Shown here: in pieces, positions 1-64,000 of the stretch
Position numbering within the stretch: position 1 is the stretch's first letter
How the letters are laid out: the number at the start of each line of letters is the position of its first letter
Position numbers and translations under genes: made by a program
NCBI GenBank assembly: GCA_002839375.1
Contig: PGXY01000005.1
Coordinates: 62,001 to 126,000 of the forward strand
Length of the DNA: 64,000 nucleotides
Source of the DNA: Spirochaetae bacterium HGW-Spirochaetae-1
GTDB lineage: Bacteria; Spirochaetota; UBA4802; UBA5550
Direction: 5' to 3'
Notes under the pieces: generated by a model
Database searches by the model: none
What the model was told of the DNA's origin: nothing
What the model saw: only the letters and a program-made list of their open reading frames with translations

Positions 1-144
1 CTGGTCCAGACAGGCATTCGTTGATTGTGATTTGATATTAATAATAACCGTTGAGTAGCCGTTACTAAGGGAACATTTGTAAATTGAAAGGCTCATGGTC
101 AGAATTAAAATAACTGGCAATACAATTGTCCTGTCGCTTTTCAT
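1..144 (-). CDS. Exported protein, N-terminal part (cut by window edge)
   Basis: An open minus-strand frame of 48 codons runs from an ATG at 144 off the left edge of the window. The ATG is preceded by GAGGCGG at normal ribosome-binding distance. The first 24 residues are a short basic start (MKSDR), a hydrophobic run rich in Ile, Leu and Val, and a Cys at residue 24, which reads as a signal peptide, possibly of a lipoprotein (the box SIYKC is poor). Nothing downstream is visible, so no function can be given. The next gene on this strand starts at 794, more than 200 bases away. Confidence 0.5.
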   Translation of the reverse strand, partial: MKSDRTIVLPVILILTMSLSIYKCSLSNGYSTVIINIKSQSTNACLDQ

Positions 145-359
145 ATTTACCGCCTCACGGATTAATATTATTGCCGATTGAAACTTTTAAAATTATAATC
201 CTCTTCCATTTTATTGTAAACCACAATATTGGATATTCATAATTAATCATGTACAACGAATTCTTCCTGCCCCATGCCATGATTTTTTGTTTCAAATGAA
301 GCAATGCATAGCAGAAATAAGCGAAAATCCTTATTAATTATGACACTGGAAAATGAAAT

Positions 360-794
360 TTATTCGTATCCGATCTCCGGTGTCAATTTGACCTTGCCTC
401 TTGCAAATACGCCGTTGCCCCGGGCGATTTCCCGGCCGTCCTGGTCATAAAGAACCGATTCAGCGAAAAATTGTGTGCTTGTCGAATTCACGACTTTCCC
501 TATGGCCTTAACGGTCCCCGTTGAAACCGGCCTGATCAGGTATGTGGTAAAGGATGTGGTCAAAACAAAAACATCGTATACCAGAGAATTGACGGCGAAC
601 CATGCCGCGTTGTCAAGGGCCAGAAAATACATTGATCCATGCAACGCGCCGGCAGCGTGAAACAACTCTTCTCTGACCGGCAGGGTAATCTCGGCCTGTC
701 CTTCGCTGACAACGACACGTGCCCCGGCCAGCTTAACTATGGGCGCGGAATGCATCATGTTTTCGAGTTTTCGATAATGATTTTCTTTTGTCAT
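360..794 (-). CDS. PaaI-type hotdog-fold thioesterase
   Basis: A 144-residue protein of the size of single-domain hotdog thioesterases (PaaI/YiiD-like), which hydrolyse acyl-CoA or related thioesters in the cytoplasm. The segment around residues 46-66, with ALHGS followed by LDNAAW, corresponds to the family's HGG loop and the helix carrying the acidic catalytic residue. The later strands (TTSFTTYLIRP, GTVKAIGKV, ARGNGVF) match the hotdog sheet. The ATG at 794 is preferred over one six bases upstream because GAGAG lies about seven bases before it. It follows the acyltransferase gene at 860-1432 by 65 bases on the same strand, which suggests shared transcription and a role in acyl-chain handling. 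The substrate is unknown. Confidence 0.75.
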   Translation of the reverse strand: MTKENHYRKLENMMHSAPIVKLAGARVVVSEGQAEITLPVREELFHAAGALHGSMYFLALDNAAWFAVNSLVYDVFVLTTSFTTYLIRPVSTGTVKAIGKVVNSTSTQFFAESVLYDQDGREIARGNGVFARGKVKLTPEIGYE

Positions 795-859
795 GACCAT
801 ACTCTCATATAATTTGATATTCAGAAAATTTCACACCGTGCATTTTCTAAAGCCAGACA

Positions 860-1432
860 CTATTTATAATCCACAGGAATAGAATCTACCTCCAGAGGAA
901 ATTCATAACCGGCCTTCCGGTATATTTCACGGATTTTGAGAATATCCGCCACCTTATCATCACCGGGAATCACTTCTCCAAGCCAGCGGGTAATTTTTTG
1001 CTCATTATCCAGATACCAGCAGAGAATGGAAACATTTGCATTTTTGGCAATATGCCAGAAGCCGGTTTTAATGGTCTTCACATCTTTGCGGGACCCCTCG
1101 GGAACAATGGCGAGAAAAAATACATCTTTCTCTTCAAAGATCTGCACCATCTGCCCCACAACACCCTGAGACGCATGTCTATCAACAGGAATACCGCCCA
1201 TCATTCTCAGAAATAAGGACATTGGCCATCTGAACCATTCTTTCTTGATCATGATATGCCCGGTTATTTTGGCAATCCTGAACCCGGTAAAAGCACGGAC
1301 CGTGTCCATATTTGTCGTGTGGGGAAAACCTATAATCACATGTTTATTTGAAAAATAAGGAGGAAGAGGCTCAAAGCGCCAACCCATGAGCATGTATAAT
1401 CCTTTTCCGCATAGACTTAACAAAACTTTCAT
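860..1432 (-). CDS. PlsC-like acyltransferase
   Basis: A 190-residue member of the lysophosphatidate acyltransferase superfamily, which moves an acyl chain onto a glycerophospholipid or similar acceptor at the inner membrane. The catalytic HX4D motif is seen as HTTNMD (His38, Asp43), the second block as GGIPVDR (79-85) and the acceptor-binding block as PEGSR (111-115). The first 25 residues include a short hydrophobic segment that could anchor the protein. An AGGAG sits five bases before the ATG. The protein is shorter than typical PlsC (about 240 residues) and resembles the compact family with PEGSR rather than PEGTR. It is likely co-transcribed with the downstream thioesterase. Confidence 0.8.
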   Translation of the reverse strand: MKVLLSLCGKGLYMLMGWRFEPLPPYFSNKHVIIGFPHTTNMDTVRAFTGFRIAKITGHIMIKKEWFRWPMSLFLRMMGGIPVDRHASQGVVGQMVQIFEEKDVFFLAIVPEGSRKDVKTIKTGFWHIAKNANVSILCWYLDNEQKITRWLGEVIPGDDKVADILKIREIYRKAGYEFPLEVDSIPVDYK

Positions 1433-1813
1433 TTCAACTCCTGTTTCCGATTCATTGCTGCTTTATAAGGGACCCACTCCTTTCTGACCAGATCGGATAT
1501 AGATATCTTACCACATAGCAGACCCGCCTGTTCATACACAACACATATTCAACTTTTTAAAATTATTCATCATATTCCATGTGGGTTGTTTCAATGTGTT
1601 TCATCCAGCTAAGCCTGCTACTGATGACCGTTATGTCAAATTAATAGCAGAAAGCTCCTGGCAGGCAGGGGATTTTTTACATTTTCCCATGGATAATTTC
1701 CAGGCGTTACTTGTCGGGGTTCCTCGTCAGGATCTGGAAAAGTTTTTCCATTTTAATTGTTAATGAAAAACCTTATTTTTGCAAGGTGCCCATAAGTCTT
1801 TTCCGGGGATATC
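1433..1813. other. Intergenic stretch, no supported gene
   Basis: Upstream of the acyltransferase and downstream of the metallophosphoesterase. Short frames here lack ribosome-binding sites and protein-like composition. The only recognisable content is a copy of the dispersed repeat: the AT-rich half at about 1653-1688 and a weak 5-prime half around 1573-1620. Confidence 0.5.
1653..1688 (+). repeat. Dispersed intergenic repeat, 3-prime half (copy 1)
   Basis: Reads CTCCTGGCAGGCAGGG followed by a T/A tract, matching the family core CCTGTTCCGGGCAGGCAAGG plus an AT-rich end. It lies 3-prime of the minus-strand metallophosphoesterase gene. Confidence 0.5.
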
Positions 1814-3532
1814 TCAGTATCCCCTCCAGCGAAGGAATCGGATCACGGGTTCCAGAAGTCCGCGCACGGCGGCACGAAGCGCCGGTCTCGGCGAAATCCA
1901 TGCAGCCACGGCAGGGCTGAGCCGATAGTAGAGTGCGACCAGCAGCCTGCCCGGCAGGTGCGGTTTAAGAGCGGAATCCCTGAAGCGCCTGAGGCTCATC
2001 ACCTCGGCCGCCATGGGTGTACCGTAAGCGGCAGTTGCAATAAAGCAGCGCATGTCGCCATTCTCCCGACCAGTTGCTTCGCCTCCATCAAGCATAGCCT
2101 CCCGGGAAGGCGGGTTCTCAAGGATTGCGGTACTGACGTCCCCGGTCATGGCGAACACCAGTTCGACGTCGCGGTCTTTCTCTCCCCCCTCCCGTTCTTC
2201 TTTGGTTGCGGCCGGATCGTTGCCGGCAACGTCCAGGATTTCAGAATTCCCGTGACGGATCATACGGCATACAAGGGAGCCGGTGCCGTCACCGTTGTCG
2301 CGAACAGAAATATTGCGCCACTCCATGGGCCATTCAATAATAGCGCAGGTGTTGATATTCCAGTATCCTCCCGCACCATCCACGGCCTTCACGGGGGTGA
2401 TGGCATTGACATGCGAGTGCCCGTTGATGTGGGCTATCACGTTGGGGTATTGACACAGCGTCTTTCTGAACTTCGCGGCCTTGATGTCGCTCATCGGGTC
2501 CATGAAAGAGGTCTTGCCCGATCCATCCTCGGGAGCCGCGCTGTGGTGTGAGAATATCAGGCAAAGCTTGTCCTGGTTGTCCTCGATCTCCTGCACCATC
2601 CATTCGTACTGGGTTTTGTCAAGAACACCCAGAGAGAAGGTTTCCCGAGGGAGCTCCTCCCAGCTCCACAGGCCCGAGACTGCCGGGTCATAAGAGTTGA
2701 AATTGGCGGTATTGAGCACGATGCAGTGTATATAGGGCTTTGGCGAAAAGCTGTAGTATCCCTGCCAATCCCGGTAATTCTGGTACGGCTGGTTGTCAAA
2801 TCCGTGCCAGTAGGGGCCGGGGCTTTCGTTCGAGGTACTGTATTTTTCTATGGTCTCATTTTTACTGCTCAGCTTCTTCATGAGCGGCAGGGCACCGAAG
2901 AGCGGGGCCAGGATGCCGAACAACAGACCCTGGCTATTAAAGGTCCCGATATATTCCACGTCATGGTTGCCGATGGTCGCATACCAGGGCACCCGCAGTC
3001 CCTCGGGCGTGAAGTCTTCCCGTATGGCGCCGCTTTCCTCCAGGCTCTCGAAAGTCGGTGATTTTATCCCGTCGGCTATCTCGACAAAGAGCGTCAGCTC
3101 TTCCTCGGTATCGGTGTCCGTATGATCACCCGTGGATATGACAAAATCCATCGGCGACTGCTCATGATGACTATTGATGGAGCGGATTACTTCATCCCAG
3201 GTCTGGCATGACAGGTCTGACTGGTCACGCTTCACTGAATCGATGACCGAATCCAGTAGGTCCAGGTTGGCGTCTTTGACTCCCAGCCATTTAAGGTTTT
3301 CGAGCCGGAGAGGTCCCTCTACATTGGTGATATGAACGTCTGAAACCTGGGCAATATTGAGAAGCTCGGCCCTAAAGCCCGTTGCGGCAGCCTCGTTTGG
3401 AACAATACCCAGTTCATCACGCAGCACCGGGGCAGTGATGGCGGCCAGAAGCTTCAAAGGCCGGGCAAAAAACAGAAGAGAGCCTGCTGACCCGGTAAGT
3501 TGCATTAACCGACGACGTGATATGTTTTTCAT
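1814..3532 (-). CDS. Tat-exported metallophosphoesterase with CFI-box C-terminus
   Basis: A calcineurin-like metallophosphoesterase of about 572 residues. Metal-binding blocks are visible in order: SDVH (64-67), GDHTD (135-139), GNHD (188-191), a later SHHS and GHSH. The start at 3532 is chosen because GGGAAGG precedes it and because it puts SRRRLMQ at residues 5-11, a twin-arginine signal followed by a hydrophobic segment; an upstream ATG at 3622 would bury this signal. The last 77 residues begin with CFIATAAYG and continue through an RRFRD block and a YYRLSP block to a hydrophobic end. This is the CFI-box C-terminal domain found at the ends of otherwise unrelated exported proteins. Export and hydrolysis of a phosphoester are likely; the substrate is unknown. 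Confidence 0.85.
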   Translation of the reverse strand: MKNISRRRLMQLTGSAGSLLFFARPLKLLAAITAPVLRDELGIVPNEAAATGFRAELLNIAQVSDVHITNVEGPLRLENLKWLGVKDANLDLLDSVIDSVKRDQSDLSCQTWDEVIRSINSHHEQSPMDFVISTGDHTDTDTEEELTLFVEIADGIKSPTFESLEESGAIREDFTPEGLRVPWYATIGNHDVEYIGTFNSQGLLFGILAPLFGALPLMKKLSSKNETIEKYSTSNESPGPYWHGFDNQPYQNYRDWQGYYSFSPKPYIHCIVLNTANFNSYDPAVSGLWSWEELPRETFSLGVLDKTQYEWMVQEIEDNQDKLCLIFSHHSAAPEDGSGKTSFMDPMSDIKAAKFRKTLCQYPNVIAHINGHSHVNAITPVKAVDGAGGYWNINTCAIIEWPMEWRNISVRDNGDGTGSLVCRMIRHGNSEILDVAGNDPAATKEEREGGEKDRDVELVFAMTGDVSTAILENPPSREAMLDGGEATGRENGDMRCFIATAAYGTPMAAEVMSLRRFRDSALKPHLPGRLLVALYYRLSPAVAAWISPRPALRAAVRGLLEPVIRFLRWRGY

Positions 3533-3662
3533 AGAAACCTTCCCGTATCGTTTCCGGATTTTTTTATCAGGGAGTAAGTAGGCGGAAACATGTCCGGTGA
3601 GCCGGAAATATGCTTCCATCAACGCTTCAAGAAACAGCTATGAACTGATAATAGCAGGGAAA

Positions 3663-3694
3663 TACCGTCTGGCAAGTCTTTTTTTGTTTTCGTG
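3663..3694 (+). repeat. Dispersed intergenic repeat, 3-prime half (copy 2)
   Basis: TACCGTCTGGCAAG followed by a T-rich tract resembles the second half of the family. It lies about 50 bases 3-prime of the minus-strand ABC-F gene. The match is short. Confidence 0.35.
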
Positions 3695-3744
3695 AATATT
3701 AATTAACAGAAAGTTTCGGATCGTCAAGGCGTTCCTTTTAATTT

Positions 3745-5241
3745 TTAATAATCTTCATCGGCCCAGCCCACATCGGTTAAAAAGTCATCATAGGTACCGG
3801 GGTAGATGCTTATCCTGTCGTTATCGAAAACAATCAGTTTGGTTGCAACGCTTCTCAGGTGCATCTCGTTGTGGGTTACCATAATAACCGATCCGTCAAA
3901 ATCATCTATGGCCTCGATGAGAGAATCACAGGACTGCATATCCAGGTGATTCGTGGGCTCATCGAGAAACAGCAGGTGACAGGGAGTCACCAGAATTTTT
4001 CCCAGAATCACCCGGCTCTTTTCACCGCCCGATAACACTTTTATTTTTTTCAGGGCATTGTCTCCGGGAAACATGAGCCCGCCGGCGATACTTCTGGCCC
4101 TGAAATCGTTGCATGATTTATCGGCGCTTTTTATTTCTTCAAACACGGCCCTGTTGTCATTGAGATCGAGCTTGTTCGTCTGTCCGAAATATCCCTCCAG
4201 CAGGGACTGGTGTTTTTTAATTTCACCGCTCACGGGTATAAGCTCACCGGCAAGGAGCTTGATGAGCGTTGATTTGCCTTTACCGTTTTTCCCGATAATG
4301 CATATCCTGTCTCTTTTGCCCACGGCGATGGAGAAATTTTTAATCAGAAAGGGCTCCTTTCCATTATACGAAAAGGATATATCCTCTGCGGCCATCATCT
4401 GGCCCGCTGCGAAATGAGCACTGTTGAAATAAAGATCGAGATCTTCAATTTCTTCAAGGGCCTTCATCTCGCCCTGCTTCTCAAGTTTTTTGACCCGTGA
4501 CTGCGTACGGCTGGCAAAACTCGCCTTGGCCTTGAACTTCGCGATGAATATTTCCTCCTGCCTTCTTTTCTTTGCTTCGTTCAGGCGTGTTTTTTCATAA
4601 ATCTCTTCTTCCTGGTTGATCATAGTATAGAGCTTATCAGTATCGCCCTCAATCTTCTTCGCCTTTGTCCGGTGAATTGCGACAATGTGCGTTGCCACGC
4701 TGTCCATAAAACTTCTGTCATGAGTAATTAAAATAAATTCGCCGTCCCATGATTTGAGAAAATCTTCAAGCCATCGTATCGCCACAATATCGAGATAGTT
4801 ATTGGGCTCATCAAGCATGAGCATATCGGCATCGGACACGAGGAGTTTTGCCAGGTTCATTCGGATCTGGTAACCCCCCGATAACTCGGCCGGGTCCCGC
4901 TCCATATCACTTTCAGAAAAGCCGAGACCGGAAAGTATTTTCTCCACTTTCCAGGTATCATACTCTTCACCGGCGGGAAGCCCTAAAGAACATTCTTCGA
5001 GAACAGTCGGTTGCGTAAAACGAAGATGCTGTTCCAGGTGTCCGATGCGGTAATTTTTCGGAACATTGATATTTCCGGAATCAATCTCCACATTCCCGAG
5101 AATCATCTGGAAGAGCGTTGTTTTCCCGTGACCATTTCTTCCCACCAGGCCTATTTTTTCACCGCGGTTGATACTGAGGCTGAGGTCATCAAAAAGCACC
5201 TGCCCGCCGAAGGTCTTATTCAATCCTGAAATCTTTATCAT
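3745..5241 (-). CDS. ABC-F family ATPase (duplicated ATP-binding domains)
   Basis: A 498-residue protein with two ABC ATPase domains and no membrane segments, the layout of ABC-F proteins that act on the ribosome rather than in transport. The first domain has a Walker [10 protein letters not shown] (34-42), the signature [15 protein letters not shown] and the Walker [12 protein letters not shown]. The second has [24 protein letters not shown] and [11 protein letters not shown]. Between them (about residues 200-270) is a charged linker rich in Lys and Glu, the region that reaches towards the tRNA site in this family. It most resembles the Uup/YbiT/EttA group. Whether it confers antibiotic protection or general translation control cannot be told from sequence alone. 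It is apparently monocistronic. Confidence 0.9.
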
Positions 5242-5377
5242 GTGCTATCGCCTTTTCTTTTTATATAAACGAACTGCCGTCATAGAGAAAGCACTCCATG
5301 AAGAAAGCTCATTACGTTTTAATGCATTGAGGTTCCCTGGTTTTTGAAGACTGAAAAGTGAACAATTGACGGGACAT

Positions 5378-5413
5378 TGCCGGGGAGGCAAGGATTTTTT
5401 TAAATTTTTATTC
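5378..5413 (+). repeat. Dispersed intergenic repeat, 3-prime half (copy 3)
   Basis: TGCCGGGGAGGCAAGG followed by a long T/A tract; good match to the core GGGCAGGCAAGG plus the AT end. It lies 35 bases 3-prime of the minus-strand RDD gene. Confidence 0.6.
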
Positions 5414-5447
5414 TTTGCCGCACCCGACTTGCGGGGATGAGATCATA

Positions 5448-5834
5448 TTATTTATTCACGACAATGGAACCGGAGCTGAAATCATGAATAGCCCGGCTTT
5501 TGTCTGAAAAAATGATCGAAAAAAATGATATGAATCCTAAAATAAATTTAACCGTATATCTCATATACGCTGAAAAAACGGATATTTTTTTTAAATCGGC
5601 AATTTTTCTCACGCGTATTCCCGTGAGCAACTGGCCGAACGTACAGGCCTTGCTTGTCAGAAGCGGTTCATATAAAATAACCGTGACAATCGGGAGGATA
5701 AACCTGACAGTTGAAGTTACCTGATCTTTCCCTTCAATTAAAGACAGTGAAAGAAAAAATATAACCAGAAGCAGTATGCCATCGATAAACGATGAAAGAT
5801 ATCTTCGCAGAATTGTGGGATATTTCATTTCCAT
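5448..5834 (-). CDS. RDD family membrane protein
   Basis: A 128-residue protein with three or four hydrophobic segments (about 16-36, 46-62 and 92-108). It starts with the family's RRYLSSFIDGILL, in which Arg and Asp give the RDD name, and ends in AIHDFSSGSIVV, the usual HD-x-x-x-G closing block. RDD proteins sit in the inner membrane; some have been linked to ion or proton exchange, most have no known role. The gene is AT-rich compared with the ABC-F gene next to it. ATGs at codons 1 and 3 are both possible. Confidence 0.8.
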   Translation of the reverse strand: MEMKYPTILRRYLSSFIDGILLLVIFFLSLSLIEGKDQVTSTVRFILPIVTVILYEPLLTSKACTFGQLLTGIRVRKIADLKKISVFSAYMRYTVKFILGFISFFSIIFSDKSRAIHDFSSGSIVVNK

Positions 5835-5956
5835 AATAAATACCTTTTATAAATTTAAGCTCGAAAATCTCTGAAGTCCCCTGTATAAAAAATCGTTCAG
5901 TGAATATTTCTAAATCATATGATATTTTTATCAATAAATTTTCTAAACACAGGAAT

Positions 5957-5988
5957 TTCCGGCGGGCAGGACATTTTTACAATTTTAC
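5957..5988 (+). repeat. Dispersed intergenic repeat, 3-prime half (copy 4), overlapping a stop codon
   Basis: TTCCGGCGGGCAGG followed by an A/T tract ending at 5988. The stop codon of the minus-strand gene at 5985-6803 lies inside the AT-rich end. Confidence 0.55.
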
Positions 5989-6803
5989 TTCAGAATCGAA
6001 GGGTATTCATCAAACTTTTGATTTAATAATAATTGTCCCATCAATTTACCGATAGAATCATGGTGAATGGTGAATATCGCACTCAGGATATAGCTGCATA
6101 CGGGATAGTGAATTCCCTTCGCATTGGGATTGGGAACGCCATTATTGGACTTGCAGTATTCGTCTGTTTGTTCCGCAAAATGGACCCGGCATACAAACGG
6201 GCGGACTTCCCATATCGTGCATGTTTCGTCAGATTTATCCAGAAATATGCAGGGCTGGTCCTCTTCTGACTGATCATTCCAGGTTGTTCTGCCGCTAAAA
6301 TTATTATTGGCATCAAACTCTATGTATGCGTGCTGCCTTTGCAGTTTTTCGTAATCAATATGAATTTTATTTTTTGTGCAGTACGAATATATGAGTTGAG
6401 CTTCTTCATCGGTGCATGCGACAGGCTGGTAACAGCAGTTCGTGCATCCTTTGCGGCAATAACATGAATGGAGCCCATCCTGCTTATCAAGTTCGACCTG
6501 ACAGTCAATCGCCTCATCAATTATTCTATGAAATATTCGAGTACGATTATCTCCAAATTCCAGGTATTGTTCCGACCAGGATTGAAGCTGGTTCCATATT
6601 TCTTCCGCGGGGATATTGTGGTCTACGAGTATTAAAAATCCATATAGATCAGGATATCTTCCGTGCAAAATATTTTTATCCATCCACTCATGCGCTTCAT
6701 TTACATACCTTTTCCCTGTTTTAAAATCAGAATGATTACCACAGCATTTTTTATATTTTTTACCGCTGCCGCAAGGACAAATAGCGTTGCGATCTGTTTT
6801 CAC
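5985..6803 (-). CDS. SEC-C / YkgJ-type cysteine-cluster protein
   Basis: A 272-residue cytoplasmic protein. The N-terminus carries a SEC-C zinc-binding motif (ICPCGSGKKYKKCCG, about residues 8-22). Residues 115-215 hold a YkgJ-like cysteine cluster (CYCRKGCTNCCYQP, then CTIWEVRPFVCRVHF), which in this family is thought to bind zinc or an iron-sulfur centre. The start is GTG at 6803 behind a run of G; no better ATG exists because the SEC-C motif begins eight residues later. The function of YkgJ proteins is unsettled. The gene is AT-rich, like its neighbours on both sides. The 3-prime end lies in a dispersed repeat copy. Confidence 0.8.
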   Translation of the reverse strand: MKTDRNAICPCGSGKKYKKCCGNHSDFKTGKRYVNEAHEWMDKNILHGRYPDLYGFLILVDHNIPAEEIWNQLQSWSEQYLEFGDNRTRIFHRIIDEAIDCQVELDKQDGLHSCYCRKGCTNCCYQPVACTDEEAQLIYSYCTKNKIHIDYEKLQRQHAYIEFDANNNFSGRTTWNDQSEEDQPCIFLDKSDETCTIWEVRPFVCRVHFAEQTDEYCKSNNGVPNPNAKGIHYPVCSYILSAIFTIHHDSIGKLMGQLLLNQKFDEYPSILK

Positions 6804-6867
6804 AGGGAACCCCCCGGCATTTCCGATTGGTGTCAGATGAGTTTTAAATCTATTCTTTTTACCTCAG

Positions 6868-7215
6868 TTAAATAACTTCAGCAACTACAGCCTCATGTAC
6901 AAAATCAATTTTTACATCAATAAATGAGGTACTTAACAACTCTGCTTTGGCACACGCTTTTTCTATGGCATTACATAATTGTGTTTTTTGCTGAGCATTC
7001 AACAATCCTTTATGCGACGATATAAGAATGTCTTCTATTGATGGTTTAGGCAGATTAGCTATCTTTATCTTATATGATTTATAGAAGCATGCTACTTCAT
7101 ATCTCCAGAAGACTTTTTTGTTTTGATCCGCCCAATCTCTGATAATTTTAGACAATCTCTTCTTTTCTAAAATTTCCTGTCTCTTGTCCAAAAGTGTCTG
7201 CTTTGCAGTGTTCAT
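6868..7215 (-). CDS. Unrecognised small protein translationally coupled to MarR
   Basis: A 115-residue, Lys-rich, mostly helical protein with no signal peptide and no family I recognise. Its ATG overlaps the stop codon of the upstream MarR gene by four bases (ATGA), so the two are almost certainly made from one mRNA. The C-terminus alternates hydrophobic residues (IDVKIDFVHEAVVAEV), suggesting a closing strand. Because MarR genes usually sit with the gene they control, this protein is a candidate effector or partner of that regulator. Composition is AT-rich. Confidence 0.65.
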   Translation of the reverse strand: MNTAKQTLLDKRQEILEKKRLSKIIRDWADQNKKVFWRYEVACFYKSYKIKIANLPKPSIEDILISSHKGLLNAQQKTQLCNAIEKACAKAELLSTSFIDVKIDFVHEAVVAEVI

Positions 7216-7649
7216 CTTTGTTTCCTCGCTAATATCCTATTCATATATTTTGAAGTGGTGTCTAATGATTCAAAAAATTCCCTTTTTTCTTTTTCTGAAA
7301 AATCTGATATTAATGACTCACAGTAACCATCGAAGTCATTTTTAATAAGATTTGCCGCCTTGATTCCTTTTTTCGTAAGAGATAATTTTATTATCCTTCT
7401 ATCGTTTTCCTGGGGATTCCTCGTGATAAAACCGTTTTTTACGAGGCAATCAACAGAGCGGGTAAATGAACTTTTTTCCAATCCCGTCATCAAACTTATT
7501 TCAGACATCGATTTTTCATTATTTTCATTAATCAACATCAGGATGTTAATCTGCGTTTTATTGATATCAAGGTTCAGTTTTGATGTATCATGTTCATAGA
7601 AAATCTTTTTAACAAACTGCGGGAAAATAGTTAATCTATCCCGAAACAT
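7212..7649 (-). CDS. MarR family transcriptional regulator
   Basis: A 145-residue winged-helix regulator. The central part shows the MarR recognition region: KSMSEISLMTGLEKSSFTRSVDCLVKNGFI, then the wing with RNPQENDRRIIKLSLTKKG, including the conserved DxR. Flanking helices form the dimer interface. The start at 7649 is chosen because GGGAGG lies five bases before it; an ATG 45 bases upstream lacks such a site and falls in the operator region. Two tandem GTTG-N6-CAAC palindromes at 7667-7695 lie between promoter and start, so it probably represses its own operon. The ligand is unknown. Confidence 0.9.
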   Translation of the reverse strand: MFRDRLTIFPQFVKKIFYEHDTSKLNLDINKTQINILMLINENNEKSMSEISLMTGLEKSSFTRSVDCLVKNGFITRNPQENDRRIIKLSLTKKGIKAANLIKNDFDGYCESLISDFSEKEKREFFESLDTTSKYMNRILARKQR

Positions 7650-7666
7650 GAGGCCTCCCGAGCACA

Positions 7667-7695
7667 GTTGCATACTCAACCGTTGCAAATACAAC
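7667..7695 (-). promoter_or_regulatory. Tandem palindromic operator candidate for the MarR operon
   Basis: GTTGCATACTCAAC (7667-7680) and GTTGCAAATACAAC (7682-7695) are two GTTG-N6-CAAC half-symmetric sites, 15 bases apart and sharing 11 of 14 bases. Upstream on the minus strand are a -35 TTGACA (7719-7724) and a -10-like TATAGT (7694-7699). A repressor bound here would block the promoter's start region. Confidence 0.6.
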
Positions 7696-7794
7696 TATAC
7701 TCCGAAAACCCTGGTTTTTGTCAACAATTTAATAAGAATTTAATTTTCCTGGAAACAGCGTATAGCGCACATGATTTTATGAGCCGGATGCAAG

Positions 7795-7829
7795 CTGCCA
7801 AGACAGGCAAAGATTTTTTAAATTTTACC
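7795..7829 (+). repeat. Dispersed intergenic repeat, 3-prime half (copy 5), overlapping a stop codon
   Basis: CTGCCAAGACAGGCAAAG followed by a T/A tract. The final residues Gly-Lys-Ile and the TAA of the minus-strand ferritin-like gene are read from this AT-rich end. Confidence 0.6.
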
Positions 7830-8288
7830 GCCTTCTTTCTCCTCCAGACGCTTTTTATCAGCCATTAAAAGGTCACGGTGTTTGTATTCATCACCGGCAA
7901 TATCCTTAAAATGTTCCGCAAGAATACTGTAATGCCGTGAAAGCCGGCTCATTGTTTCAGCTGTATTATTATAGAGATCGCCAAGCTTTTCTTCTGAATC
8001 AGCCAGCACCTGTAGAATTTTCATCAGGTCATTCTCACCTTTAATTTCATTATTAACTTTTTTTGTAACAGTGTTCTGATAGTCCAATATCATGGATTCT
8101 CCCAGGGCAGGTTTATCCGTAGTCTCCGAGATCTCTGCAAGCCTTTCCGCATGTTCAAAGGAATGGGTCTCCATAAACTCCAGTACCTGTTTGATTCTTC
8201 CGAACCTGTCTTGCTTTTTCATGTTCTCATAAAAGCCGGCCAGGCCCTTTTCCAGGAGAACAGCAAATTCAAGATATTCTTCTTTCAT
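7818..8288 (-). CDS. Ferritin-like (rubrerythrin-type) helical protein
   Basis: A 156-residue all-helical protein with the spacing of a ferritin-like four-helix bundle. Glu residues of helix 1 (EEYLEFAVLLEKG) are followed by FEHAERL in helix 2; later come DSEEKLGDLYNN and EYKHRDLL, giving two ExxH-like blocks that can hold a di-iron centre. No rubredoxin domain is present. The start at 8288 has GGGAG before it; an ATG at 8309 has AAGG and cannot be excluded. The C-terminal three codons and stop come from a dispersed repeat. It may act in peroxide or iron handling, but missing ligands would make it structural only. Confidence 0.6.
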   Translation of the reverse strand: MKEEYLEFAVLLEKGLAGFYENMKKQDRFGRIKQVLEFMETHSFEHAERLAEISETTDKPALGESMILDYQNTVTKKVNNEIKGENDLMKILQVLADSEEKLGDLYNNTAETMSRLSRHYSILAEHFKDIAGDEYKHRDLLMADKKRLEEKEGGKI

Positions 8289-8511
8289 AGATAAGCTCCC
8301 GTTAAACATTTACCTTGTACTAATTCAATATACATCATGGCCGGGGATAAGTCCATTTCATAATTGTTATGGGCACCTCCAAAAATAAGATTTTTCATTA
8401 ACAATAAGTGGAACAAAATTAAAGAAAGATATTGATTTATCATGATTCATGATTTAAACTTAACCCGTTAAATCTGGAAGTGGAATTATTATTTGTAGAA
8501 GGAGATTAGCC

Positions 8512-9261
8512 GTGAATATAAGGAGAAAAATAATCGCCTTTGTCATTGCAATTCTCGTTCATTTTATCGCACTTGACGGTGTTCAAGCCCAGGATGTCAA
8601 AGCCGTTTCATCGGATCAGGAAACCATGGAACGCCTTAACTTTATATCACGTTCCCTCCTTGAGGGGGAAAGTAACGCAACCCTGTGGTACTGGTCCTGG
8701 ACAGGTTTATTCTGTACTTCGACAGTCACCCAGCTTTCACTTTTCTTTGCTGTCGATATCGTAAATCCGGGTAACAGGGATCATTTCAGGCAGGATCAAA
8801 TGACAGGAGTCATCACCTCGGCAATTGGTGTTATAGGCATGGCCTTTACTCCCATGGTCCCCTCCTACGCCCTTGACCGTTACAAAAACATGCCCGAGGA
8901 AACGCCGGAGGAACGCATTGCAAAACTCCGGGAGGCGGAATACTGGCTCAAGAAAAGCTCAGAGCGTGAGGAAAATGGACGATCATGGATTTCCCACACA
9001 ATGAATTTCGCCATCAACCTTGCCGCGGGGCTTACAATCTGGCTTGGCTTTAACCGGCCCCTTAAAGATGGACTGATCACTTTTGTTCCCGGAATTCTTG
9101 TGGGAGAATTGCAGATATGTACTGTGCCAAACAGGGCAACGTATGACTTGAGGGCCTATAAAAGAAGATATATGGCAGGGACTATGCCGAAACGGGACGA
9201 TGATACAAACTGGTTCTTCTCCGTCTGTCCAGGCGGCATAGTTGCGGGCCTGCATTTCTAA
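8512..9261 (+). CDS. Exported protein of unknown function
   Basis: A 249-residue protein starting at GTG with GGAG seven bases upstream. Residues 1-26 form a classical signal peptide (RRK, hydrophobic core, VQAQD cleavage region). Further hydrophobic stretches occur near 60-80, 98-115 and 168-200, so it may be partly membrane-embedded or barrel-associated. A charged helical stretch (EETPEERIAKLREAEYWLKKSSERE) lies at about 128-152. The end, GGIVAGLHF, finishes in Phe, as outer-membrane barrels often do. I do not recognise the family. Confidence 0.7.
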   Translation: MNIRRKIIAFVIAILVHFIALDGVQAQDVKAVSSDQETMERLNFISRSLLEGESNATLWYWSWTGLFCTSTVTQLSLFFAVDIVNPGNRDHFRQDQMTGVITSAIGVIGMAFTPMVPSYALDRYKNMPEETPEERIAKLREAEYWLKKSSEREENGRSWISHTMNFAINLAAGLTIWLGFNRPLKDGLITFVPGILVGELQICTVPNRATYDLRAYKRRYMAGTMPKRDDDTNWFFSVCPGGIVAGLHF

Positions 9262-9435
9262 CGGAGATCATATAACTATGAAGATACTGATATGAGTATA
9301 GAGTAGTTTCAGAAAATAGAAACAGTCGATTCACTATCCGAAAAAAGAATGTACTGGAATAAATTGCCGGCCCTTTCATTTTTCCACTGCTTTCATGTAT
9401 TGCCTGTACAGGGCATGTTTTGCTGCACGGGAATT

Positions 9436-9467
9436 TCCCGGCAGGCAAGGCTTCTTGAAATTTAATC
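9436..9467 (+). repeat. Dispersed intergenic repeat, 3-prime half (copy 6)
   Basis: TCCCGGCAGGCAAGGCTTCT then TTGAAATTTAATC; close match to the family core and AT end. It lies 20 bases before the Nramp start codon. Confidence 0.65.
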
Positions 9468-9486
9468 CCGTGTGTACTAAACAGTC

Positions 9487-10815
9487 ATGCAAATTAAAAA
9501 AACAATTGATTTCTGGCAACGGCAGGTATCTAATGTGAAACCTATGCTGGGTCTTCTGAAAAAAATACGGAACATCGACCGTGAGGGCTACCGGCCGGGC
9601 TTCGGGGCCCTGGAGATTTTCAGGTTCATCGGCCCGGGTCTCCTGGTGACCGTCGGCTTCATCGATCCCGGGAACTGGGCCTCAAACATCGCCGCCGGGG
9701 CCGAGTACGGCTACAGTCTCCTCTGGATGGTAACCCTTTCCACTATCATGCTCATTATTCTCCAGCATAACGTCGCCCACCTGGGCATCGCCTCGGGGCT
9801 GTGTCTCTCCGAGGCAGCGACGATTCACACGCCTCTCGCGGTTTCAAGGACAGTCCTGGCTACGGCAATGCTGGCATCCATATCCACATCACTGGCGGAA
9901 ATCATGGGCGGAGCCATCGCCCTGCAGATGCTTTTTGAAGTTCCCATTGCCGCCGGTTCTTTCATGATGCTCATCTTTGTAGTCGTTATGCTCTTTACCA
10001 ACTCTTATAGAATAATTGAAAAAGTCATTGTGGGGTTTGTCTCGGTCATAGGGCTTGCCTTCCTATATGAGCTTACCCTGGTGGACATCGACTGGGTTCA
10101 GGCCGGGAAGTGCTGGGTGACGCCGTCATTCCCCGAAGGCTCCATGCTCATTATCATGAGCGTCCTGGGCGCCGTGGTCATGCCCCACAACCTGTTTCTC
10201 CATTCCGAGATCATCCAGAGCCGGCAGTGGAACCTCGAGGATAAAAAAATAATCAAAAAGCAGCTGGATTATGAGTTCGCCGACACCCTCTTTTCCATGG
10301 GAATCGGGTGGGCCATCAACAGCGCCATGATTCTCCTGGCCGCCGCCACCTTTTTCAGGGCCGGGACCGTTGTCGAAGAACTGCAGCAGGCCCAGTCGCT
10401 CCTGGCGCCGCTCCTGGGCGGCCATGCGGCCCTTGTTTTCGCCGTGGCCCTTCTTTTTGCCGGGGCAGCCTCCACCATAACATCGGCCATGGCCGGCGGC
10501 ACCATCTTCGCCGGGATATACGAGGAGCCTTATGACATTAAGGACAATCATTCACGCCTGGGGGTGGCCATATCCCTCGTGGGGGCCTATATCATCATCC
10601 TCCTGGTGGGCAATCCCTTCAGGGCTCTCATCATCTCGCAGATGATCCTGAGCATGCAGCTTCCCATAACTATTTTTCTCCAGATATACCTCACGTCATC
10701 AAAAAAGGTCATGGGTGAATATGCCAATACACTCTTTCACCGGATTCTTCTCTGGTCGGTGGCCTTGGTAGTAACGATCCTCAACGTGATGCTCCTCATA
10801 AGTTTTTTCCGTTAA
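9487..10815 (+). CDS. Nramp family divalent-metal transporter (MntH-like)
   Basis: A 442-residue inner-membrane protein with about eleven hydrophobic helices. Two metal-site motifs of the Nramp family are intact: DPGNW at residues 60-64 in the first helix and MPHNLFLHS from residue 232 in the sixth. It probably brings Mn2+ or Fe2+ into the cell with protons. The N-terminal 45 residues are hydrophilic and longer than in E. coli MntH. The gene is GC-rich compared with the exported gene before it. No riboswitch or clear Fur/MntR box was recognised in the 225-base upstream gap, which instead holds a dispersed repeat. Metal preference cannot be fixed from sequence. Confidence 0.9.
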   Translation: MQIKKTIDFWQRQVSNVKPMLGLLKKIRNIDREGYRPGFGALEIFRFIGPGLLVTVGFIDPGNWASNIAAGAEYGYSLLWMVTLSTIMLIILQHNVAHLGIASGLCLSEAATIHTPLAVSRTVLATAMLASISTSLAEIMGGAIALQMLFEVPIAAGSFMMLIFVVVMLFTNSYRIIEKVIVGFVSVIGLAFLYELTLVDIDWVQAGKCWVTPSFPEGSMLIIMSVLGAVVMPHNLFLHSEIIQSRQWNLEDKKIIKKQLDYEFADTLFSMGIGWAINSAMILLAAATFFRAGTVVEELQQAQSLLAPLLGGHAALVFAVALLFAGAASTITSAMAGGTIFAGIYEEPYDIKDNHSRLGVAISLVGAYIIILLVGNPFRALIISQMILSMQLPITIFLQIYLTSSKKVMGEYANTLFHRILLWSVALVVTILNVMLLISFFR

Positions 10816-10854
10816 AACTGCGAGTCTCTTTATTATCAACTCAAAGGCACTTTT

Positions 10855-10930
10855 ATGATCCAAAACCACGACAGGAGGCACTGTACTACTTTTCTGGAAC
10901 TATTCCTGACGGCTACCTTTTATAATTCCT
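10855..10930 (+). repeat. Dispersed intergenic repeat, near-full-length divergent copy (copy 7)
   Basis: The second half (AACTATTCCTGACGGC, then CTTTTATAATTCC) aligns with the family core and AT end. The first half (GATCCAAAACCACGACAGG and following) is a weaker match. It lies between two plus-strand genes. Confidence 0.45.
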
Positions 10931-11025
10931 GATAAAAATTCCTCGCGGACAGGTCATTTTCAAAAAGGGAATTGACTAATTTTTTCCCCGGTATATAGTT
11001 ATAGCGGAAGCTGATAGAACTGCCG

Positions 11026-11448
11026 ATGAAAGAATCCGATAATAACCGGAAAGTATATTCCTCCCTGCATCTCACGCTCTATCGTAATGATGAGGCGAAA
11101 GCACTTATCGCCGTGGTAAATGGCTTTATCCCCTTTGAAGAGCAGAAAATAAATCATATTCATATTCTGAAAGAGATTCGTGAGCATGGACTCAGGGGTT
11201 TTATTTCCGACAGTACTGAAGCGGGTCCCGTCTCTCCCGAAATGGTTACCTGGATTACCGAGGTGCAGTTTCCCCAGCTCTTTGACGCCGGTATCAGGAC
11301 CTTTGTCAATATTGTCGCCAGGAACACCATTACCAGGTTTGGCATGGAAAAAATTCTGAATGTCATTGATTCAAAGGCGCAACTCTTTGACGCCGGTGAT
11401 ATCGCCTCGGCCCTTGAAATCTTGAAAGGGCTGGAAGAAAATTCATAG
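11026..11448 (+). CDS. STAS/SpoIIAA-like small protein
   Basis: A 140-residue soluble protein. The alternating strand-helix pattern and blocks such as HIHILKEIREHGLRGFISDST and WITEVQFPQLFDAGIRTFVNIVARN resemble the STAS-like proteins (SpoIIAA-type fold) seen next to regulators in many environmental bacteria. The final part (FDAGDIASALEILKGL) matches the closing helix of that fold. No catalytic motif is present. It stands alone, with its own 210-base upstream gap. The function is unknown; a signalling or scaffolding role is inferred only from the fold. Confidence 0.6.
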   Translation: MKESDNNRKVYSSLHLTLYRNDEAKALIAVVNGFIPFEEQKINHIHILKEIREHGLRGFISDSTEAGPVSPEMVTWITEVQFPQLFDAGIRTFVNIVARNTITRFGMEKILNVIDSKAQLFDAGDIASALEILKGLEENS

Positions 11449-11853
11449 GAAAGCTGAGCATAATGCGGGAATCGCGGGGATTCTCTGTCGCATAATTATT
11501 GCAGAAAAGTCCTTCACCTCTAACTTTCGCTTTTTACCGATCACAGATGACCATACTATCAAGCATATAACAAGAAACCATTTTTGTTCTAAACTCCTAT
11601 TTTGTAATTCAACAGGAATACTCTCTATATCATAATCTTTGTATGCCTGTTGTTGTGTATCATCTGAGTAGTGACATGCTTCTTCTTCAGTGATATCATT
11701 ATTGCATCCAGGTATTGCATCACACCTGATGAGGGACGAGACGACAGGAGTGATTATCAACGGCAGCTATAATAATTTCCGGGTTTATGCCGCCTGGAAC
11801 GGTATGCACCCGGAAATTAATTTTATTTATGTGACAGCATACATATGACCTGA
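11449..11853. other. Intergenic stretch, no supported gene
   Basis: Lies between two converging genes. A minus-strand frame of 105 codons (11443-11760) exists but overlaps the end of the STAS-like gene, has no ribosome-binding site and does not read like a protein. No strong terminator hairpin was found. Confidence 0.4.
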
Positions 11854-12261
11854 TTAATGCTTCCCCGGATCCATCTTCACCCCTTTCCTCTCAGAGCATA
11901 TATAGGCCAGAAGAGCGACCATCTCCTTTGAATCAAGCTTGAGGGGTTTACCCTCAAGAGGATTTATGATGCACCAGTTCACCATCTCGGCAAGGGAGAT
12001 TACCTTTCCAAGCTGCTTCTGAAATTTGGGATAAGTTTCAGGATGAGTATTGGCGGCGTTAGGATGACATTGAGCGCAGGCAACTTTATTGGTCCCCAGT
12101 TTATATTCAGCGGAATCTTCAAATAACTGGCGGCCGTATCTTGCGGCTGCATCGAATTCATTCTTCCATCTTTCAACATCTTTCTTTGTGAAAGTATCTG
12201 CATAGAGAAATCCTGCAATTAATGAAAAAATAAAAAACAGTGTTGTGGTTTTTCTTATCAT
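11854..12261 (-). CDS. Periplasmic mono-haem c-type cytochrome
   Basis: A 135-residue protein with a signal peptide (residues 1-21, ending FLYAD) and one haem-binding motif CAQCH. The stretch around it (LGTNKVACAQCHPNAANTHPETYPKFQ) and a later MVNWCI resemble SoxX and the thiosulfate dehydrogenase TsdA group, in which the cytochrome accepts electrons in the periplasm. It is the last gene of a three-gene minus-strand run (peroxidase, metallophosphoesterase, cytochrome), 21 bases after the metallophosphoesterase, with GGGGG before its ATG. It most likely feeds electrons to the peroxidase encoded first in the run; this is inferred from context. Confidence 0.8.
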   Translation of the reverse strand: MIRKTTTLFFIFSLIAGFLYADTFTKKDVERWKNEFDAAARYGRQLFEDSAEYKLGTNKVACAQCHPNAANTHPETYPKFQKQLGKVISLAEMVNWCIINPLEGKPLKLDSKEMVALLAYICSERKGVKMDPGKH

Positions 12262-12282
12262 AAAAATACCCCCTGCAATTTA

Positions 12283-13377
12283 TTAATAATGTTCCTGGGC
12301 ATCAATTCTGTTGTTCTGAAATTTGACATCCTCCATCCTTCTTGTTGCCGTGTTATATTTTACAATACGGTTTGTATTATCCGGCAATATATATTTTGTG
12401 GTGATTCTTCCTGAGTTGACATCAATAAATTGCCAGCCTGTAGCGTCCCTTTCAAAAAACGGGTCCGCCCTGTTCATTGGCACAGTCACCACCGGAAGTT
12501 CGCTTTTAGCAAGCGCGTAAGATTGAGGATAGGGCCATGGCCATGCCGTTGCCATCACCGAATTGAAAGAAATATTGCCTATCTGATTGTACTGAATCTG
12601 ATGGACATGCCCGTAAATGACAGTGACATTAGCGAATGGCCGAAGGATAGCCTGGACCTTCTCGGCATCATCAGTCCAGAAATTCCACCCCTTATAAATC
12701 TTTTGAAGGGGGGAATGTGAAAAAACAATTACCGGTGTGTCTTTTTTAATTCCGGCAAGATCTTTCCTCAGCCAGTCCAGCTGTTTATCCCCGACCATGA
12801 ATGGAGAGCCGTTGGGATTGTCAAGGCCTGCCATCTGGTTCATCCGTTCTTCCGGGCTCGGCCACTTGTTAATCCATTTGTCATATGTCAGAACACTGTT
12901 CAATACGACAAAGTGAACTCCCTTATGCTCAAAGCTGTAATAATGCTTTCCGAAAAGTTTTCCCCAGTATTCTCCCAGGTCAAGATAGTAATCGTGCTCG
13001 CCCATAACATAATGAGTCTTGATTTTGCAGGCCGACAATATTTCCGCGCCGTGATCTATCTCTTCTTTTTTACCAAGTTGTGCAAGATCGCCTCCGAACA
13101 TTAAAAAATCGGGCTTTGGCGTCAACAGAATAGCCTGGGACACGGCCAGTTTCAGACCCTGGTCCCAGTTCCTCACAAATTTATTCCCTTTAATCTGCTG
13201 GATGTGGGCATCGGAAATATATGCGAATGTAAAATCAGATTTCTCATTATCCGATTTTGTTTTTTTGTCATTCGTTTCACCTGTAACAATTTTAACCAGA
13301 GTTAACGGCAAAACTGACAAAGCAAAACCCATGGCGCTATTCTTCAGGAAGTTTCTTCGGCTAAATTGTTTTAACAT
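12283..13377 (-). CDS. Tat-exported metallophosphoesterase
   Basis: A 364-residue calcineurin-like phosphoesterase. The N-terminus has a textbook twin-arginine motif SRRNFLK at residues 6-12 and a hydrophobic core to about residue 32, so the folded, metal-loaded enzyme is exported. Metal-binding blocks follow in order: SDAHI, GGDLAQ, GEHDYY, FSHSPL and GHVHQIQ. GEHD replaces the more usual GNHD. The gene sits 11 bases after the cytochrome c peroxidase and 21 bases before the cytochrome gene, with GGGAGC before the start. Why a phosphoesterase should be made with two haem proteins is unclear. The C-terminal 60 residues (about 300-364) are a small sandwich-like tail without motifs. Confidence 0.85.
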   Translation of the reverse strand: MLKQFSRRNFLKNSAMGFALSVLPLTLVKIVTGETNDKKTKSDNEKSDFTFAYISDAHIQQIKGNKFVRNWDQGLKLAVSQAILLTPKPDFLMFGGDLAQLGKKEEIDHGAEILSACKIKTHYVMGEHDYYLDLGEYWGKLFGKHYYSFEHKGVHFVVLNSVLTYDKWINKWPSPEERMNQMAGLDNPNGSPFMVGDKQLDWLRKDLAGIKKDTPVIVFSHSPLQKIYKGWNFWTDDAEKVQAILRPFANVTVIYGHVHQIQYNQIGNISFNSVMATAWPWPYPQSYALAKSELPVVTVPMNRADPFFERDATGWQFIDVNSGRITTKYILPDNTNRIVKYNTATRRMEDVKFQNNRIDAQEHY

Positions 13378-13388
13378 GATTTTGCTCC

Positions 13389-14531
13389 CTATAGAAATTT
13401 CTCAAATTTTTTACCGGTCATAGTCTTCAGAAACGCGACCAGTGACCTTTTTTCATCAGCGGATAAATTAAGGGGCCTTATCCCTCCGCTTAAATAAGGA
13501 TTAATTTTTTCATTATCAGAGCTGGCGCCGCCCCTGTTGTAATGGTCTACCACTTCCTCAAGTGTTTTCAGTGAACCATCGTGCATATAAGGCGATGTTA
13601 AAGCGATATCCCTGAGTGTCGGTGTTTTAAAAGCGCCAAGCTCCGATAGATTTCTGGTCACAGCGAAGCGTCCGAGTTCCGATGTCTTTAAATCGGCCAG
13701 CACTTTCTGATCAACGGTTTCTTTATTGTAATCAGCATTTAAAAATTCTTTGCTGAGGCGCGCAATATCCTCTTCCGAAACATTATTGATCCCGACACCG
13801 ACATTATGAAATTTGCCGTCAGTAAACAAGGCAGTTGTATATTCAACTACATGGCAGGACAGACATCTGCCTTTATTTACAAAAATATCGAAACCTTTTT
13901 TTTCCTGACTGGTAAGCACATCTTCGCCTTTAAAATACCAGCGATCGAACCGGCTATTAGATGAAATTATCACCCTTTCAAAGGCGGCAATGGATTTTAC
14001 AACATGAGTGATTGTAATTTTTTCAGGAGGAATATCAAAGACATTCTTAAAGGCCTTGATATATTCGGGGTCCGACCTGACAATTTTGAGTATGGGGTTG
14101 TGATCTTTAAGGCCCATTTCAACAGGATTGACAAATGGATGAAGGGCCTGATCCTCAAGATCAGGAGAGCGGCCGTCCCAGAACTGAGTCAGGTTATAAG
14201 CTGCATTTATGATAGTGGGCGCGTTGCGGGTTCCGGTTTTTTTATCAATTCCTTCCGATGTTTTGAGGGGGCTGTCTGTGAAACCCCTTTCCTGGAGATG
14301 GCATGTTGAGCATGATACTTTACCGGTGGAACTAAACCTGGAATCCGTGAACAGTTTCTCTCCGAGGAGAACCTTTTCTTTGGTGATGGGATTATCTTTC
14401 GGCAATTCAAGTTGAGGCAATCCTAAAATTAAATCTTTTTCCAGAAATTCGGACAGTAGAAACTTCGGCTTATCTTTACACCCCGACATTATAAAGAATA
14501 TAATACTGAGAAAAATCAGATAGCGGTTCAT
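13389..14531 (-). CDS. Di-haem cytochrome c peroxidase (MauG/CcpA family), lipoprotein
   Basis: A 380-residue periplasmic peroxidase that reduces H2O2 with electrons from a cytochrome. Residues 1-18 are a lipoprotein signal with Cys18 in IMSGC. The high-spin haem site is CSTCH (74-78), followed by the family block WDGRSPDLEDQA. The second haem site is CLSCH near residue 222. The later segment LTSPYMHDGSLKTLEEVV holds the conserved Met-His-Asp-Gly region typical of bacterial di-haem peroxidases. GAGGGGG precedes the ATG. It is the first gene of a three-gene run with a phosphoesterase and a cytochrome. A palindrome overlaps its promoter (14650-14666). Confidence 0.9.
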   Translation of the reverse strand: MNRYLIFLSIIFFIMSGCKDKPKFLLSEFLEKDLILGLPQLELPKDNPITKEKVLLGEKLFTDSRFSSTGKVSCSTCHLQERGFTDSPLKTSEGIDKKTGTRNAPTIINAAYNLTQFWDGRSPDLEDQALHPFVNPVEMGLKDHNPILKIVRSDPEYIKAFKNVFDIPPEKITITHVVKSIAAFERVIISSNSRFDRWYFKGEDVLTSQEKKGFDIFVNKGRCLSCHVVEYTTALFTDGKFHNVGVGINNVSEEDIARLSKEFLNADYNKETVDQKVLADLKTSELGRFAVTRNLSELGAFKTPTLRDIALTSPYMHDGSLKTLEEVVDHYNRGGASSDNEKINPYLSGGIRPLNLSADEKRSLVAFLKTMTGKKFEKFL

Positions 14532-14627
14532 TTCTTGATACCCCCTCTATGGAAAATTTAATTGGATTTCATGTATCGATAATTTGTCTCCGGATTTAGA
14601 TTTGAGCCATGTTGCGAATCAAACTCT

Positions 14628-14666
14628 ATTATAAACACTATTTGTAAACAATTGTCAACGACAATT
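14628..14666 (-). promoter_or_regulatory. Promoter and palindrome of the peroxidase operon
   Basis: On the minus strand, TTGACA (14653-14658) and TATAAT (14628-14633) form a sigma-70-like promoter with a long 19-base spacer. The -35 box is embedded in AATTGTC-AAC-GACAATT (14650-14666), a perfect 7-base inverted repeat with a 3-base centre. A long spacer with an operator on the -35 is typical of regulated promoters. Confidence 0.55.
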
Positions 14667-14715
14667 TGATAACTAAATTGCCTGTTTTAATTGTTTTAAT
14701 TGGCATAAATTCTCA

Positions 14716-14802
14716 CCGCCCTAAACAGCCACCAGGGCCGCAATTCCTCCTCTCAGAACCTGTTCCTGTCGGCCGATAGGTTACATTATTGACAAAAGTT
14801 CC
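14716..14802 (+). repeat. Dispersed intergenic repeat, variant form (copy 8)
   Basis: Shares with the copy at 22652-22720 the blocks CGCCCTAAA, CAATT, ACCTGTTCC and CCGA-AGGTTA in the same order and spacing. It ends in CATTATTGACAAAAGTTCC (14784-14802), which is identical to 58503-58521. It lies 3-prime of the minus-strand acyl-CoA synthetase genes. Confidence 0.6.
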
Positions 14803-14855
14803 ATGACCTCATAGTACAATACGACAGGGTTATCAAACTCCCATACCTTCACAGA

Positions 14856-15530
14856 TTATTTCAGAATAAACCTGGCATCAGCGATTACCGTCCCCCGTTC
14901 CGACGCGAACACCGGGTTACAGTCGATGGAATCGACATACTCCCGCAGTTCCCAGGCCAGCATGGAAAATTTTTTTATCAGGGCTGTCAGTTTCGGAAAA
15001 TTAATGGCTTCGGCTCCGCGGTAACCCCTGAGAAGTTTAGATCCCTGGAGAGAATTCAGGGCGGCAGTTATCTCTTTTTCCCGGGCCGGCGCCATGAGAA
15101 TGGAAACATCGCGGTAAATTTCCACGGACGTGCCGCCCAGGCCAACCAGAATTACCGGGCCGAACTGATGATCATTTTTTGAGCCTATAATGAGCTCAAC
15201 GCCCTTCTCCATCCCCTCGATTATCACCCCGCTGAAACCCGCCAGCAATGAAAGACGGTTATATGAAGAAATCAGGTCCTCGTTATTCATGATATTCAGA
15301 ATTACGCCATGAACCTCGGTCTTGTGTACGATCTGCGGCGATACTATTTTTGCTGTAACGGGAAAGCCGATTGCTTTCGCCGCCTTCAGGGCTTCATCAC
15401 TGGTTCTCGCCCACCGGTAATTGGTTGTTTTAAGGCCGGATATGGAAAAAATTTCCTTTGCCTGGGGCTCCATCACCCATCCCTGGTCCTTCTTCGCTTT
15501 TTTAATTATTCTGATGGCATCGTCATTCAT
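14856..15530 (-). CDS. ADP-forming acyl-CoA synthetase, ATP-grasp (beta) subunit
   Basis: A 224-residue ATP-grasp subunit of the acetate--CoA ligase (ADP-forming) family, which converts acyl-CoA, ADP and phosphate to acid, CoA and ATP. Visible blocks are GFPVTAKIVSPQIVHKTEVHGV (the nucleotide-binding segment), GVELIIGSKNDHQFGPVILVGLGG and DSIDCNPVF near the end, which carries a metal-binding Asn. It overlaps the CoA-binding subunit gene by four bases, so the two are coupled. Length matches the beta subunits of the separate-subunit (archaeal-like) form. The substrate range (acetate, propionate or aryl acids) cannot be told. Confidence 0.9.
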   Translation of the reverse strand: MNDDAIRIIKKAKKDQGWVMEPQAKEIFSISGLKTTNYRWARTSDEALKAAKAIGFPVTAKIVSPQIVHKTEVHGVILNIMNNEDLISSYNRLSLLAGFSGVIIEGMEKGVELIIGSKNDHQFGPVILVGLGGTSVEIYRDVSILMAPAREKEITAALNSLQGSKLLRGYRGAEAINFPKLTALIKKFSMLAWELREYVDSIDCNPVFASERGTVIADARFILK

Positions 15531-16897
15531 ATTTTCTCTCCGGCTATTGCTTTCACCATATTAACGGCGCCCTCAACGGAATGCGCCACAGGAATGCCGT
15601 TCCCCTCAAAGCCTTCGATAAAAATATCATATTTATCCACATGGGGGATGTAGACCACGAGGGGCTTTTTAAAAGTCCTGACCAGCTCGGAAATTCTTGA
15701 GCCGATATCGGTGCTGATTCCCGGCAGGTACGGAAGCAGCAGGAGCAGCACGCAATCGATGTAATCGGTGGAAAAGAAAAACTTCACCGATTCAACGAAA
15801 TCAATATCGCCTGCGCTCCCCGTGAGATCGACGGGATTGGAAAATGAAGCAATATCCCTGATGTTTTCCGAAACCAGCGCTTTAAGACGGGTCCGGTCAC
15901 CTTCGGGAATCTCCGGGATCATGATTCCCGTATCATACAGGCCGTCGCTTGCCATGGCGCCGTGCCCGCCGCTGGCGGTTATGATACAGGTATTGGTGAC
16001 CCTTTTCCCGGGATAGTTGGACAACACTTCACAGAAGGACACAAATTCGTTTTCGCTTGTCGCCTCTATGGCCCGGCTCTTTGCGACAACCTGGCAAAAC
16101 GTGGTGTAGTCGCCGGCAATTGAAGCGGTGTGAGAACTGACGGCGCGGGTGCCTCCGGGGGTTTTGCCCGACTTGATAATTATGACGGGCTTCTTCATAC
16201 TGTCGGCTGTTTCGATGAATTTTCTTCCCCGGTCCTCTTTAAAGCCCTCGACATATATCCCGATTACATCGGTGTCCCTGTCGGTATTAAGATATTCCAG
16301 TATGTCCACCTCGTCGAGAACGGCCTTGTTGCCGATGCTTACTGCTCTGGCAATTCCCACGCCCTCCTGCGTAAGCTTGATGAGCTGGTCCACGAGAATG
16401 CCGCCACTCTGGCTTATCAGGGATACATTACCGGGATTGAGGGCGATGAGCCGTTCACGGGAAAGGAAAAAGGTATCCACATGAGGATACGACATGACGC
16501 CGAGACAGTTGGGTCCAATAACGGGAAAATCATTTTTGACGGCAGTGTCACGGATCTCCTTTTCAAGATCCTGTTTTCCCGATTCAGTGAAGCCCCCCGA
16601 GATAATGATGGCGCCGCCGACACCGAATTTGATGCATTCCTTAATGACCTGCGGCACAAAATCAGCCTTAACGCTGATTACCGCCAGATCGACCGGGACG
16701 GGTATTTCCGAAATGGATGCATAGATTTTCTGACCATAGAGCTCACCGCCCCGGGGATTGACCCCATAAGTTTCGGCCGTGCAGTGATGCCTGTTCTTAT
16801 TGTAGATTACATTGGCCGGGTTAAAGGGATTGCTCAAAGAAACGCCGATTATCGCCATTGTCTGCGGTTTGAATATTTTTGTCAGGTTCATGCCCAT
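15527..16897 (-). CDS. ADP-forming acyl-CoA synthetase, CoA-binding (alpha) subunit
   Basis: A 456-residue alpha subunit. It starts with the Rossmann-type CoA-binding domain (FKPQTMAIIGVSLSNPFNPANVIY), continues with GPNCLGVMSY and SLISQSGGILVDQL, and has the ligase-CoA domain with SHTASIAGDYTTF. The latter contains the His (VSSHTAS, about residue 256) that is phosphorylated during catalysis in this family. A second CoA-ligase repeat follows with SGGHGAMASDGLYDTG. AAGGA lies before the ATG. Gene order alpha-beta with a 4-base overlap is as expected for a two-subunit enzyme. It provides ATP from acyl-CoA, so a fermentative or organic-acid-handling lifestyle is plausible. Confidence 0.9.
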   Translation of the reverse strand: MGMNLTKIFKPQTMAIIGVSLSNPFNPANVIYNKNRHHCTAETYGVNPRGGELYGQKIYASISEIPVPVDLAVISVKADFVPQVIKECIKFGVGGAIIISGGFTESGKQDLEKEIRDTAVKNDFPVIGPNCLGVMSYPHVDTFFLSRERLIALNPGNVSLISQSGGILVDQLIKLTQEGVGIARAVSIGNKAVLDEVDILEYLNTDRDTDVIGIYVEGFKEDRGRKFIETADSMKKPVIIIKSGKTPGGTRAVSSHTASIAGDYTTFCQVVAKSRAIEATSENEFVSFCEVLSNYPGKRVTNTCIITASGGHGAMASDGLYDTGIMIPEIPEGDRTRLKALVSENIRDIASFSNPVDLTGSAGDIDFVESVKFFFSTDYIDCVLLLLLPYLPGISTDIGSRISELVRTFKKPLVVYIPHVDKYDIFIEGFEGNGIPVAHSVEGAVNMVKAIAGEKI

Positions 16898-17216
16898 GAT
16901 GATGGTTCCTTTTAATTTTTTTGGATCTTTTATAGTATATCATGATTACAGCCATGTCAATGGAATTTTAGATATGGATACGATGGAATAAATTATTATT
17001 TGACATTCATTCTTAATTTCAATAGAGTTCCTATGCGTTCAATTACACGGTTTTACCGATTCAAATCATTTACTCGAGTTTGGCATTTTTATTCAGGCAG
17101 GTAAAATATAACACTGTCATTGCGATGAGCGATAACGATACGGCAATCTGTTATAATTATTACTTGTATACATTATTCTTTTTATCAAAAACAAAACTCT
17201 TACGGAGGATTTTATC
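16898..17216. other. Intergenic stretch between divergent genes
   Basis: AT-rich gap holding the promoters of the synthetase operon (minus) and of the CsgG-like lipoprotein (plus). No gene, repeat copy or clear palindrome was recognised. Confidence 0.4.
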
Positions 17217-17783
17217 ATGGCCATATTTAAAAATAAATATTTTTCTTCGATCAGCATAATTGTGGTCATAACCTTTCTTTCATTATTATCTGGATGTATG
17301 TCTGCAATGCTTGAGTTGCAGTTCGGGCCTGTAGATGTCATCCTGAATAAAAATGTGGAACAGTCAAAATATAAAAGAATTGCTGTAGTACCCTATGATG
17401 TAAGCGGCTATGACGGAATGGGGAGAGATAAAGTCAGCGGACCAGCACTTGCAGATCGTTACACATTTGAACTGATGAGGGCCGGATTCGACGTAATAGA
17501 GCGGCAGAGACTTGAAAGTATATTGAAAGAACAGGAACTCAGCATGACAGGTCTTACTGATCCTAAAACCAGCCTTAAAATAGGCAAGATACTCGGTGTA
17601 CAGGGATTCGTATTTGGAAGTGTATCAGGGAAACCAAACGCTTTCAGCGTAATGACAAAACTAATTGATACAGAAACAGGCACGACTGTATGGTCCATAG
17701 TAATAACAAACAATATTGAAAAAAATGCCATAGGAAAACTCCGCAAAACTCTCGATAAATATTACGCACGTGGCGGGAAATAA
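17217..17783 (+). CDS. CsgG-like lipoprotein
   Basis: A 188-residue lipoprotein. The signal peptide ends in the lipobox LLSGC (Cys about residue 27). The mature part carries the core of the CsgG/LpoB-type fold: YKRIAVVPYDV, then RYTFELMRAGFDVIERQRLESILKEQELSMTGLTD, then LGVQGFVFGSVSG. In CsgG itself this fold builds the outer-membrane curli pore, but many short members are only periplasmic lipoproteins. No curli genes are nearby. A second relative lies at 57370-58182 and shares the RE/RQ-KEQE block. The gene has AGGAT before the ATG and a hairpin terminator after it. Confidence 0.75.
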   Translation: MAIFKNKYFSSISIIVVITFLSLLSGCMSAMLELQFGPVDVILNKNVEQSKYKRIAVVPYDVSGYDGMGRDKVSGPALADRYTFELMRAGFDVIERQRLESILKEQELSMTGLTDPKTSLKIGKILGVQGFVFGSVSGKPNAFSVMTKLIDTETGTTVWSIVITNNIEKNAIGKLRKTLDKYYARGGK

Positions 17784-17807
17784 ATCGTAAATTGCTGTTT
17801 GAATTAT

Positions 17808-17832
17808 CCCGTCATTAATTGGCGGGTTTTTT
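17808..17832 (+). terminator. Rho-independent terminator after CsgG-like gene
   Basis: CCCGTC and GGCGGG pair around an 8-base AT loop and are followed by six T. It lies 25 bases past the stop codon. Confidence 0.75.
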
Positions 17833-17919
17833 CTTTGATATGGCGCGGGGGCCAGGGACATCCTTAATGATCTTGACAATCCCTCCTGGTTCTTCAGTTA
17901 CTTGAACGAGGTTCTTTCT

Positions 17920-18498
17920 ATGGAAGCACAGGATAAAAAAAAGCGGATACTGGAAGCCACTCTGAAACTGATAACGGACAGGGGGTTTCACGGAACACCC
18001 GTATCAATGATCGCCGAAGAAGCGGGTGTGGGCGCAGGAACCATCTATCGCTATTTCAAGAACAAAGAAGCCATTATCAATGAATTGTACGATATTATCC
18101 AGAAGGACCTGCACGAGGCAACTGTTCGTGATGTCCCTGATGATATCAGCGTGAGGGATGAGTTTTATGTAAAATGGCGTCATATTCTGGAATATTTTCT
18201 CGATAATTCCGATGAAGCGAATTTCATCATACAATACTCCGCCTCTCCCTATATCAGCCGAACGGTAAAAGAGGAAAATGACCGGCGCAATGCCCATCTC
18301 CGGGCCCTGATAGACCGCGGGTTGAGGAACAAAGAAATACGTGAAGTCGATTATAACACCATCGCCATTTACATGTGGGGCACCATTAAGCAGATGCACC
18401 ATTTATATATAAACGATTCCATACAGATAACCGAAGAACTCATTGCGGATATTTATTCCGTATTCTGGGAAGGAATCCGGATGCACCAGGAAGGGTGA
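17920..18498 (+). CDS. TetR family transcriptional regulator
   Basis: A 192-residue TetR repressor. The N-terminal HTH is clear: KKRILEATLKLITDRGFHGTPVSMIAEEAGVGAGTIYRYFKNKEAIINELY. The C-terminal two-thirds is the variable helical ligand-binding and dimer domain. ATG at 17920 is chosen over a TTG six codons upstream because GAGG lies eight bases before it. It is convergent with the multi-pass membrane gene at 18569-19537, whose upstream region contains a perfect 20-base palindrome; this is the likely target. The ligand is unknown, but TetR regulators of this type often sense hydrophobic molecules. Confidence 0.9.
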   Translation: MEAQDKKKRILEATLKLITDRGFHGTPVSMIAEEAGVGAGTIYRYFKNKEAIINELYDIIQKDLHEATVRDVPDDISVRDEFYVKWRHILEYFLDNSDEANFIIQYSASPYISRTVKEENDRRNAHLRALIDRGLRNKEIREVDYNTIAIYMWGTIKQMHHLYINDSIQITEELIADIYSVFWEGIRMHQEG

Positions 18499-18518
18499 TG
18501 ATGGGGCGGATATCATCA

Positions 18519-18555
18519 CAACAGAATCCCGATCCTCAAGGCCGGGATTCTGTTG
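18519..18555. terminator. Perfect 13-bp hairpin between convergent genes
   Basis: CAACAGAATCCCG and CGGGATTCTGTTG pair exactly around an 11-base loop, 20 bases after the TetR stop and 14 bases after the membrane gene's stop on the other strand. It lacks a T tract on either side, so it may act as a bidirectional mRNA 3-prime end or work with Rho. Confidence 0.55.
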
Positions 18556-18568
18556 TATGAAAGGACTA

Positions 18569-19537
18569 TTACTTTGCCGCTTCAGCGGTTTTTAAGGCAG
18601 CATTGAAATTATCTTTCAGCGCTGCCTTATCAGTCAGCACATTTTTGTAGGCATCCAGATCAATGTATATATCCTGTTTAAGGGGATTGAGCCTGTATCG
18701 GACAATCCGGTATCCATGGTAGATAAACACGGCAACGTTTGCCGCCAGGGCAAGGCCGCTAACCAGCATCAGGGCCCGGGGATCATGAGACGATTTTACC
18801 GCGAACATGGATGTATCGACAAAGGCCGGGAAACACATGACAAACATCATCCATGTGGCGAGGGTCTGCGCCCGGTGCTGAAGCCATGCTCCCTTTCTGA
18901 TGAAGAAAGCGGGAATGGTGCATGAGATCAAAAGCGCTGCACCGGCATAGAATGCATGATCAGAGACACAGTTGTACACATAGGCGAAATTCCAGAGATC
19001 ATAGGCAATGATCCAGAACCAGAGCTGATCGGGCCAGAGCATGTCTCTTTTTTTGTCTTTGCTGATGGTGATTCCCATCCAGCCGGATATTGTCACTATA
19101 TTAAGGATTCCGGCGATGCCGTTCATGATGTTCCATGGCCCGCCGAGTATCACCACGCCGTCGACAAGACCGTTAAAACTGTAGCATTGAAAATCACGGA
19201 TCACCGCTTCCAGTATGTTGAGCGCCAGGATAAAAGCGGGAAACATGAGGAGATACTTGTTTTTGTCCAGGCCTTTGATGAATCGCAGGGCCATGAAGCC
19301 CAGGACTCCCGCCAGTGACGAATAAACCTTAGCCCAGTGAAACCATGTTCCCACACTTGAACCTTCACCGGCAGTCCTGGGCCATACGATAAAAGTGAGT
19401 ATTATGGGCAGTGCGACATACACCAGAAGGGATGTCCGTTTACTTGACCGCGTGATCTCATTGACGAGCATAAGACCGCCCAGAACTGCAAACCACATAA
19501 GGGCGGAATACCAGGGAATAGATTCGAAGAAAAACAT
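18569..19537 (-). CDS. Multi-pass membrane protein (DUF5692-like)
   Basis: A 322-residue inner-membrane protein with about nine hydrophobic helices through residue 275 and a hydrophilic C-terminal tail of about 45 residues. Conserved-looking polar spots within helices (GGPWNIMNGIAG, WFWIIAYDLWNFAYVYNCVSDHAFYAGAALL) are reminiscent of the DUF5692 family, which has no known function. AGGAGG lies seven bases before the ATG. The upstream palindrome at 19563-19582 and the convergent TetR gene suggest it is a TetR-controlled transporter or membrane enzyme. The family call is from memory of the pattern and is uncertain. Confidence 0.65.
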   Translation of the reverse strand: MFFFESIPWYSALMWFAVLGGLMLVNEITRSSKRTSLLVYVALPIILTFIVWPRTAGEGSSVGTWFHWAKVYSSLAGVLGFMALRFIKGLDKNKYLLMFPAFILALNILEAVIRDFQCYSFNGLVDGVVILGGPWNIMNGIAGILNIVTISGWMGITISKDKKRDMLWPDQLWFWIIAYDLWNFAYVYNCVSDHAFYAGAALLISCTIPAFFIRKGAWLQHRAQTLATWMMFVMCFPAFVDTSMFAVKSSHDPRALMLVSGLALAANVAVFIYHGYRIVRYRLNPLKQDIYIDLDAYKNVLTDKAALKDNFNAALKTAEAAK

Positions 19538-19562
19538 ATCGGGACCTCCTGTTAAAAAGGTG

Positions 19563-19582
19563 CGGAATGAACGTTCATTCCG
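19563..19582 (-). promoter_or_regulatory. Perfect 20-bp palindrome upstream of the membrane gene (TetR operator candidate)
   Basis: CGGAATGAACGTTCATTCCG is its own reverse complement and lies 26 bases upstream of the membrane gene's start codon. The central TGAACGTTCA is typical of TetR-family operators. TTGACA on the minus strand (19614-19619) lies upstream of it. Confidence 0.75.
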
Positions 19583-20024
19583 TATATATCCAAATGAAAA
19601 CTTCTTTTAGAAATGTCAATACAAAATGATAATAATTATTTATTTTTTAAGGAATTTTGTCGCCAAAAACTGTTTGAAGGGACAAGATTACTCTTATCAG
19701 AACCTGTTCTGGGCAAGCATGGCTTTTTACAATTTTTGCTCATATCAGGAATTATCAGCATATTAATTGCATATAAAACCTCCTAATAAAAAATCGAATA
19801 GCCCTCTTTGCAAGGATACAATTTTCTATTTTTGCTCCATTTTGTTGTTGACGTTATACGAATCTATATGATATTTGAGACAATCACTGTGAAATAATAT
19901 TTAACAACAAATACTATTCCTGAACCGAATGACCCTGGAAGGCTGCGTTTTACTGAAGGTATTATTACATATCCAAAATGATTCATTCCTGATACTCGTT
20001 ATTGATCTATCTGGGAGGTATAAT
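19583..20024. other. Intergenic stretch between divergent genes
   Basis: Holds upstream promoter sequence of the membrane gene, a dispersed repeat copy at 19661-19738 and AT-rich sequence before the lipoprotein gene. No gene is supported; a frame extending the lipoprotein upstream to 19929 would put its signal peptide 32 residues inside. Confidence 0.4.
19661..19738 (+). repeat. Dispersed intergenic repeat, full-length copy (copy 9)
   Basis: Begins CGCCAAAAAC, continues with a GACAAGATTA block, then CTTATCAGAACCTGTTCTGG and GCAAGCATGGC, and ends in TTTTTACAATTTTTG. It is the best copy for seeing both halves joined without insertion. Confidence 0.7.
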
Positions 20025-22463
20025 ATGCATTTTCTCAATCTATTAAGCGTATTTAAAAAAGCCCTGATTCTGACTGGAATACTGATTATTGCTCTTTCCT
20101 TTGCAGGATGCGGAAGCGGTAATTCTCCGGGAGATACACCAGATGATTTCAAGGGCTCTCTGGTTCTTAACATCTCACCCAACCTTGATCAACACAGAAC
20201 AATTGCACCTGATCTGGAAATGTCGGTTGCATCATATGTAATCACCGGCACCGGACCAAATTCAGACAATTTTTCAGTGTCAATAACAACCGGCTCAGCA
20301 ACATTGAATAGTCTTACTCCTGGTGCGTGGGCCATCAGCGTCAATGCCCTCAATTCCAGTGGTACCGTTATTGCAAGCGGAGACACAACTGTTACTATTG
20401 AAACTGATCAAACATCCAATGCCAGTATTACCGTAAGACCTATAGACGGGAATGGGACACTCACCCTGTCTCTCTCTTGGCCGCTAGACGCGGTAACAGA
20501 CCCTTCTATCACAGCAACACTCACTCCACAGGATGGAACAGCAACTGATATCACTTTTTCCATGGCAGACAATACAGCTTCTTATTCCAATTCAAGTCTA
20601 CCCGATGGCTATTATACTCTCATCGTGAACATCCTTGATGGTAGTGATACGGTGTGGACAATGGTCGAGGCAGTACGCATCATTACGGAACAGACTACAT
20701 CGGGCTCGTATAATCTGACCGCTGATGACTTTATTGTTGCACAGGGAACTCTCGATCTTCAAATTGACCAGGACCTTCAAAATCCCTTGATTATTTTTTT
20801 CTCCGGCAACTACTCCATCCTGGCCTTGGGCACAGAGATGACAGTAGAGGCTTTGGCATCAAACAGTGTTGACGGTTACCAATGGTACCTGAACGGCGCA
20901 GCAATCCCTGACGCGATACAAAGCAGCCTTACCATTGGGAACGGTCTCACTGCAGGCAAATACAGCCTTTCAGTTATTGCAGTGTGTGGCAGTACACTGA
21001 GTTCAAAATCTTTTTTGTTTACTGTAAGCGACATTTCCCTTAATCCCATACCGGAACACTATCCATACAGCCTCTATTTCAGCGATACTGACATGAGTGA
21101 AAATGAAGTCAGCGGCCATGCGGTAATGGTAAAGGCCCTCAATGAGGACGATATAACCGGCTATAGATTTTACTGGGGCTCTAGCGCCACGGAGAAGCTT
21201 TCCGGGCAACCGGCCGTTGCAACCTTTGCGGCTGATAATCAGGATAAAACCTATGAATTCCCCGAGAATACAGAAATTCCTGCAGGTGCATCATACCTAC
21301 TTGCCTATTCCTATAACAGCAATGGTGAATGCCTCAGCCCCGTTGTTTTCCCTGTAAAAGACAGAATACTGGAAAAGGTCGACAACATTGATTCAGGAGT
21401 TTTTTCCCAAACATTAGAACATGTTTGCATATATAACAATAAACTGTTTTTTTCCGCCTCTGACGGGAATCTTGGATCTGAACTCTGGTCATTCGATGAA
21501 ACAAATGGCCCTTCGCTAGTTTTTGATATTTATGCAGGATCAAGCTCCTCTCCTAATTATCTTACAGAATTCGGAGGTAAACTTTATTTTTCTGCCAATG
21601 ACGGCGTTGCAGGAAATGAGCTCTGGGTCTATGACGGGAATAACGATATTCACCGGGTAGCGGACATAAATGCCGGCACAGCAAACTCCGATCCAAAATA
21701 TTTGACTGTTCTGAATGATAGGCTTTACTTTTCGGCAACAGATAGTACAGTTGGAGAAGAGTTAAGGGCATATGACGGCTCCAGCGATCCTGTACTTGTA
21801 AGCGATATATACCCTGGAACTGGATGGTCCCGTCCAACTGATCTGATTGCATTTGACAACTCATTATATTTTGTGGCTAGTACTACTTCAGGTACAACAC
21901 TTTACTATTATAACCAATCATCAATACAGACAGTTTCATCACTGACGTATCCGGGGCCAAGGCTTTTAATAACACTCAATAATGTACTTTATTTTGATGG
22001 AGATTCCTTTTCTGGATATGAACTCCATTCCTTCAGACCTCCAAATACAGTTACACAGTTAACCGATATCTATGCAGGCTCCAATGATTCAAATATAAAA
22101 AATATAGCAGTTTTCCAGGACAACCTATATTTTTCAGCCAGGGATAGCAGCACAAATCAGGAACTCTGGGTTTATGAAGTAGGAACCGGGGCAAGGAATA
22201 TTGCCAATATCAACTCATCGGGAAACTCAGATCCAAGTTATTTAACAGTTTATGAAGGGAGATTATATTTTACTGCGAATGATGGAACACACGGTACTGA
22301 GCTATGGGCTTATGACGGAGTACATCCTCCAGAAATTGTTCATGATATTATCAATGTTAGCGGTGGCTCAAACCCGACAACACTGATCGTATATAATAAT
22401 AAACTTTATTTTAAAGCCGGTGACGGCACTGCCTATTCAATGTATACATACCGTGAAAAGTAA
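20025..22463 (+). CDS. Large lipoprotein with propeller-like ELW repeats
   Basis: An 812-residue lipoprotein. ATG at 20025 follows GGGAGG; the signal peptide ends in LSFAGC. Residues from about 30 to 430 look like several beta-sandwich (Ig-like) modules. From about residue 455 to the end, a repeat of about 45 residues recurs with the core LYFSAxDGxxGxELWxYDG. At least seven units are visible, several with degenerate cores, with spacers such as VADINAGTANSDPKYLT. This pattern (ELWVYDG repeats) is seen in surface proteins predicted to form beta-propellers. It is likely anchored in the outer membrane and exposed; the ligand is unknown. It is more AT-rich than the regulator genes upstream. Confidence 0.8.
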   Translation: MHFLNLLSVFKKALILTGILIIALSFAGCGSGNSPGDTPDDFKGSLVLNISPNLDQHRTIAPDLEMSVASYVITGTGPNSDNFSVSITTGSATLNSLTPGAWAISVNALNSSGTVIASGDTTVTIETDQTSNASITVRPIDGNGTLTLSLSWPLDAVTDPSITATLTPQDGTATDITFSMADNTASYSNSSLPDGYYTLIVNILDGSDTVWTMVEAVRIITEQTTSGSYNLTADDFIVAQGTLDLQIDQDLQNPLIIFFSGNYSILALGTEMTVEALASNSVDGYQWYLNGAAIPDAIQSSLTIGNGLTAGKYSLSVIAVCGSTLSSKSFLFTVSDISLNPIPEHYPYSLYFSDTDMSENEVSGHAVMVKALNEDDITGYRFYWGSSATEKLSGQPAVATFAADNQDKTYEFPENTEIPAGASYLLAYSYNSNGECLSPVVFPVKDRILEKVDNIDSGVFSQTLEHVCIYNNKLFFSASDGNLGSELWSFDETNGPSLVFDIYAGSSSSPNYLTEFGGKLYFSANDGVAGNELWVYDGNNDIHRVADINAGTANSDPKYLTVLNDRLYFSATDSTVGEELRAYDGSSDPVLVSDIYPGTGWSRPTDLIAFDNSLYFVASTTSGTTLYYYNQSSIQTVSSLTYPGPRLLITLNNVLYFDGDSFSGYELHSFRPPNTVTQLTDIYAGSNDSNIKNIAVFQDNLYFSARDSSTNQELWVYEVGTGARNIANINSSGNSDPSYLTVYEGRLYFTANDGTHGTELWAYDGVHPPEIVHDIINVSGGSNPTTLIVYNNKLYFKAGDGTAYSMYTYREK

Positions 22464-22809
22464 ACGCTGATAAACTACAACCAAGCAAAATATTTTTCAG
22501 CAGGTACTCCTGCCAGGACAATCACTCAGCCTGACTGCCCCGGTATACTCAGAGCATTTCCTCTCAGGATATTATTCTGTTCATCACCGTCCGGTATGGC
22601 CATTTTTATCGGCGATATATTCCGTTCCGCTTTTAGATATGCACTAATTTTCGTCGCCCTAAAGTGGTTGGGGGGACACAATTTCTCTCATCCGTACCTG
22701 TTCCGGGCGACCGAAAGGTTAATTAAAGGTCACTTTTTAGCCCTTGACCTTAATGCTTTATCCGGATATCGATAGCAGACTCATTTTAAATCATATATCG
22801 GGGGCGACA
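22464..22809. other. Intergenic stretch with a dispersed repeat
   Basis: Between two plus-strand lipoprotein genes. A 59-codon frame (22594 onward) overlaps the repeat and has no ribosome-binding site, so it is not called. A repeat copy lies at 22652-22720. Confidence 0.4.
22652..22720 (+). repeat. Dispersed intergenic repeat, variant form (copy 10)
   Basis: CGTCGCCCTAAAG, then CAATTTCTCTCATCC, ACCTGTTCCGGGCGACCGA and AGGTTA. It pairs with the variant copy at 14716-14802. Confidence 0.6.
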
Positions 22810-23397
22810 ATGAAGAAGTTACTGGCATTATCATTACTGGCTATCATATTCTCAGGCTGTGGAAGTTATCAATCCATTAAACATCTGAAGGCGGATAAAA
22901 TCGATACTGACGAGGGTTTTAACTCGATTCTTATACTGCACCTGACCATTATAGATAAATCAGGAAAGCTGCCTGACTGGGGGAATGTAAACCTCTGGGA
23001 AAGATATATTGGAAAGACTCAGGAAGAAAACAGGATGTCACAGTATATCATCGAACCGGAGTGGAAAAAAACAGAAGATGGACATCAATGTACGGAAACT
23101 ATCTACCTGCAGACCCGTGGCGGCGACCATAAAATTCTCTCCATAGCTTTTCAGAATTCATCGGAAATTTTGCCGTTCAAAACAAGGATTGACTATGCTG
23201 TTCCCGGTAATGCTATTGCATACCTGGGGAATTTAATTCTTACCGTAGAAAAGGATTATAAATATGGCTATGCGGTAAGTCATAATAAAAACGATAAAGA
23301 AGCAGTCCTGGGAGAATTCAGCAAAAAATTTCCCGGATTGTATGAAAAATTTGAAAAAAAATATATCCTGGTAGAATCAAGGAAAGTAGGGGATTAA
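22810..23397 (+). CDS. Lipoprotein of unknown function
   Basis: A 195-residue lipoprotein. The start at 22810 gives a compact signal peptide MKKLLALSLLAIIFSGC with the lipobox IFSGC; an in-frame ATG 66 bases upstream would hide it. The mature part is rich in Lys, Asp and aromatic residues with alternating strands and no motif I recognise. A weak G-rich site precedes the start. It has its own intergenic gap on each side. Confidence 0.7.
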   Translation: MKKLLALSLLAIIFSGCGSYQSIKHLKADKIDTDEGFNSILILHLTIIDKSGKLPDWGNVNLWERYIGKTQEENRMSQYIIEPEWKKTEDGHQCTETIYLQTRGGDHKILSIAFQNSSEILPFKTRIDYAVPGNAIAYLGNLILTVEKDYKYGYAVSHNKNDKEAVLGEFSKKFPGLYEKFEKKYILVESRKVGD

Positions 23398-23585
23398 ACA
23401 TGGTTATATCTCATCCCGCCATTAAACCATGCATGAACCTGAAAATATTTGTCATATGACAGAAGCGCCGGTCCATCACTGAAACGGCACAACCCGGCCG
23501 ATGATGGCGGTTCCGTCCCTTTCATGCCGAGGGGCAGAACCGCGCTTCGCCGGTACGCACGGCATCACACGACTGGTGTATCTGT

Positions 23586-24254
23586 TTAAAAATAAAAGGC
23601 CACACCCACCTGTCCCTTGTAGGAATAGAAGGAATAATAGTGGTCCGTATAGTCTTCCGTCAATACATGAAAACTGTCCCGGTCCTGGTATTCATAATTC
23701 CTGAAATTGAAGCCCAGACCGAAATCAGCGAATATGCCAAAAGATTCGCTCACCATATAACGCCCGCCGATAACGGCCAGGACAGTGGCATCAATGGTTT
23801 TCTTTATAACTTCAGAGCCTGAATCTTCCTCATTCTTGTAGCTTTTATATTTAAATTCGAATTTGGGGCCGGCATAGAGAAATACATTGCCTCCCGTGCT
23901 GAACTGGTAATAGGCACCCAGGCCTGCTCCCGTCTTCCAGACCTCCCTGTTGCTTTCAACGCCGTTATCATCATACTTTCTGTCCGTATACATCCCCATG
24001 AGTTCCGGCGCGATAAACAACTCCGGCATCACATATATATGCATCCCGACCCAAACTTCCATGGATTCCAACGGATTCCCTTCTGCGGCGAGAAGCTCCA
24101 CTCCCCGGAGACCGAAGGAAAGGCCAATCTCATCACCGGAAAAAGACACGTCCCTGTTCACCGTATTTTTTCTGTCCGCCTTCTTCGCGGCAAAAAGGGC
24201 TGAAGCCAGGAACAGCGTGCTTATGACACACATAATAGTTATTATTTTTTTCAT
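23586..24254 (-). CDS. Outer-membrane beta-barrel protein (paralogue A)
   Basis: A 222-residue protein with a signal peptide (residues 1-24, ending ALFAAK), then eight or so amphipathic strands with short turns. It ends in GQVGVAFYF, an aromatic C-terminal beta-signal for outer-membrane insertion. ATG at 24254 follows GGAGGAG; a TTG eight codons upstream is less likely. It closely resembles the next gene (24275-24931), including GAYYQFSTGGNVFLYAGPKFEF and ESFGIFADFGLGFNF, so the pair arose by tandem duplication. It is likely an OmpX/OmpA-like small barrel without enzymatic motifs. Confidence 0.8.
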   Translation of the reverse strand: MKKIITIMCVISTLFLASALFAAKKADRKNTVNRDVSFSGDEIGLSFGLRGVELLAAEGNPLESMEVWVGMHIYVMPELFIAPELMGMYTDRKYDDNGVESNREVWKTGAGLGAYYQFSTGGNVFLYAGPKFEFKYKSYKNEEDSGSEVIKKTIDATVLAVIGGRYMVSESFGIFADFGLGFNFRNYEYQDRDSFHVLTEDYTDHYYSFYSYKGQVGVAFYF

Positions 24255-24274
24255 TATATTCTCCTCCCGGTCCT

Positions 24275-24931
24275 TCAATTCACGTAAAATACCACGCCCA
24301 CCTGGGCCTGGTATACATAGATGGTTTTATATTGCGTACTTTCAGTACCGGGAGTCGAATCAAAATCCTCACTCCTATTATCGAGGAACATGAATCCCAG
24401 GCCCAGGTCTGCAAAAATACCAAAGTTCCGGGAAAACATGTACCGGCACCCGAAAAGACCCGACAGGCGCAGCTCATTGACAGTGTTCTTCTCATAATCA
24501 CTGGTAGAAAAATCTCTCCCATCTTCAAATGACGTAAAGATATAGGCCATTTCCGGTCCCGTATAACAGTAGAGGTTTTTATTCACGGTGAACTGATAAA
24601 AGACGCCCAGGATTCCTCCCAGGCGCCAGAAAGGCTTATCATAGTCCCCCCCGGCTGGCAGGTTATTAGAACGATTCATCGACGTGAAACTAAAAGTAAC
24701 GAGGGTCCGTATCATGAGGTAATCATCGATATTCATGGTAAGACCAAGCCATTGTTCACTGTAGGGCTCCACCAGGTCAAAATAATCGTTATAAAAATCA
24801 TTGTACCCGGAAACACCCATGGTGAGCCCGGCACGGAAGCCGGTAAAATAGGTGTCATCATCTGCAGCAAAGGCTGCCGATGACAGAAACAGCGCCAGCA
24901 GCAGCGCCGCGGGAAGCGTTATCTTTTTCAT
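24275..24931 (-). CDS. Outer-membrane beta-barrel protein (paralogue B)
   Basis: A 218-residue barrel protein with a signal peptide ending AAFAAD. GGAGG lies five bases before the ATG at 24931. It shares with the downstream gene the blocks GVFYQFTVNKNLYCYTGPEM, GCRYMFSRNFGIFADLGLGF and the end QVGVVFY. Two genes on one strand with a 20-base gap are probably one operon. No function beyond an outer-membrane location is indicated. Confidence 0.8.
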   Translation of the reverse strand: MKKITLPAALLLALFLSSAAFAADDDTYFTGFRAGLTMGVSGYNDFYNDYFDLVEPYSEQWLGLTMNIDDYLMIRTLVTFSFTSMNRSNNLPAGGDYDKPFWRLGGILGVFYQFTVNKNLYCYTGPEMAYIFTSFEDGRDFSTSDYEKNTVNELRLSGLFGCRYMFSRNFGIFADLGLGFMFLDNRSEDFDSTPGTESTQYKTIYVYQAQVGVVFYVN

Positions 24932-25174
24932 GTATTCCTCCATAGTAATATTTTTCATATTCCACGATCCTGAGGGTATAACTTGACGGCAAGGTGACAT
25001 AATATAGAGTTTATGCGGGTAAAGTCAATGGTTTTATCAAATGAAGAATATATCAGACTTGTTGCATTCCTTCATTGCAGCCCCGCTCCGGGGCTGCTCA
25101 TCGGGGATTCATGGCAGATAGGGTTTCTGATTATTATAATTTCCGCCCTGGTACTGCAGTTTTTCCGGGAAGAA

Positions 25175-26656
25175 CTATACCACCATTGCCTGGCAGATTT
25201 CCTCGTCGAAATGATTGGACTCTTCCGGATGATGGGAATTGTAATGCACCTGGGCGAAAAAGGGATTTTTTCGCGCAATTGCATCATGATTCCATCCCGG
25301 GGCCTCGCAGTGGGGGCACCAGTGACCACCCAGGAGGGTCAGGGTTGTACTGGCTTTGAACTCATGGCCAAAGGCGCATTTCCATGTAAGTTTTTCATCA
25401 CGGTCTTCGTTATAGGACGGTGAGAGCAGTTCTCCTCCCCTGAAACGGGCCGCTTCACGAAGCTCATTGATGGTAAGGGCCTCAACAGCCACCGATGTAT
25501 CGTATCCGTGATCCAGAAGTCTTGATTCGGCGTTTATAACCGGCACATCATTCCAGTCTCCTATCTGCAGAGATCGTTCATATGATCCGAAAAATGCGGT
25601 AACCCTTCCCGCCATTTTTTCGGCATTTTTTTTCCAATAAAGGGGGCCGTCTTTCCGTAAAGCCATGGGCCTCATGACCAGATTTTTAATCACCGGTTTC
25701 GGCACATATCTTCCCAGAGGTACATACCAGGCCATAGCTTCCTTTACCTGCCGGTAGTGGTCATTAATAGACTGCCGCTGGTTGCCCAGGTACCGGTGAA
25801 GGATGTGGGAGTCTTCAAAATAGCCGCAATGAAAGTTCCGCAGGCAGAACCAGTCTCGGTTCACTACTCTTCGGAAATCACCCATACCCATAAGGTTCAT
25901 CATCTGGTTCATATAATCGATATAAATAACCCGGCAGGATTCTCCACCGGCCATGTTATAAATGCGCCGCCAGAAATCAGAATTATCGGGAATGTCAATA
26001 ATCCGCGAAAGACCGTATCCAGCATCAGCTGCCGTATTCAGCTCAATGTGCTGTTCAATGGGCTGATGAAACATAATGGGGTCCATAAGGGACATGGAGT
26101 CGGGAATGGCAATATACGTCTGACGAAGCGAGACCCAGTGTTTGATGCCCGATTCAATAAGCATCCGCTCAGCGGCAATTTTAGTCGTGCCATAAAAATC
26201 AAAACGTGAAGGGGCCATGGGGTCACCGGTTCGTATACGGTGAATGGGGGGAAGCCTGTCTCCATACTGGGCAACAGAACCGATCATTGCGACCTTGATC
26301 CGTTCGGCGCCATTGGGCTCTTCTTTTATCGCTCTTATAATATTCTCAGCGCCACCGGCATTGACCTGATATGCTTTATCCGGATAATGGTCCGCTTTCG
26401 GTGAAATAAGGGCAGCAGGATGAAGGATATACTCCTGGCCGCGAACTGCTTCCCGGACCAATGCATAGTTTCTGACATCACCCCAGACAATGGAAACCGT
26501 ACCGCTATATTTATTAAACATTCTTCTGTTTTTCCTGCTGGGCCGCAGAAAAAGGGTCAGATTGATATCATCAATATTTTTTAACAACTCATGAAAGGCT
26601 GCATTACCCATTGAACCTGATGCGCCTGTCAGCAATACATTTTTTCGGTCCTTCAT
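25175..26656 (-). CDS. NAD-dependent epimerase/dehydratase with C-terminal zinc-binding domain
   Basis: A 493-residue protein. Residues 1-300 are an extended short-chain dehydrogenase: TGASGSMG (10-17) binds NAD(P), HPAALISPKADHYP follows, and YGTTK holds the catalytic Tyr and Lys. From about residue 400 there is an added domain: GGELLSPSYNEDRDEKLTWKC, then CAFGHEF and GGHWCPHCEAPGW, ending near HYNSHHPEE. The pairs C-x4-H and C-x2-C suggest a treble-clef-like zinc site. This tail does not belong to the usual epimerase fold, so the protein is a fusion. The substrate is unknown. No neighbour on the same strand gives context. Confidence 0.8.
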   Translation of the reverse strand: MKDRKNVLLTGASGSMGNAAFHELLKNIDDINLTLFLRPSRKNRRMFNKYSGTVSIVWGDVRNYALVREAVRGQEYILHPAALISPKADHYPDKAYQVNAGGAENIIRAIKEEPNGAERIKVAMIGSVAQYGDRLPPIHRIRTGDPMAPSRFDFYGTTKIAAERMLIESGIKHWVSLRQTYIAIPDSMSLMDPIMFHQPIEQHIELNTAADAGYGLSRIIDIPDNSDFWRRIYNMAGGESCRVIYIDYMNQMMNLMGMGDFRRVVNRDWFCLRNFHCGYFEDSHILHRYLGNQRQSINDHYRQVKEAMAWYVPLGRYVPKPVIKNLVMRPMALRKDGPLYWKKNAEKMAGRVTAFFGSYERSLQIGDWNDVPVINAESRLLDHGYDTSVAVEALTINELREAARFRGGELLSPSYNEDRDEKLTWKCAFGHEFKASTTLTLLGGHWCPHCEAPGWNHDAIARKNPFFAQVHYNSHHPEESNHFDEEICQAMVV

Positions 26657-26770
26657 AAAGAGGTTCTCCTGAGACAGTATTAAATTTTGGTTATCATTGA
26701 TTAACTTATTTAATTAACTTATTAATTTATTGCCTGAACATAATTAAACATTGATATACAGGAAATTACA

Positions 26771-26895
26771 CCACCCAAACCCGTTCCACGAGACTGAATG
26801 TCACTCATCTAAACCTGTTACTCAAAACAACAATGTTTAATTATTGATTGAAAGAACCGGGCAGGCAAGGCTTTAAAAAATTATTAAAACCTGTT
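26771..26895 (+). repeat. Dispersed intergenic repeat, both halves with an insertion (copy 11)
   Basis: First half CCACGAGACTGAATG to AAACCTGTTACTC (26771-26824); about 30 unrelated bases; second half CCGGGCAGGCAAGGCTTTAA to the AT end (26855-26895). It ends three bases before the decayed acyltransferase frame. Confidence 0.65.
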
Positions 26896-26897
26896 CA

Positions 26898-27116
26898 TTA
26901 CCATGTAATGTATTTCCTATGATGACGGGTTGTCAAGAAAAAAAAGCCTGTCACATCTTCATCCCAAAGAGAAAACGGGAGACGATGTTCCTCCTTATTA
27001 GCGCTTCGTAAAACAGTAACGATAAAAGAAACGATACTGATTGTATCAATAGAAAAGCCATGCAGGACGGCCAGGATACGCAGCCAGTCCAGATAATATA
27101 AGCGCTGTCTTGTCAT
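26898..27116 (-). pseudogene. Remnant of an acyltransferase-3-type membrane protein
   Basis: A 72-codon minus-strand frame whose first residues, MTRQRLYYLDWLRILAVLHGFSI, are the typical start of acyltransferase-3 (OatA-like) membrane proteins of 350 or more residues. After about 35 residues the similarity is lost and the frame ends early, so only the N-terminal tip remains. A dispersed repeat copy sits directly 3-prime of it. It is most likely a decayed gene rather than a functional short protein. Confidence 0.55.
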
Positions 27117-27156
27117 TCAGCTTCCCAATGATTCTATGAGTAGTTTAACTGCCCCA

Positions 27157-27420
27157 TCAATGGACAGGTGCGTCACTGTGCGGGCCCAGTGGATCAACAG
27201 CGTAGCTTTTGACCGCCTTCCGGGGAATATAGATTTCATTGCTATCCATGCAGCCTGATTCTTTTTGTTTATAGTGAATTATTATCGTATCGTCGGTCAC
27301 CCTGACAATTTTGCATATTATGGTGCTGCCGTTTCTCAGCACCACTTCATCGGCATGGGAGTCCGGTGCGAAGAGGAACAAGGGCATCATGAATAACAGC
27401 AACACCAATATTCTTTTCAT
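27157..27420 (-). CDS. Small exported protein of unknown function
   Basis: An 87-residue protein with a signal peptide (MKRILVLLLFMMPLFLF, cleavage near SHADE). The mature part (EVVLRNGSTIICKIVRVTDDTIIIHYKQ) has the pattern of a small beta-barrel or SH3/Sm-like domain, often seen in periplasmic proteins that begin with a V-x-L-x-N/D-G start. Two Cys could form a disulfide. Its ATG overlaps the end of the lipoprotein gene upstream by four bases, so the two are coupled. Confidence 0.7.
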   Translation of the reverse strand: MKRILVLLLFMMPLFLFAPDSHADEVVLRNGSTIICKIVRVTDDTIIIHYKQKESGCMDSNEIYIPRKAVKSYAVDPLGPHSDAPVH

Positions 27421-28031
27421 TTAAACAGACCTTCCCGGTTCATTTCATGAAGCACATCCATGATCATTTCACTTTTAGCTGTCGATATCAGTTTTTCATC
27501 TCCATCGACAAAAAACTGAATTAGCATAAAAGACAGGTGATACCATGTTTTGAATTCAGCCTTTCTGCTGAAATGATAGTCGCGTTCCGTATTCTTAACA
27601 TGGAACCGGGCTTTCATTTCCAGCATCGTTTTATCCACAGAGGGTATTATCATGAGCGTACACAGTGAAATCCAGTCCATAAAATCCCTGTTATCGTTTT
27701 TTTCATCAAAGAATAATTCAATAAAATAATCCGTATTATACTTATCCTTCGGGACTTCTTTTGAGTAGCTGTCAAAGATAATAACAGGATCGGAAATACG
27801 GAAGGCATCAAAAACACACTGGCGGACGATATACGTCATATGAAAATAATATTCAGGATACAGAAATTCATCACGGTCTGACCGGACAAGGACCGTCAGT
27901 GTTTTGTTTTCCGCAAGATGGGTGATATTATCTGCGTGTTTAAATCCAGCATCAGTTCTCTGCATATAACTGCAGCTGACTGTTACAATCACCAGTGCAA
28001 GTAGTGATACGATATGTGCCGCGCTCTTCAT
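27417..28031 (-). CDS. Lipoprotein of unknown function
   Basis: A 204-residue lipoprotein with a signal ending in the lipobox VTVSC (Cys about residue 20). The start at 28031 leaves GAG about ten bases upstream, whereas an ATG at 28040 would have it directly adjacent. The mature part has alternating charged and aromatic segments (EFLYPEYYFHMTYIVRQCVFDAFRI, FIELFFDEKN) and a hydrophobic stretch near 160-175. No family is recognised. It is coupled to the small exported gene that follows. Confidence 0.65.
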   Translation of the reverse strand: MKSAAHIVSLLALVIVTVSCSYMQRTDAGFKHADNITHLAENKTLTVLVRSDRDEFLYPEYYFHMTYIVRQCVFDAFRISDPVIIFDSYSKEVPKDKYNTDYFIELFFDEKNDNRDFMDWISLCTLMIIPSVDKTMLEMKARFHVKNTERDYHFSRKAEFKTWYHLSFMLIQFFVDGDEKLISTAKSEMIMDVLHEMNREGLFK

Positions 28032-28179
28032 AATGATCATCTCTACTGTAGAGCTTTTTATCAGATCGAATTTTGATCGTCAAGAATTATTCCCTTGATT
28101 ATTCCGGCGCGGCATGTTTATCCTGCTGTAGAAATATTCTTCAATAGCAAAGTATCAATGAGAATCAAAGGAGAAACCC

Positions 28180-28920
28180 ATGTCAAAAACCATACTCATC
28201 ACCGGGGCCAGTTCCGGCATAGGACAGGCCCTGTCATACATCCTGGCAGAAAAGGGATACAACCTGGCCCTGGCCGCGCGGAGCATCGATGTCCTGGAGA
28301 AAATGAAAGGCGAGCTGACAGGCAAATATCCTGCAATAAAAGTGGAAGTACGGAAACTCGACGTTACGGACTATACGGCGGTGCCCCGGGTCATGAACGA
28401 ACTGGCAGAAGTTCTGGGCGGCCTTGATATCATTTACGCCAACGCCGGCATCGACGAGGTGGGCAAAGTGGGCACGGGAATCTTCGAGAAGCACCGGAAG
28501 AACATCGAGGTCAACCTCCTGGGCGCCATCGCCACGGTGGAGGCCGCCGTGGAATACTTCAAAAAGCGCGGACAGGGACACGTCATGGCCACATCATCCA
28601 TTGCCGAGTACCGGGGTCTTCCCAACAATTCATCGTACTGCGCGGCCAAGGCTGGCATCAGCATCTTCTGCGAGGCGGCACGGGCCGAGCTGCACGGCAC
28701 GAAAATAAAGATCACGGTCCTTTCACCGGGCTTCATCGACACGCCCATCAACCGAAAGATGAAATCGCGGCCCTTCGTCATCGATGTGGAAAAGGGAGCG
28801 CGCGCCATCGCCCGGCTCATGGAAAAACAGGTGAAGCGCTCAACAGTACCCGTGTTTCCCTGGAACCTGGTGCGCCGCCTCCTGAGAATACTTCCCACGG
28901 GGATGATCGCGAAGATGTGA
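28180..28920 (+). CDS. Short-chain dehydrogenase/reductase (SDR)
   Basis: A 246-residue classical SDR. The nucleotide-binding TGASSGIG lies at 8-15, NAG at about 88-90 (YANAGID), the catalytic Ser at about 142 (ATSSIAEY) and YCAAK with Tyr and Lys about 12 residues later. LSPGFIDTPIN closes the cofactor site. AAAGGAG precedes the ATG. The C-terminal extension ends WNLVRRLLRILPTGMIAKM, a short hydrophobic/basic tail typical of SDRs that touch the membrane. A second copy of only this tail lies at 29651-29711. The substrate is unknown. The gene is GC-rich. Confidence 0.9.
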   Translation: MSKTILITGASSGIGQALSYILAEKGYNLALAARSIDVLEKMKGELTGKYPAIKVEVRKLDVTDYTAVPRVMNELAEVLGGLDIIYANAGIDEVGKVGTGIFEKHRKNIEVNLLGAIATVEAAVEYFKKRGQGHVMATSSIAEYRGLPNNSSYCAAKAGISIFCEAARAELHGTKIKITVLSPGFIDTPINRKMKSRPFVIDVEKGARAIARLMEKQVKRSTVPVFPWNLVRRLLRILPTGMIAKM

Positions 28921-28960
28921 ATTAATTGAACATGGAAATCATGCCGGTTTATGTTTTTAA

Positions 28961-29333
28961 TTAGTAGTTATACAGTCGCAGGTTTTTTATAAACTTGAAA
29001 TCCTTAATATTATAGGTGAACAAGTCCATGCCATAGACCATCGCAGTTGCTGCAATAATTGCATCCGGTATATTCAATGAATGGCTCTTGGCATATTTCT
29101 CTATCAGAGCCACAGCATTTTGCGATACATTTGAATCGACATGGAGTATTTCAAGGGATTGTATCGACTTCTTTATTTATTAAGCTCAGCCTTATTTAAA
29201 GCGCCGAAATACAATTCCATTTCAGTTATGGAACTGATCGATATATATCCAGTCCGGCATTTTCCATGACACCGATTGTTTCCCTGTTCCCCTTGAATAA
29301 CTCGATGATTATGTTAGTATCACATAAAATCAT
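28961..29333 (-). pseudogene. VapC-like PIN-domain toxin, frameshifted
   Basis: Reading the minus strand from the ATG at 29333 gives MILCDTNIIIELFKG, the opening of a PIN-domain ribonuclease with its first catalytic Asp. The frame is then lost. The continuation YISISSITEMELYFGALNKA appears in another frame, and the last part, with IPDAIIAATAMVYGMDLFTYNIKDF (the D-A-x-I-A-A catalytic helix), in a third. All expected PIN blocks are thus present, but across two frameshifts. The start overlaps the upstream antitoxin stop by four bases, the normal toxin-antitoxin arrangement. Confidence 0.75.
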
Positions 29334-29539
29334 CGCTTTCTGTCCCATGCAGCGCTTTTTATTTCTTTCAGACTGATTTTCCTCCCTTTCCAGAGGCCAT
29401 ACAGCTTTCTGAAATTGCCGCGGTTTACACCTTTTGTTTTTTGTTTTTCCAGAACTGCTACAAAAGGAATCGATTTTAAAAATTCTATCAGCGCCTTTTC
29501 TTTCGATTTATCATGTATGTCAATTATTACCCTGCTCAT
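29330..29539 (-). CDS. Antitoxin of a VapBC-like pair
   Basis: A 69-residue protein from ATG 29539, preceded by AAAGGTG. The end LYGLWKGRKISLKEIKSAAWDRKR resembles the C-terminus of small antitoxins that pair with PIN toxins, where a W-K-G-R/x-I-S-x-E-x-I-R block wraps the toxin. The start MSRVIIDIHDKSKEKALIEFLKSIPFVAV is a short strand-helix unit. The ATGA overlap with the toxin start supports the pairing. The toxin is broken, so the antitoxin may have lost its partner. Confidence 0.65.
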   Translation of the reverse strand: MSRVIIDIHDKSKEKALIEFLKSIPFVAVLEKQKTKGVNRGNFRKLYGLWKGRKISLKEIKSAAWDRKR

Positions 29540-29650
29540 GGCTGCACCTTTCAATTTTTTGAATAATACTACTCTCCCATGCAATAAAGTCAAGACGAGT
29601 TTTTTGAAAATAAGGGAACCTGTAAAATTTTTAATATTGGGTGCATTCCA

Positions 29651-29711
29651 CTGGAACCTGGTGCGCCGCCTGCTGCGTGTGCTTCCCACGGGAATGATTA
29701 CGAAAATGTAA
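29651..29711 (+). pseudogene. Leftover 3-prime end of a second SDR gene
   Basis: These 61 bases match the 3-prime end of the intact SDR gene (28860-28920) at 51 of 61 positions, including the stop. They encode WNLVRRLLRVLPTGMITKM, 17 of 19 residues identical. No SDR body precedes it. The toxin-antitoxin remnants fill the space between the two tails. Confidence 0.75.
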
Positions 29712-29767
29712 AACAAGGGGCGCCCCTGAATGTTTCAATTTATGCGGCCCGTATAAAAATTATTCAT

Positions 29768-30010
29768 TTAAAAAGAATAAGCCGCACCGGCCGTGATGGA
29801 GTAGCCTGTGAGCTTGATAGTTTCTTCCCAATCAAATGTCCCACCTTGAGCAGCAGAGGTATCTTCCAAGTACGCCGTTTTAAAACTTTTATATTTTGGC
29901 AGGAACTGATATTCTCCTCCGATAAATATTTTATATGCTGGGCTCAATCTATATTCAATGAGAATTCCATGCTTCACTCCTGTCAAACTCTCCGGGATAG
30001 TTTTCAGCAA
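29768..30010 (-). pseudogene. C-terminal fragment of an outer-membrane barrel protein
   Basis: An 80-codon minus-strand frame reads as the last few strands of a beta-barrel (GILIEYRLSPAYKIFIGGEYQFLP, then KLTGYSITAGAAYSF) and ends in Phe, the usual insertion signal. It has no signal peptide and no ribosome-binding site before its first ATG, and the sequence upstream does not continue the barrel. It is therefore a truncated remnant. Confidence 0.6.
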
Positions 30011-30115
30011 TCGCCCCGTGCTTTCCCCTGTGTCCCCGCGCCCCTGTGGTTACATTTTCTTTTTTTCTTCCGGAATGAATTTCTTCCCCGCAGCGGATTG
30101 TTTTTAAATATTAAC

Positions 30116-30168
30116 TTGACTTTTCTGTTGTATATTATTATATTGCATACAATATAATAATATACAAC
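30116..30168 (+). promoter_or_regulatory. Promoter with a 42-bp perfect inverted repeat (OhrR operator candidate)
   Basis: TTGACT (30116-30121) and TATATT (30139-30144) form a promoter with a 17-base spacer. The -10 box lies within an inverted repeat: the left arm GTTGTATATTATTATATTG (30127-30145), four bases CATA, and an exact right arm (30150-30168). It ends 16 bases before the first start codon of the peroxide-response operon. AT-rich palindromes with TTGTAT/ATACAA ends are what OhrR-type MarR repressors bind. Confidence 0.8.
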
Positions 30169-30184
30169 TCCGGAGGAGATCATC

Positions 30185-30370
30185 ATGAAACAAAGCAATT
30201 GCGAAACCTGCCCCATGCGTAAAAAGTATGACAAAAATCCCAAATCCCTCGTGGGACGTTTCTGGAAATGGCACATCGGCTTTTGCCCGGGATGGAAATC
30301 GTACCTTTTATCAAAATCGCCGGAGGAGCGTGAAGAGCTCTTCAAGGTCTACGGCCGGCGCAACCTATAA
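30185..30370 (+). CDS. Small cysteine protein, first gene of the OhrR operon
   Basis: A 61-residue cytoplasmic protein starting at 30185 after CGGAGGAG. Cys6 and Cys9 (CETCPM), His30 and Cys34 (GFCPGW) form a C-x2-C, H-x3-C pattern suited to binding a metal or cycling thiols. The family looks conserved (short proteins with CxTCPMRxKYDxNPKS), but I know of no function for it. It is the first gene under the promoter with the 42-bp palindrome, 14 bases before the glutathione peroxidase gene, so a role in peroxide response is likely by context. Confidence 0.75.
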   Translation: MKQSNCETCPMRKKYDKNPKSLVGRFWKWHIGFCPGWKSYLLSKSPEEREELFKVYGRRNL

Positions 30371-30384
30371 TCAGGAGAAATACC

Positions 30385-30873
30385 ATGTCAGCCTTATACG
30401 ATATCACGGTAAAAACAAACGCCTTGCTGAACAGATCCATGGGCGAATACAAAGGAAAGGTGCTGCTCATCGTGAACACGGCCAGCAAGTGCGGGTTTAC
30501 GCCCCAGTACGACGGTCTTCAGGCCCTCTATGCAAAGCACCGGGAAGAAGGTTTCGAGCTATTAGCCTTCCCGTGCAACCAGTTCATGGAACAGGAACCG
30601 GGAGATAACAGCGCGATAAAGGAATTCTGTTCCGTGAACTTCAACATTACCTTCCCCATATTCGACAAGGTGGATGTGAAGGGCGATGCGATCCATCCTC
30701 TCTACGCCTTTCTCACCACGGCGAAACGGGGAATCCTGGGAACAAAGGCCGTTAAATGGAACTTCACGAAATTTCTCGTGGACCGTACGGGAAACGTAGT
30801 CAAACGCTACGCGCCTGCGACAAAACCGGAAAAGATCGAGGGAGATATTGAGAAGCTTCTCAGAGAGAAATAG
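30385..30873 (+). CDS. Glutathione peroxidase family (thioredoxin-dependent type)
   Basis: A 162-residue Cys-type GPx that reduces organic hydroperoxides and H2O2. The peroxidatic Cys36 is in NTASKCGFTPQY, FPCNQF (Cys64) is the family block, and WNFTKFLVD carries the Trp and Asn of the active site. Cys82 in EFCSVNF lies where the resolving Cys of thioredoxin-dependent GPx enzymes is found. No selenocysteine is used. AGGAG precedes the ATG. The gene sits between the small Cys protein and OhrR, three bases before the latter. Confidence 0.9.
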   Translation: MSALYDITVKTNALLNRSMGEYKGKVLLIVNTASKCGFTPQYDGLQALYAKHREEGFELLAFPCNQFMEQEPGDNSAIKEFCSVNFNITFPIFDKVDVKGDAIHPLYAFLTTAKRGILGTKAVKWNFTKFLVDRTGNVVKRYAPATKPEKIEGDIEKLLREK

Positions 30874-30876
30874 ACC

Positions 30877-31338
30877 ATGAAAGACGAATATCTCCGCCTC
30901 GACAACCAGCTCTGTTTTCTGTTCTATTCCGTTTCGCGGGCCATGACGCGGATGTATGGCCCGCTCCTTGCGGAACTGGGTATCACCTACCCCCAGTACC
31001 TGACCATGCTCATTCTCTGGGAGAGCGACCACGTGGAGGTGAACCGCATAACAGAGCTGCTTCACATGGACACGGGAACCGTAAGCCCCATGCTTAAAAG
31101 GCTCGAGACGGGCGGCTTCATTATCCGTGAACGGTCAAAGGAGGATGAGCGGAAGGTCATCATTTCCCTCACGAAGAAAGGGGCGAATCTGAAAGCGCGG
31201 GCCGCAGGTGTTCCCGAGGAACTATTCTGCCGGACCGGCCTTAGCGCTGAAGAGTATCACCGGTTTAAAAAGGAACTGGCGGATCTTCTCCTGCGCATGG
31301 AGGGCAAATCGGAATGCGGCGGAGCCGCCCCACGGTAA
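30877..31338 (+). CDS. ohrR: Organic-peroxide sensor OhrR (two-cysteine type, MarR family)
   Basis: A 153-residue MarR repressor. The N-terminus LDNQLCFLFYSVSRAMTRMYGPLLAELGITYPQYLTMLILWE is characteristic of OhrR, with reactive Cys13 in QLCF. The second Cys, Cys118 in ELFCRTGLS, is 105 residues away, the same spacing as Cys22-Cys127 in Xanthomonas OhrR; oxidation is therefore expected to form an intersubunit disulfide. The winged helix (TELLHMDTGTVSPMLKRLETGGFI, then EDERKVIISLT) is intact. It ends an operon with GPx and the small Cys protein and probably binds the palindrome at the operon's promoter. The usual target OhrA is not seen nearby. Confidence 0.9.
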   Translation: MKDEYLRLDNQLCFLFYSVSRAMTRMYGPLLAELGITYPQYLTMLILWESDHVEVNRITELLHMDTGTVSPMLKRLETGGFIIRERSKEDERKVIISLTKKGANLKARAAGVPEELFCRTGLSAEEYHRFKKELADLLLRMEGKSECGGAAPR

Positions 31339-31364
31339 AAAAAAGGCGCCCCTTCCGGGACGCC
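31337..31364 (-). terminator. Terminator of the 572-residue protein gene
   Basis: On the minus strand GGCGTCCCGGAAGGGGCGCC forms a hairpin with a 4-base loop and is followed by eight T (31337-31344). It lies 33 bases past the stop and overlaps the end of ohrR on the other strand. Confidence 0.7.
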
Positions 31365-31397
31365 CAATGGATGTGTGGTGTGTATCACAATTGGGAT

Positions 31398-33116
31398 TTA
31401 CGCCCTTTTCCTCTCCAGAAAAACTGAAGAAACAGGATGGTGTTCGGGCAGATATTCGGGCATACAAATCTCCTGAAGGGGGATATCATTCCCCTTTACC
31501 GGAGCCGCATGGAGCACATGACCATAAGAAATCCACTGCGGAACATCGAGCTTTTTCCCCCCGGGATGGTTCCATGTTTTGTACCAGAAGATGTCGTTGA
31601 CGGACTTGCGCTGCTCCATGGCCTGCACCTCGGCTATCATGGCATCGCTCTCACTCTTGGCGGCCAGGGCCACCACGGCGATGAGCTTGTTCGTTTCAGG
31701 GAGCTCCGGAGCCAGTATATCCCAGAAACCATGTCCCCAGCCTCGCTCCAGCTGCTCAACGGAATCATTACATTCGGCCGAATGGATGGGGCCGGTAAGA
31801 CAGAAGGCGCCGTAACGCATGTCTTCTCCGCGGGGTATATCCGTGGTGCCGTCGAGGTGGATGGAATTCAGGCCGGCCTGGATCGCCTCGCCGATGGAAT
31901 GCTCAGTCATATCAACGGGCCTGCCGAGACGCTTCGCTTCCTCCATGTTGATATAGATGAATATCATTTTATGGGCGTCCTCCCGGGGCTTCAGGACTTT
32001 TTTGCCCATGGCAACCACCATGTGGGCCAGGTTGGTATAATCCTCCAGCGTGGCCTGGATCATGCCCTCACTGAAATTGCTTTCATAGGCCCTGATCATG
32101 TCATCATAGGTTTTTGAAAGGCCCGTATCGATACGCTCCCTGATACGGTCCAGGATTTTCTTTCCTTCATCGTCGCCGCCGTTCACCACAATGGTCTTCA
32201 CCATATCACCGACGCCGTTTTTCACCAGCTCGCCGTTGAAACTCCTGAGAAAATTAAACATTACCGCGGGTTGGACGGACCGGGAAAAATCCACGTTCCT
32301 CCGCTCGCTTTTGCGCTCGATGATCTTGGCAGCGGCAATATCCATATGCTTCTTTTTAAATTCCACACGGTCCTGCTGCTGCTTGAACCCGATCTGGATT
32401 ATGGAAGCGATCTTTCCATTGGGATTCATGCCGGGAAGGAGAAGCATCCTTTTCAGCCTGTCATAACCTTTACTGTTAGCGCCGTTGATGAGCTCTGCGC
32501 CCAGGCTGTGGCGGATGATATTAACTCCAACAGCGCCTCCCAGCACCGATCCGATGGCCGCCTTGATATTATGCTCAAAGGTCCCCATGTCGATCTGTTC
32601 AAGACTGAGCATGCTGGGCGGTATGGGCATCCTCCTGAACCGCAGCATGTCCATGAAGGGGCCGCCGTATCCCGTGTTCATGAGAACTACCGTGGCAAAG
32701 GCATTGTCAACGAAGCGCTCTTCACCGCTCATCTCGCTGAACTCATCGATAATCTCCCGCATGTTGCCGTTAAAGGTCCAGTCGAAGTACATGCCCTCCC
32801 AGTGCTGCGAATAAGTAGCGTTTGTCGCCTTGAGCCCGCAGGCCAGGACCTGGGCCAGGCGGTGCTTGTCGGGCACATCGGTGATTTCAAAAGGAGTGAA
32901 ATCCTGGCCATAATAATGACTTGACTTCCAGATTCGCCTGATTACCATGTTTTCGCGATGACTTACTGAAAGAGGGTACAGAAGAAACGGCACCTGGCAT
33001 GTGCCGGGATGTTCACGGGGAACCCACTGTGACCGGTGAACATCCGCTGTACCTTCCACTCCGATCCTTCTCCCCTTTTCATTACCCAGAACTTTTGACT
33101 TTTCAAAAGTCTCCAT
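31398..33116 (-). CDS. Unrecognised 572-residue protein downstream of TetR
   Basis: A cytoplasmic protein of about 572 residues with no signal peptide. The start at 33116 (METFEKSKV) follows GGAGG; the frame extends 63 bases further upstream without a site. Residues 20-60 contain TADVHRSQWVPREHPGTCQVPF, a His-rich, possibly metal-related stretch; residues 190-215 (GSVLGGAVGVNIIRHSLGAELI) are hydrophobic and could form a membrane-associated helix pair. The C-terminal half alternates helices and strands (HKMIFIYINMEEAKRL, IDTGLSKTYDDMIRAYE) with many Trp near the end. I recognise no family. An extended TetR gene lies just upstream on the same strand, so the protein is likely its regulatory target. 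Confidence 0.7.
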   Translation of the reverse strand: METFEKSKVLGNEKGRRIGVEGTADVHRSQWVPREHPGTCQVPFLLYPLSVSHRENMVIRRIWKSSHYYGQDFTPFEITDVPDKHRLAQVLACGLKATNATYSQHWEGMYFDWTFNGNMREIIDEFSEMSGEERFVDNAFATVVLMNTGYGGPFMDMLRFRRMPIPPSMLSLEQIDMGTFEHNIKAAIGSVLGGAVGVNIIRHSLGAELINGANSKGYDRLKRMLLLPGMNPNGKIASIIQIGFKQQQDRVEFKKKHMDIAAAKIIERKSERRNVDFSRSVQPAVMFNFLRSFNGELVKNGVGDMVKTIVVNGGDDEGKKILDRIRERIDTGLSKTYDDMIRAYESNFSEGMIQATLEDYTNLAHMVVAMGKKVLKPREDAHKMIFIYINMEEAKRLGRPVDMTEHSIGEAIQAGLNSIHLDGTTDIPRGEDMRYGAFCLTGPIHSAECNDSVEQLERGWGHGFWDILAPELPETNKLIAVVALAAKSESDAMIAEVQAMEQRKSVNDIFWYKTWNHPGGKKLDVPQWISYGHVLHAAPVKGNDIPLQEICMPEYLPEHHPVSSVFLERKRA

Positions 33117-33212
33117 ACATAAACCTCCAATTTTAATAATTTCATATAGCATTCCTGGAACTCCTGTGGCCCCCGGCAAATGTATATGTTCGCTAGCTTT
33201 AATTATTTACTG

Positions 33213-33282
33213 CCACCCCCACCGGGGGTTTATATATTTTTCTGTCTCCCAAAGTCCCCCTCCGGGGGATTTAGGGGGCTTT
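33213..33282. repeat. C/G-run inverted repeats between TetR and its downstream gene
   Basis: Two hairpins: CCCCC-ACC-GGGGG (33216-33228) and AAAGTCCCCC-TCC-GGGGGATTT followed by AGGGGGCTTT (33251-33282). This CCCCCTAAATCCCCC-type element recurs in many unrelated bacterial genomes. The last codons and stop of the TetR gene (Lys-Ala-Pro-stop) are read from it. Confidence 0.6.
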
Positions 33283-34236
33283 GTCCTTCACGAATCCCCG
33301 GAAAAGAACCTCCAGTATCTCCGGTATCTCATCGCGGAGATCATAATTCATGCCGCTCTTAAACCACTTGATAACTACACCGTCGATATATCCCAGGACG
33401 CCGTAAAACACCGTGTAGAAGTTGATGGTCTTCAGCATATTCTTCCGGTTCATGGACACGATATGCTCCTTGAACATGGGCAGGCTCGAGGTGAGATGGT
33501 AATAGAACACCACCTTGTTTCCCGTGCCCTGCGAATTGGACTCGGTCTGGATGAGAAGATAGATCACGGGATTACGCGAGATGTAATCCACCCAGAACTC
33601 GATCATCTCGCGGATCTGTTCAAGGATATTGATGCTCCGTGAATTGATCTCATTAATGGCTCTTACAATTTCCCCGTAATGTTCATCGAGAAGCTGCTCC
33701 ATGAGCTCTTCCTTGTTGTTGAACATGCGATACACCGAGGCCTTGCCGATGCCCGCTCCCTGGGCGATGCGGTCCATGGTGGCCCTGCGGAAGCCCTCCT
33801 TTTCGAAAACGTCCAGGGCGGCGCGGAAAATTTTATCTTTTTTTTCATCCCGCGTGGGACGCTCCTTTTCAGCCTCAACATTTTCGGGAAAGGGCGATGA
33901 TAGAAAAAAATCAAGATGCTCCGGCGACAGGGAGAGATTTTTGAGTCCGAGACGTTTTGTCTCCGCCACTGCCGCCCTGAAGACAAGCCAGGCCGACCGG
34001 GGCATGTCCTTCTCCAGCAGGTATGCCAGTATTTCCGTAAGATAACAGGAAAGGCGCTCATGGAAGGACCGGTCTCCGTCCTTACCGTCCCTGTCGCGCC
34101 CGGGGGGAATCATTTCGCCCAGGTTCTTCCTGAATATCCTCTCGTCGAAACTCCCGTCGGCGGTAAAATATTTGCCTATCTCCGTATAGAGAGGTATCCT
34201 GTTGCCTGGTTTTTTTTCTTCGGTCTTTTTTGCCAT
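33271..34236 (-). CDS. TetR family regulator with long N-terminal extension
   Basis: A 321-residue protein. The TetR HTH lies unusually far in, at about residues 130-175: KKDKIFRAALDVFEKEGFRRATMDRIAQGAGIGKASVYRMFNNKEELM. Before it are about 125 residues with helical segments (SFHERLSCYLTEILAYLLEKDMPRSAWLVFRAAVAETKRLG) that do not belong to ordinary TetR proteins. After it is a normal ligand-binding domain. ATG at 34236 is preferred over one 14 codons upstream; GGCGGGA lies before it. A partial palindrome at 34282-34299 overlaps the promoter, suggesting autoregulation. It is encoded just before the 572-residue unknown. Confidence 0.85.
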   Translation of the reverse strand: MAKKTEEKKPGNRIPLYTEIGKYFTADGSFDERIFRKNLGEMIPPGRDRDGKDGDRSFHERLSCYLTEILAYLLEKDMPRSAWLVFRAAVAETKRLGLKNLSLSPEHLDFFLSSPFPENVEAEKERPTRDEKKDKIFRAALDVFEKEGFRRATMDRIAQGAGIGKASVYRMFNNKEELMEQLLDEHYGEIVRAINEINSRSINILEQIREMIEFWVDYISRNPVIYLLIQTESNSQGTGNKVVFYYHLTSSLPMFKEHIVSMNRKNMLKTINFYTVFYGVLGYIDGVVIKWFKSGMNYDLRDEIPEILEVLFRGFVKDKAP

Positions 34237-34281
34237 ATCTGTGTCCCGCCTTTTACCTGCAAATTTCATACACTGCATACC

Positions 34282-34327
34282 GGACGTACTGGTCCGTCCG
34301 TTTACTTTACATGCATAAAAATGTCAA
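34282..34327 (-). promoter_or_regulatory. Promoter and imperfect palindrome upstream of the extended TetR gene
   Basis: TTGACA (34322-34327, minus strand) is followed after 17 bases by TAAACG as a weak -10. The palindrome GGACGTACTGGTCCGTCC (34282-34299), symmetric as GGACGnACnnGTnCGTCC, touches the -10. The position fits a repressor site. Confidence 0.6.
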
Positions 34328-34812
34328 TACTTTTTTTGCAAAAGCATCAATGTATGCTCTTATATTGCTCATTTAACGGCAATTCGGAAAATTATTGAAC
34401 AGGCAAGCGATTCAATGCCGGAAAAAAATGGGGACTGTACAGGCTGGAAAATAATATGAATTCGTGCAGGACAAGAATTGTGAAAAGCTATTTCTGAGAG
34501 ATTCCAGGCGAGGCCGGTCGGGCTTTAATTACTCAATTCACCATCGCACCCAGTAGCAGATTTCGCTGTAGTGCCGGCTTGAACCGGAACTGACCATGAC
34601 GGTTTCCCGTATTATTGACAAGAACATATCTCTTTTCTGGTTTTTCCGTGTCACGGGAATTACCAGCAAATTGAAAAGGGAGACCTTCTCGTCCCTGGCA
34701 AAACACTGCAATCAGCTTAACGATTTCAACTGTCCATGCCACGCCCGGTATCGGCACGAGACATTCAGTTTCATTAAACCGGTTTTGACGATGGGAATTT
34801 CCTCTCAGCACC
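34300..34812. other. Intergenic stretch, no supported gene
   Basis: Between the TetR gene start and the terminator of the large lipoprotein gene. Frames on both strands (34533-34814 minus, 34596-34847 plus) overlap each other, lack ribosome-binding sites and do not read like proteins. ATTATTGACAAGAAC near 34611 resembles a block of the dispersed repeat at 14784 and 58503. Confidence 0.4.
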
Positions 34813-34843
34813 AAAAAACGGCAACCCTTTCACAGGGCTGCCG
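34813..34843 (-). terminator. Terminator of the 702-residue lipoprotein gene
   Basis: On the minus strand CGGCAGCCCT and AGGGTTGCCG pair around a 5-base loop (one mismatch) and are followed by six T. Confidence 0.75.
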
Positions 34844-34872
34844 CTGATAAGTGCATCAGAATATGATGAAAC

Positions 34873-36981
34873 CTATTGAAGAATCAGCCGATTCCGTATT
34901 TCCCTTCCTTCTAAATCATGTGAAGAGACACTGAACTCTATCTCATTGAGTTCAACGCTTTCAGGAGAAGTATCGCCCTCATCATCACAGTCTCCACCCG
35001 TACATATCATCGGGTTAAACATTTGAGCAGTGTACTCCCCATTATACACATTGCCCTCTTCCTCGGTGTAATTGGTATTGGTGCCTGAATCACTTCCGTA
35101 AGTCCAGTCAAACTTGAACCCGGCCCCCAGACTGTAAAAGGATAAACCCGCAGGCAATGACCAGGCATAGGCCAGTGTCCAGGTCGAGGGCGTTTCTGGA
35201 GTGATGCCCGTTATTCCGTCCAGGCTTGTTGCCGCAGGGGCGGTGAAGGTGGCGAAGTAGCTCCCCGGGCTTGCCGAAAGAACGGTCCCGGCAATGGGGA
35301 TGTAGTTCAGCCTTTTCACACCTGTATAGACCGGAGTGAAGGTATCACCGGCAGTAAACGTGTTGCTTGTATCATTATCATTAAGCCGAAGGGCTATATA
35401 GCGGTACATCCGGTTTCCCATGGCCGTAATGTCCAGTGAAGAGATATCCTCATCGATCTCCAGATAGTCCTGGTGTCCCATATCGGTGCTGTTGCCGTTT
35501 ACGATTTCGAATTCATCAGAACCCTCTGACCTGAGCAACAGAAGCCCTTTATCTCCTGATGAGTTGTACTCCGCCCTGATGCCGTCACCCATGACCAGTA
35601 TGGCATCAATATCATAGAGAGCCTCAGACTCATCGTACTCCCTGAAGCTGAGGCTGATCCCTGTGGATATTTCGGGTATGCCGCCGTTCGTGATGCTTCG
35701 CTCCATGTAACCCTCGACACGGAATCTGTCCATGGGACTCTGCGAACCGAGCCACTTCCAGTCGGGCTCGTCATCTGTTCCCTCATTAATGAAGTAGTCA
35801 TAGCCGGTCATGGTAAAAGTCTGTTCGCCCATTATGGCCGTGCAGGTGGTCTCGCATATCAGGGTTTTTTCGGTGAAGGTCCAGTCTTCTCCGCTCACGG
35901 TCAGTCCCGGAGCAGCCGGATTGCCATTAAATTCAGGAATATTGACGGTGGTGGTGGAAAAACTAAAGGCCTCCATGCGTCCCAGGATACGGATATTCTT
36001 TAGAGTCCACGAATGGACATTAATGAAAAAACCCTCCTCGAGATCGGATTTATCAGCGATGAAGTTGTTGATTGCCGTTGTCCTGCCTACTCCTTCATCA
36101 AGAAAGAGAGCATCACCGGCATAGTTCGCTTCCAGCAGCACCTCAACCGCGTCTATATCATCAGCGTTCGGAATGCTTCCGGAAAAGCGCACCGGATAGT
36201 TCCGCGCGCTATATATGTTTTCAAGGGTCGCCCGGGCAAGGTCAAGGTCCGTGGCCTCTTCCTCTATCACATCTACAAACGAGTCCAGATCAGTCACTGT
36301 CGCGGTATCCGTGGTAACATTCTTTTCATAGAATATGGTTCCCGTAGAGGTGCTGCCTATGGTAATAACCGTTTCACTCCCAGAGGTGGCAGCCTCAAGG
36401 CTTACCACGTCCAGGACCTTATCAAAGCCGGTACCATCAGCGGTAAAGCTGCCGGAGACAAGATCAAAACTCCCATCAAGACTGGAATCAACTTCCGTCA
36501 TGACCGTCACAAGAATACTGGAAAGCTCCTCCTTCGCGTCATTCACATTTACAGCTGCCGGTGCATCGGGGATGTCTGCACCTTCAGTCATCATGTCAAC
36601 CGGATCGTAGAGTTCTTCAGGGTCCTCCTGAAGAGCCATGTGCATGATAAGCGTTGTCGCGGGCGTTACATTGACATTCCCCGGCTCGCCTATTGTTGAA
36701 TAGAGCTGCACATACTTCGTTCCCACGTTCCCAATCGCCATCAGCACAAAGGGCCCTGTCATCCCTTCAGTGCTGATGGAGAAGGTCCCGTCGGCCCCGA
36801 TCACACCGCTCGCCAGGGCATCAAGTGAATCCCTGACATACACAGTGCCGCTCACGGCCGCCCCAACAGCAGCAGTGCCTGTAAGGGTATTTTCCGGGTC
36901 CGGAGAGGAACTGGAACCGCCGTCACAGGCTGTTATAACCGCAACTGCGGCAGCCAGGATAAAACTGAATAATTTTTTCAT
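34873..36981 (-). CDS. Large acidic lipoprotein of unknown function
   Basis: A 702-residue lipoprotein: the signal peptide ends at AVITAC (Cys19), followed by a Gly/Ser-rich linker GGSSSSPDPEN. Residues 35-110 form a small beta-sandwich (GTAAVGAAVSGTVYVRDSLDAL, TFSISTEGMTGPFVLMAIGNVG), the pattern of carboxypeptidase-regulatory-like surface modules. The remainder is rich in Asp, Glu, Thr and Ser, with many predicted strands. It is encoded alone with a clear terminator. It is probably exposed on the outer membrane. No enzyme motif is visible. Confidence 0.8.
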   Translation of the reverse strand: MKKLFSFILAAAVAVITACDGGSSSSPDPENTLTGTAAVGAAVSGTVYVRDSLDALASGVIGADGTFSISTEGMTGPFVLMAIGNVGTKYVQLYSTIGEPGNVNVTPATTLIMHMALQEDPEELYDPVDMMTEGADIPDAPAAVNVNDAKEELSSILVTVMTEVDSSLDGSFDLVSGSFTADGTGFDKVLDVVSLEAATSGSETVITIGSTSTGTIFYEKNVTTDTATVTDLDSFVDVIEEEATDLDLARATLENIYSARNYPVRFSGSIPNADDIDAVEVLLEANYAGDALFLDEGVGRTTAINNFIADKSDLEEGFFINVHSWTLKNIRILGRMEAFSFSTTTVNIPEFNGNPAAPGLTVSGEDWTFTEKTLICETTCTAIMGEQTFTMTGYDYFINEGTDDEPDWKWLGSQSPMDRFRVEGYMERSITNGGIPEISTGISLSFREYDESEALYDIDAILVMGDGIRAEYNSSGDKGLLLLRSEGSDEFEIVNGNSTDMGHQDYLEIDEDISSLDITAMGNRMYRYIALRLNDNDTSNTFTAGDTFTPVYTGVKRLNYIPIAGTVLSASPGSYFATFTAPAATSLDGITGITPETPSTWTLAYAWSLPAGLSFYSLGAGFKFDWTYGSDSGTNTNYTEEEGNVYNGEYTAQMFNPMICTGGDCDDEGDTSPESVELNEIEFSVSSHDLEGREIRNRLILQ

Positions 36982-37375
36982 AAGCTCCCTCTTTTATTTA
37001 TGTTAGATTTATCGCCGTGGGGAAAATCAGATAGTGCAGGGAAAATGTTTTTACAATCGTTTATATTTGACAGACATAAAACGTAAGGTAATAATTTCAT
37101 ATACTTCCCTGGAAACAATACCATATTTCACAATATCATCACAATTATCTACGCCTGCTTTAGACGTATAGAACATACGCATAATCCCTGAAATAACAAC
37201 CGATGTGCGATGTATCGTTCCCTTTGGTGCATGAACAGTTCTATTTCGTGCGTGAATACTATAAAAGTGTATGAAATGTAAATTTCCATTGACATCTCAT
37301 GATAAAAAAGTATTTATATGAAAAATTGTATCCATCGGACTCGTCGTTCACGAAACAGTAATTATAACTGCAGAT
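36982..37375. other. Upstream region of the kinase/LytTR pair
   Basis: AT-rich gap between divergent genes. It holds the direct-repeat pair at 37223-37258 and a TTGACA at 37289-37294 before the kinase gene. No gene is supported. Confidence 0.5.
37223..37258 (+). promoter_or_regulatory. Direct-repeat pair with LytTR-type spacing
   Basis: TTTGGTGCATGAACA (37223-37237) and TTTCGTGCGTGAATA (37244-37258) agree at 12 of 15 bases, 21 bases apart. The 9-base cores GTGCATGAA and GTGCGTGAA are separated by 12 bases, the arrangement bound by LytTR regulators. They lie about 30 bases upstream of a TTGACA (37289-37294). Confidence 0.6.
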
Positions 37376-39253
37376 ATGGAGTCAGATATCAAACCTACTA
37401 TTACATCAGCATTCGCTCTATGTATTTCTTTATTATTGATATCATCAGTAATGGGATGTTCATCGGAAAAAAGACCACTGGCAAAAAATGGCATTCTCGA
37501 TCTTTCTGATTATAATTTTAAAGAAAAGGGAGTCATTAAGCTTAACGGTCAGTGGAAGTTCTACTGGAAGCAGCTTCTTTCTCCTGAAGATTTTAATAAA
37601 GACCATATTAAAGCAGAGCTGATAACGATGCCATCACGATGGAATGGTATGGTTATTGACGGAAAAAGACTATCCGGCGACGGCTATGCGACCTTCACCC
37701 TTGAAACAAAACTGAAAAAAACCGCAACCCCGCTGGGGATAAAAGTCCCTGAGATGTCCAGCGCGTACAGGTTGTGGATCGATGATACATTGTATGCATG
37801 GAACGGAACCGTGGGCAATGATAAAGAAACAGTGAAGCCGCAGTTTCTTCCACGCATATTTACCCTTAAACCCAAAAATGAAACTTTAAAAATAACCTTA
37901 CAGATTGCGAACTTTCATGATTATGACGGCGGTGCACTCCATAGCATAAAACTTGGCCTGCAGGAACAGATACAAAGGATCAATTATCTGGATATTACCA
38001 GTAATGTATTCATGCTGGGCGTCCTTCTGATTATGTCCATCTATCATTTAAGCCTTTTCCTCCTCAGGCGTGACCAATACTCTGCTTTGATCTTCTGCCT
38101 TTTCTGCCTGGTCATTGCCCTGAGGACATTCCTTATGGGCGAGCGAATGATAGTCTTTTTAATTCCCGATATAAACTGGGAGCTTGCGGCACGCCTGGAA
38201 CACATCACCCTGTACGCCATTCTCCCGCTTACAACGCTCTTTACATGGTGTCTGTATCAGAAGATAATGTCAAAAAACTTCGTCCGTTCCATTGTGATCA
38301 TCTGCGGTGTTATTATCGTTGCGGCGGCATTCCTGCCGGTAAAGACTAATGCATATATTGTGGTCCCGTATCAAATCCTGCTCTTACTGTCATCAATATA
38401 TATTCTGATTGTTCTTATCATGGCGGTAGTGAGGAAAAGTGAAGGCGCTGCCGTTCTATTAACCGGAATAGTTATCCTGTATCTCTCCGGAATAAACGAT
38501 ATCCTCTTTGACAGGGGGATAATACCCGGTAATTTTATCTTACCATACGGCTTTCTTATTTTTATTCTCTCCCAGGCCTTCGCGCTGTCAATACGCTTCT
38601 CCAAGGCGTATAACCGCGCTGAAGCGCTCTCCATAGAACTGAATGATCTCAACATGCTTCAGGAACGGCTGCTGAAAAAATATGAGGAGTCCCGGTTTAA
38701 CAATCTGCAGAAGAGAATGTACCCTCATTTTTTATTCAACGCCCTGCATACGATACACAGCCTCATGAAAAGAAATCCGGAAAAATCTGAAGAGGCTATT
38801 ATCTCCTTATCGGAGATGTACCACTTTCTTCTGGGAAAATCCTTTAACTCTCTCATCAGTTTTGAAGACGAGTGGAATTTTACAAAAAATTATCTTGAAT
38901 TTAAAAAAATTGAATTTCCCGATACACTGCATTACGAAATGATAAAGGATGAAAATCTTGACTTTATAAAAGTCCCTCCCCTTATTCTGCAGCCCGTAGT
39001 TGAAAATTCTCTAAAGCATGGAATTGCCGGAAACAAAATGGGTTTCATCAAGATAGAAACATCGTATGATGACAAGCAGATCACCATAATCGTGGATGAT
39101 AACGGCAGGGGATATTCCCACAACGATCTTTATTCCGGCACGCTGGGAAATATAAAGGACCGACTCAGGTTTTATTTCCCTGACTCCTCTTTTGAAATGA
39201 ATAACAAGAAGGATAATGGAGTGAAGACATCAATTGTCTTTGAGACACAATAG
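37376..39253 (+). CDS. 7TMR-DISM sensor histidine kinase
   Basis: A 625-residue membrane kinase. After a signal-like N-terminus (ending SSVMGCSS), residues 40-190 form an extracytoplasmic jelly-roll domain of the DISM type (GVIKLNGQWKFYWKQLLSPEDF to LQIANFHDYDGGALHSI). Seven hydrophobic helices follow (about 205-410), then a coiled segment and a His_kinase domain with the phosphoacceptor His451 in YPHFLFNALHTIHSL. The ATP-binding part has the N box PVVENSLKHGI and the G-rich GRGYS. No ribosome-binding site is obvious at the ATG. The LytTR regulator starts five bases after its stop, so they form a two-component pair. Confidence 0.85.
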   Translation: MESDIKPTITSAFALCISLLLISSVMGCSSEKRPLAKNGILDLSDYNFKEKGVIKLNGQWKFYWKQLLSPEDFNKDHIKAELITMPSRWNGMVIDGKRLSGDGYATFTLETKLKKTATPLGIKVPEMSSAYRLWIDDTLYAWNGTVGNDKETVKPQFLPRIFTLKPKNETLKITLQIANFHDYDGGALHSIKLGLQEQIQRINYLDITSNVFMLGVLLIMSIYHLSLFLLRRDQYSALIFCLFCLVIALRTFLMGERMIVFLIPDINWELAARLEHITLYAILPLTTLFTWCLYQKIMSKNFVRSIVIICGVIIVAAAFLPVKTNAYIVVPYQILLLLSSIYILIVLIMAVVRKSEGAAVLLTGIVILYLSGINDILFDRGIIPGNFILPYGFLIFILSQAFALSIRFSKAYNRAEALSIELNDLNMLQERLLKKYEESRFNNLQKRMYPHFLFNALHTIHSLMKRNPEKSEEAIISLSEMYHFLLGKSFNSLISFEDEWNFTKNYLEFKKIEFPDTLHYEMIKDENLDFIKVPPLILQPVVENSLKHGIAGNKMGFIKIETSYDDKQITIIVDDNGRGYSHNDLYSGTLGNIKDRLRFYFPDSSFEMNNKKDNGVKTSIVFETQ

Positions 39254-39258
39254 ATACT

Positions 39259-39984
39259 ATGGATGATAGACTGTATACTGTTTTTATCGCGGAGGATATG
39301 GTTCCGGCAAGGGAATTACTGGTGAGCTATATACTGGAAAGACCGGAACTAAAACTGGAAGGTATGGCCAGGGACGGCAGAGAAGCGCTTGAAAAGCTCT
39401 CTGCCCATACATATGATCTGCTTTTCCTTGACGTTGAGATGCCATTTTTTAACGGTATTGAAGTTTATGAAAAACTTGAGCCCTCCCCCCTGGTTATCTT
39501 TACGACATCCTTTAATGAGTTCGCCGTAAGGGCATTTGATCTCTGCGCCGTAGACTATCTTCTTAAGCCCTTCACTCAGGCACGGTTCGATACTGCCGTG
39601 GACAAAGCCATAGCACAGATACTCAATGCCGATACCCCGACAAGGCTTAAAGATAAAGTCTTTACTTTTAAAGACAAAAACAAATACAGGGTACTCCCCT
39701 TTGAAGACATTGTATATGTATCATCCCATAAAAGAAAAACAATAATTCATACTGAAGAAAAATGTTTTGAGCTCAATTGCTTTCTCAGTGACGTCATGGA
39801 AAAACTGCCCGGGAATATATTCATAAGGGTCCACAAACAACACGCCATCAATATGAATAAAATTCGGGAATTTGAACACATCCTGGGAAGTCAATACCGG
39901 ATTTATCTAAATGACGAAGATGAGACAATTCTTCCCATAGGGCAGTCCTTCGTATCAGATATCAAGAAAATAATTTCTTTCTAA
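39259..39984 (+). CDS. LytTR family response regulator
   Basis: A 241-residue response regulator. The receiver domain has the acidic pocket Glu12-Asp13 (AEDM), the phosphoacceptor Asp58 in LLFLDVEMPFFNG and the Lys of LLKPFT. Residues 140-241 are a LytTR DNA-binding domain (VYVSSHKRKTIIHTEE, FIRVHKQHAINMNKI, EDETILPIGQSF). It is encoded directly after its kinase, five bases apart. A pair of direct repeats with the 9-12-9 arrangement typical of LytTR sites lies upstream of the kinase gene (37223-37258), so it may regulate its own operon. Confidence 0.9.
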   Translation: MDDRLYTVFIAEDMVPARELLVSYILERPELKLEGMARDGREALEKLSAHTYDLLFLDVEMPFFNGIEVYEKLEPSPLVIFTTSFNEFAVRAFDLCAVDYLLKPFTQARFDTAVDKAIAQILNADTPTRLKDKVFTFKDKNKYRVLPFEDIVYVSSHKRKTIIHTEEKCFELNCFLSDVMEKLPGNIFIRVHKQHAINMNKIREFEHILGSQYRIYLNDEDETILPIGQSFVSDIKKIISF

Positions 39985-40159
39985 AACTAATACTCATGAT
40001 TGAATAATTCTGAATTCATCATTAAAACAACAAAGCAGTAATATGACAAAAATGCACCGTCAGTCTCCGGCAGGTGGTGCTGAAGATTCCCTGGTATCAT
40101 GTGTCCCGTTGATGGGGCGAGTATCACAGACCACACCATCGGCTCGATGAAATAATCCG

Positions 40160-40864
40160 TCAGCTACCCGCCTGTACACGCCCTTCCGGAAACCCCTTCC
40201 GGTACACAAAGGAATAAGCGGTGAGAAGAAAAAAGTCCAGGCCCACAACAATTGCCAGGACCTCCTTCATGACCGGCCCCATAAAGAAGGCCGCGATGCC
40301 TGCCGCAAGAGCAAGTACACCAAAAAGAGAAAGTATCTTTGAGAAGACAGTGCCGCTGTAAAAATAAAGGGACAGGACAGCGAAGACCAGGCAGATACTC
40401 ATCCACTTGATCCAGGTGAAAATATGCAGCAGGTACAGGTGTCCCTGAAACGTTCCGACGGCAAGATTTTCCGTTATACCCAGGAGTTGTATATTTTCGA
40501 TTATATCGCCGGCCAGGGCTGATACCGAGAAAAAGGCCCCCATGAGAAGGATTTTACTCCCCTTTGCCTCGTAACATTTTATGCTGAAGAGAAACAGGAA
40601 CAACGAATACACAACCATAAAGGCAAAATCGAGGCGGTTTCCCCGGTCCATCTTTTCGATATATGCCTCCCGGGCATCAGCAGGGGTGATATCAAAAATC
40701 GCCCTGACATCTTCAGGCGTCCTGGCGAATTCAAAGGCGATGACAGGAGTGACATATCCATCGGGAAGTCCGGGCGCGCCGGGAGGAAAGATGCCCAGCA
40801 ATACAACAAGCAGTAAAATGTACAGTAAACCGGTAAACTGAATTGCCTTGATGTTAATGTTCAT
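40160..40864 (-). CDS. Six-helix membrane protein of unknown function
   Basis: A 234-residue inner-membrane protein with six predicted helices (about 9-30, 84-102, 112-130, 150-170, 178-196 and 202-222). The start at 40864 follows GGAGGG; the frame runs on upstream without a site. The loop between helices 1 and 2 carries EFARTPEDVRAIFDITPADAREAYIEKMDRGNRLD, a conserved-looking acidic/helical stretch. I do not recognise the family. It is transcribed divergently from the vWA gene from a well-formed promoter (40898-40926). Confidence 0.7.
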   Translation of the reverse strand: MNINIKAIQFTGLLYILLLVVLLGIFPPGAPGLPDGYVTPVIAFEFARTPEDVRAIFDITPADAREAYIEKMDRGNRLDFAFMVVYSLFLFLFSIKCYEAKGSKILLMGAFFSVSALAGDIIENIQLLGITENLAVGTFQGHLYLLHIFTWIKWMSICLVFAVLSLYFYSGTVFSKILSLFGVLALAAGIAAFFMGPVMKEVLAIVVGLDFFLLTAYSFVYRKGFPEGRVQAGS

Positions 40865-40897
40865 CACGCATATCCCTCCTGATTTTAGCCGTGTAAA

Positions 40898-40926
40898 TAT
40901 ATTGCACTCCATAAACTTCCTGTCAA
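40898..40926 (-). promoter_or_regulatory. Sigma-70-like promoter of the six-helix membrane gene
   Basis: On the minus strand TTGACA (40921-40926) and AATATA (40898-40903) are separated by exactly 17 bases, 34 bases upstream of the start codon. Confidence 0.6.
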
Positions 40927-41014
40927 GATTGGATATGAAAAAATAATTATTTTTTGAGAACACTTTTACCTCCTCCCCGGTCTATAGGACAAACTCAACC
41001 AAGGGAGAAATCAT

Positions 41015-42703
41015 ATGAAAACACAACAGTTATTAAAACGAAGGATATCATTCCTTCATCTCATTACCCTCCTGGCCTTTTTCATGCTGGCCATCATGGC
41101 AGGATGTTCCAAGGAAATAGCCAAGGGGCCTGTAAAACAGGTCACACCTGAAATCAACGAGCCTGTTGATGATGCGTTGACCGAACGGGAGGAGTACAAG
41201 GCTGCACCCATGGCCTCAAGGTCCATGAAGAGAAAATGCGAAAACTTTGCCGGTGCTGCCGACATGGATTACGCCCCGGTGGAGCACAACACCGAGGAGT
41301 ATGACCACATTTCAGAAAACGAATTCAAGAGCGCCGTGCAAAACCCCCTGTCAACCTTCTCCATCGATGTTGATACGGCAGCGTACTCCAACATACGCCG
41401 TTTCATCCAGTACAACCAGCTTCCCCCGAAGGATGCGGTCCGTATTGAGGAGATGATCAACTATTTCACCTACGACTATCCCCAGCCTTCGGGAAAGGAC
41501 CCTTTCAGTGTCACGACCGAAATGTCCCTGTGCCCCTGGAATAAAGAGAACAGGCTCATCCATATCGGCCTCCAGGGTAAAAAACTGGACTACAGCAACC
41601 TGAAGCCCTCGAACCTGGTATTTCTCGTTGATTCATCGGGCTCCATGAGTGATGCCAACAAGCTGCCCCTCCTGCAGAAATCCCTGAAGCTCATGCTGAG
41701 CGGCCTGAGCAGCCGTGACCGCATAGCCATCGTGGCCTATGCCGGTTCGGCTGGTCTCGTATTGCCGTCAACACCGGCGACAAAAAAAGAAACGATAATA
41801 GCGGCCCTTGACCGGCTCATGGCCGGCGGTTCCACGGCCGGCGGAGCGGGCATCGAGCTGGCCTATAAAGTGGCAAAAGAAAACCTCATTAAAGACGGCA
41901 ACAACCGCGTTATTCTCTGTACCGACGGCGACTTCAATGTGGGCGCTTCTTCCACAGGCGACATGGTTCGCATGATCGAGGAAAAAAGAAAAGATGACAT
42001 TTACCTCACCATCTGCGGTTTCGGCATGGGCAACTACAAGGACGGCCGCATGGAGCAGATCAGCAACGCCGGGAACGGAAACTACTTCTATATAGACGGC
42101 ATCAGGGAAGCCGAGAAGGTCTTCGTGCGCGACCTGAGGGCCAACATGTTCACCATCGCCAAGGATGTAAAGATCCAGATCGAATTCAACCCGTCCAAAG
42201 TGAAGGCCTACCGTCTCGTGGGGTATGAAAACCGGATACTTGCCAAGGAAGATTTCAACAACGACAAAAAGGACGCCGGGGAACTGGGCGCGGGCCATAC
42301 TGTAACCGCCCTTTACGAGATCATTCCAGCGGGATCAAAACAGCCCGTGAATGAATCGGATGAACTCAAATACCAGAAAACCGTTACCTCAAAAAAAAGC
42401 TCGGGTTCCGATGAGATCATGACCGTGAAGCTGCGCTACAAGCCTATCAAGAGTGATGTGAGTACGCTCATCGTTATTCCCGTGAAAGACACGGCCGTTA
42501 CCCTGGAGAAGAGTTCCGAGAACTTCAGGTTTTCCGCTGCCGTTGCCGGGTTCGGCATGGTGCTGCGTGATTCACAGTTCAAGAAGGACCTCTCTCTTGA
42601 TGATGTTCTTGCCCTGGCTAAATCATCGCGAGGAAAAGACAGCGAAGGATACAGGAACGAATTCATTGAACTGGTTCGGACCTGCGCGCTACTGAAGAAA
42701 TAA
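41015..42703 (+). CDS. YfbK-like von Willebrand factor A lipoprotein
   Basis: A 562-residue lipoprotein; the signal peptide ends in IMAGC (Cys about residue 31). The part before the vWA domain has the family block NPLSTFSIDVDTAAYSNIRRFI. The vWA domain (about 195-370) has an intact metal-ion-dependent adhesion site: VDSSGSMSD (from about 205), a Thr in GGSTAGG, and CTDGDFNVG. The C-terminal region from about 400 on (AKEDFNNDKKDAGELGAGHTVTALYEIIP) is the DUF3520-type domain of YfbK proteins. This family is common in the envelope of Gram-negative bacteria, but its role is unclear. It is monocistronic. Confidence 0.9.
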   Translation: MKTQQLLKRRISFLHLITLLAFFMLAIMAGCSKEIAKGPVKQVTPEINEPVDDALTEREEYKAAPMASRSMKRKCENFAGAADMDYAPVEHNTEEYDHISENEFKSAVQNPLSTFSIDVDTAAYSNIRRFIQYNQLPPKDAVRIEEMINYFTYDYPQPSGKDPFSVTTEMSLCPWNKENRLIHIGLQGKKLDYSNLKPSNLVFLVDSSGSMSDANKLPLLQKSLKLMLSGLSSRDRIAIVAYAGSAGLVLPSTPATKKETIIAALDRLMAGGSTAGGAGIELAYKVAKENLIKDGNNRVILCTDGDFNVGASSTGDMVRMIEEKRKDDIYLTICGFGMGNYKDGRMEQISNAGNGNYFYIDGIREAEKVFVRDLRANMFTIAKDVKIQIEFNPSKVKAYRLVGYENRILAKEDFNNDKKDAGELGAGHTVTALYEIIPAGSKQPVNESDELKYQKTVTSKKSSGSDEIMTVKLRYKPIKSDVSTLIVIPVKDTAVTLEKSSENFRFSAAVAGFGMVLRDSQFKKDLSLDDVLALAKSSRGKDSEGYRNEFIELVRTCALLKK

Positions 42704-42714
42704 ACCGGTCAAAA

Positions 42715-42746
42715 CCGCGGCGGCGCGACGCTAAGCGCCACCGCGG
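42715..42746. terminator. Strong GC hairpin after the vWA gene
   Basis: CCGCGGCGGCGC and GCGCCACCGCGG form a 12-base stem (one mismatch) with an 8-base loop, 12 bases past the stop. It lacks a T tract, so it may stabilise the mRNA end rather than terminate. Confidence 0.55.
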
Positions 42747-42898
42747 CAAGCTTTCACTCCCTCAGCAATATCCCCTCCGGCATAGCAATTTATGATCCAT
42801 CAGATTCTGGATAGAATATCCCGTCAATTTTTAGTATGATGCATATGACACCGCTAATTTACCGGCGCCGATATGGATATTTTACCGGAGGACACCTT

Positions 42899-45676
42899 AT
42901 GGGATCATCAACAAATACCAAGAGCTCAGCCAGAGCTATTCCTGAAAAGATAAACATCGATGGAAAAAACGTGGAACAGCTCTACGACCACCTGCGCAGC
43001 CACTCGGACCTTTCAGCCGAAGCGATCCGTCATGAGATAGACACGATCCTGTCCGACATCAATTTCGGGGAGAGCCTTTTCCATGTACTGGGTCTTGAGG
43101 AGATTTCTTTCCTTATTGAAAACAACCGTTACCAGGAAAAAGCTCACGGCAAAAACGATGGAACCTACATTGACATCGATGTTGAAGGCCGCGTAGGCGA
43201 TAAAAATCTCTTCCTGGTATCGGAAACAGGTCCCCTGATGAAAAAAGTCGCAAGGACCATTCAGGAAATCATGAAGAAAAGCCCCGGCAGGGGGTTCCGG
43301 CTTTTTTCCTGTTCTATCACCAGCAGGAGACAGGCCAGGGACCGGCGGCGTCTCCTGGTATTGGAAGAAACGGGTACTCCGGATCACACCGGGAGTCTCC
43401 CGGGAACAACATTGCAGTATTCCGGCAGCCCCTATGCCGCATCCATTGAAACACTGCGCGGGCTCCTCAAGAAAGGCGAAGATATTCTCATCGTCAGGGA
43501 AGACATTCCCGGCATGGACGATGAGCCGTCACTGAAGCAATTCCTCCTCTGGCTTCCCCGGGAAAAATTCCAGGAGAACTTTGAAACGATCAACATGATA
43601 TTTCAGCGCAAGGGAATATCCTCGGTCCGCCAGCATTTCAACACAATAGTGATCGACGGGCAGATGTTCATTGCCCTTTCAACCCTGGTGGAATCTGCGC
43701 GCCTCACCCCCGAGATGGAGACATACCTGAGTGACGAGCTCTACAGCCGGTCCATGCTTCTCAAGTCATCCCCGGTGTCGGTTGGCGAGATACGGGACAT
43801 CCTGGACCGCATCGCATCGGCGCGCGACCATGAAAAAATCGATCTCATCACGCATATGCAGCGCAACAAGCAGAAGGAATTTCTCATACCCCTCATGGTG
43901 ATGCTGAATGATCACAACCTGGAAATCCGCAGAAAGGCCTTCGGAATCATCCGTCACTACGTTCTCAATCCCGACGCGGCCATGAAGAACGACTATTACT
44001 GGTCAACTCTTAAAAACATCTTTTCAGCAGCTACGGTCCCCATCAGGCGCGAGAAGGATCGTCTTGACCGTTCCCTCTTCGACGAGGAAATCATGAACCT
44101 CATCAGGTTCCGGGGCCTCCATTATGAAACCATGACGGAGAAAGAATCGGGCCGCGAATTTCTCTTCATAAGGATAAACGGTACGGGCATCGGCAAAGGC
44201 GGGATACGGGCCCATCGGAGCCATGTTTCCTTTTCGGGGGAAGGGGCACTGTCGACGAACATGCTCTTCAAATGCATCGGCCTGGGTGTGCCCTGGTACA
44301 CCATCGGCAAGGGCGGCATCCTGGGTGATCTGGCTATAAAAGAACTTGATGTCGCCGCCCGTGATCGCGTCAGGAAGGCCGTTCTCGAGGCCTATGCCGA
44401 TTTCCTGTACTACCGCTCTGATGTGGGGCCTCTCTCCGACGTTCCGGCAGGAGATGTGGGCATTGGCGGAAGTGAAATCTCCGTAATTTATGAACGCATA
44501 ACAGACAATGCCATGAAGGGCATTCAGGCCGTGCTTAGCCGGGAGCCCGGCTATGACCAGGAAATGCGGATACTGAAGGAAAACTTCGGTCTCAACTGCG
44601 CAAACGGGGCCCTGCTTGAATCGCTGGCGAAAAACAGAGACCTGGTGAAGAAGCTGACGTCCCCGGCCATAACGGGAAAACCTGGACCAGAAGGTTTGAA
44701 ACTCCGTACGGGGGCAACGGCCCGGGGACTCATGGAGATACTGTCGGCACAGCAGAATTACCGGGATTTCAACGATCCATCGCTCTGGTCCGACCGGGCC
44801 CGCATTGGCGAGGCGCTTTCCCTTGAAAATAACTTCAAAGAACATGCCGTAAAACGTATCGCCATGCTCACTTTTGCGATCCAGGGTTTCGGTAAGGTGG
44901 GTGCCCACTTCGCACGCATGGCCGCCGAAACAGGCGCGTCGATAAAGATGATCTCCGACGCCTCGGGGACTCTCGTCGACCCGGGAGGTCTGTCGGAAAT
45001 AGCCGTGCTGTCAGAAGCGTCCCTGGAACGGGGCTCGTCCCTTGAAGAGATTATCAAGAGCAATACTTTTAAGGGAGAATTCATCGCGGCGAATTCCACG
45101 TTACCCCTGTCCGCCATCGTGGACGTGGTGGTGCCTGCCGCCCTTGAAGAAGTCATAACCACCGGTGAAACCGGAAATCCCCAGGCCATTCACGAGGAGG
45201 CCTTTGAGGGTAATTATCTTCTGCAGGGAGCCAATGGACCTGCCACGGTAGAGGCCGAAGAGGCCCTGGAAAACCGGGGCGTCATCGTTTTTCCCGACAT
45301 TCTGGCCAACGCCGGAGGGGTCCTGGCTTCCTACATGGAATGGCTAAAAGGGCTCATGAGCAGTTTCGGGTACAGGACGATCTTTGAATGGGGTTTCGTA
45401 CATCGGATAACGCATAACCTGGTCATACATTTCCATCCCGACGCATTGGAGAAAAATATCCGCGAGATCAGCGACGAGGTCTATGAACATTCCTTCGCCT
45501 TCATCATGCGCTGGAGTACACTGGAAACCATTAACCTCTCACGCCGGTACAAGGTTTCGATGCGAAGGGCATTCATCGCCATAGGCATCCAGCATGCTGC
45601 CGACGAAGGCAGGCTCTCGGAACAGTTCAGCATTACCATGGATCGGCTCAGGGGAACTTTTGCCGAGAGAACATGA
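42899..45676 (+). CDS. Large NAD-glutamate dehydrogenase-like protein
   Basis: A 925-residue protein. ATG at 42899 follows GGAGG seven bases upstream. The N-terminal 400 residues hold no recognised catalytic domain; part of it (about 320-370) looks like paired helical repeats. From about residue 420, the glutamate dehydrogenase core can be followed: KGGIRAHRSHVSF, IGKGGILGDL, PAGDVGIGGSEI (with the catalytic Asp), the Rossmann loop QGFGKVGAHF (about 661-670), and LLQGANGPATVEAEEAL with FPDILANAGGV. It reversibly turns glutamate into 2-oxoglutarate and ammonia. The usual GGGKGG loop reads YTIGKGG here, so substrate or regulation may differ. Confidence 0.85.
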   Translation: MGSSTNTKSSARAIPEKINIDGKNVEQLYDHLRSHSDLSAEAIRHEIDTILSDINFGESLFHVLGLEEISFLIENNRYQEKAHGKNDGTYIDIDVEGRVGDKNLFLVSETGPLMKKVARTIQEIMKKSPGRGFRLFSCSITSRRQARDRRRLLVLEETGTPDHTGSLPGTTLQYSGSPYAASIETLRGLLKKGEDILIVREDIPGMDDEPSLKQFLLWLPREKFQENFETINMIFQRKGISSVRQHFNTIVIDGQMFIALSTLVESARLTPEMETYLSDELYSRSMLLKSSPVSVGEIRDILDRIASARDHEKIDLITHMQRNKQKEFLIPLMVMLNDHNLEIRRKAFGIIRHYVLNPDAAMKNDYYWSTLKNIFSAATVPIRREKDRLDRSLFDEEIMNLIRFRGLHYETMTEKESGREFLFIRINGTGIGKGGIRAHRSHVSFSGEGALSTNMLFKCIGLGVPWYTIGKGGILGDLAIKELDVAARDRVRKAVLEAYADFLYYRSDVGPLSDVPAGDVGIGGSEISVIYERITDNAMKGIQAVLSREPGYDQEMRILKENFGLNCANGALLESLAKNRDLVKKLTSPAITGKPGPEGLKLRTGATARGLMEILSAQQNYRDFNDPSLWSDRARIGEALSLENNFKEHAVKRIAMLTFAIQGFGKVGAHFARMAAETGASIKMISDASGTLVDPGGLSEIAVLSEASLERGSSLEEIIKSNTFKGEFIAANSTLPLSAIVDVVVPAALEEVITTGETGNPQAIHEEAFEGNYLLQGANGPATVEAEEALENRGVIVFPDILANAGGVLASYMEWLKGLMSSFGYRTIFEWGFVHRITHNLVIHFHPDALEKNIREISDEVYEHSFAFIMRWSTLETINLSRRYKVSMRRAFIAIGIQHAADEGRLSEQFSITMDRLRGTFAERT

Positions 45677-45846
45677 CCATCAAAGGACATAATCGCTCGG
45701 CATTTCTGCCGTCTGCATATGACCGGAGGTTTCTTATCCATGCCTGCATCCGGGAACCGGCATGCCGCAAAATCGACAGGAAGTTTTGGGCCGGCGGGAA
45801 AAATATTGATTTGCAATATTCACCGCCATTCGCTTAAGGTATATTC

Positions 45847-46638
45847 ATGGTATGCATTTCAGATATACATTTCGGGGCGAATCTATCGTGCCATATTTCT
45901 CACTTCATCGAATCGGCCCTGGACCCCGGTTCTAACCCCGACAGAATCGTCATCATCGCCGGCGACATGACCCAGCACGCCAGCAAGCCGGAATACCGGG
46001 AAGCGACGAACATGCTACGGTCCCTTCTCGATGAAGGAATACGCGTTGTACTGACACCGGGCAACCATGATTTCGGCGACTGGATAGGCGAATATTTCTA
46101 CACCAACAGAAAGGCCAGGAACCGGTACCGGTCATTGACAGAACCGGTATTCGACCAGAAAGAAATCGTTGCCGTTGAGGATTACGATTCCATCATGCGG
46201 TGCGGCAATAACATCTTCGTGGCCCTCAGGAGCACCCACCGCGGTAAGGCCCGTTCCCTTGGAATCATTGGCATAAACCGCATACGGGAAAAACAGGTGG
46301 ACTGGGCGGCATCAAAGCTTTCATCGATGGACATCAATGGTGTCATGATCCACCTGGTTACGCACCGGAGCCTATGGCGCGATTCCGGGGACCGTCATGA
46401 CGCCATATACCAGCCCGGTTACATCGAAAGGAACCTTTTGGAAAAATTCAACTTTCATTCGGTCATCCACGGTCATAATCACCGTTATCTTTTCGCCGGC
46501 ACCTTGACACCCCGCCTGGGAGTGCCGATACTCAGATTGTCACTGCCGACCATTTCCGACCGGAACAGGAAAAACCGAATCGGTTACGTCCGATGGGACG
46601 CCCCCTACCGGGAAATCCCTGAATTCGTGGCGTTATGA
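45847..46638 (+). CDS. Cytoplasmic metallophosphoesterase
   Basis: A 263-residue calcineurin-like phosphoesterase without a signal peptide. Metal ligands are seen in SDIHFG (Asp6, His8), AGDMTQ (Asp40), PGNHD (71-75), LVTHRS and HGHNHRY (about 210-216). The pattern matches the cyclic-nucleotide/Icc-like branch, but the substrate cannot be fixed. AAGG lies seven bases before the ATG. It is the third metallophosphoesterase in the window and, unlike the other two, has no export signal. It stands alone after the dehydrogenase gene. Confidence 0.85.
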   Translation: MVCISDIHFGANLSCHISHFIESALDPGSNPDRIVIIAGDMTQHASKPEYREATNMLRSLLDEGIRVVLTPGNHDFGDWIGEYFYTNRKARNRYRSLTEPVFDQKEIVAVEDYDSIMRCGNNIFVALRSTHRGKARSLGIIGINRIREKQVDWAASKLSSMDINGVMIHLVTHRSLWRDSGDRHDAIYQPGYIERNLLEKFNFHSVIHGHNHRYLFAGTLTPRLGVPILRLSLPTISDRNRKNRIGYVRWDAPYREIPEFVAL

Positions 46639-46752
46639 TAAATCCCTTGATCCGCCCTGACTGTTTCAATCATGCAAATAACATCCATTCAATCCTGAAA
46701 GAGGACTGAACTCTTCATAGATATGGCACCGTTGATTACAGGTCGGGGAAAA

Positions 46753-47328
46753 TCATTCCTCCATGTTTTCTCCGGAAAACCCTTTGATCTCCATGGGTCT
46801 TAGTTTCATCTCGAGGGGTTTCAATTTCAGTTCTGTGGATTTAACAACGGGATACATGAGCTGTACATGCGCCTGATACGGCCTTTTTTTGTAAAAATTG
46901 GCGATGAATATCATAAAATTGCCTTTTGAACTGTCAAGCTCAAGGCTGTCAACGGAATATTCAACAAGGCCCCGTTCATGTTTGAAACACACGGACTTTC
47001 TGATGTATTTTTTATCCAGGAACCTTGATCCGGAATGATATCCCCTTGCATCAACTATTATTATCCTGAATAATTTTTCATTCTTATCAAGATGGAATGA
47101 TCCTTCCGGTTTCCTGATGTGAACGGAAATTCTGCCCGGGGCTGAAAGGTTAATATTGAACATAAGCGTATAAGGATCTCTGATGGAAGTTGCGTTCTGC
47201 ATGGTAATATCCTGATCAAGCCTTTCCGTGGCTGATTCAACGCTTAAACTCTCTGAAACCGAGGAAAAGGTAAAAATAACCGTAAAGGCAAAAACCGCTA
47301 TGACTGTTCTGCTTAATAATTTTTTCAT
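46753..47328 (-). CDS. Exported protein of unknown function with repeated tail
   Basis: A 191-residue protein with a signal peptide (residues 1-27). The mature part is a beta-rich domain (YTLMFNINLSAPGRISVHIRKPEGSFH, NFMIFIANFYKKRPYQAHVQLMYP). The last 30 residues hold an in-register repeat ELKLKP-LEMKLRP-MEIKG, three units of a K-L-K/R-P-x-E type. No family is recognised. It follows another small exported gene and FadL on the same strand. Confidence 0.65.
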   Translation of the reverse strand: MKKLLSRTVIAVFAFTVIFTFSSVSESLSVESATERLDQDITMQNATSIRDPYTLMFNINLSAPGRISVHIRKPEGSFHLDKNEKLFRIIIVDARGYHSGSRFLDKKYIRKSVCFKHERGLVEYSVDSLELDSSKGNFMIFIANFYKKRPYQAHVQLMYPVVKSTELKLKPLEMKLRPMEIKGFSGENMEE

Positions 47329-47389
47329 ATTATAATCCTTTGTTTGTAGATAATGGAAACTCTAAAAATTTGCATCACCTGAAACCTGT

Positions 47390-47408
47390 CCGGGGATAAA
47401 CTCCCCGG
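47390..47408. other. Short GC hairpin downstream of the small exported gene
   Basis: CCGGGG and CCCCGG pair around ATAAACT, ten bases past the stop of the gene at 47418. The flanking GAAACCTGTCC resembles the middle of the dispersed repeat, but too weakly to call a copy. Confidence 0.35.
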
Positions 47409-47417
47409 CCCCCATAA

Positions 47418-47777
47418 TCACTTCAGCACGGCCCTGGTTAAAGTCACAAAATCATCGGGGCCGATGATCGTTATGGTCGCAGTGCCGACGCCGGTCTTTG
47501 TGTTTTTCTCAGTTTCGACCTTGACCGTGTTTCCTTTTTTATCCAGGTATACAAATTCTTCATTGAACATATCATTGGAGCTCCAGCTGCCGCTGCTGTT
47601 CTGATCTAAGTTGCCTTCGAGATATTTCCTGAAAGCGGCAATCCGGGCATCACTGATATTAAAAGACTTGGTTGCGGAATAGAGTATGGTCACATCGAAT
47701 CCGTCTTTTTGAACCTCTGCAAATGCGATAGAAGAGACTGCAAGGCACAGGACAAGAGATACGAGAATCTTTTTCAT
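47418..47777 (-). CDS. Small exported protein of unknown function
   Basis: A 119-residue protein with a clear signal peptide (MKKILVSLVLCLAVSSIAFAE). The mature 99 residues alternate strands and helices (DGFDVTILYSATKSFNISDARIAAFRKYLEGN, TATITIIGPDDFVTLTRAVL). No motif is recognised. It lies 83 bases after the FadL gene and 89 bases before the next exported gene, so a shared transcript is possible. Confidence 0.65.
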   Translation of the reverse strand: MKKILVSLVLCLAVSSIAFAEVQKDGFDVTILYSATKSFNISDARIAAFRKYLEGNLDQNSSGSWSSNDMFNEEFVYLDKKGNTVKVETEKNTKTGVGTATITIIGPDDFVTLTRAVLK

Positions 47778-47860
47778 ATAGGACTCCTTAAAAATAGTAT
47801 TGTATATACATTCATTTTCCGCTCATCACCCGGACGATGCCTGAAGTGATCTTGAGAAAT

Positions 47861-49261
47861 CTACAGTTTGTACCCCACGCCCGTGGCAATATTAAAAACA
47901 ATTTTCCTGTATTCCACATCGAAGTCACCCGCTGCCGTGGAAAGGGTCCCCGAGTAAGGGATGTAAAATGTCGAAGTGAAGGCCAAGGTAACGTCAATTC
48001 CGATACTTCTGAAGAGATAGGTGGCCCCTGTCCCGAGGGTTACGGAATCAAGGGGCGGGTTAGCGCTGGCGTTCAGCATCGTGTACGATGACTTGAAATA
48101 GGAATCCTTTGTCCCAGGGGTGGCATAGGCGAAACCCATTCCGACCTTCAGGTCCTGGAGAACCTGGTATGAGGCGCCGATTCCTGCCTCCCAGCCCACA
48201 CCGAAATATTCATTCACATTGCCCAGGGGGTCCGTTGTCCCGTCGGCGCTGTCATAGTACTTGCCCAGGTCCGTGACGGGCAGGAGATACACCGTTGCCG
48301 AGGTCATGAGGGAGAGTCCCTGCAGGAGAAAGGACATGTCGTATTCGGCGCCTGCGGAGATGATATGGGGAAGGTTATAGTTGAACTTGTTGCCGTCATA
48401 GAGTCCGCCTGCGGCCAGTCCCTCTTCAACCGTATCGTAAACATTGACTATCAGAATTGTTTCGGGATCAACACGCAGATAATCCTTTTTGTATTTAAAA
48501 CTGAGACGGGTTTCAGCCTCGTATCTCATGCCGACCGTCAGCCCCTTAAGGGGTCTCACATCGGCGCCCAGGATCGGAGTGTATCCCAAGGAAGTATAGG
48601 AAAATTTTCCCGAAAGAGAAATATTTCCACCTATGATAGGTATTGCTCCGCTTACCGCTGAGAGCTGCACGCTCCTGTCGGGAATTACCATCCGTACCCC
48701 CGCACTAAAGGAGACCATGTCCCTAAAGAAGGAATAGGAAGCCCCCACACCAATGCCGTAATAGACGCTGTAGGCCTTAAAGGAATGGTCCGTAACGCCT
48801 CCATAAGAACTGAATGAATTTGAATAGGCTGCATAGGTGCCAATTGTCCCATCCGGCCAGTTCAGGGTCCCTCCCCCGGCTACAATGCCCATCTGGAGAT
48901 ACACGGCATGGCGGCCGGGACCGATATTGCCAAAATTATAGAGGGCGTAGAAGTTGGGCAGATACCAAGTCGGTTCATTCTGTTCATATTTTCTTGTGAC
49001 AGGATCTGTATCGCTCGCCTGTGCCCGGTAAGGTTTGAAGAGCATCTGGCTGCTAAAATCCAGATAGAGCCCCTTTTCCAGGAAAGCGGTGCCGGCCGGA
49101 TTGTAATTTACGATGTCCGCAGACGCGTCGGTCGAGGCAGTACGGTGAAAGGTAAGGCATACCTTCGCGCTCTGGTTCGTGAGATAATCAAGGCTCCCGG
49201 CAAAAAGGGATAAGCCTCCCGTCACGATAAAAAAAGTAAAAAATGCCACTAATTTTTTCAT
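47861..49261 (-). CDS. FadL/OmpP1 family outer-membrane protein
   Basis: A 466-residue beta-barrel with a signal peptide ending SLFAG. Near the N-terminus the family block NPAGTAFLEKGLYLDFSSQ is present, which in FadL lies at the plugged lumen for hydrophobic substrates. The following strands, with Gly-rich turns (GGGTLNWPDG, YYGIGVGASYSF), continue to an end TGVGYKL. Proteins of this family bring long-chain fatty acids or aromatic hydrocarbons across the outer membrane. No degradation genes lie nearby apart from acyltransferases far upstream, so the substrate is open. Confidence 0.85.
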   Translation of the reverse strand: MKKLVAFFTFFIVTGGLSLFAGSLDYLTNQSAKVCLTFHRTASTDASADIVNYNPAGTAFLEKGLYLDFSSQMLFKPYRAQASDTDPVTRKYEQNEPTWYLPNFYALYNFGNIGPGRHAVYLQMGIVAGGGTLNWPDGTIGTYAAYSNSFSSYGGVTDHSFKAYSVYYGIGVGASYSFFRDMVSFSAGVRMVIPDRSVQLSAVSGAIPIIGGNISLSGKFSYTSLGYTPILGADVRPLKGLTVGMRYEAETRLSFKYKKDYLRVDPETILIVNVYDTVEEGLAAGGLYDGNKFNYNLPHIISAGAEYDMSFLLQGLSLMTSATVYLLPVTDLGKYYDSADGTTDPLGNVNEYFGVGWEAGIGASYQVLQDLKVGMGFAYATPGTKDSYFKSSYTMLNASANPPLDSVTLGTGATYLFRSIGIDVTLAFTSTFYIPYSGTLSTAAGDFDVEYRKIVFNIATGVGYKL

Positions 49262-49340
49262 AAAATATCCTTTTTGTTTGTGTAGATAAATATTCCAATA
49301 GGCACCCCAAAAAAATCATGCATCAAAGTCTTAATAGTTA

Positions 49341-49375
49341 TTATCCGGACGGCAAGACTTTTTTTGAATTTTCAT
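49341..49375 (+). repeat. Dispersed intergenic repeat, 3-prime half (copy 12)
   Basis: TATCCGGACGGCAAGAC followed by a T/A tract; a moderate match to the family core. Confidence 0.4.
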
Positions 49376-49573
49376 AGACAGACTGATAAAAATTCCTTAA
49401 ATATCACACACGCCTCGCATACAGGACACCAATAAGGATATCATCCCCCGTGTCAGAAGATAAAACCGACATGGTTACTGTAAGCCCCTCCACCCATGTA
49501 ATTCTTCCCGGTATCTGTTTACCGGGTAGAATGATCCATGCTATAACAATCGTTTTATGATCCTACTCATGCA

Positions 49574-49610
49574 AATCAGAATTTGATTATCGATTAATCA
49601 GAATCTGATT
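49574..49610 (+). promoter_or_regulatory. Tandem palindromic operator candidate before the esterase gene
   Basis: AATCAGAATTTGATT (49574-49588) and AATCAGAATCTGATT (49596-49610) are repeated 22 bases apart, two helical turns. The second is a perfect AATCAG-AAT-CTGATT palindrome; the first has one mismatch. They lie 75 bases upstream of the esterase start. Confidence 0.6.
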
Positions 49611-49684
49611 GGCACGGTACTGATAAAGGGTATAAAAGATTACGATCGGACGGTTGATGAATAAATTAAGATTGGGAGGAAATC

Positions 49685-50587
49685 ATGAAAATTCCAAAAG
49701 CACTGTATTTTTTATCGATCATTATTCTCATTTCCCTGCTGTTCCCTGGATGCGAAAACGACTGGACCGATGCACCCGCCGGAGCCTTGTCACCGGGAAA
49801 CTGGAAAATTTACCTGTACAAGAACAATATCCAGAGAAAGATTTACGTGCATGTACCAACATCCTATGACGGTTCAAAAGATGTGCCCCTTCTTCTGGTT
49901 TTCCATGGATACATGGACACGGCGCTGAACCAGTTGGAAACGGACGGTTTCATAAACCTTTCCGACAAAAAGAACTTCATCGTGGCGTACCCTGAAGGAT
50001 ATGGCACCGAGGGACTTCACAGCTGGAATGCCGGTGAGGCCTGTTGCGGCGCGGCAGAAGACAAGGGACTCGATGATGTGGGTCTTGCAAGAGACATAGT
50101 CATCGATATCAGTTCCCGTTGCTCCATCGATGAAAAAAGAGTCTATGCTCACGGACATTCCAACGGGGCCGGTTTAGCCCACCGGTGCGGACGGGAAGCG
50201 GCCGATGTCTTTGCGGCAATATCACCCAAATCAATGCCGGTGCTCGTACCCGATATAATTCCCTCATACCCGGTACCGGTAATTCATTTCCATGGCACCG
50301 ATGACAGCACCATTGCTTACAGTGGCGGCACCATTCCCTTTGAGGACGAGCCCTATATATCGGCCGCAAGCAGCTTTGCCAGTTGGGCCGATGTCGACAA
50401 CTGCTCAGGAGAGCCGGAAACTGTTTATTATGGTGACAGCTATTGCCGGAAATACACGTCATGCGGCAGCGGCACTCAGGTCGTGCTGTGCACCCTGGAC
50501 GGCGGCAATCACAACGACCTTTACGGCAGGGACGATATTGATGTGACAGAAATGTCCTGGGAATTCATGACACAGTTCACCCGCTGA
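49685..50587 (+). CDS. PHB-depolymerase-like esterase lipoprotein
   Basis: A 300-residue lipoprotein (Cys23 in LFPGC) with an alpha/beta-hydrolase domain of the LpqC/feruloyl-esterase/PHB-depolymerase type. Ser159 in GHSNGAG is the nucleophile; VFHGYMD supplies the oxyanion region; the acid lies in HFHGTDDSTIAY and the base His in GGNHNDLYG. AGGAAATC precedes the ATG. It is likely exposed in the periplasm or on the outer membrane and cleaves an ester, perhaps from plant or storage polymers. Two tandem palindromes upstream suggest specific regulation. Confidence 0.85.
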   Translation: MKIPKALYFLSIIILISLLFPGCENDWTDAPAGALSPGNWKIYLYKNNIQRKIYVHVPTSYDGSKDVPLLLVFHGYMDTALNQLETDGFINLSDKKNFIVAYPEGYGTEGLHSWNAGEACCGAAEDKGLDDVGLARDIVIDISSRCSIDEKRVYAHGHSNGAGLAHRCGREAADVFAAISPKSMPVLVPDIIPSYPVPVIHFHGTDDSTIAYSGGTIPFEDEPYISAASSFASWADVDNCSGEPETVYYGDSYCRKYTSCGSGTQVVLCTLDGGNHNDLYGRDDIDVTEMSWEFMTQFTR

Positions 50588-50599
50588 TCAGGAAATCAT

Positions 50600-50647
50600 C
50601 GACAGAAATGAGGGAGGCCCGGCAATAATAATTCCTCGTTTCTGTCG
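50600..50647. terminator. Hairpin between esterase and chemoreceptor genes
   Basis: CGACAGAAATGAGG and CCTCGTTTCTGTCG form a 14-base stem with one G-T wobble and a 20-base loop, 12 bases past the esterase stop. It has no T tract. Confidence 0.45.
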
Positions 50648-50739
50648 TTCACCGGTCTTTCTGATTATAGCCTTATCAGACTTGGAAAGGATTGACCGAA
50701 TTATTTAAATTTACTGCAGAATGAATCTGTTCCCTTTTT

Positions 50740-52296
50740 TCAATCCCGGTTCGCATCCACTTCCTTTTTAAGCACTTCGGCAACCGTGGCAATCGCCTCG
50801 GCGCTCCCTGCTATCTGTTCCGATCCGGCGGCATTGGACTGACTTACCTCATTGATCGCGCTTATGGACTTGACAATTTCATCCGAAGCGATTTTTTGTT
50901 CATTCGTCGCAGTCTTGATGCTTTCCGATGAACTTTTAACTTTTTCAGTTTCCTGGTTAATTTTAATATTTGCTTCAAGCTGCCGATCCATCTCACTGGT
51001 AATGTCGTACATCATCGTATTGATTTTATTAACCCCTTCAATTATGCTCCCCAGGGTTTTTACGGTACTTACAACATTTCCCTGCCCGTTGTTGATCTCC
51101 GATTCACTTTTTTTAATAAGGATGCTGATCTCTTTGACGCTCGATGATGTTTTGTCGGCCAGTTTGGAAATCTCGTCGGCGACAACGGCAAAGCCACGAC
51201 CGGCATCACCCGCCCGTGCGGCTTCAATGGCCGCATTCAGCGAGAGAAGGTTTATCTGGTCGGATATGTCGTTAATGATACCGATAATATTGCTCATCTC
51301 ACCGGAACTGGAACCGATCTTTGTCATGCTGTCATTCATAAGTTTCAGGTTGCTATCTCCGGTCTGCGCAAAGGATGAAATTTCTTCCGACAGAGAGAGC
51401 ATTTGAGAGAGATCATTTTTTATCTTTTCAATATTTTGTGAAAAACTTTCCATCTGCCCGATCAATGAATTCATGGAGCGATCCTGATCCACGGCAGTCT
51501 CCGATATCTTTTCAACACCGGCTGATATTTCTTCGATCGTCGCCGTTATTTCCTCAGCCGATGCCGCCTGATTTTGTGCATTATCAGAAAAGGACCGCGA
51601 AGAGGCCGAAAGCTCTTCGGAAGAAACGGCAAGCTGTTCCGACGTTTTCCGGACAGATTCCAGGATGGAGGCGATGACACTGTACTGCTCTTTATTCTTC
51701 TCGGCCTGATCCTCAGAACGGATCAGGGCCTTTTCATTGACCCAGTATATGACGTAGGTCAACGAAGCTGTAATGATGAAGGCAACTGCATTATCCATTG
51801 TATAATCTTTCAGATCAATACCGGACAGATTGAGCTGATCATGAACTACAAATTTTATAAATAGAGAATATATGAAGAAATTAGCTATAGTATAAAGTAT
51901 GATACTGCGCTTATTCAAAAGCAGGGGAATCATGGTCTGGATTGCTATAATATAAACTATGGTGTCGATCCTGGTGAGAACCGTTTCACCTTTATCAAAG
52001 AATATAGTCATCCATACACTGAAAAGGCAGATTATAATGATCAGATTTGCCGCAATCAGTATTTTCCCCTTTCGCAGGGAAAAGAACACAATGCTTGTGA
52101 GCAGGATTGCCATAATCAGGGGCATCACAAGGCTAAGGGGAACATCGCCTTTTCGGATTAGCGAAACCAAAATGAGAACAAGGAACTCAAATCCCATAAC
52201 AAGAAAGGCAAGAGCAAGAATGACTTTTGATTTTATCTGGATTATAAAATCGCTCTCCAGATACCGAGCAAGAAAAAACTGTGATATTTTACTCAT
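50740..52296 (-). CDS. Methyl-accepting chemotaxis protein with multi-pass N-terminus
   Basis: A 518-residue chemoreceptor. Instead of a periplasmic sensor between two helices, the first about 200 residues carry six hydrophobic helices with short loops. The rest is a long coiled-coil signalling domain with the conserved tip [33 protein letters not shown]. It probably reports on a membrane or intracellular cue to CheA/CheW, which are not encoded here. It differs from the second MCP in the window (62365-63495), which has a four-helix start. It is monocistronic. Confidence 0.9.
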
Positions 52297-52563
52297 ATAC
52301 GATTGCCTTCATATCCCTTTAATCTGTTTATTGATATACAAGACATATCTATTTTATTTATTAATTTCAACAAAATAATTCAACTCCTCATAGTAAATCC
52401 TGATTTTATAGATACAGAGGAATCGTACCGTTTTATTGCACACAACTCCACGCTATAAAACCGCATTTTCCCACTGTACCTGCAATCCATGCTATAGCTC
52501 CAAGGTCATCCAGGATAATAAAGGTATTGACACCCATGTCGGGGCATGTTAACAAAATGACTC

Positions 52564-53673
52564 ATGTCACCCTCAACTTTTTCCATGCTGCACGAGATGC
52601 ACTTTAATACCATCACCGATTTCATCGCCATTATATTGACCTTCTTCAGTTCAGGACTGGCCTTCCTCATGTTTCTCGGCAGGCTCATGGCGGGAGAAAA
52701 AAACCGTGATGGCATTTACTTTGCCCTGGCCATGCTCTGCATATCCCTATGGCGCCTCGGCGACGGCTTCAGTTACCTGGTCCTGTTCGGCATTTCCGGT
52801 TCCACCCCTCTTTCACTGAGTATTATTTCATCTATCGCCTATTTCTACACCTGTCCCCTGCTGTATTTTTATATAAATGTTCAGATCCGCGATCAGGAAG
52901 ATTTATCGGGGAGGATATTTCCGCACATGATCTTTCCCTCGGCAATTTCCATAGTTCTCCTCTCAGCGCTTCTTGCTCTCGCCTTTTCTGCCTTTGACCT
53001 GCACACTTTTACTTCCGTTGATAAAACACTGGTTCGTTTTGCCACGGTACTTAACTGTCTCTACGCTGTTTCTCTTTTATCGAAAATGATAATTCTGTTC
53101 TACAAGGGAAAAAAAGTTATCAGCAGACATTTCCTCCTGAACGGTGTCATCATCATCCTCCTGATCGTCACTATCGCCTTCTTCCTTGCAGGCGATAAAT
53201 TCATGCTCTCACTCCTTTTTTTCCTGGTAATTTCCCTGTTCCACGTTTTCGGCGGTCTGTTCAACTCAAACCTTCAAATACTCAAAGACGAGGCGGAACG
53301 GGGTAAATATACAAAATCGCACATCCGTGAACTCGATGTTGATGCCGTGGTTAATCGTATCGTTTCACTTATGTCTGTAGACAAAATATACCGCGATGAG
53401 GAAATATCCTTGAAGTCTTTTTCCGAAAAGCTGCAGTTGACACCTCACCAGGTATCGGAAATCCTCAACAGCAGGCTGGGCATGAATTTCCCTACGTGCA
53501 TTAATTATTACCGTATCGACGAGGCACGTGATATTTTTGGAAAAGACAGGGATGCCTCTATTGTCACCGTGGCCTATCATGTAGGTTTCAGTTCCCTGTC
53601 CTCATTTTATTCCGCCTTCAAGAAAATTACCGGTATGTCGCCGGGCACGTACCAGAAATTCATCAACAAATGA
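52564..53673 (+). CDS. AraC family regulator with membrane-spanning N-terminus
   Basis: A 369-residue protein. Residues 15-235 contain seven hydrophobic helices. The C-terminal about 95 residues are an AraC DNA-binding domain: SLKSFSEKLQLTPHQVSEILNSRLGMNFPTCINYYRIDEARDIF, then SIVTVAYHVGFSSLSSFYSAFKKITGMSPGTY. AraC proteins with membrane-embedded sensors are common in Leptospira-like spirochaetes and Bacteroidetes. The ATG at 52564 has no good ribosome-binding site; start codons at 52585 or 52597 are possible. The lipase/peptidase genes downstream may be its targets. Confidence 0.85.
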   Translation: MSPSTFSMLHEMHFNTITDFIAIILTFFSSGLAFLMFLGRLMAGEKNRDGIYFALAMLCISLWRLGDGFSYLVLFGISGSTPLSLSIISSIAYFYTCPLLYFYINVQIRDQEDLSGRIFPHMIFPSAISIVLLSALLALAFSAFDLHTFTSVDKTLVRFATVLNCLYAVSLLSKMIILFYKGKKVISRHFLLNGVIIILLIVTIAFFLAGDKFMLSLLFFLVISLFHVFGGLFNSNLQILKDEAERGKYTKSHIRELDVDAVVNRIVSLMSVDKIYRDEEISLKSFSEKLQLTPHQVSEILNSRLGMNFPTCINYYRIDEARDIFGKDRDASIVTVAYHVGFSSLSSFYSAFKKITGMSPGTYQKFINK

Positions 53674-53758
53674 TTCCAGGTTTATAAACCCGGTAGACCG
53701 AAAATGCGAAGTATGATAGGAACTGCATAATAAAATTCCTGTATTGCCGGTGCTGAAC

Positions 53759-54823
53759 ATGAAAAAAAGAAAAACGATCATAGCTGCAGTCCTCATTCTC
53801 CCGCTCCTGCTTCTTTTTTCTGCCGGAGCCCTTATGTATGTCAGTGATGTAAGGCAGGCAAAAAACATGGGGCCTGCTCCGCCTCTCATCCATAAAAACT
53901 GCCGGACCATATATCCCATCGTCATAGCCCATCACTGGGGACCTCCCCGGCACCGGGAATACGATTCCCGCGGCAAAGTCACGGAGTATTTTTATCGGCC
54001 CGTCATCGATGTACTCCGCAGTTGCGGCGCCGATATCCGCGTAGCCGTTTACAGTCACGATTATGACACCACCCCGGCGCGCGCCCAGGAATTAAAAAAC
54101 TTCATCGTCGCAAATTTTACGGGGAATACAGAGTACATGCGTACATGGCGCCTGGCACACCCCGGTAAAATATTTAAAGTAAACCTGGTGGGACACTCCC
54201 AGGGATGCCAGGACAGCCGTTACATGATTTCAAACCTGGGCATGGCGCCCCTTGCAGCAAGCTGGACCGGGCTTGCCGGCGAAAGCAGGGGCACTCCCAT
54301 GGCCGACCTGGGTATGGCCCTCTACGACAATCCCCTGTTCTCTCTTTTCGCAGACTGCCTTCTCATGTCGCTGTTCCACGACTCCTGCCGCGACAGGGAT
54401 CACCTGTTCCGGTTCATTGAATCAGTACGCTGCCTGAGCGAGGATTACATGCAGGGCACGGGGGAATACAGCTCCGGTGGGCGGTTCGAGGGCCGGGGAT
54501 TCACGGCACGGTATGGTCCGACGGTTTACTACCAGAACTGGGCAGCCCGTCTCAGGTGGATGCCCCATGAATGGTCCGCATTATATCCACTCTGGAAATA
54601 TATCCAGCTCACCCGGGGTGACAATGACATTTACACTCCCCTGTCCTCGCAGATCCACGATGAAAAGTTTGTCAGGAACCGCGGCGTCCTGGACGGAGCG
54701 GAATGGTGGGGAGGCGTACACCACATGGCCTTTACGGGATCATTGAACCAGCCAAACCCCGGCTTCAGCCAGGAACAGTTCTGGATAGATATGATTGCCG
54801 AGTTGCGCGAAATGGGTTTTTAA
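53759..54823 (+). CDS. Lipase-like alpha/beta hydrolase
   Basis: A 354-residue protein with one N-terminal hydrophobic segment (residues 7-27), so it is exported or membrane-anchored. It looks like a bacterial triacylglycerol lipase: IYPIVIAHHWG takes the place of the usual I-V-L-V-H-G-L oxyanion block, Ser147 lies in the nucleophile elbow GHSQG, an Asp is in DNDIYTPLSS and a His in GGVHHMAF. ATG at 53759 is preferred over a TTG five codons upstream. It is followed 22 bases later by the M28-like lipoprotein gene, so the two are likely one operon. The substrate is unproven. Confidence 0.8.
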   Translation: MKKRKTIIAAVLILPLLLLFSAGALMYVSDVRQAKNMGPAPPLIHKNCRTIYPIVIAHHWGPPRHREYDSRGKVTEYFYRPVIDVLRSCGADIRVAVYSHDYDTTPARAQELKNFIVANFTGNTEYMRTWRLAHPGKIFKVNLVGHSQGCQDSRYMISNLGMAPLAASWTGLAGESRGTPMADLGMALYDNPLFSLFADCLLMSLFHDSCRDRDHLFRFIESVRCLSEDYMQGTGEYSSGGRFEGRGFTARYGPTVYYQNWAARLRWMPHEWSALYPLWKYIQLTRGDNDIYTPLSSQIHDEKFVRNRGVLDGAEWWGGVHHMAFTGSLNQPNPGFSQEQFWIDMIAELREMGF

Positions 54824-54845
54824 AATACAAACAGGAGGAAAAAAC

Positions 54846-56444
54846 ATGTCTGAAAAACCGGCACAGATAAAAGGGGGATATATCCGCGCCATGATCGCCG
54901 TCGCTGTCATGGCCCTTTTCAGCTGCGAATCGACAATTACCGTACAACCGTCGGAATGGTCCGGGAAGGACCAAAACCTTCAGTCCAATAAAGAGATATT
55001 CGGCTACATAAAGGACCTGACCTCCTTCGGATTCCGGCGAACCGGAACGCCTGCGGGGAAAAAATCCGCTGAATACATCAGGGACCGGTTCCGGTCTTTC
55101 GGCCTGAAGAACGTAGAGCTGGAGCGATACGATACACACCGATGGGAGGCCCTGGAGTGGAAGCTTGCCGTTGACGGAAAGGCAATAGACTCCTTTTTTA
55201 TGCCCAACACCATGCGCAAAGAAGAGTTCGGTTCGTTCTCCCTGGGCCCCCGGGGGCTCTCCACGGAAATCGTCTATGTGGGAGAGGGCTCCGACGATGA
55301 TTATAAAAATATTGATGTGAAGAATAAAATCGTTCTCTGTGACATCCGCTTTTATGATGTGGAGTGGCGGGACTTCAAGGGCATGAGCTATTTCACCTAT
55401 GATCCGGGAAAAACCCTGGAGAAGGGCATGAAGCACGAGAATCCCTATGTATCAAAAAATTATCCCTCGTGTTATTACCGCGCCCAGAAAAACGGCGCTG
55501 CCGCCTTTGTGGGTGTCCTGGTCGATTATTTCGACCGGAACACCTACTATAACGAAGACCTGTCGCTCTCATCGGAATTCGGCATGCATGGATACATGAA
55601 GATACCGGGCCTGTATCTGAGCAGATCGCAGGGACAGGCCGTAAAGAATATCCTCAACAACAAAAACAACAGGTGCCCGGCAAATCTGAAATTCTCCGTA
55701 AAAATAGAACAGGCCTCGGCGTGGAATGCCGTGGGATATATCCCCGGCAAAAGCAAAGACATCATCCTTATCCATTCCCATCACGATACAGCATTCACCG
55801 GGGCCGTGCAGGACGCCTCGGGAGTTGCCGTTGTTCTGGCCATGGCAAAATATTTTGCCCAGGCCCCGGCGGAGCTGCGTGATAAAACACTTCTCTTCGC
55901 CGCGCTGGACAGCCATTTCTTCGGTTACACGGCCAACAAGGGTTTCATCAAAAAGCATTCGGACCTGGGTGAAAACATAATCCTCGACGTCTGCGTTGAG
56001 CACATTGGCCTGGAGGCGAAGAATATCGACGGCAGGCTGAAGGTCACGGACAAATGCGAACCCCGGGGCCTTATCATATCCGAAAACAGGCAGCTCATAT
56101 CCATAACAGAGAGCGCCGTGGTGAAAAATAATTACGGGCGTTTTACCCTCATCCCCACCTTTTCACCCCTGGGCGTATGCTCCGATGCCTTTTATATTCA
56201 CAGGGCCGGCGTACCAGTTGTGAGCCTCATCAGCGCGCCCCTGTATATTTACGACACCTGCGACACCCTGGACATGGTGGCCATTGACGAGCTCAATCCC
56301 ACGGCAGCGACACTCATCGACATCGTCGAAGCTGCGGATAATCTTCCCACAGAGGAAATAAAGAATACATCGTTGATTTTCCAGCACCGCATAACGTATT
56401 ACTGGTGGCTCCTGGGGAAAATTGTTGAAATGGTTTTCGGTTGA
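54846..56444 (+). CDS. M28-like peptidase-fold lipoprotein with altered metal site
   Basis: A 532-residue lipoprotein (Cys27 in ALFSC). The first part resembles the PA-like domain found before M28 peptidases (KNKIVLCDIRFYDVEWRDF). The catalytic fold starts near residue 300: IHSHHDTAF holds the first zinc His and Asp, and VQDASGVAV the bridging Asp. Where active M28 enzymes have a Glu-Glu pair, this protein reads LFAALDSHFFGY, so the general base and a zinc ligand are replaced. Later segments (AGVPVVSL) fit the fold. AGGAGG precedes the ATG. It may act on another substrate or be inactive. Confidence 0.75.
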   Translation: MSEKPAQIKGGYIRAMIAVAVMALFSCESTITVQPSEWSGKDQNLQSNKEIFGYIKDLTSFGFRRTGTPAGKKSAEYIRDRFRSFGLKNVELERYDTHRWEALEWKLAVDGKAIDSFFMPNTMRKEEFGSFSLGPRGLSTEIVYVGEGSDDDYKNIDVKNKIVLCDIRFYDVEWRDFKGMSYFTYDPGKTLEKGMKHENPYVSKNYPSCYYRAQKNGAAAFVGVLVDYFDRNTYYNEDLSLSSEFGMHGYMKIPGLYLSRSQGQAVKNILNNKNNRCPANLKFSVKIEQASAWNAVGYIPGKSKDIILIHSHHDTAFTGAVQDASGVAVVLAMAKYFAQAPAELRDKTLLFAALDSHFFGYTANKGFIKKHSDLGENIILDVCVEHIGLEAKNIDGRLKVTDKCEPRGLIISENRQLISITESAVVKNNYGRFTLIPTFSPLGVCSDAFYIHRAGVPVVSLISAPLYIYDTCDTLDMVAIDELNPTAATLIDIVEAADNLPTEEIKNTSLIFQHRITYYWWLLGKIVEMVFG

Positions 56445-56458
56445 GACTGTAAAAAAAG

Positions 56459-56482
56459 ATCCCGGCGCTGCCGGGATTTTTA
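56459..56482 (+). terminator. Rho-independent terminator after the M28-like gene
   Basis: ATCCCGGC and GCCGGGAT pair around a 3-base loop and are followed by TTTTTAT. An A run precedes the stem, so it may work in both directions for the barrel gene that converges on it. Confidence 0.8.
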
Positions 56483-56508
56483 TCGTTCACAGCTCTATTG
56501 GTTCAAGA

Positions 56509-57294
56509 CTATATCATGTACACCGCACCCAGGGTAATGCCGAAAAAACGGTCACTGGATTTCGGAGGATTCGGCTGATCAGGAACGACCTGTACCTGCT
56601 GATACCGAAACCCTCCCTGTATCATGACGTTCTCCATGATAATGTAATTCAGACCGATCTCAGCATTGAAGCCGAGGCCGTTTTTCATGTTCATGGAATC
56701 ATCGGGCTGGCCCGGAGCTTCCAATTTCAAATCACCCAGTACGGCATAGAGAAAACCGGCCTGAATGCCGGCAATGAGACTATCGGTTAAAGGGTACACA
56801 GCAGCAAGTCCCACGGTGGGTATATGCCCCATCATCTTCATGATAAATTTGTCTCCGGTCATAGTATATTCAGTTTTATAGGTCTGTAGTTTATAGCCGG
56901 CGAAAACCTTGAAGTACGTTAAAAAAGCATAATTTACGGCGAAATCGAAGTCCATGCGCCTGCAATCGGCATCCATTTTCACAGTGCCGCCGCCACCATC
57001 GGGCATCTCCATTTTTTGTTTAAAATAACTCAGTGCCATAATAGCCGCGCTGACAGACCAGGTTCCCCCGTCGGTCTGGTATCCCAGGACCGGTCCTGCC
57101 AGAATCCCGATCCCCAGTTCCGCTTCACCCCCAGCGTTTGCCTCCAGATTCTGCCCCATCCAGGAGTCCCACATGGCAGTCCAGGTCTTGACTCCCACAA
57201 TAAAAGTCCCGGCCTTTCCCTGCGCCGGCATTACACAGATAATACAGGCCACTGCCAGGGCAATAATACTTGTTCTTTTTATCACACTCATCAT
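56509..57294 (-). CDS. Outer-membrane beta-barrel protein
   Basis: A 261-residue protein with a signal peptide ending GKAGT. About ten amphipathic strands follow, many ending in aromatic residues (GPVLGYQTDGGTWSVSAAIMALSYF, FFGITLGAVYMI). Gly-rich turns (DGGGGTVKMD) and the hydrophobic end support a barrel. AAGGAG lies six bases before the ATG. No family is recognised beyond general OmpW/OmpX-like size. It is convergent with the M28-like gene. Confidence 0.75.
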   Translation of the reverse strand: MMSVIKRTSIIALAVACIICVMPAQGKAGTFIVGVKTWTAMWDSWMGQNLEANAGGEAELGIGILAGPVLGYQTDGGTWSVSAAIMALSYFKQKMEMPDGGGGTVKMDADCRRMDFDFAVNYAFLTYFKVFAGYKLQTYKTEYTMTGDKFIMKMMGHIPTVGLAAVYPLTDSLIAGIQAGFLYAVLGDLKLEAPGQPDDSMNMKNGLGFNAEIGLNYIIMENVMIQGGFRYQQVQVVPDQPNPPKSSDRFFGITLGAVYMI

Positions 57295-57369
57295 CGAATA
57301 CTCCTTGTTTAATTTTATCTTTCACGGCAGAAGGGTCGCCCGCACTGCCCATCATCGCCATTTTTGTTA

Positions 57370-58182
57370 CTACAGTGTCATGGGCACAGCCAGGGCCATC
57401 CTGGAAAGGTTCTTCTTCGCCTTTTCATACTCGCTGTCGTAATCCAGGGCCTTTTTAAAGTCTTCTTTGGCCTCTTCCTTTATCTTTTTAACTTCCAGTG
57501 CAACGTCTGCTTTTTTCCCGACCTTTGCCTTATTTTCCAGGATTTGAATTTTCTCTAGTTTTTCCTCGCCGCGGTAATTGGCCAGAGACGCCTCCACAAC
57601 CTTGGTGTCATGACGCTCAAGCAGGGTCTTTTTGGCAGCGTCGTTCATTGCGAGGTTCATCCCTTCGGTAATGGTGATGGCGATATCGTTCTGCAGGGTA
57701 TAAAAACCGTCCAGCTTGCCTTGTTTGGACGTCTGCACCATTATTTCTCCCGACTCGATTGACATAACCTTGGCATTGATCTGCAGAGTCTCCCTGAAAA
57801 CTGAAAAAGAGCCCACAACTATATATTGAGCGTTCAGGAGCCTGCCCAGTTCAACCACACCTTTCTGGTCCGTGGCGCCCAGGAGCTGGAATTCCTGCTC
57901 TTTGAGTACTTTTTTTACTATATACTCCCGTGATATCACTTTATAATAGGGAATGGCGCCCAACGACTCCATAATCATGTCGGGAATTCCCTGCTGCCAT
58001 GGCGCATAGTCCTTTGTGCCGATGGACCTGTCCTCAAACCTGGATACCGATATTACTCTTTTCTGATTGTCCGGAACATTAATATTCATCACCGGATCAA
58101 TTTTTACCGTATTTTCGCCGGTAGCACAACCGGCAAAAATCGTTACACTTAACGTCATCAAGACAATAATCATTTTTTTCAT
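57370..58182 (-). CDS. CsgG-like lipoprotein with TPR-type tail
   Basis: A 271-residue lipoprotein; ATG at 58182 follows GGAAGGA and gives the lipobox IFAGC. The CsgG core is seen as KRVISVSRFEDRSIG, IPYYKVISREYIVKKVLKEQEFQLLGATD and LNAQYIVVGSFSVF. From about residue 215 it continues with Lys/Glu-rich helices (VALEVKKIKEEAKEDFKKALDYDSEYEKAKKNL) that look like one TPR-like unit. It resembles the shorter protein at 17217-17783. In this family, some members help outer-membrane assembly or secretion; others are of unknown use. Confidence 0.8.
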   Translation of the reverse strand: MKKMIIVLMTLSVTIFAGCATGENTVKIDPVMNINVPDNQKRVISVSRFEDRSIGTKDYAPWQQGIPDMIMESLGAIPYYKVISREYIVKKVLKEQEFQLLGATDQKGVVELGRLLNAQYIVVGSFSVFRETLQINAKVMSIESGEIMVQTSKQGKLDGFYTLQNDIAITITEGMNLAMNDAAKKTLLERHDTKVVEASLANYRGEEKLEKIQILENKAKVGKKADVALEVKKIKEEAKEDFKKALDYDSEYEKAKKNLSRMALAVPMTL

Positions 58183-58397
58183 AGCGAAGTCCTTCCAATA
58201 ATCAGTTATTCCTGCATACACGAAAACTTCAGGCATCTTGATAAAGCTGTAATTTTCCAACCAACGAATAACATACAATTTATTATTTGTATATTTCAAG
58301 TAAAGTTTTACCTGTATGTATTTTTTTCCTTGTTTTTAGCAAATTCTCAGGAGTGTATTTTTTTGTGGCGAGGGGGGCATACAAGAATTTTCCACCG

Positions 58398-58446
58398 TTA
58401 AAAACCGTCCCATGGAACTGAATATCTCGTGCCTCTGCCGTGGTTC
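58398..58446 (+). repeat. Dispersed intergenic repeat, 5-prime half (copy 13)
   Basis: GTTAAAAACCGTCCCATGG then AACTGAATATCTCG; matches the first half CGCCAAAAACCGATCCATGA of the family. Confidence 0.6.
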
Positions 58447-58502
58447 GACAGTTTTACAAGCCGTTGTAAGCATCCATGATTATTTTTACATCCGCGATGT
58501 TC

Positions 58503-58545
58503 CATTATTGACAAAAGTTCCGGACAGGCAGCGGGATTGTATATC
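58503..58545 (+). repeat. Dispersed intergenic repeat, 3-prime half with shared leader (copy 14)
   Basis: Starts CATTATTGACAAAAGTTCC, identical to 14784-14802, and continues GGACAGGCAGCGGG into an AT end. It lies about 100 bases 3-prime of the DUF1566-like gene. Confidence 0.55.
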
Positions 58546-58650
58546 ACGAGCAAAAAGGACCTGATTTTTAGAGGTGCCCATAATGAATACGGATAAACAT
58601 GGACCGGAAATATCCGATCCGCGTTTATCCGTAAATTATTTTCAATAAAT

Positions 58651-59235
58651 CTATTCCTCTCTGAAGGCTCTGACCGCGCGTACCCTCAGATGATTGGTCT
58701 TGGCGTTGTTGTCAACAGCGCCATCTTCGAATCCCTGGTACCATGCGTACGCTTCATCGCTTTCCGATGAACTCCAGTATTCGTTATCAGAAAAACCGCC
58801 GATCCCTTTTTTCTTCAGGTTGGTATAGAGCAGGCTCAGCTCTTTTTTGGATGGAAGATACCAGTCGGTTATACCGCCGCCCTTGTAATCAGCGCACACC
58901 TTGGCCGCATGGGCGCTGCTTCCGTGAACCTGTAAAATTTTTGAGGTATTGGCTGCGCCGGCGCCCAATTCAGTACCCGTTGCGCCCGTTACACCGGTGC
59001 TCCCCTCGCTCCAGGCGGCATCAGCACTCTGGTCAATTGGTGCTGCTTCAAGATAGCGCCATCTCTTGAGATCGATGGCCCTGGTGTCGATTCCCCTGTC
59101 AAAGAATATAAATCCCCCAGCCGGGCCCCTGTCGCCTATTTTGTAAGTTTTCTTTTCTTCGATCGCCCTGCCCGATACTACAGTTACAGCCGCAATTACC
59201 AGAACAGGTACGATAGCTTTGAGATAATGTTTCAT
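58651..59235 (-). CDS. DUF1566/Lcl C-terminal type exported protein
   Basis: A 194-residue protein with a signal peptide (residues 1-24). The core blocks are IGDRGPAGGFIFFDRG near the start, then WYLPSKKELSLLYTNLKK and EYWSSSESDEAYAWYQGFEDGAV, ending RVRAVRAF. This is the Lcl-C/DUF1566 pattern common on the surface of spirochaetes and other bacteria, whose fold is related to adhesin C-type lectin-like domains. No lipobox is present. A ligand is not indicated. Confidence 0.8.
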   Translation of the reverse strand: MKHYLKAIVPVLVIAAVTVVSGRAIEEKKTYKIGDRGPAGGFIFFDRGIDTRAIDLKRWRYLEAAPIDQSADAAWSEGSTGVTGATGTELGAGAANTSKILQVHGSSAHAAKVCADYKGGGITDWYLPSKKELSLLYTNLKKKGIGGFSDNEYWSSSESDEAYAWYQGFEDGAVDNNAKTNHLRVRAVRAFREE

Positions 59236-59634
59236 TGTTCCTCCAGTATTTTTTTATTTGTCTATCAGAGAAATCACGACGCCAAAAACCGATCCATGAG
59301 ACTGAATGTGTCTTACGTGCACCATTCAGGAAAGGCTATTTAAATTTTCAGTTTTATACCGTCCATAATACCGGCATTTTTTCCGGCATGTTGCGAAAGC
59401 AATGACAGCTCCTATACCGAAAATCAGCCTGTTATATTATGATTAATGCCCATGTCAATTACTTAAAAAGGAACCATTAAGCAATACAACATTTCCACAC
59501 CGCGGATACTTCAGGCTGCCGGATACAAAAAAGGAAATGTTTTCCTTGCGCATCATTATAAATGCTCAGTTTTTTTATATACAATAAATTCCATAAAAAG
59601 TATGGTGCTTTATCTTTTTTATGGAGCCCGGACA
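59236..59634. other. Intergenic stretch between divergent genes
   Basis: Holds a repeat copy at 59279-59351 and AT-rich sequence before the ankyrin lipoprotein gene. No gene is supported. Confidence 0.45.
59279..59351 (+). repeat. Dispersed intergenic repeat, full-length copy (copy 15)
   Basis: CGCCAAAAACCGATCCATGA at the start, then GACTGAATGTGTCTTA and an AGGAAAGGC block ending in TATTTAAATTTTC. The first half is the best match to the family consensus. Confidence 0.7.
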
Positions 59635-61620
59635 ATGGAAAAAATACTCATCCCCATCATCATCTTGATTCTGGTCACATGTTTCGCCGCTTGTGCAACT
59701 ACAGGGGCGGGGGCAGAACGCGGCCGCGTGATAAACCGGACAGACGCCGATATGGATGACCTCTACTGGACCGTCCATTACTCGTGCAAGGGGCGGACCT
59801 GGTCCACCATCGGCTACAGCGATGTGGGACGTTGCGGCGAGAGACATCACATAGTAAAACTTGACCGAAAGGGGAACTTTAAAATTCCCTCGGCCATTTT
59901 CATCACCATGCTCCTGGAACCGAATGTGGACCGAAGCTGCGCCCTGAGACATCGAGACCAGGAAAATGCTATTTACTTCCCTGTAAGAATACTGAACCCG
60001 GAAATCTATAATAAAACCTTTTCACTGATACTCGAAAAGAAAGCCTTCACCTTTACCTTTGATGCAAGGATGGTATCCCGCATCCTGGCCATTCTTAAGA
60101 ACAACGGATACAATGTTGATGAGGATTCATCGGTGATACTTACCTACAGTTTGAGTTATCATGATGATCAGGAAATATACGACGAATTTTACAGGAACAG
60201 TTTCGGGTTCACCTTCAAAGAGCTTCAGGGACAGTCTACAATTTCCTCAACGGGATATATTGCGCGCCCCGATATTAACGGCAGGATGAAGGAAACCTTC
60301 AAACTGGAGATAAACACCAAAAACAATTCTTGGCCGCGCTTTGAATATCAGTTTTCCAATGATATAAGCTCCAATGAATTTGCCCGCACCGTATCACTGT
60401 CCCCCGATAGTGAAAAACTGGTGGCCTCCTTCAATAAACTCATAGTACAGCGCGGAGCAAATTCCCTTCTTGCCGGCGCCGTTAATAAAGGTGATCTTAC
60501 TGCCGCAAAAAAGGCCCTGCGTCACGGGGCAGATCCCCGTTGCCGCGAAGGACACGAGGATAACGATGTCCCGGTATTCTGGAGGGCTGTACAGAGACAA
60601 AACTATTCAATCATAAAACTGCTCATCGATGCGGGCGCCGATATCAACATCAAGTGGAGAAGTGATGACACACCCATCGGAGAGGCCTTTTTCCAGGCTG
60701 ATTATAACCGTGATACCGGCAAACCGGTAGATCAGAAAAAAGCAGAAAGAATCATCGAGCTTCTTCTGAGCCACGGTGCCAGAGTCGAGCATGATACGGA
60801 ACTCATGTGGAAAGCCTGTCAGCTGCATCGCTTTGATTTTATTACGCTCCTGGTAAAAAACGGCGCCGACCTCAATTATCTCCTCAGGGGAAAGGACCGC
60901 CGTGATAAACTGATTCCGCTGCACCGGGCGGCATGTTGTGAAAATCCGAAAACTGCACTTCCCATCATTGACTTCCTCCTCCGCAAAGGAGTCCCCGTTG
61001 ATATCCGGGACGACGAGGGCCGCACCGCCCTGCACAGTGCCATGAGAAGTAATGTAATATTTTCATCGCCTCAACAGCTTGATGTGATAAAAAAACTTGT
61101 TTCATATGGCGCTGATGTCAATGCCATAGACAATGAAGGTAATACTCCCCTGCATACACTTGCGCAAAGAACAAGTTTGTACCACCTGGCATGGCTCCGC
61201 GGACTAAAACGTGATCCCTCAAAAATTAAGGAAGCCGAGGCGGCCATAGCACCCTTTGTATCTTTTCTTGCTAAAAAAGGTGCTGATCTCAATGTTTTAA
61301 ACAAGGGAGGGAATACGCCGCTCCATTGCTGCGCCGAAAAGAATAATTCCGAAACAGCACTGGCCCTCATTAAAAACGGCACGAATATAGACAGGCTGAC
61401 CTCCGGCCCCGGGTATTCATCGGGCTACAGTGCGCTCCACCTGGCCGGATATCGAACAAGCCTCGAGACAATGATGATACTGGCGGAAAATGGGGCCGAC
61501 CTGAACCTTAAGACCCCGGAAGGAAAGACAATATTTGATATAGCACTATCCCATGACCATCCCGATAACCGAATGAAGAATTATTTACAAAAATTTAATA
61601 GAACAGACAAATCTCCCTGA
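59635..61620 (+). CDS. Ankyrin-repeat lipoprotein
   Basis: A 661-residue lipoprotein: the start at 59635 follows GGAG, and the signal peptide ends in CFAAC. Residues 25-280 form a domain with mixed strands that I do not recognise. From about 285 to the end there are ankyrin repeats, visible in units such as LLIDAGADINIKWRSDDTPIGEA, LLVKNGADLNYLL and FLLRKGVPVDIRDDEGRTALHSA, about nine in total. Ankyrin arrays bind proteins; a secreted, membrane-anchored array is less common than a cytoplasmic one. It is followed by the cytochrome P460-like gene on the same strand. Confidence 0.85.
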   Translation: MEKILIPIIILILVTCFAACATTGAGAERGRVINRTDADMDDLYWTVHYSCKGRTWSTIGYSDVGRCGERHHIVKLDRKGNFKIPSAIFITMLLEPNVDRSCALRHRDQENAIYFPVRILNPEIYNKTFSLILEKKAFTFTFDARMVSRILAILKNNGYNVDEDSSVILTYSLSYHDDQEIYDEFYRNSFGFTFKELQGQSTISSTGYIARPDINGRMKETFKLEINTKNNSWPRFEYQFSNDISSNEFARTVSLSPDSEKLVASFNKLIVQRGANSLLAGAVNKGDLTAAKKALRHGADPRCREGHEDNDVPVFWRAVQRQNYSIIKLLIDAGADINIKWRSDDTPIGEAFFQADYNRDTGKPVDQKKAERIIELLLSHGARVEHDTELMWKACQLHRFDFITLLVKNGADLNYLLRGKDRRDKLIPLHRAACCENPKTALPIIDFLLRKGVPVDIRDDEGRTALHSAMRSNVIFSSPQQLDVIKKLVSYGADVNAIDNEGNTPLHTLAQRTSLYHLAWLRGLKRDPSKIKEAEAAIAPFVSFLAKKGADLNVLNKGGNTPLHCCAEKNNSETALALIKNGTNIDRLTSGPGYSSGYSALHLAGYRTSLETMMILAENGADLNLKTPEGKTIFDIALSHDHPDNRMKNYLQKFNRTDKSP

Positions 61621-61650
61621 GAATGGTGAACACTTCGAGAGCGCCGAAGC

Positions 61651-61693
61651 ATCGGAACCTGCTCCGGGCAGGCACAGCTCTATAAAATTTGAC
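61651..61693 (+). repeat. Dispersed intergenic repeat, 3-prime half (copy 16)
   Basis: GGAACCTGCTCCGGGCAGGC followed by TATAAAATTTGAC; close to the family core. It lies 42 bases before the P460 gene. Confidence 0.65.
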
Positions 61694-61734
61694 TTTCTGT
61701 ATTCTAAATATACTTTGTAAACAGGAGGCATTCC

Positions 61735-62322
61735 ATGAAGCGTTCATTGATTATTATTGTGATCCTCGGCATTACCGCCTATCTTTATTCCCGGGGATTC
61801 GATGCCGGGAAATTACCGGACTTAAAAGCCCCGAACGGGCTGGAGCTGAACCGTGCCAACGGATATGACTCCTGGGAGCTGGTTGCAGCTCACATGCGCG
61901 TAGACAGGGACGAGATGCATGTAATATGGGGGAACGATACGGCGGCGCGGTCCTACAAAAAGGCCGGCACTCAAAAGCCCTTTTTTGAAAATGGGTCCAT
62001 TCTGGTGAAACTGGGATATACCCTCGGCCAAAACCCGGATTTCCAATCTTCGATAGAACCGGTGCAGATCATGCGTATAGAGTATATGATCAAGGACGAT
62101 AAAAAATTCAAAAAAACGGGAGGATGGGGATACGCGCGCTTTCCGTACAATCAAGCCGGGAATACATTTTCGGTTTACGGCGCGGATGCCGATTTTGCCC
62201 GGGAGTGTTTCAACTGTCACATGCGCGTAAAAGAGAGGGATTTCGTGTTTACCCGGCACCTGAGTTATCTGAGCGGGAAAGCCGTCGACAAGGTATCGCT
62301 TGTAGTTAAAGAACAAAAATGA
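61735..62322 (+). CDS. Cytochrome P460-like c-type haem protein
   Basis: A 195-residue protein with an N-terminal signal-anchor (residues 1-19). The middle part follows the P460 pattern: YDSWELVAAHMRVDRDEMHVIWGND, FFENGSILVKLGY, WGYARFPYN. The haem-binding motif is CFNCH (about residues 160-164). Cytochromes P460 oxidise hydroxylamine or related nitrogen compounds in some bacteria, but most relatives are untested. AGGAGG precedes the ATG. It may join the redox proteins at 11.8-14.5 kb in handling reactive species. Confidence 0.8.
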   Translation: MKRSLIIIVILGITAYLYSRGFDAGKLPDLKAPNGLELNRANGYDSWELVAAHMRVDRDEMHVIWGNDTAARSYKKAGTQKPFFENGSILVKLGYTLGQNPDFQSSIEPVQIMRIEYMIKDDKKFKKTGGWGYARFPYNQAGNTFSVYGADADFARECFNCHMRVKERDFVFTRHLSYLSGKAVDKVSLVVKEQK

Positions 62323-62364
62323 GGGAGGACTAATTCATCCCTCATCTCCTGCAGAGCATATCTT

Positions 62365-63495
62365 TTATTGAATCTCTTTCCCGTCTAATTTAAAGAATCC
62401 GATTATCGTACTTAAATTTTGCGCTTCTTTATTTAACAATTCAGATGTAGAGGCGAGTTCTTCCGATGCCGATGAATTGGATGTAGCCACGAATCCAAGT
62501 TGCTCTACAGTCTCGTTGAATTGTTTAATAGCCGTATCCTGTTCTTCTGAAGAAGCAGCAATATCCTGAATGAACTGTGAGGTTTTATCAATATTAGGCA
62601 ATATTTCTTTAAACCGGGTACTTGCCTTATCGGCAACAGAGACACCGTTTACTGCAAGCTTGCCGATATCCTGCGCGGCAATCTGACTTTTTTCCGCCAG
62701 TTTTCTCACTTCGCCGGCTACGACAGCGAATCCTTTGCCATGCTCTCCCGCTCGTGCCGCTTCAATAGCTGCGTTAAGCGCAAGCAGATTCGTCTGATAC
62801 GCTATGTCTTCGATAAGAGTGATTTTTTCCGCGATCTGCTTGATTGCCGCGACAGCTTCCAGCACTGCTTTGCCGCCTTCGCTGCTCTGTTCGGCCGTTT
62901 TTTTAGCAAGCATGCCGGTTTCTTTTGTGTTTGACGTGTTTATTAAAATACTTGCTGCAATCTCTTCAAGGGAACTTGACATCTCTTCAATGCCCGCTGC
63001 CTGTTCATTTGCTCCCTGGCTTAAATTCTGAGCTGTTGCATTTAATTCATCAGACGCGTTTGCAATCGTCGCCGTACTTTGGGAAAATGATGAAATTGTT
63101 TCCTGTAATTTTTGTGTTGTGCTGAAAAAAGCTTTTGTTAGCACTCCAAGCTCATCATTTTGTTTTGCAATAGCTTCATCAAAATCAAAATTAATAATTC
63201 CTGAAGACATTTCATTGACGCTGTGTATCACTTTATCCAGAGGATTTTTCATTGTTTTCTTGATATAAATGTTGATCACTATAAAATGAGCACAGGCAAT
63301 CGGAGCAGTCCATGAAATATGCACTAAACCCATGAGTAAGATTATATAGGCGTAATACAGAAGTGTTACTCCCCAGATTAAAAATAAAATAGATATTTTT
63401 GCTATAAAAGAACCGCGGAATATTTTCCATATACCATATATGGCTATAATACTTGATATGCCAACACCAAGGCTGTATATAAGTAAAATCGACAT
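62365..63495 (-). CDS. Methyl-accepting chemotaxis protein
   Basis: A 376-residue chemoreceptor. The N-terminal 95 residues hold about four hydrophobic helices and no periplasmic sensor domain; a HAMP-like linker ([20 protein letters not shown]) follows. The signalling coiled coil has the tip [47 protein letters not shown] precedes the ATG. It is the second MCP in the window and, like the first, probably senses a membrane or internal signal. No che genes are adjacent. Confidence 0.9.
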
Positions 63496-63702
63496 ATGTT
63501 TACCTTCTTTCTGAATTTATTTTGATAAATAACTATTGTAAACAAAGATAATTTACATCCTGGATATTGAATATATTGAAAATTATAAATATATGATATC
63601 TCGGTTTAACTTCATTGTCAATAAATAGAATAACAATATTTTTAAACATTGTGCATATATAGTTTTCCCGTAAATCATGTATCTTTGTCACACAGGAATT
63701 TC

Positions 63703-63756
63703 CGCCGCAAAACACGATCCGTGAAACCGAATGCGTCTTATCTGAAACCGTTCCTG
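63703..63756 (+). repeat. Dispersed intergenic repeat, 5-prime half (copy 17), overlapping a stop codon
   Basis: GCCGCAAAACACGATCCGTG, then AAACCGAATGCGTCTTATCT and GAAACCGTTCCTGG. The last residues and the TAA of the minus-strand peptide gene at 63738 are read from it. Confidence 0.65.
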
Positions 63757-63881
63757 GCTACTGAAGAGAAGGGACCAGGTCCCCCAGGACCGGGAGGCAT
63801 ATCAGAATAGGTATCCACGCTAAGAAGAAACGTACTTACAAGCAAAGCAAGAGTGACCTTTATCATTCGCCATAAAAACAT
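63738..63881 (-). CDS. Small secreted Gly/Pro peptide
   Basis: A 47-codon gene from ATG 63881, which follows GGAGGCAAAG. Residues 1-27 (MFLWRMIKVTLALLVSTFLL) are a signal peptide; the mature part contains SDMPPGPGGPGPFSSVARNGFR. The last codons and stop lie inside a dispersed repeat copy. No family is known to me. Its small size keeps the call modest. Confidence 0.45.
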   Translation of the reverse strand: MFLWRMIKVTLALLVSTFLLSVDTYSDMPPGPGGPGPFSSVARNGFR

Positions 63882-63919
63882 TTCTTTGCCTCCATAGTGT
63901 TTGATCAAAGTAAAAACAC

Positions 63920-63937
63920 GGCCCCCTTTAAGGGGCC
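63920..63937 (-). terminator. GC hairpin near the right edge
   Basis: GGCCCC and GGGGCC pair around a short AT loop. On the minus strand it is followed within three bases by a T5 tract, so it likely ends a gene lying beyond the window edge. Confidence 0.5.
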
Positions 63938-64000
63938 GGTTTTCCCTGCAGCCGCTCTGCATTGTTCAGGGCCTTGCCCCTTAATTCTCCCGTATAACCG

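Follow-up and report, generated by a model that had tools for sequence, protein, structure and literature searches.

The flavin site of nitroreductases is formed by an RRSxR motif from one subunit and an APSxxN motif from the other. Substrate and flavin are bound between the two monomers, and a few members of the superfamily show gene duplication and fusion (PMC6017928). The locus described here, located in a 64,000-nucleotide stretch of DNA (the window), pairs a protein that may be related to that superfamily with a regulator of the TetR family. A helix-turn-helix (HTH) near the N-terminus, usual though not defining for TetR regulators, is absent here and throughout the subfamily to which this repressor belongs, while a palindromic operator at the own promoter is present as a predicted site (34282-34299) and is kept across the subfamily. 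We propose that the locus is a two-gene autorepressed cassette whose second product, a protein of 572 residues (P572), is a diverged fused-dimer flavin oxidoreductase, perhaps acyl- or lipid-related, a proposal to which we give about an even chance.

Both genes are read from the minus strand, in the order promoter, palindrome, TetR gene, 154-bp interval, P572 gene and terminator, and both reading frames are located where the first-pass annotation had placed them: P572 at 31398-33116(-) and the longest TetR frame at 33271-34278(-), with 335 residues counted from the first ATG. Since the ATG at 34278 is just 3 bases beyond the palindrome, the alternative ATG at 34236, from which the protein reads MAKKTEEK, is the likelier start and gives a repressor of 321 residues (33271-34236, minus strand). 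The promoter, read from the sequence, consists of a −35 TTGACA (34322-34327, minus strand) and, at a spacing of 17, a weak −10-like TAAACG (34299-34304, minus strand), the poor −10 being the reason why it was not listed in a sigma-70 scan. The intrinsic terminator past P572 (31344-31365, minus strand) has a 9-bp stem with seven GC pairs and a T run; beyond it, a MarR-like gene and a glutathione peroxidase-like gene occupy the opposite strand and converge on the operon, so that the transcription unit is bounded to the TetR gene followed by P572. Two short GC-rich hairpins, CCCCCGGTGGGGG and CCCCCGGAGGGGG, are found between the two genes (33215-33268), and their folding was not better than that of shuffles (z −1.26). 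No known RNA elements were detected within the 64-kb window, and a plasmid origin was rejected for lack of any plasmid match. What is solid in this analysis is the operon, its operator and the existence of the TetR subfamily.

The PF00440 TetR_N match (E 7e-14, 51.7 bits, cut-off 24) spans only residues 150-195 of 335 (33694-33831, minus strand), and hence the additional stretch at the N-terminus does exist; the earlier remark that the HTH is far from the N-terminus was accurate, the domain beginning ~135 residues in when counted from the 321-residue start. That region (33832-34236, minus strand; ~135 residues with its linker) is conserved in 18 aligned subfamily members and aligns throughout, with the consensus YAExGxYFxPDGxFDExxFR...WLSSYLxxIxxYLxEKGM. 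The first-pass annotation recognized the extension correctly and called an HTH so placed rare in TetR proteins; its bearer is no one-off, being one member of a TetR subfamily that the extension, a conserved helical domain, marks out. No model in Pfam or NCBIfam matches the extension, its best PDB matches are designed or unrelated helical proteins, and literature searches for a TetR protein with such an extension found none. The C-terminal region (33274-33693, minus strand), the part for effector and dimerization, is closest among named models to FadR, under its cut-off; the nearest named NCBIfam TetR models are FadR, MtrR and FasR, and the curated cut-offs are missed for both FadR (68.7 bits vs 200) and FasR (52.1 vs 330). 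A search with the P572-linked TetRs retrieved relatives in 18 genomes of the same order, including a second gene of the genome from which the window comes (the own genome). More distant TetRs of ~300-330 residues, carrying other N-terminal extensions, occur in a second phylum. At L124, L130 and L133, where TetRs of ~300-330 residues also bear a different N-terminal extension, the gene that follows is similar to the NMO-like beginning of the ketosynthase-nitronate monooxygenase (NMO) proteins that adjoin extended TetRs.

The palindrome GGACGGACCAGTACGTCC (minus-strand reading; 34282-34299) overlaps the operon promoter, as had been claimed for it, and matches 17/18 positions of GGACkGACyrGTCmGTCC, the operator consensus of the subfamily, which is found ahead of the operon in 20 of the 27 members examined. 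When GGACNNACYRGTNNGTCC was searched at ≤2 mismatches, 34282-34299 was the sole match in the window (chance mean 0.35). At least 16 of the 18 positions are matched in 18/27 loci (window, L004, L006-L008, L012, L036, L037, L040-L047, L076, L077) and 14-15 in L003 and L005, against a shuffled-sequence background of 0.085 sites with at least 14 positions per 10 kb. A convincing operator was absent at the subfamily loci L035, L038, L039 and L048-L051. The arrangement TTGACA, 17 nucleotides, −10 element and palindrome recurs ahead of the TetR gene in L004-L008, and a similar one in L076 and L077. Lying directly after the −10 in several loci, the palindrome sits where a repressor would be expected. 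The operator of L044 and L045 precedes the first gene of a dehydratase operon, with the TetR gene coming further along in that operon. This recurrence at the equivalent place in other genomes, together with the bounded transcription unit, supports the earlier suggestion that the TetR and P572 are self-controlled.

In 9 of the 12 distinct P572 loci (L009 and L002 being one place) an extended TetR is encoded immediately upstream and in the same orientation. These are the window, L003-L008, L061/L076 and L062/L077. The P572 loci span Spirochaetes and 'Deltaproteobacteria' MAGs. In the three others (L002, L063 and L064) both the adjacent TetR and the operator are absent; the genome of L002 carries an extended TetR at another place, next to a ketosynthase-NMO gene, and L063 and L064 are second copies in genomes that hold a paired copy (L007 and L004, respectively). 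Since such second copies lack TetR and operator, P572 may function outside TetR control too. The protein is rare, being present in 3 of the 393 genomes sampled from its own phylum (3/46 in its own order; G154, of the same family as the own genome, carries it) and in 5/395 and 5/297 genomes of two overlapping samples of another phylum. A profile search of the 395-genome sample found the full-type extended TetR in seven genomes, truncated by the end of the contig in one case, and all five P572 genomes are included in these seven (hypergeometric 3e-10, uncorrected for kinship). At L119, a subfamily TetR cut by the contig end precedes a gene that by eye resembles a glycyl radical enzyme. In the own phylum the three P572 genomes fall among the 18/247 with the TetR, a figure that says little alone because all 18 belong to one order. 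Taken together, gene order and occurrence point to a pairing of more than chance, as the first-pass annotation expected. In a weakly resolved tree the P572-linked TetRs sit at three separate places and not in one clade; the pairing is therefore an old one in which partners were exchanged, or else it has multiple origins.

Sister TetRs of the subfamily adjoin genes of acyl-CoA and lipid metabolism: a glycerol-3-phosphate acyltransferase (GPAT) with a PlsC-type acyltransferase (Pfam match at L012, resemblance at L036 and L040), ketosynthase-nitronate monooxygenase proteins (Pfam match at L037, resemblance at L042, L046 and L047), the 2-hydroxyglutaryl-CoA dehydratase D-component HGD-D (Pfam match at L044, resemblance at L045) and acyl-CoA dehydrogenase (Pfam match at L049, resemblance at L050 and L051). 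It is for this reason that an acyl-CoA or lipid effector is proposed, an assignment that is association, not proof. In the own genome, an exact palindrome at L012:5114-5131 (C2:481113-481130) is flanked by a divergent PlsC-type acyltransferase/GPAT pair on one side and the second extended-TetR gene on the other, suggesting local control over phospholipid synthesis.

P572 itself gave no credible match to Pfam, NCBIfam or the PDB in single-sequence or profile searches, which bears out, at the level of sequence, the earlier statement that it belongs to no recognized family. Its members are 53-63% identical across Spirochaetes and 'Deltaproteobacteria' MAGs, with 185/572 positions invariant in 12 sequences. 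The start, described in the first pass as His-rich, carries instead an invariant HxSQW...HPG motif (H27, H36). The middle had been called hydrophobic; it is not membrane-like, and a membrane protein was rejected as there is no hydrophobic stretch (highest 19-residue Kyte-Doolittle mean 1.39). A likeness of 'FWDILAPELPETNKLIAVVAL' to the formaldehyde-activating enzyme (Fae), noticed by eye, was dropped when the models pointed elsewhere.

Structure prediction of P572, which had been recommended as a check, gave poor models that point to one superfamily: AlphaFold models built from 8 and then 12 sequences, two runs that are not independent because most sequences are common to both, had mean pLDDT values of 49.5 and 54.0, and FMN nitroreductase-superfamily proteins accounted for 47/50 and 50/50 of the first matches of these low-confidence models in the PDB. 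The matches include B. fragilis 3ek3, NfsB, iodotyrosine deiodinase (IYD) 4ttb and FbiB, and in the first run also 3eo7, a nitroreductase of 487 residues. Most Foldseek probabilities exceeded 0.85, yet E-values were no better than 0.002, none falling below 0.001, and target TM-scores reached at most ~0.57. A viral structure library gave no useful match. In the models, residues 53-250 (32367-32960, minus strand), the proposed first half, follow the nitroreductase order helix-helix-strand-helix-strand-helix-long helix-strand-helix-strand, and residues 255-487 (31656-32354, minus strand), the putative second half, repeat much of it. The first half bears the invariant ATYSQHW, the second the invariant ERKSERRN and GLNSxHLDGTT. 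The best profile alignments land on corresponding motifs, KATNATYSQHW against APSAGNMQPW and RKSER against RRSIR, with scores not above those of column shuffles, and the local alignments of FEITDVPDKHRLAQVLACGLKATNATYSQHW with FKKEPLPDSMIRRILEAGRFAPSAGNMQPW and of IIERKSERRN with IMERRSIRSF are equally weak by that measure. No P572 member scanned matched PF00881 or another Pfam or NCBIfam nitroreductase model, and the two halves have no significant alignment to each other that would disclose an internal repeat. Conservation, on the other hand, is complementary: the proposed site segments are invariant at 12/16 (RKSER, half 2) and 14/20 (ATYSQHW, half 1) positions, their counterparts in the opposite halves at 4/14 and 2/21, which suggests a single composite flavin site made of RKSER from half 2 and ATYSQHW from half 1. 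The models, the element order, the motif positions and the conservation make a tandem of two nitroreductase folds probable for P572. As profile-profile comparison fails to confirm it, membership is not claimed; the nitroreductase reading is the best available, and P572 is likened to, yet not filed as, a nitroreductase.

The sequences show directly the anatomy of the genes, the conserved palindrome, the adjacency, the co-occurrence and the terminator; repression, effector class, fold, flavin and reaction are what we infer. In the model, the TetR with its added N-terminal helical domain would bind the 18-bp palindrome over the promoter, repressing its own gene and the P572 gene behind it. Once the C-terminal pocket of the TetR is filled by its effector, for which an acyl-CoA or a related metabolite is the likeliest candidate, P572 would be made. 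P572, most likely a diverged tandem (fused-dimer) nitroreductase-fold protein whose single FMN-type site combines RKSER of half 2 with ATYSQHW of half 1, would then act as an oxidoreductase on the effector metabolite.

The fold of P572 may be a different one. A generic helix-strand likeness in a bad model might have drawn the nitroreductase matches, in which case P572 would represent a new enzyme family, unrelated to nitroreductases and governed by this repressor all the same, a possibility that we consider doubtful, though substantial. It agrees with the low pLDDT, the lack of E-values below 0.001 and the profiles indistinguishable from shuffles, as well as with the HxSQW..HPG start and the conserved tail (RKSVNxxFWYxTWNHPxGK, residues 488-572; 31401-31655, minus strand), which have no evident nitroreductase counterpart. 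Against it, nearly all PDB matches of both runs come from one superfamily and not from a mix, and element order, motif registers and complementary conservation all fit a nitroreductase.

Two other explanations concern what the repressor senses and what it serves. TetR-controlled flavin reductases often serve detoxification roles, and it is conceivable, if rather unlikely, that the TetR senses a quinone, a nitro compound or another electrophile which P572 reduces, in place of a lipid metabolite; the convergent glutathione peroxidase-like and MarR-like genes would suit such a cassette, yet they lie on the other strand and are not seen at other P572 loci, and the sister regulators point towards acyl-CoA and lipid genes. 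That P572 is a mere passenger, placed by chance beside a lipid regulator with its main targets elsewhere, seems to us improbable. The variety of genes that adjoin subfamily TetRs, the scatter of the P572-linked TetRs over the tree and the three loci without an adjacent TetR speak for it; the order and strand kept in 9/12 loci across Spirochaetes and Deltaproteobacteria MAGs speak against. Moreover, the own genome has only two exact operators, one at each of its two extended-TetR genes, so that no wider regulon is visible there, and matches at ≤1 mismatch equalled those of a backwards control.

The autorepressed cassette with a diverged fused-dimer oxidoreductase is the preferred reading. The first-pass proposal of a candidate new regulated function is too strong in its present form, because the fold evidence points to the nitroreductase superfamily and the sister TetRs adjoin ordinary lipid and acyl-CoA genes. 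Neither the extension nor the P572 family is described in the libraries searched. A wider reading, whose chances we put a little short of even, is that P572 founds a family of single-chain flavoenzymes with a composite site, or a new fold, and that the extension is a new sensory or oligomerization domain defining a subfamily of lipid regulators in Spirochaetes and Deltaproteobacteria. If the preferred reading is right, the nitroreductase superfamily would gain a fused-dimer branch hidden from sequence search, and, repressor and operator being given together, the function of P572 could be approached through what lifts the repression. The N-terminal domain and the uniform operator define a regulator subfamily in poorly studied bacteria, and the genes found beside its members suggest that acyl-CoA and lipid genes are controlled locally.

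Compared with known systems, the HTH and C-terminal part of the repressor have among their best NCBIfam resemblances the acyl-CoA regulators FadR of Bacillus and FasR of Mycobacterium, from which the protein differs in remaining far under the curated cut-offs and in adding the N-terminal helical domain. P572 finds its top fold matches in the nitroreductase superfamily (PF00881; NfsB, iodotyrosine deiodinase, FbiB C-terminal domain), which it resembles in its predicted element order and in having RRSxR-like and APSxxNxQPW-like motifs at the expected places; it differs in the lack of a detectable sequence match, in the two halves per chain, and in the extra 50-residue start and 85-residue tail. 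The Acg/FDO subgroup, compared here by description, is like P572 in that a single chain mimics the dimer and one flavin site is proposed, whereas its proteins are shorter (TyzC, 372 residues) and are recognized nitroreductases, P572 having 572 residues and lying beyond sequence detection.
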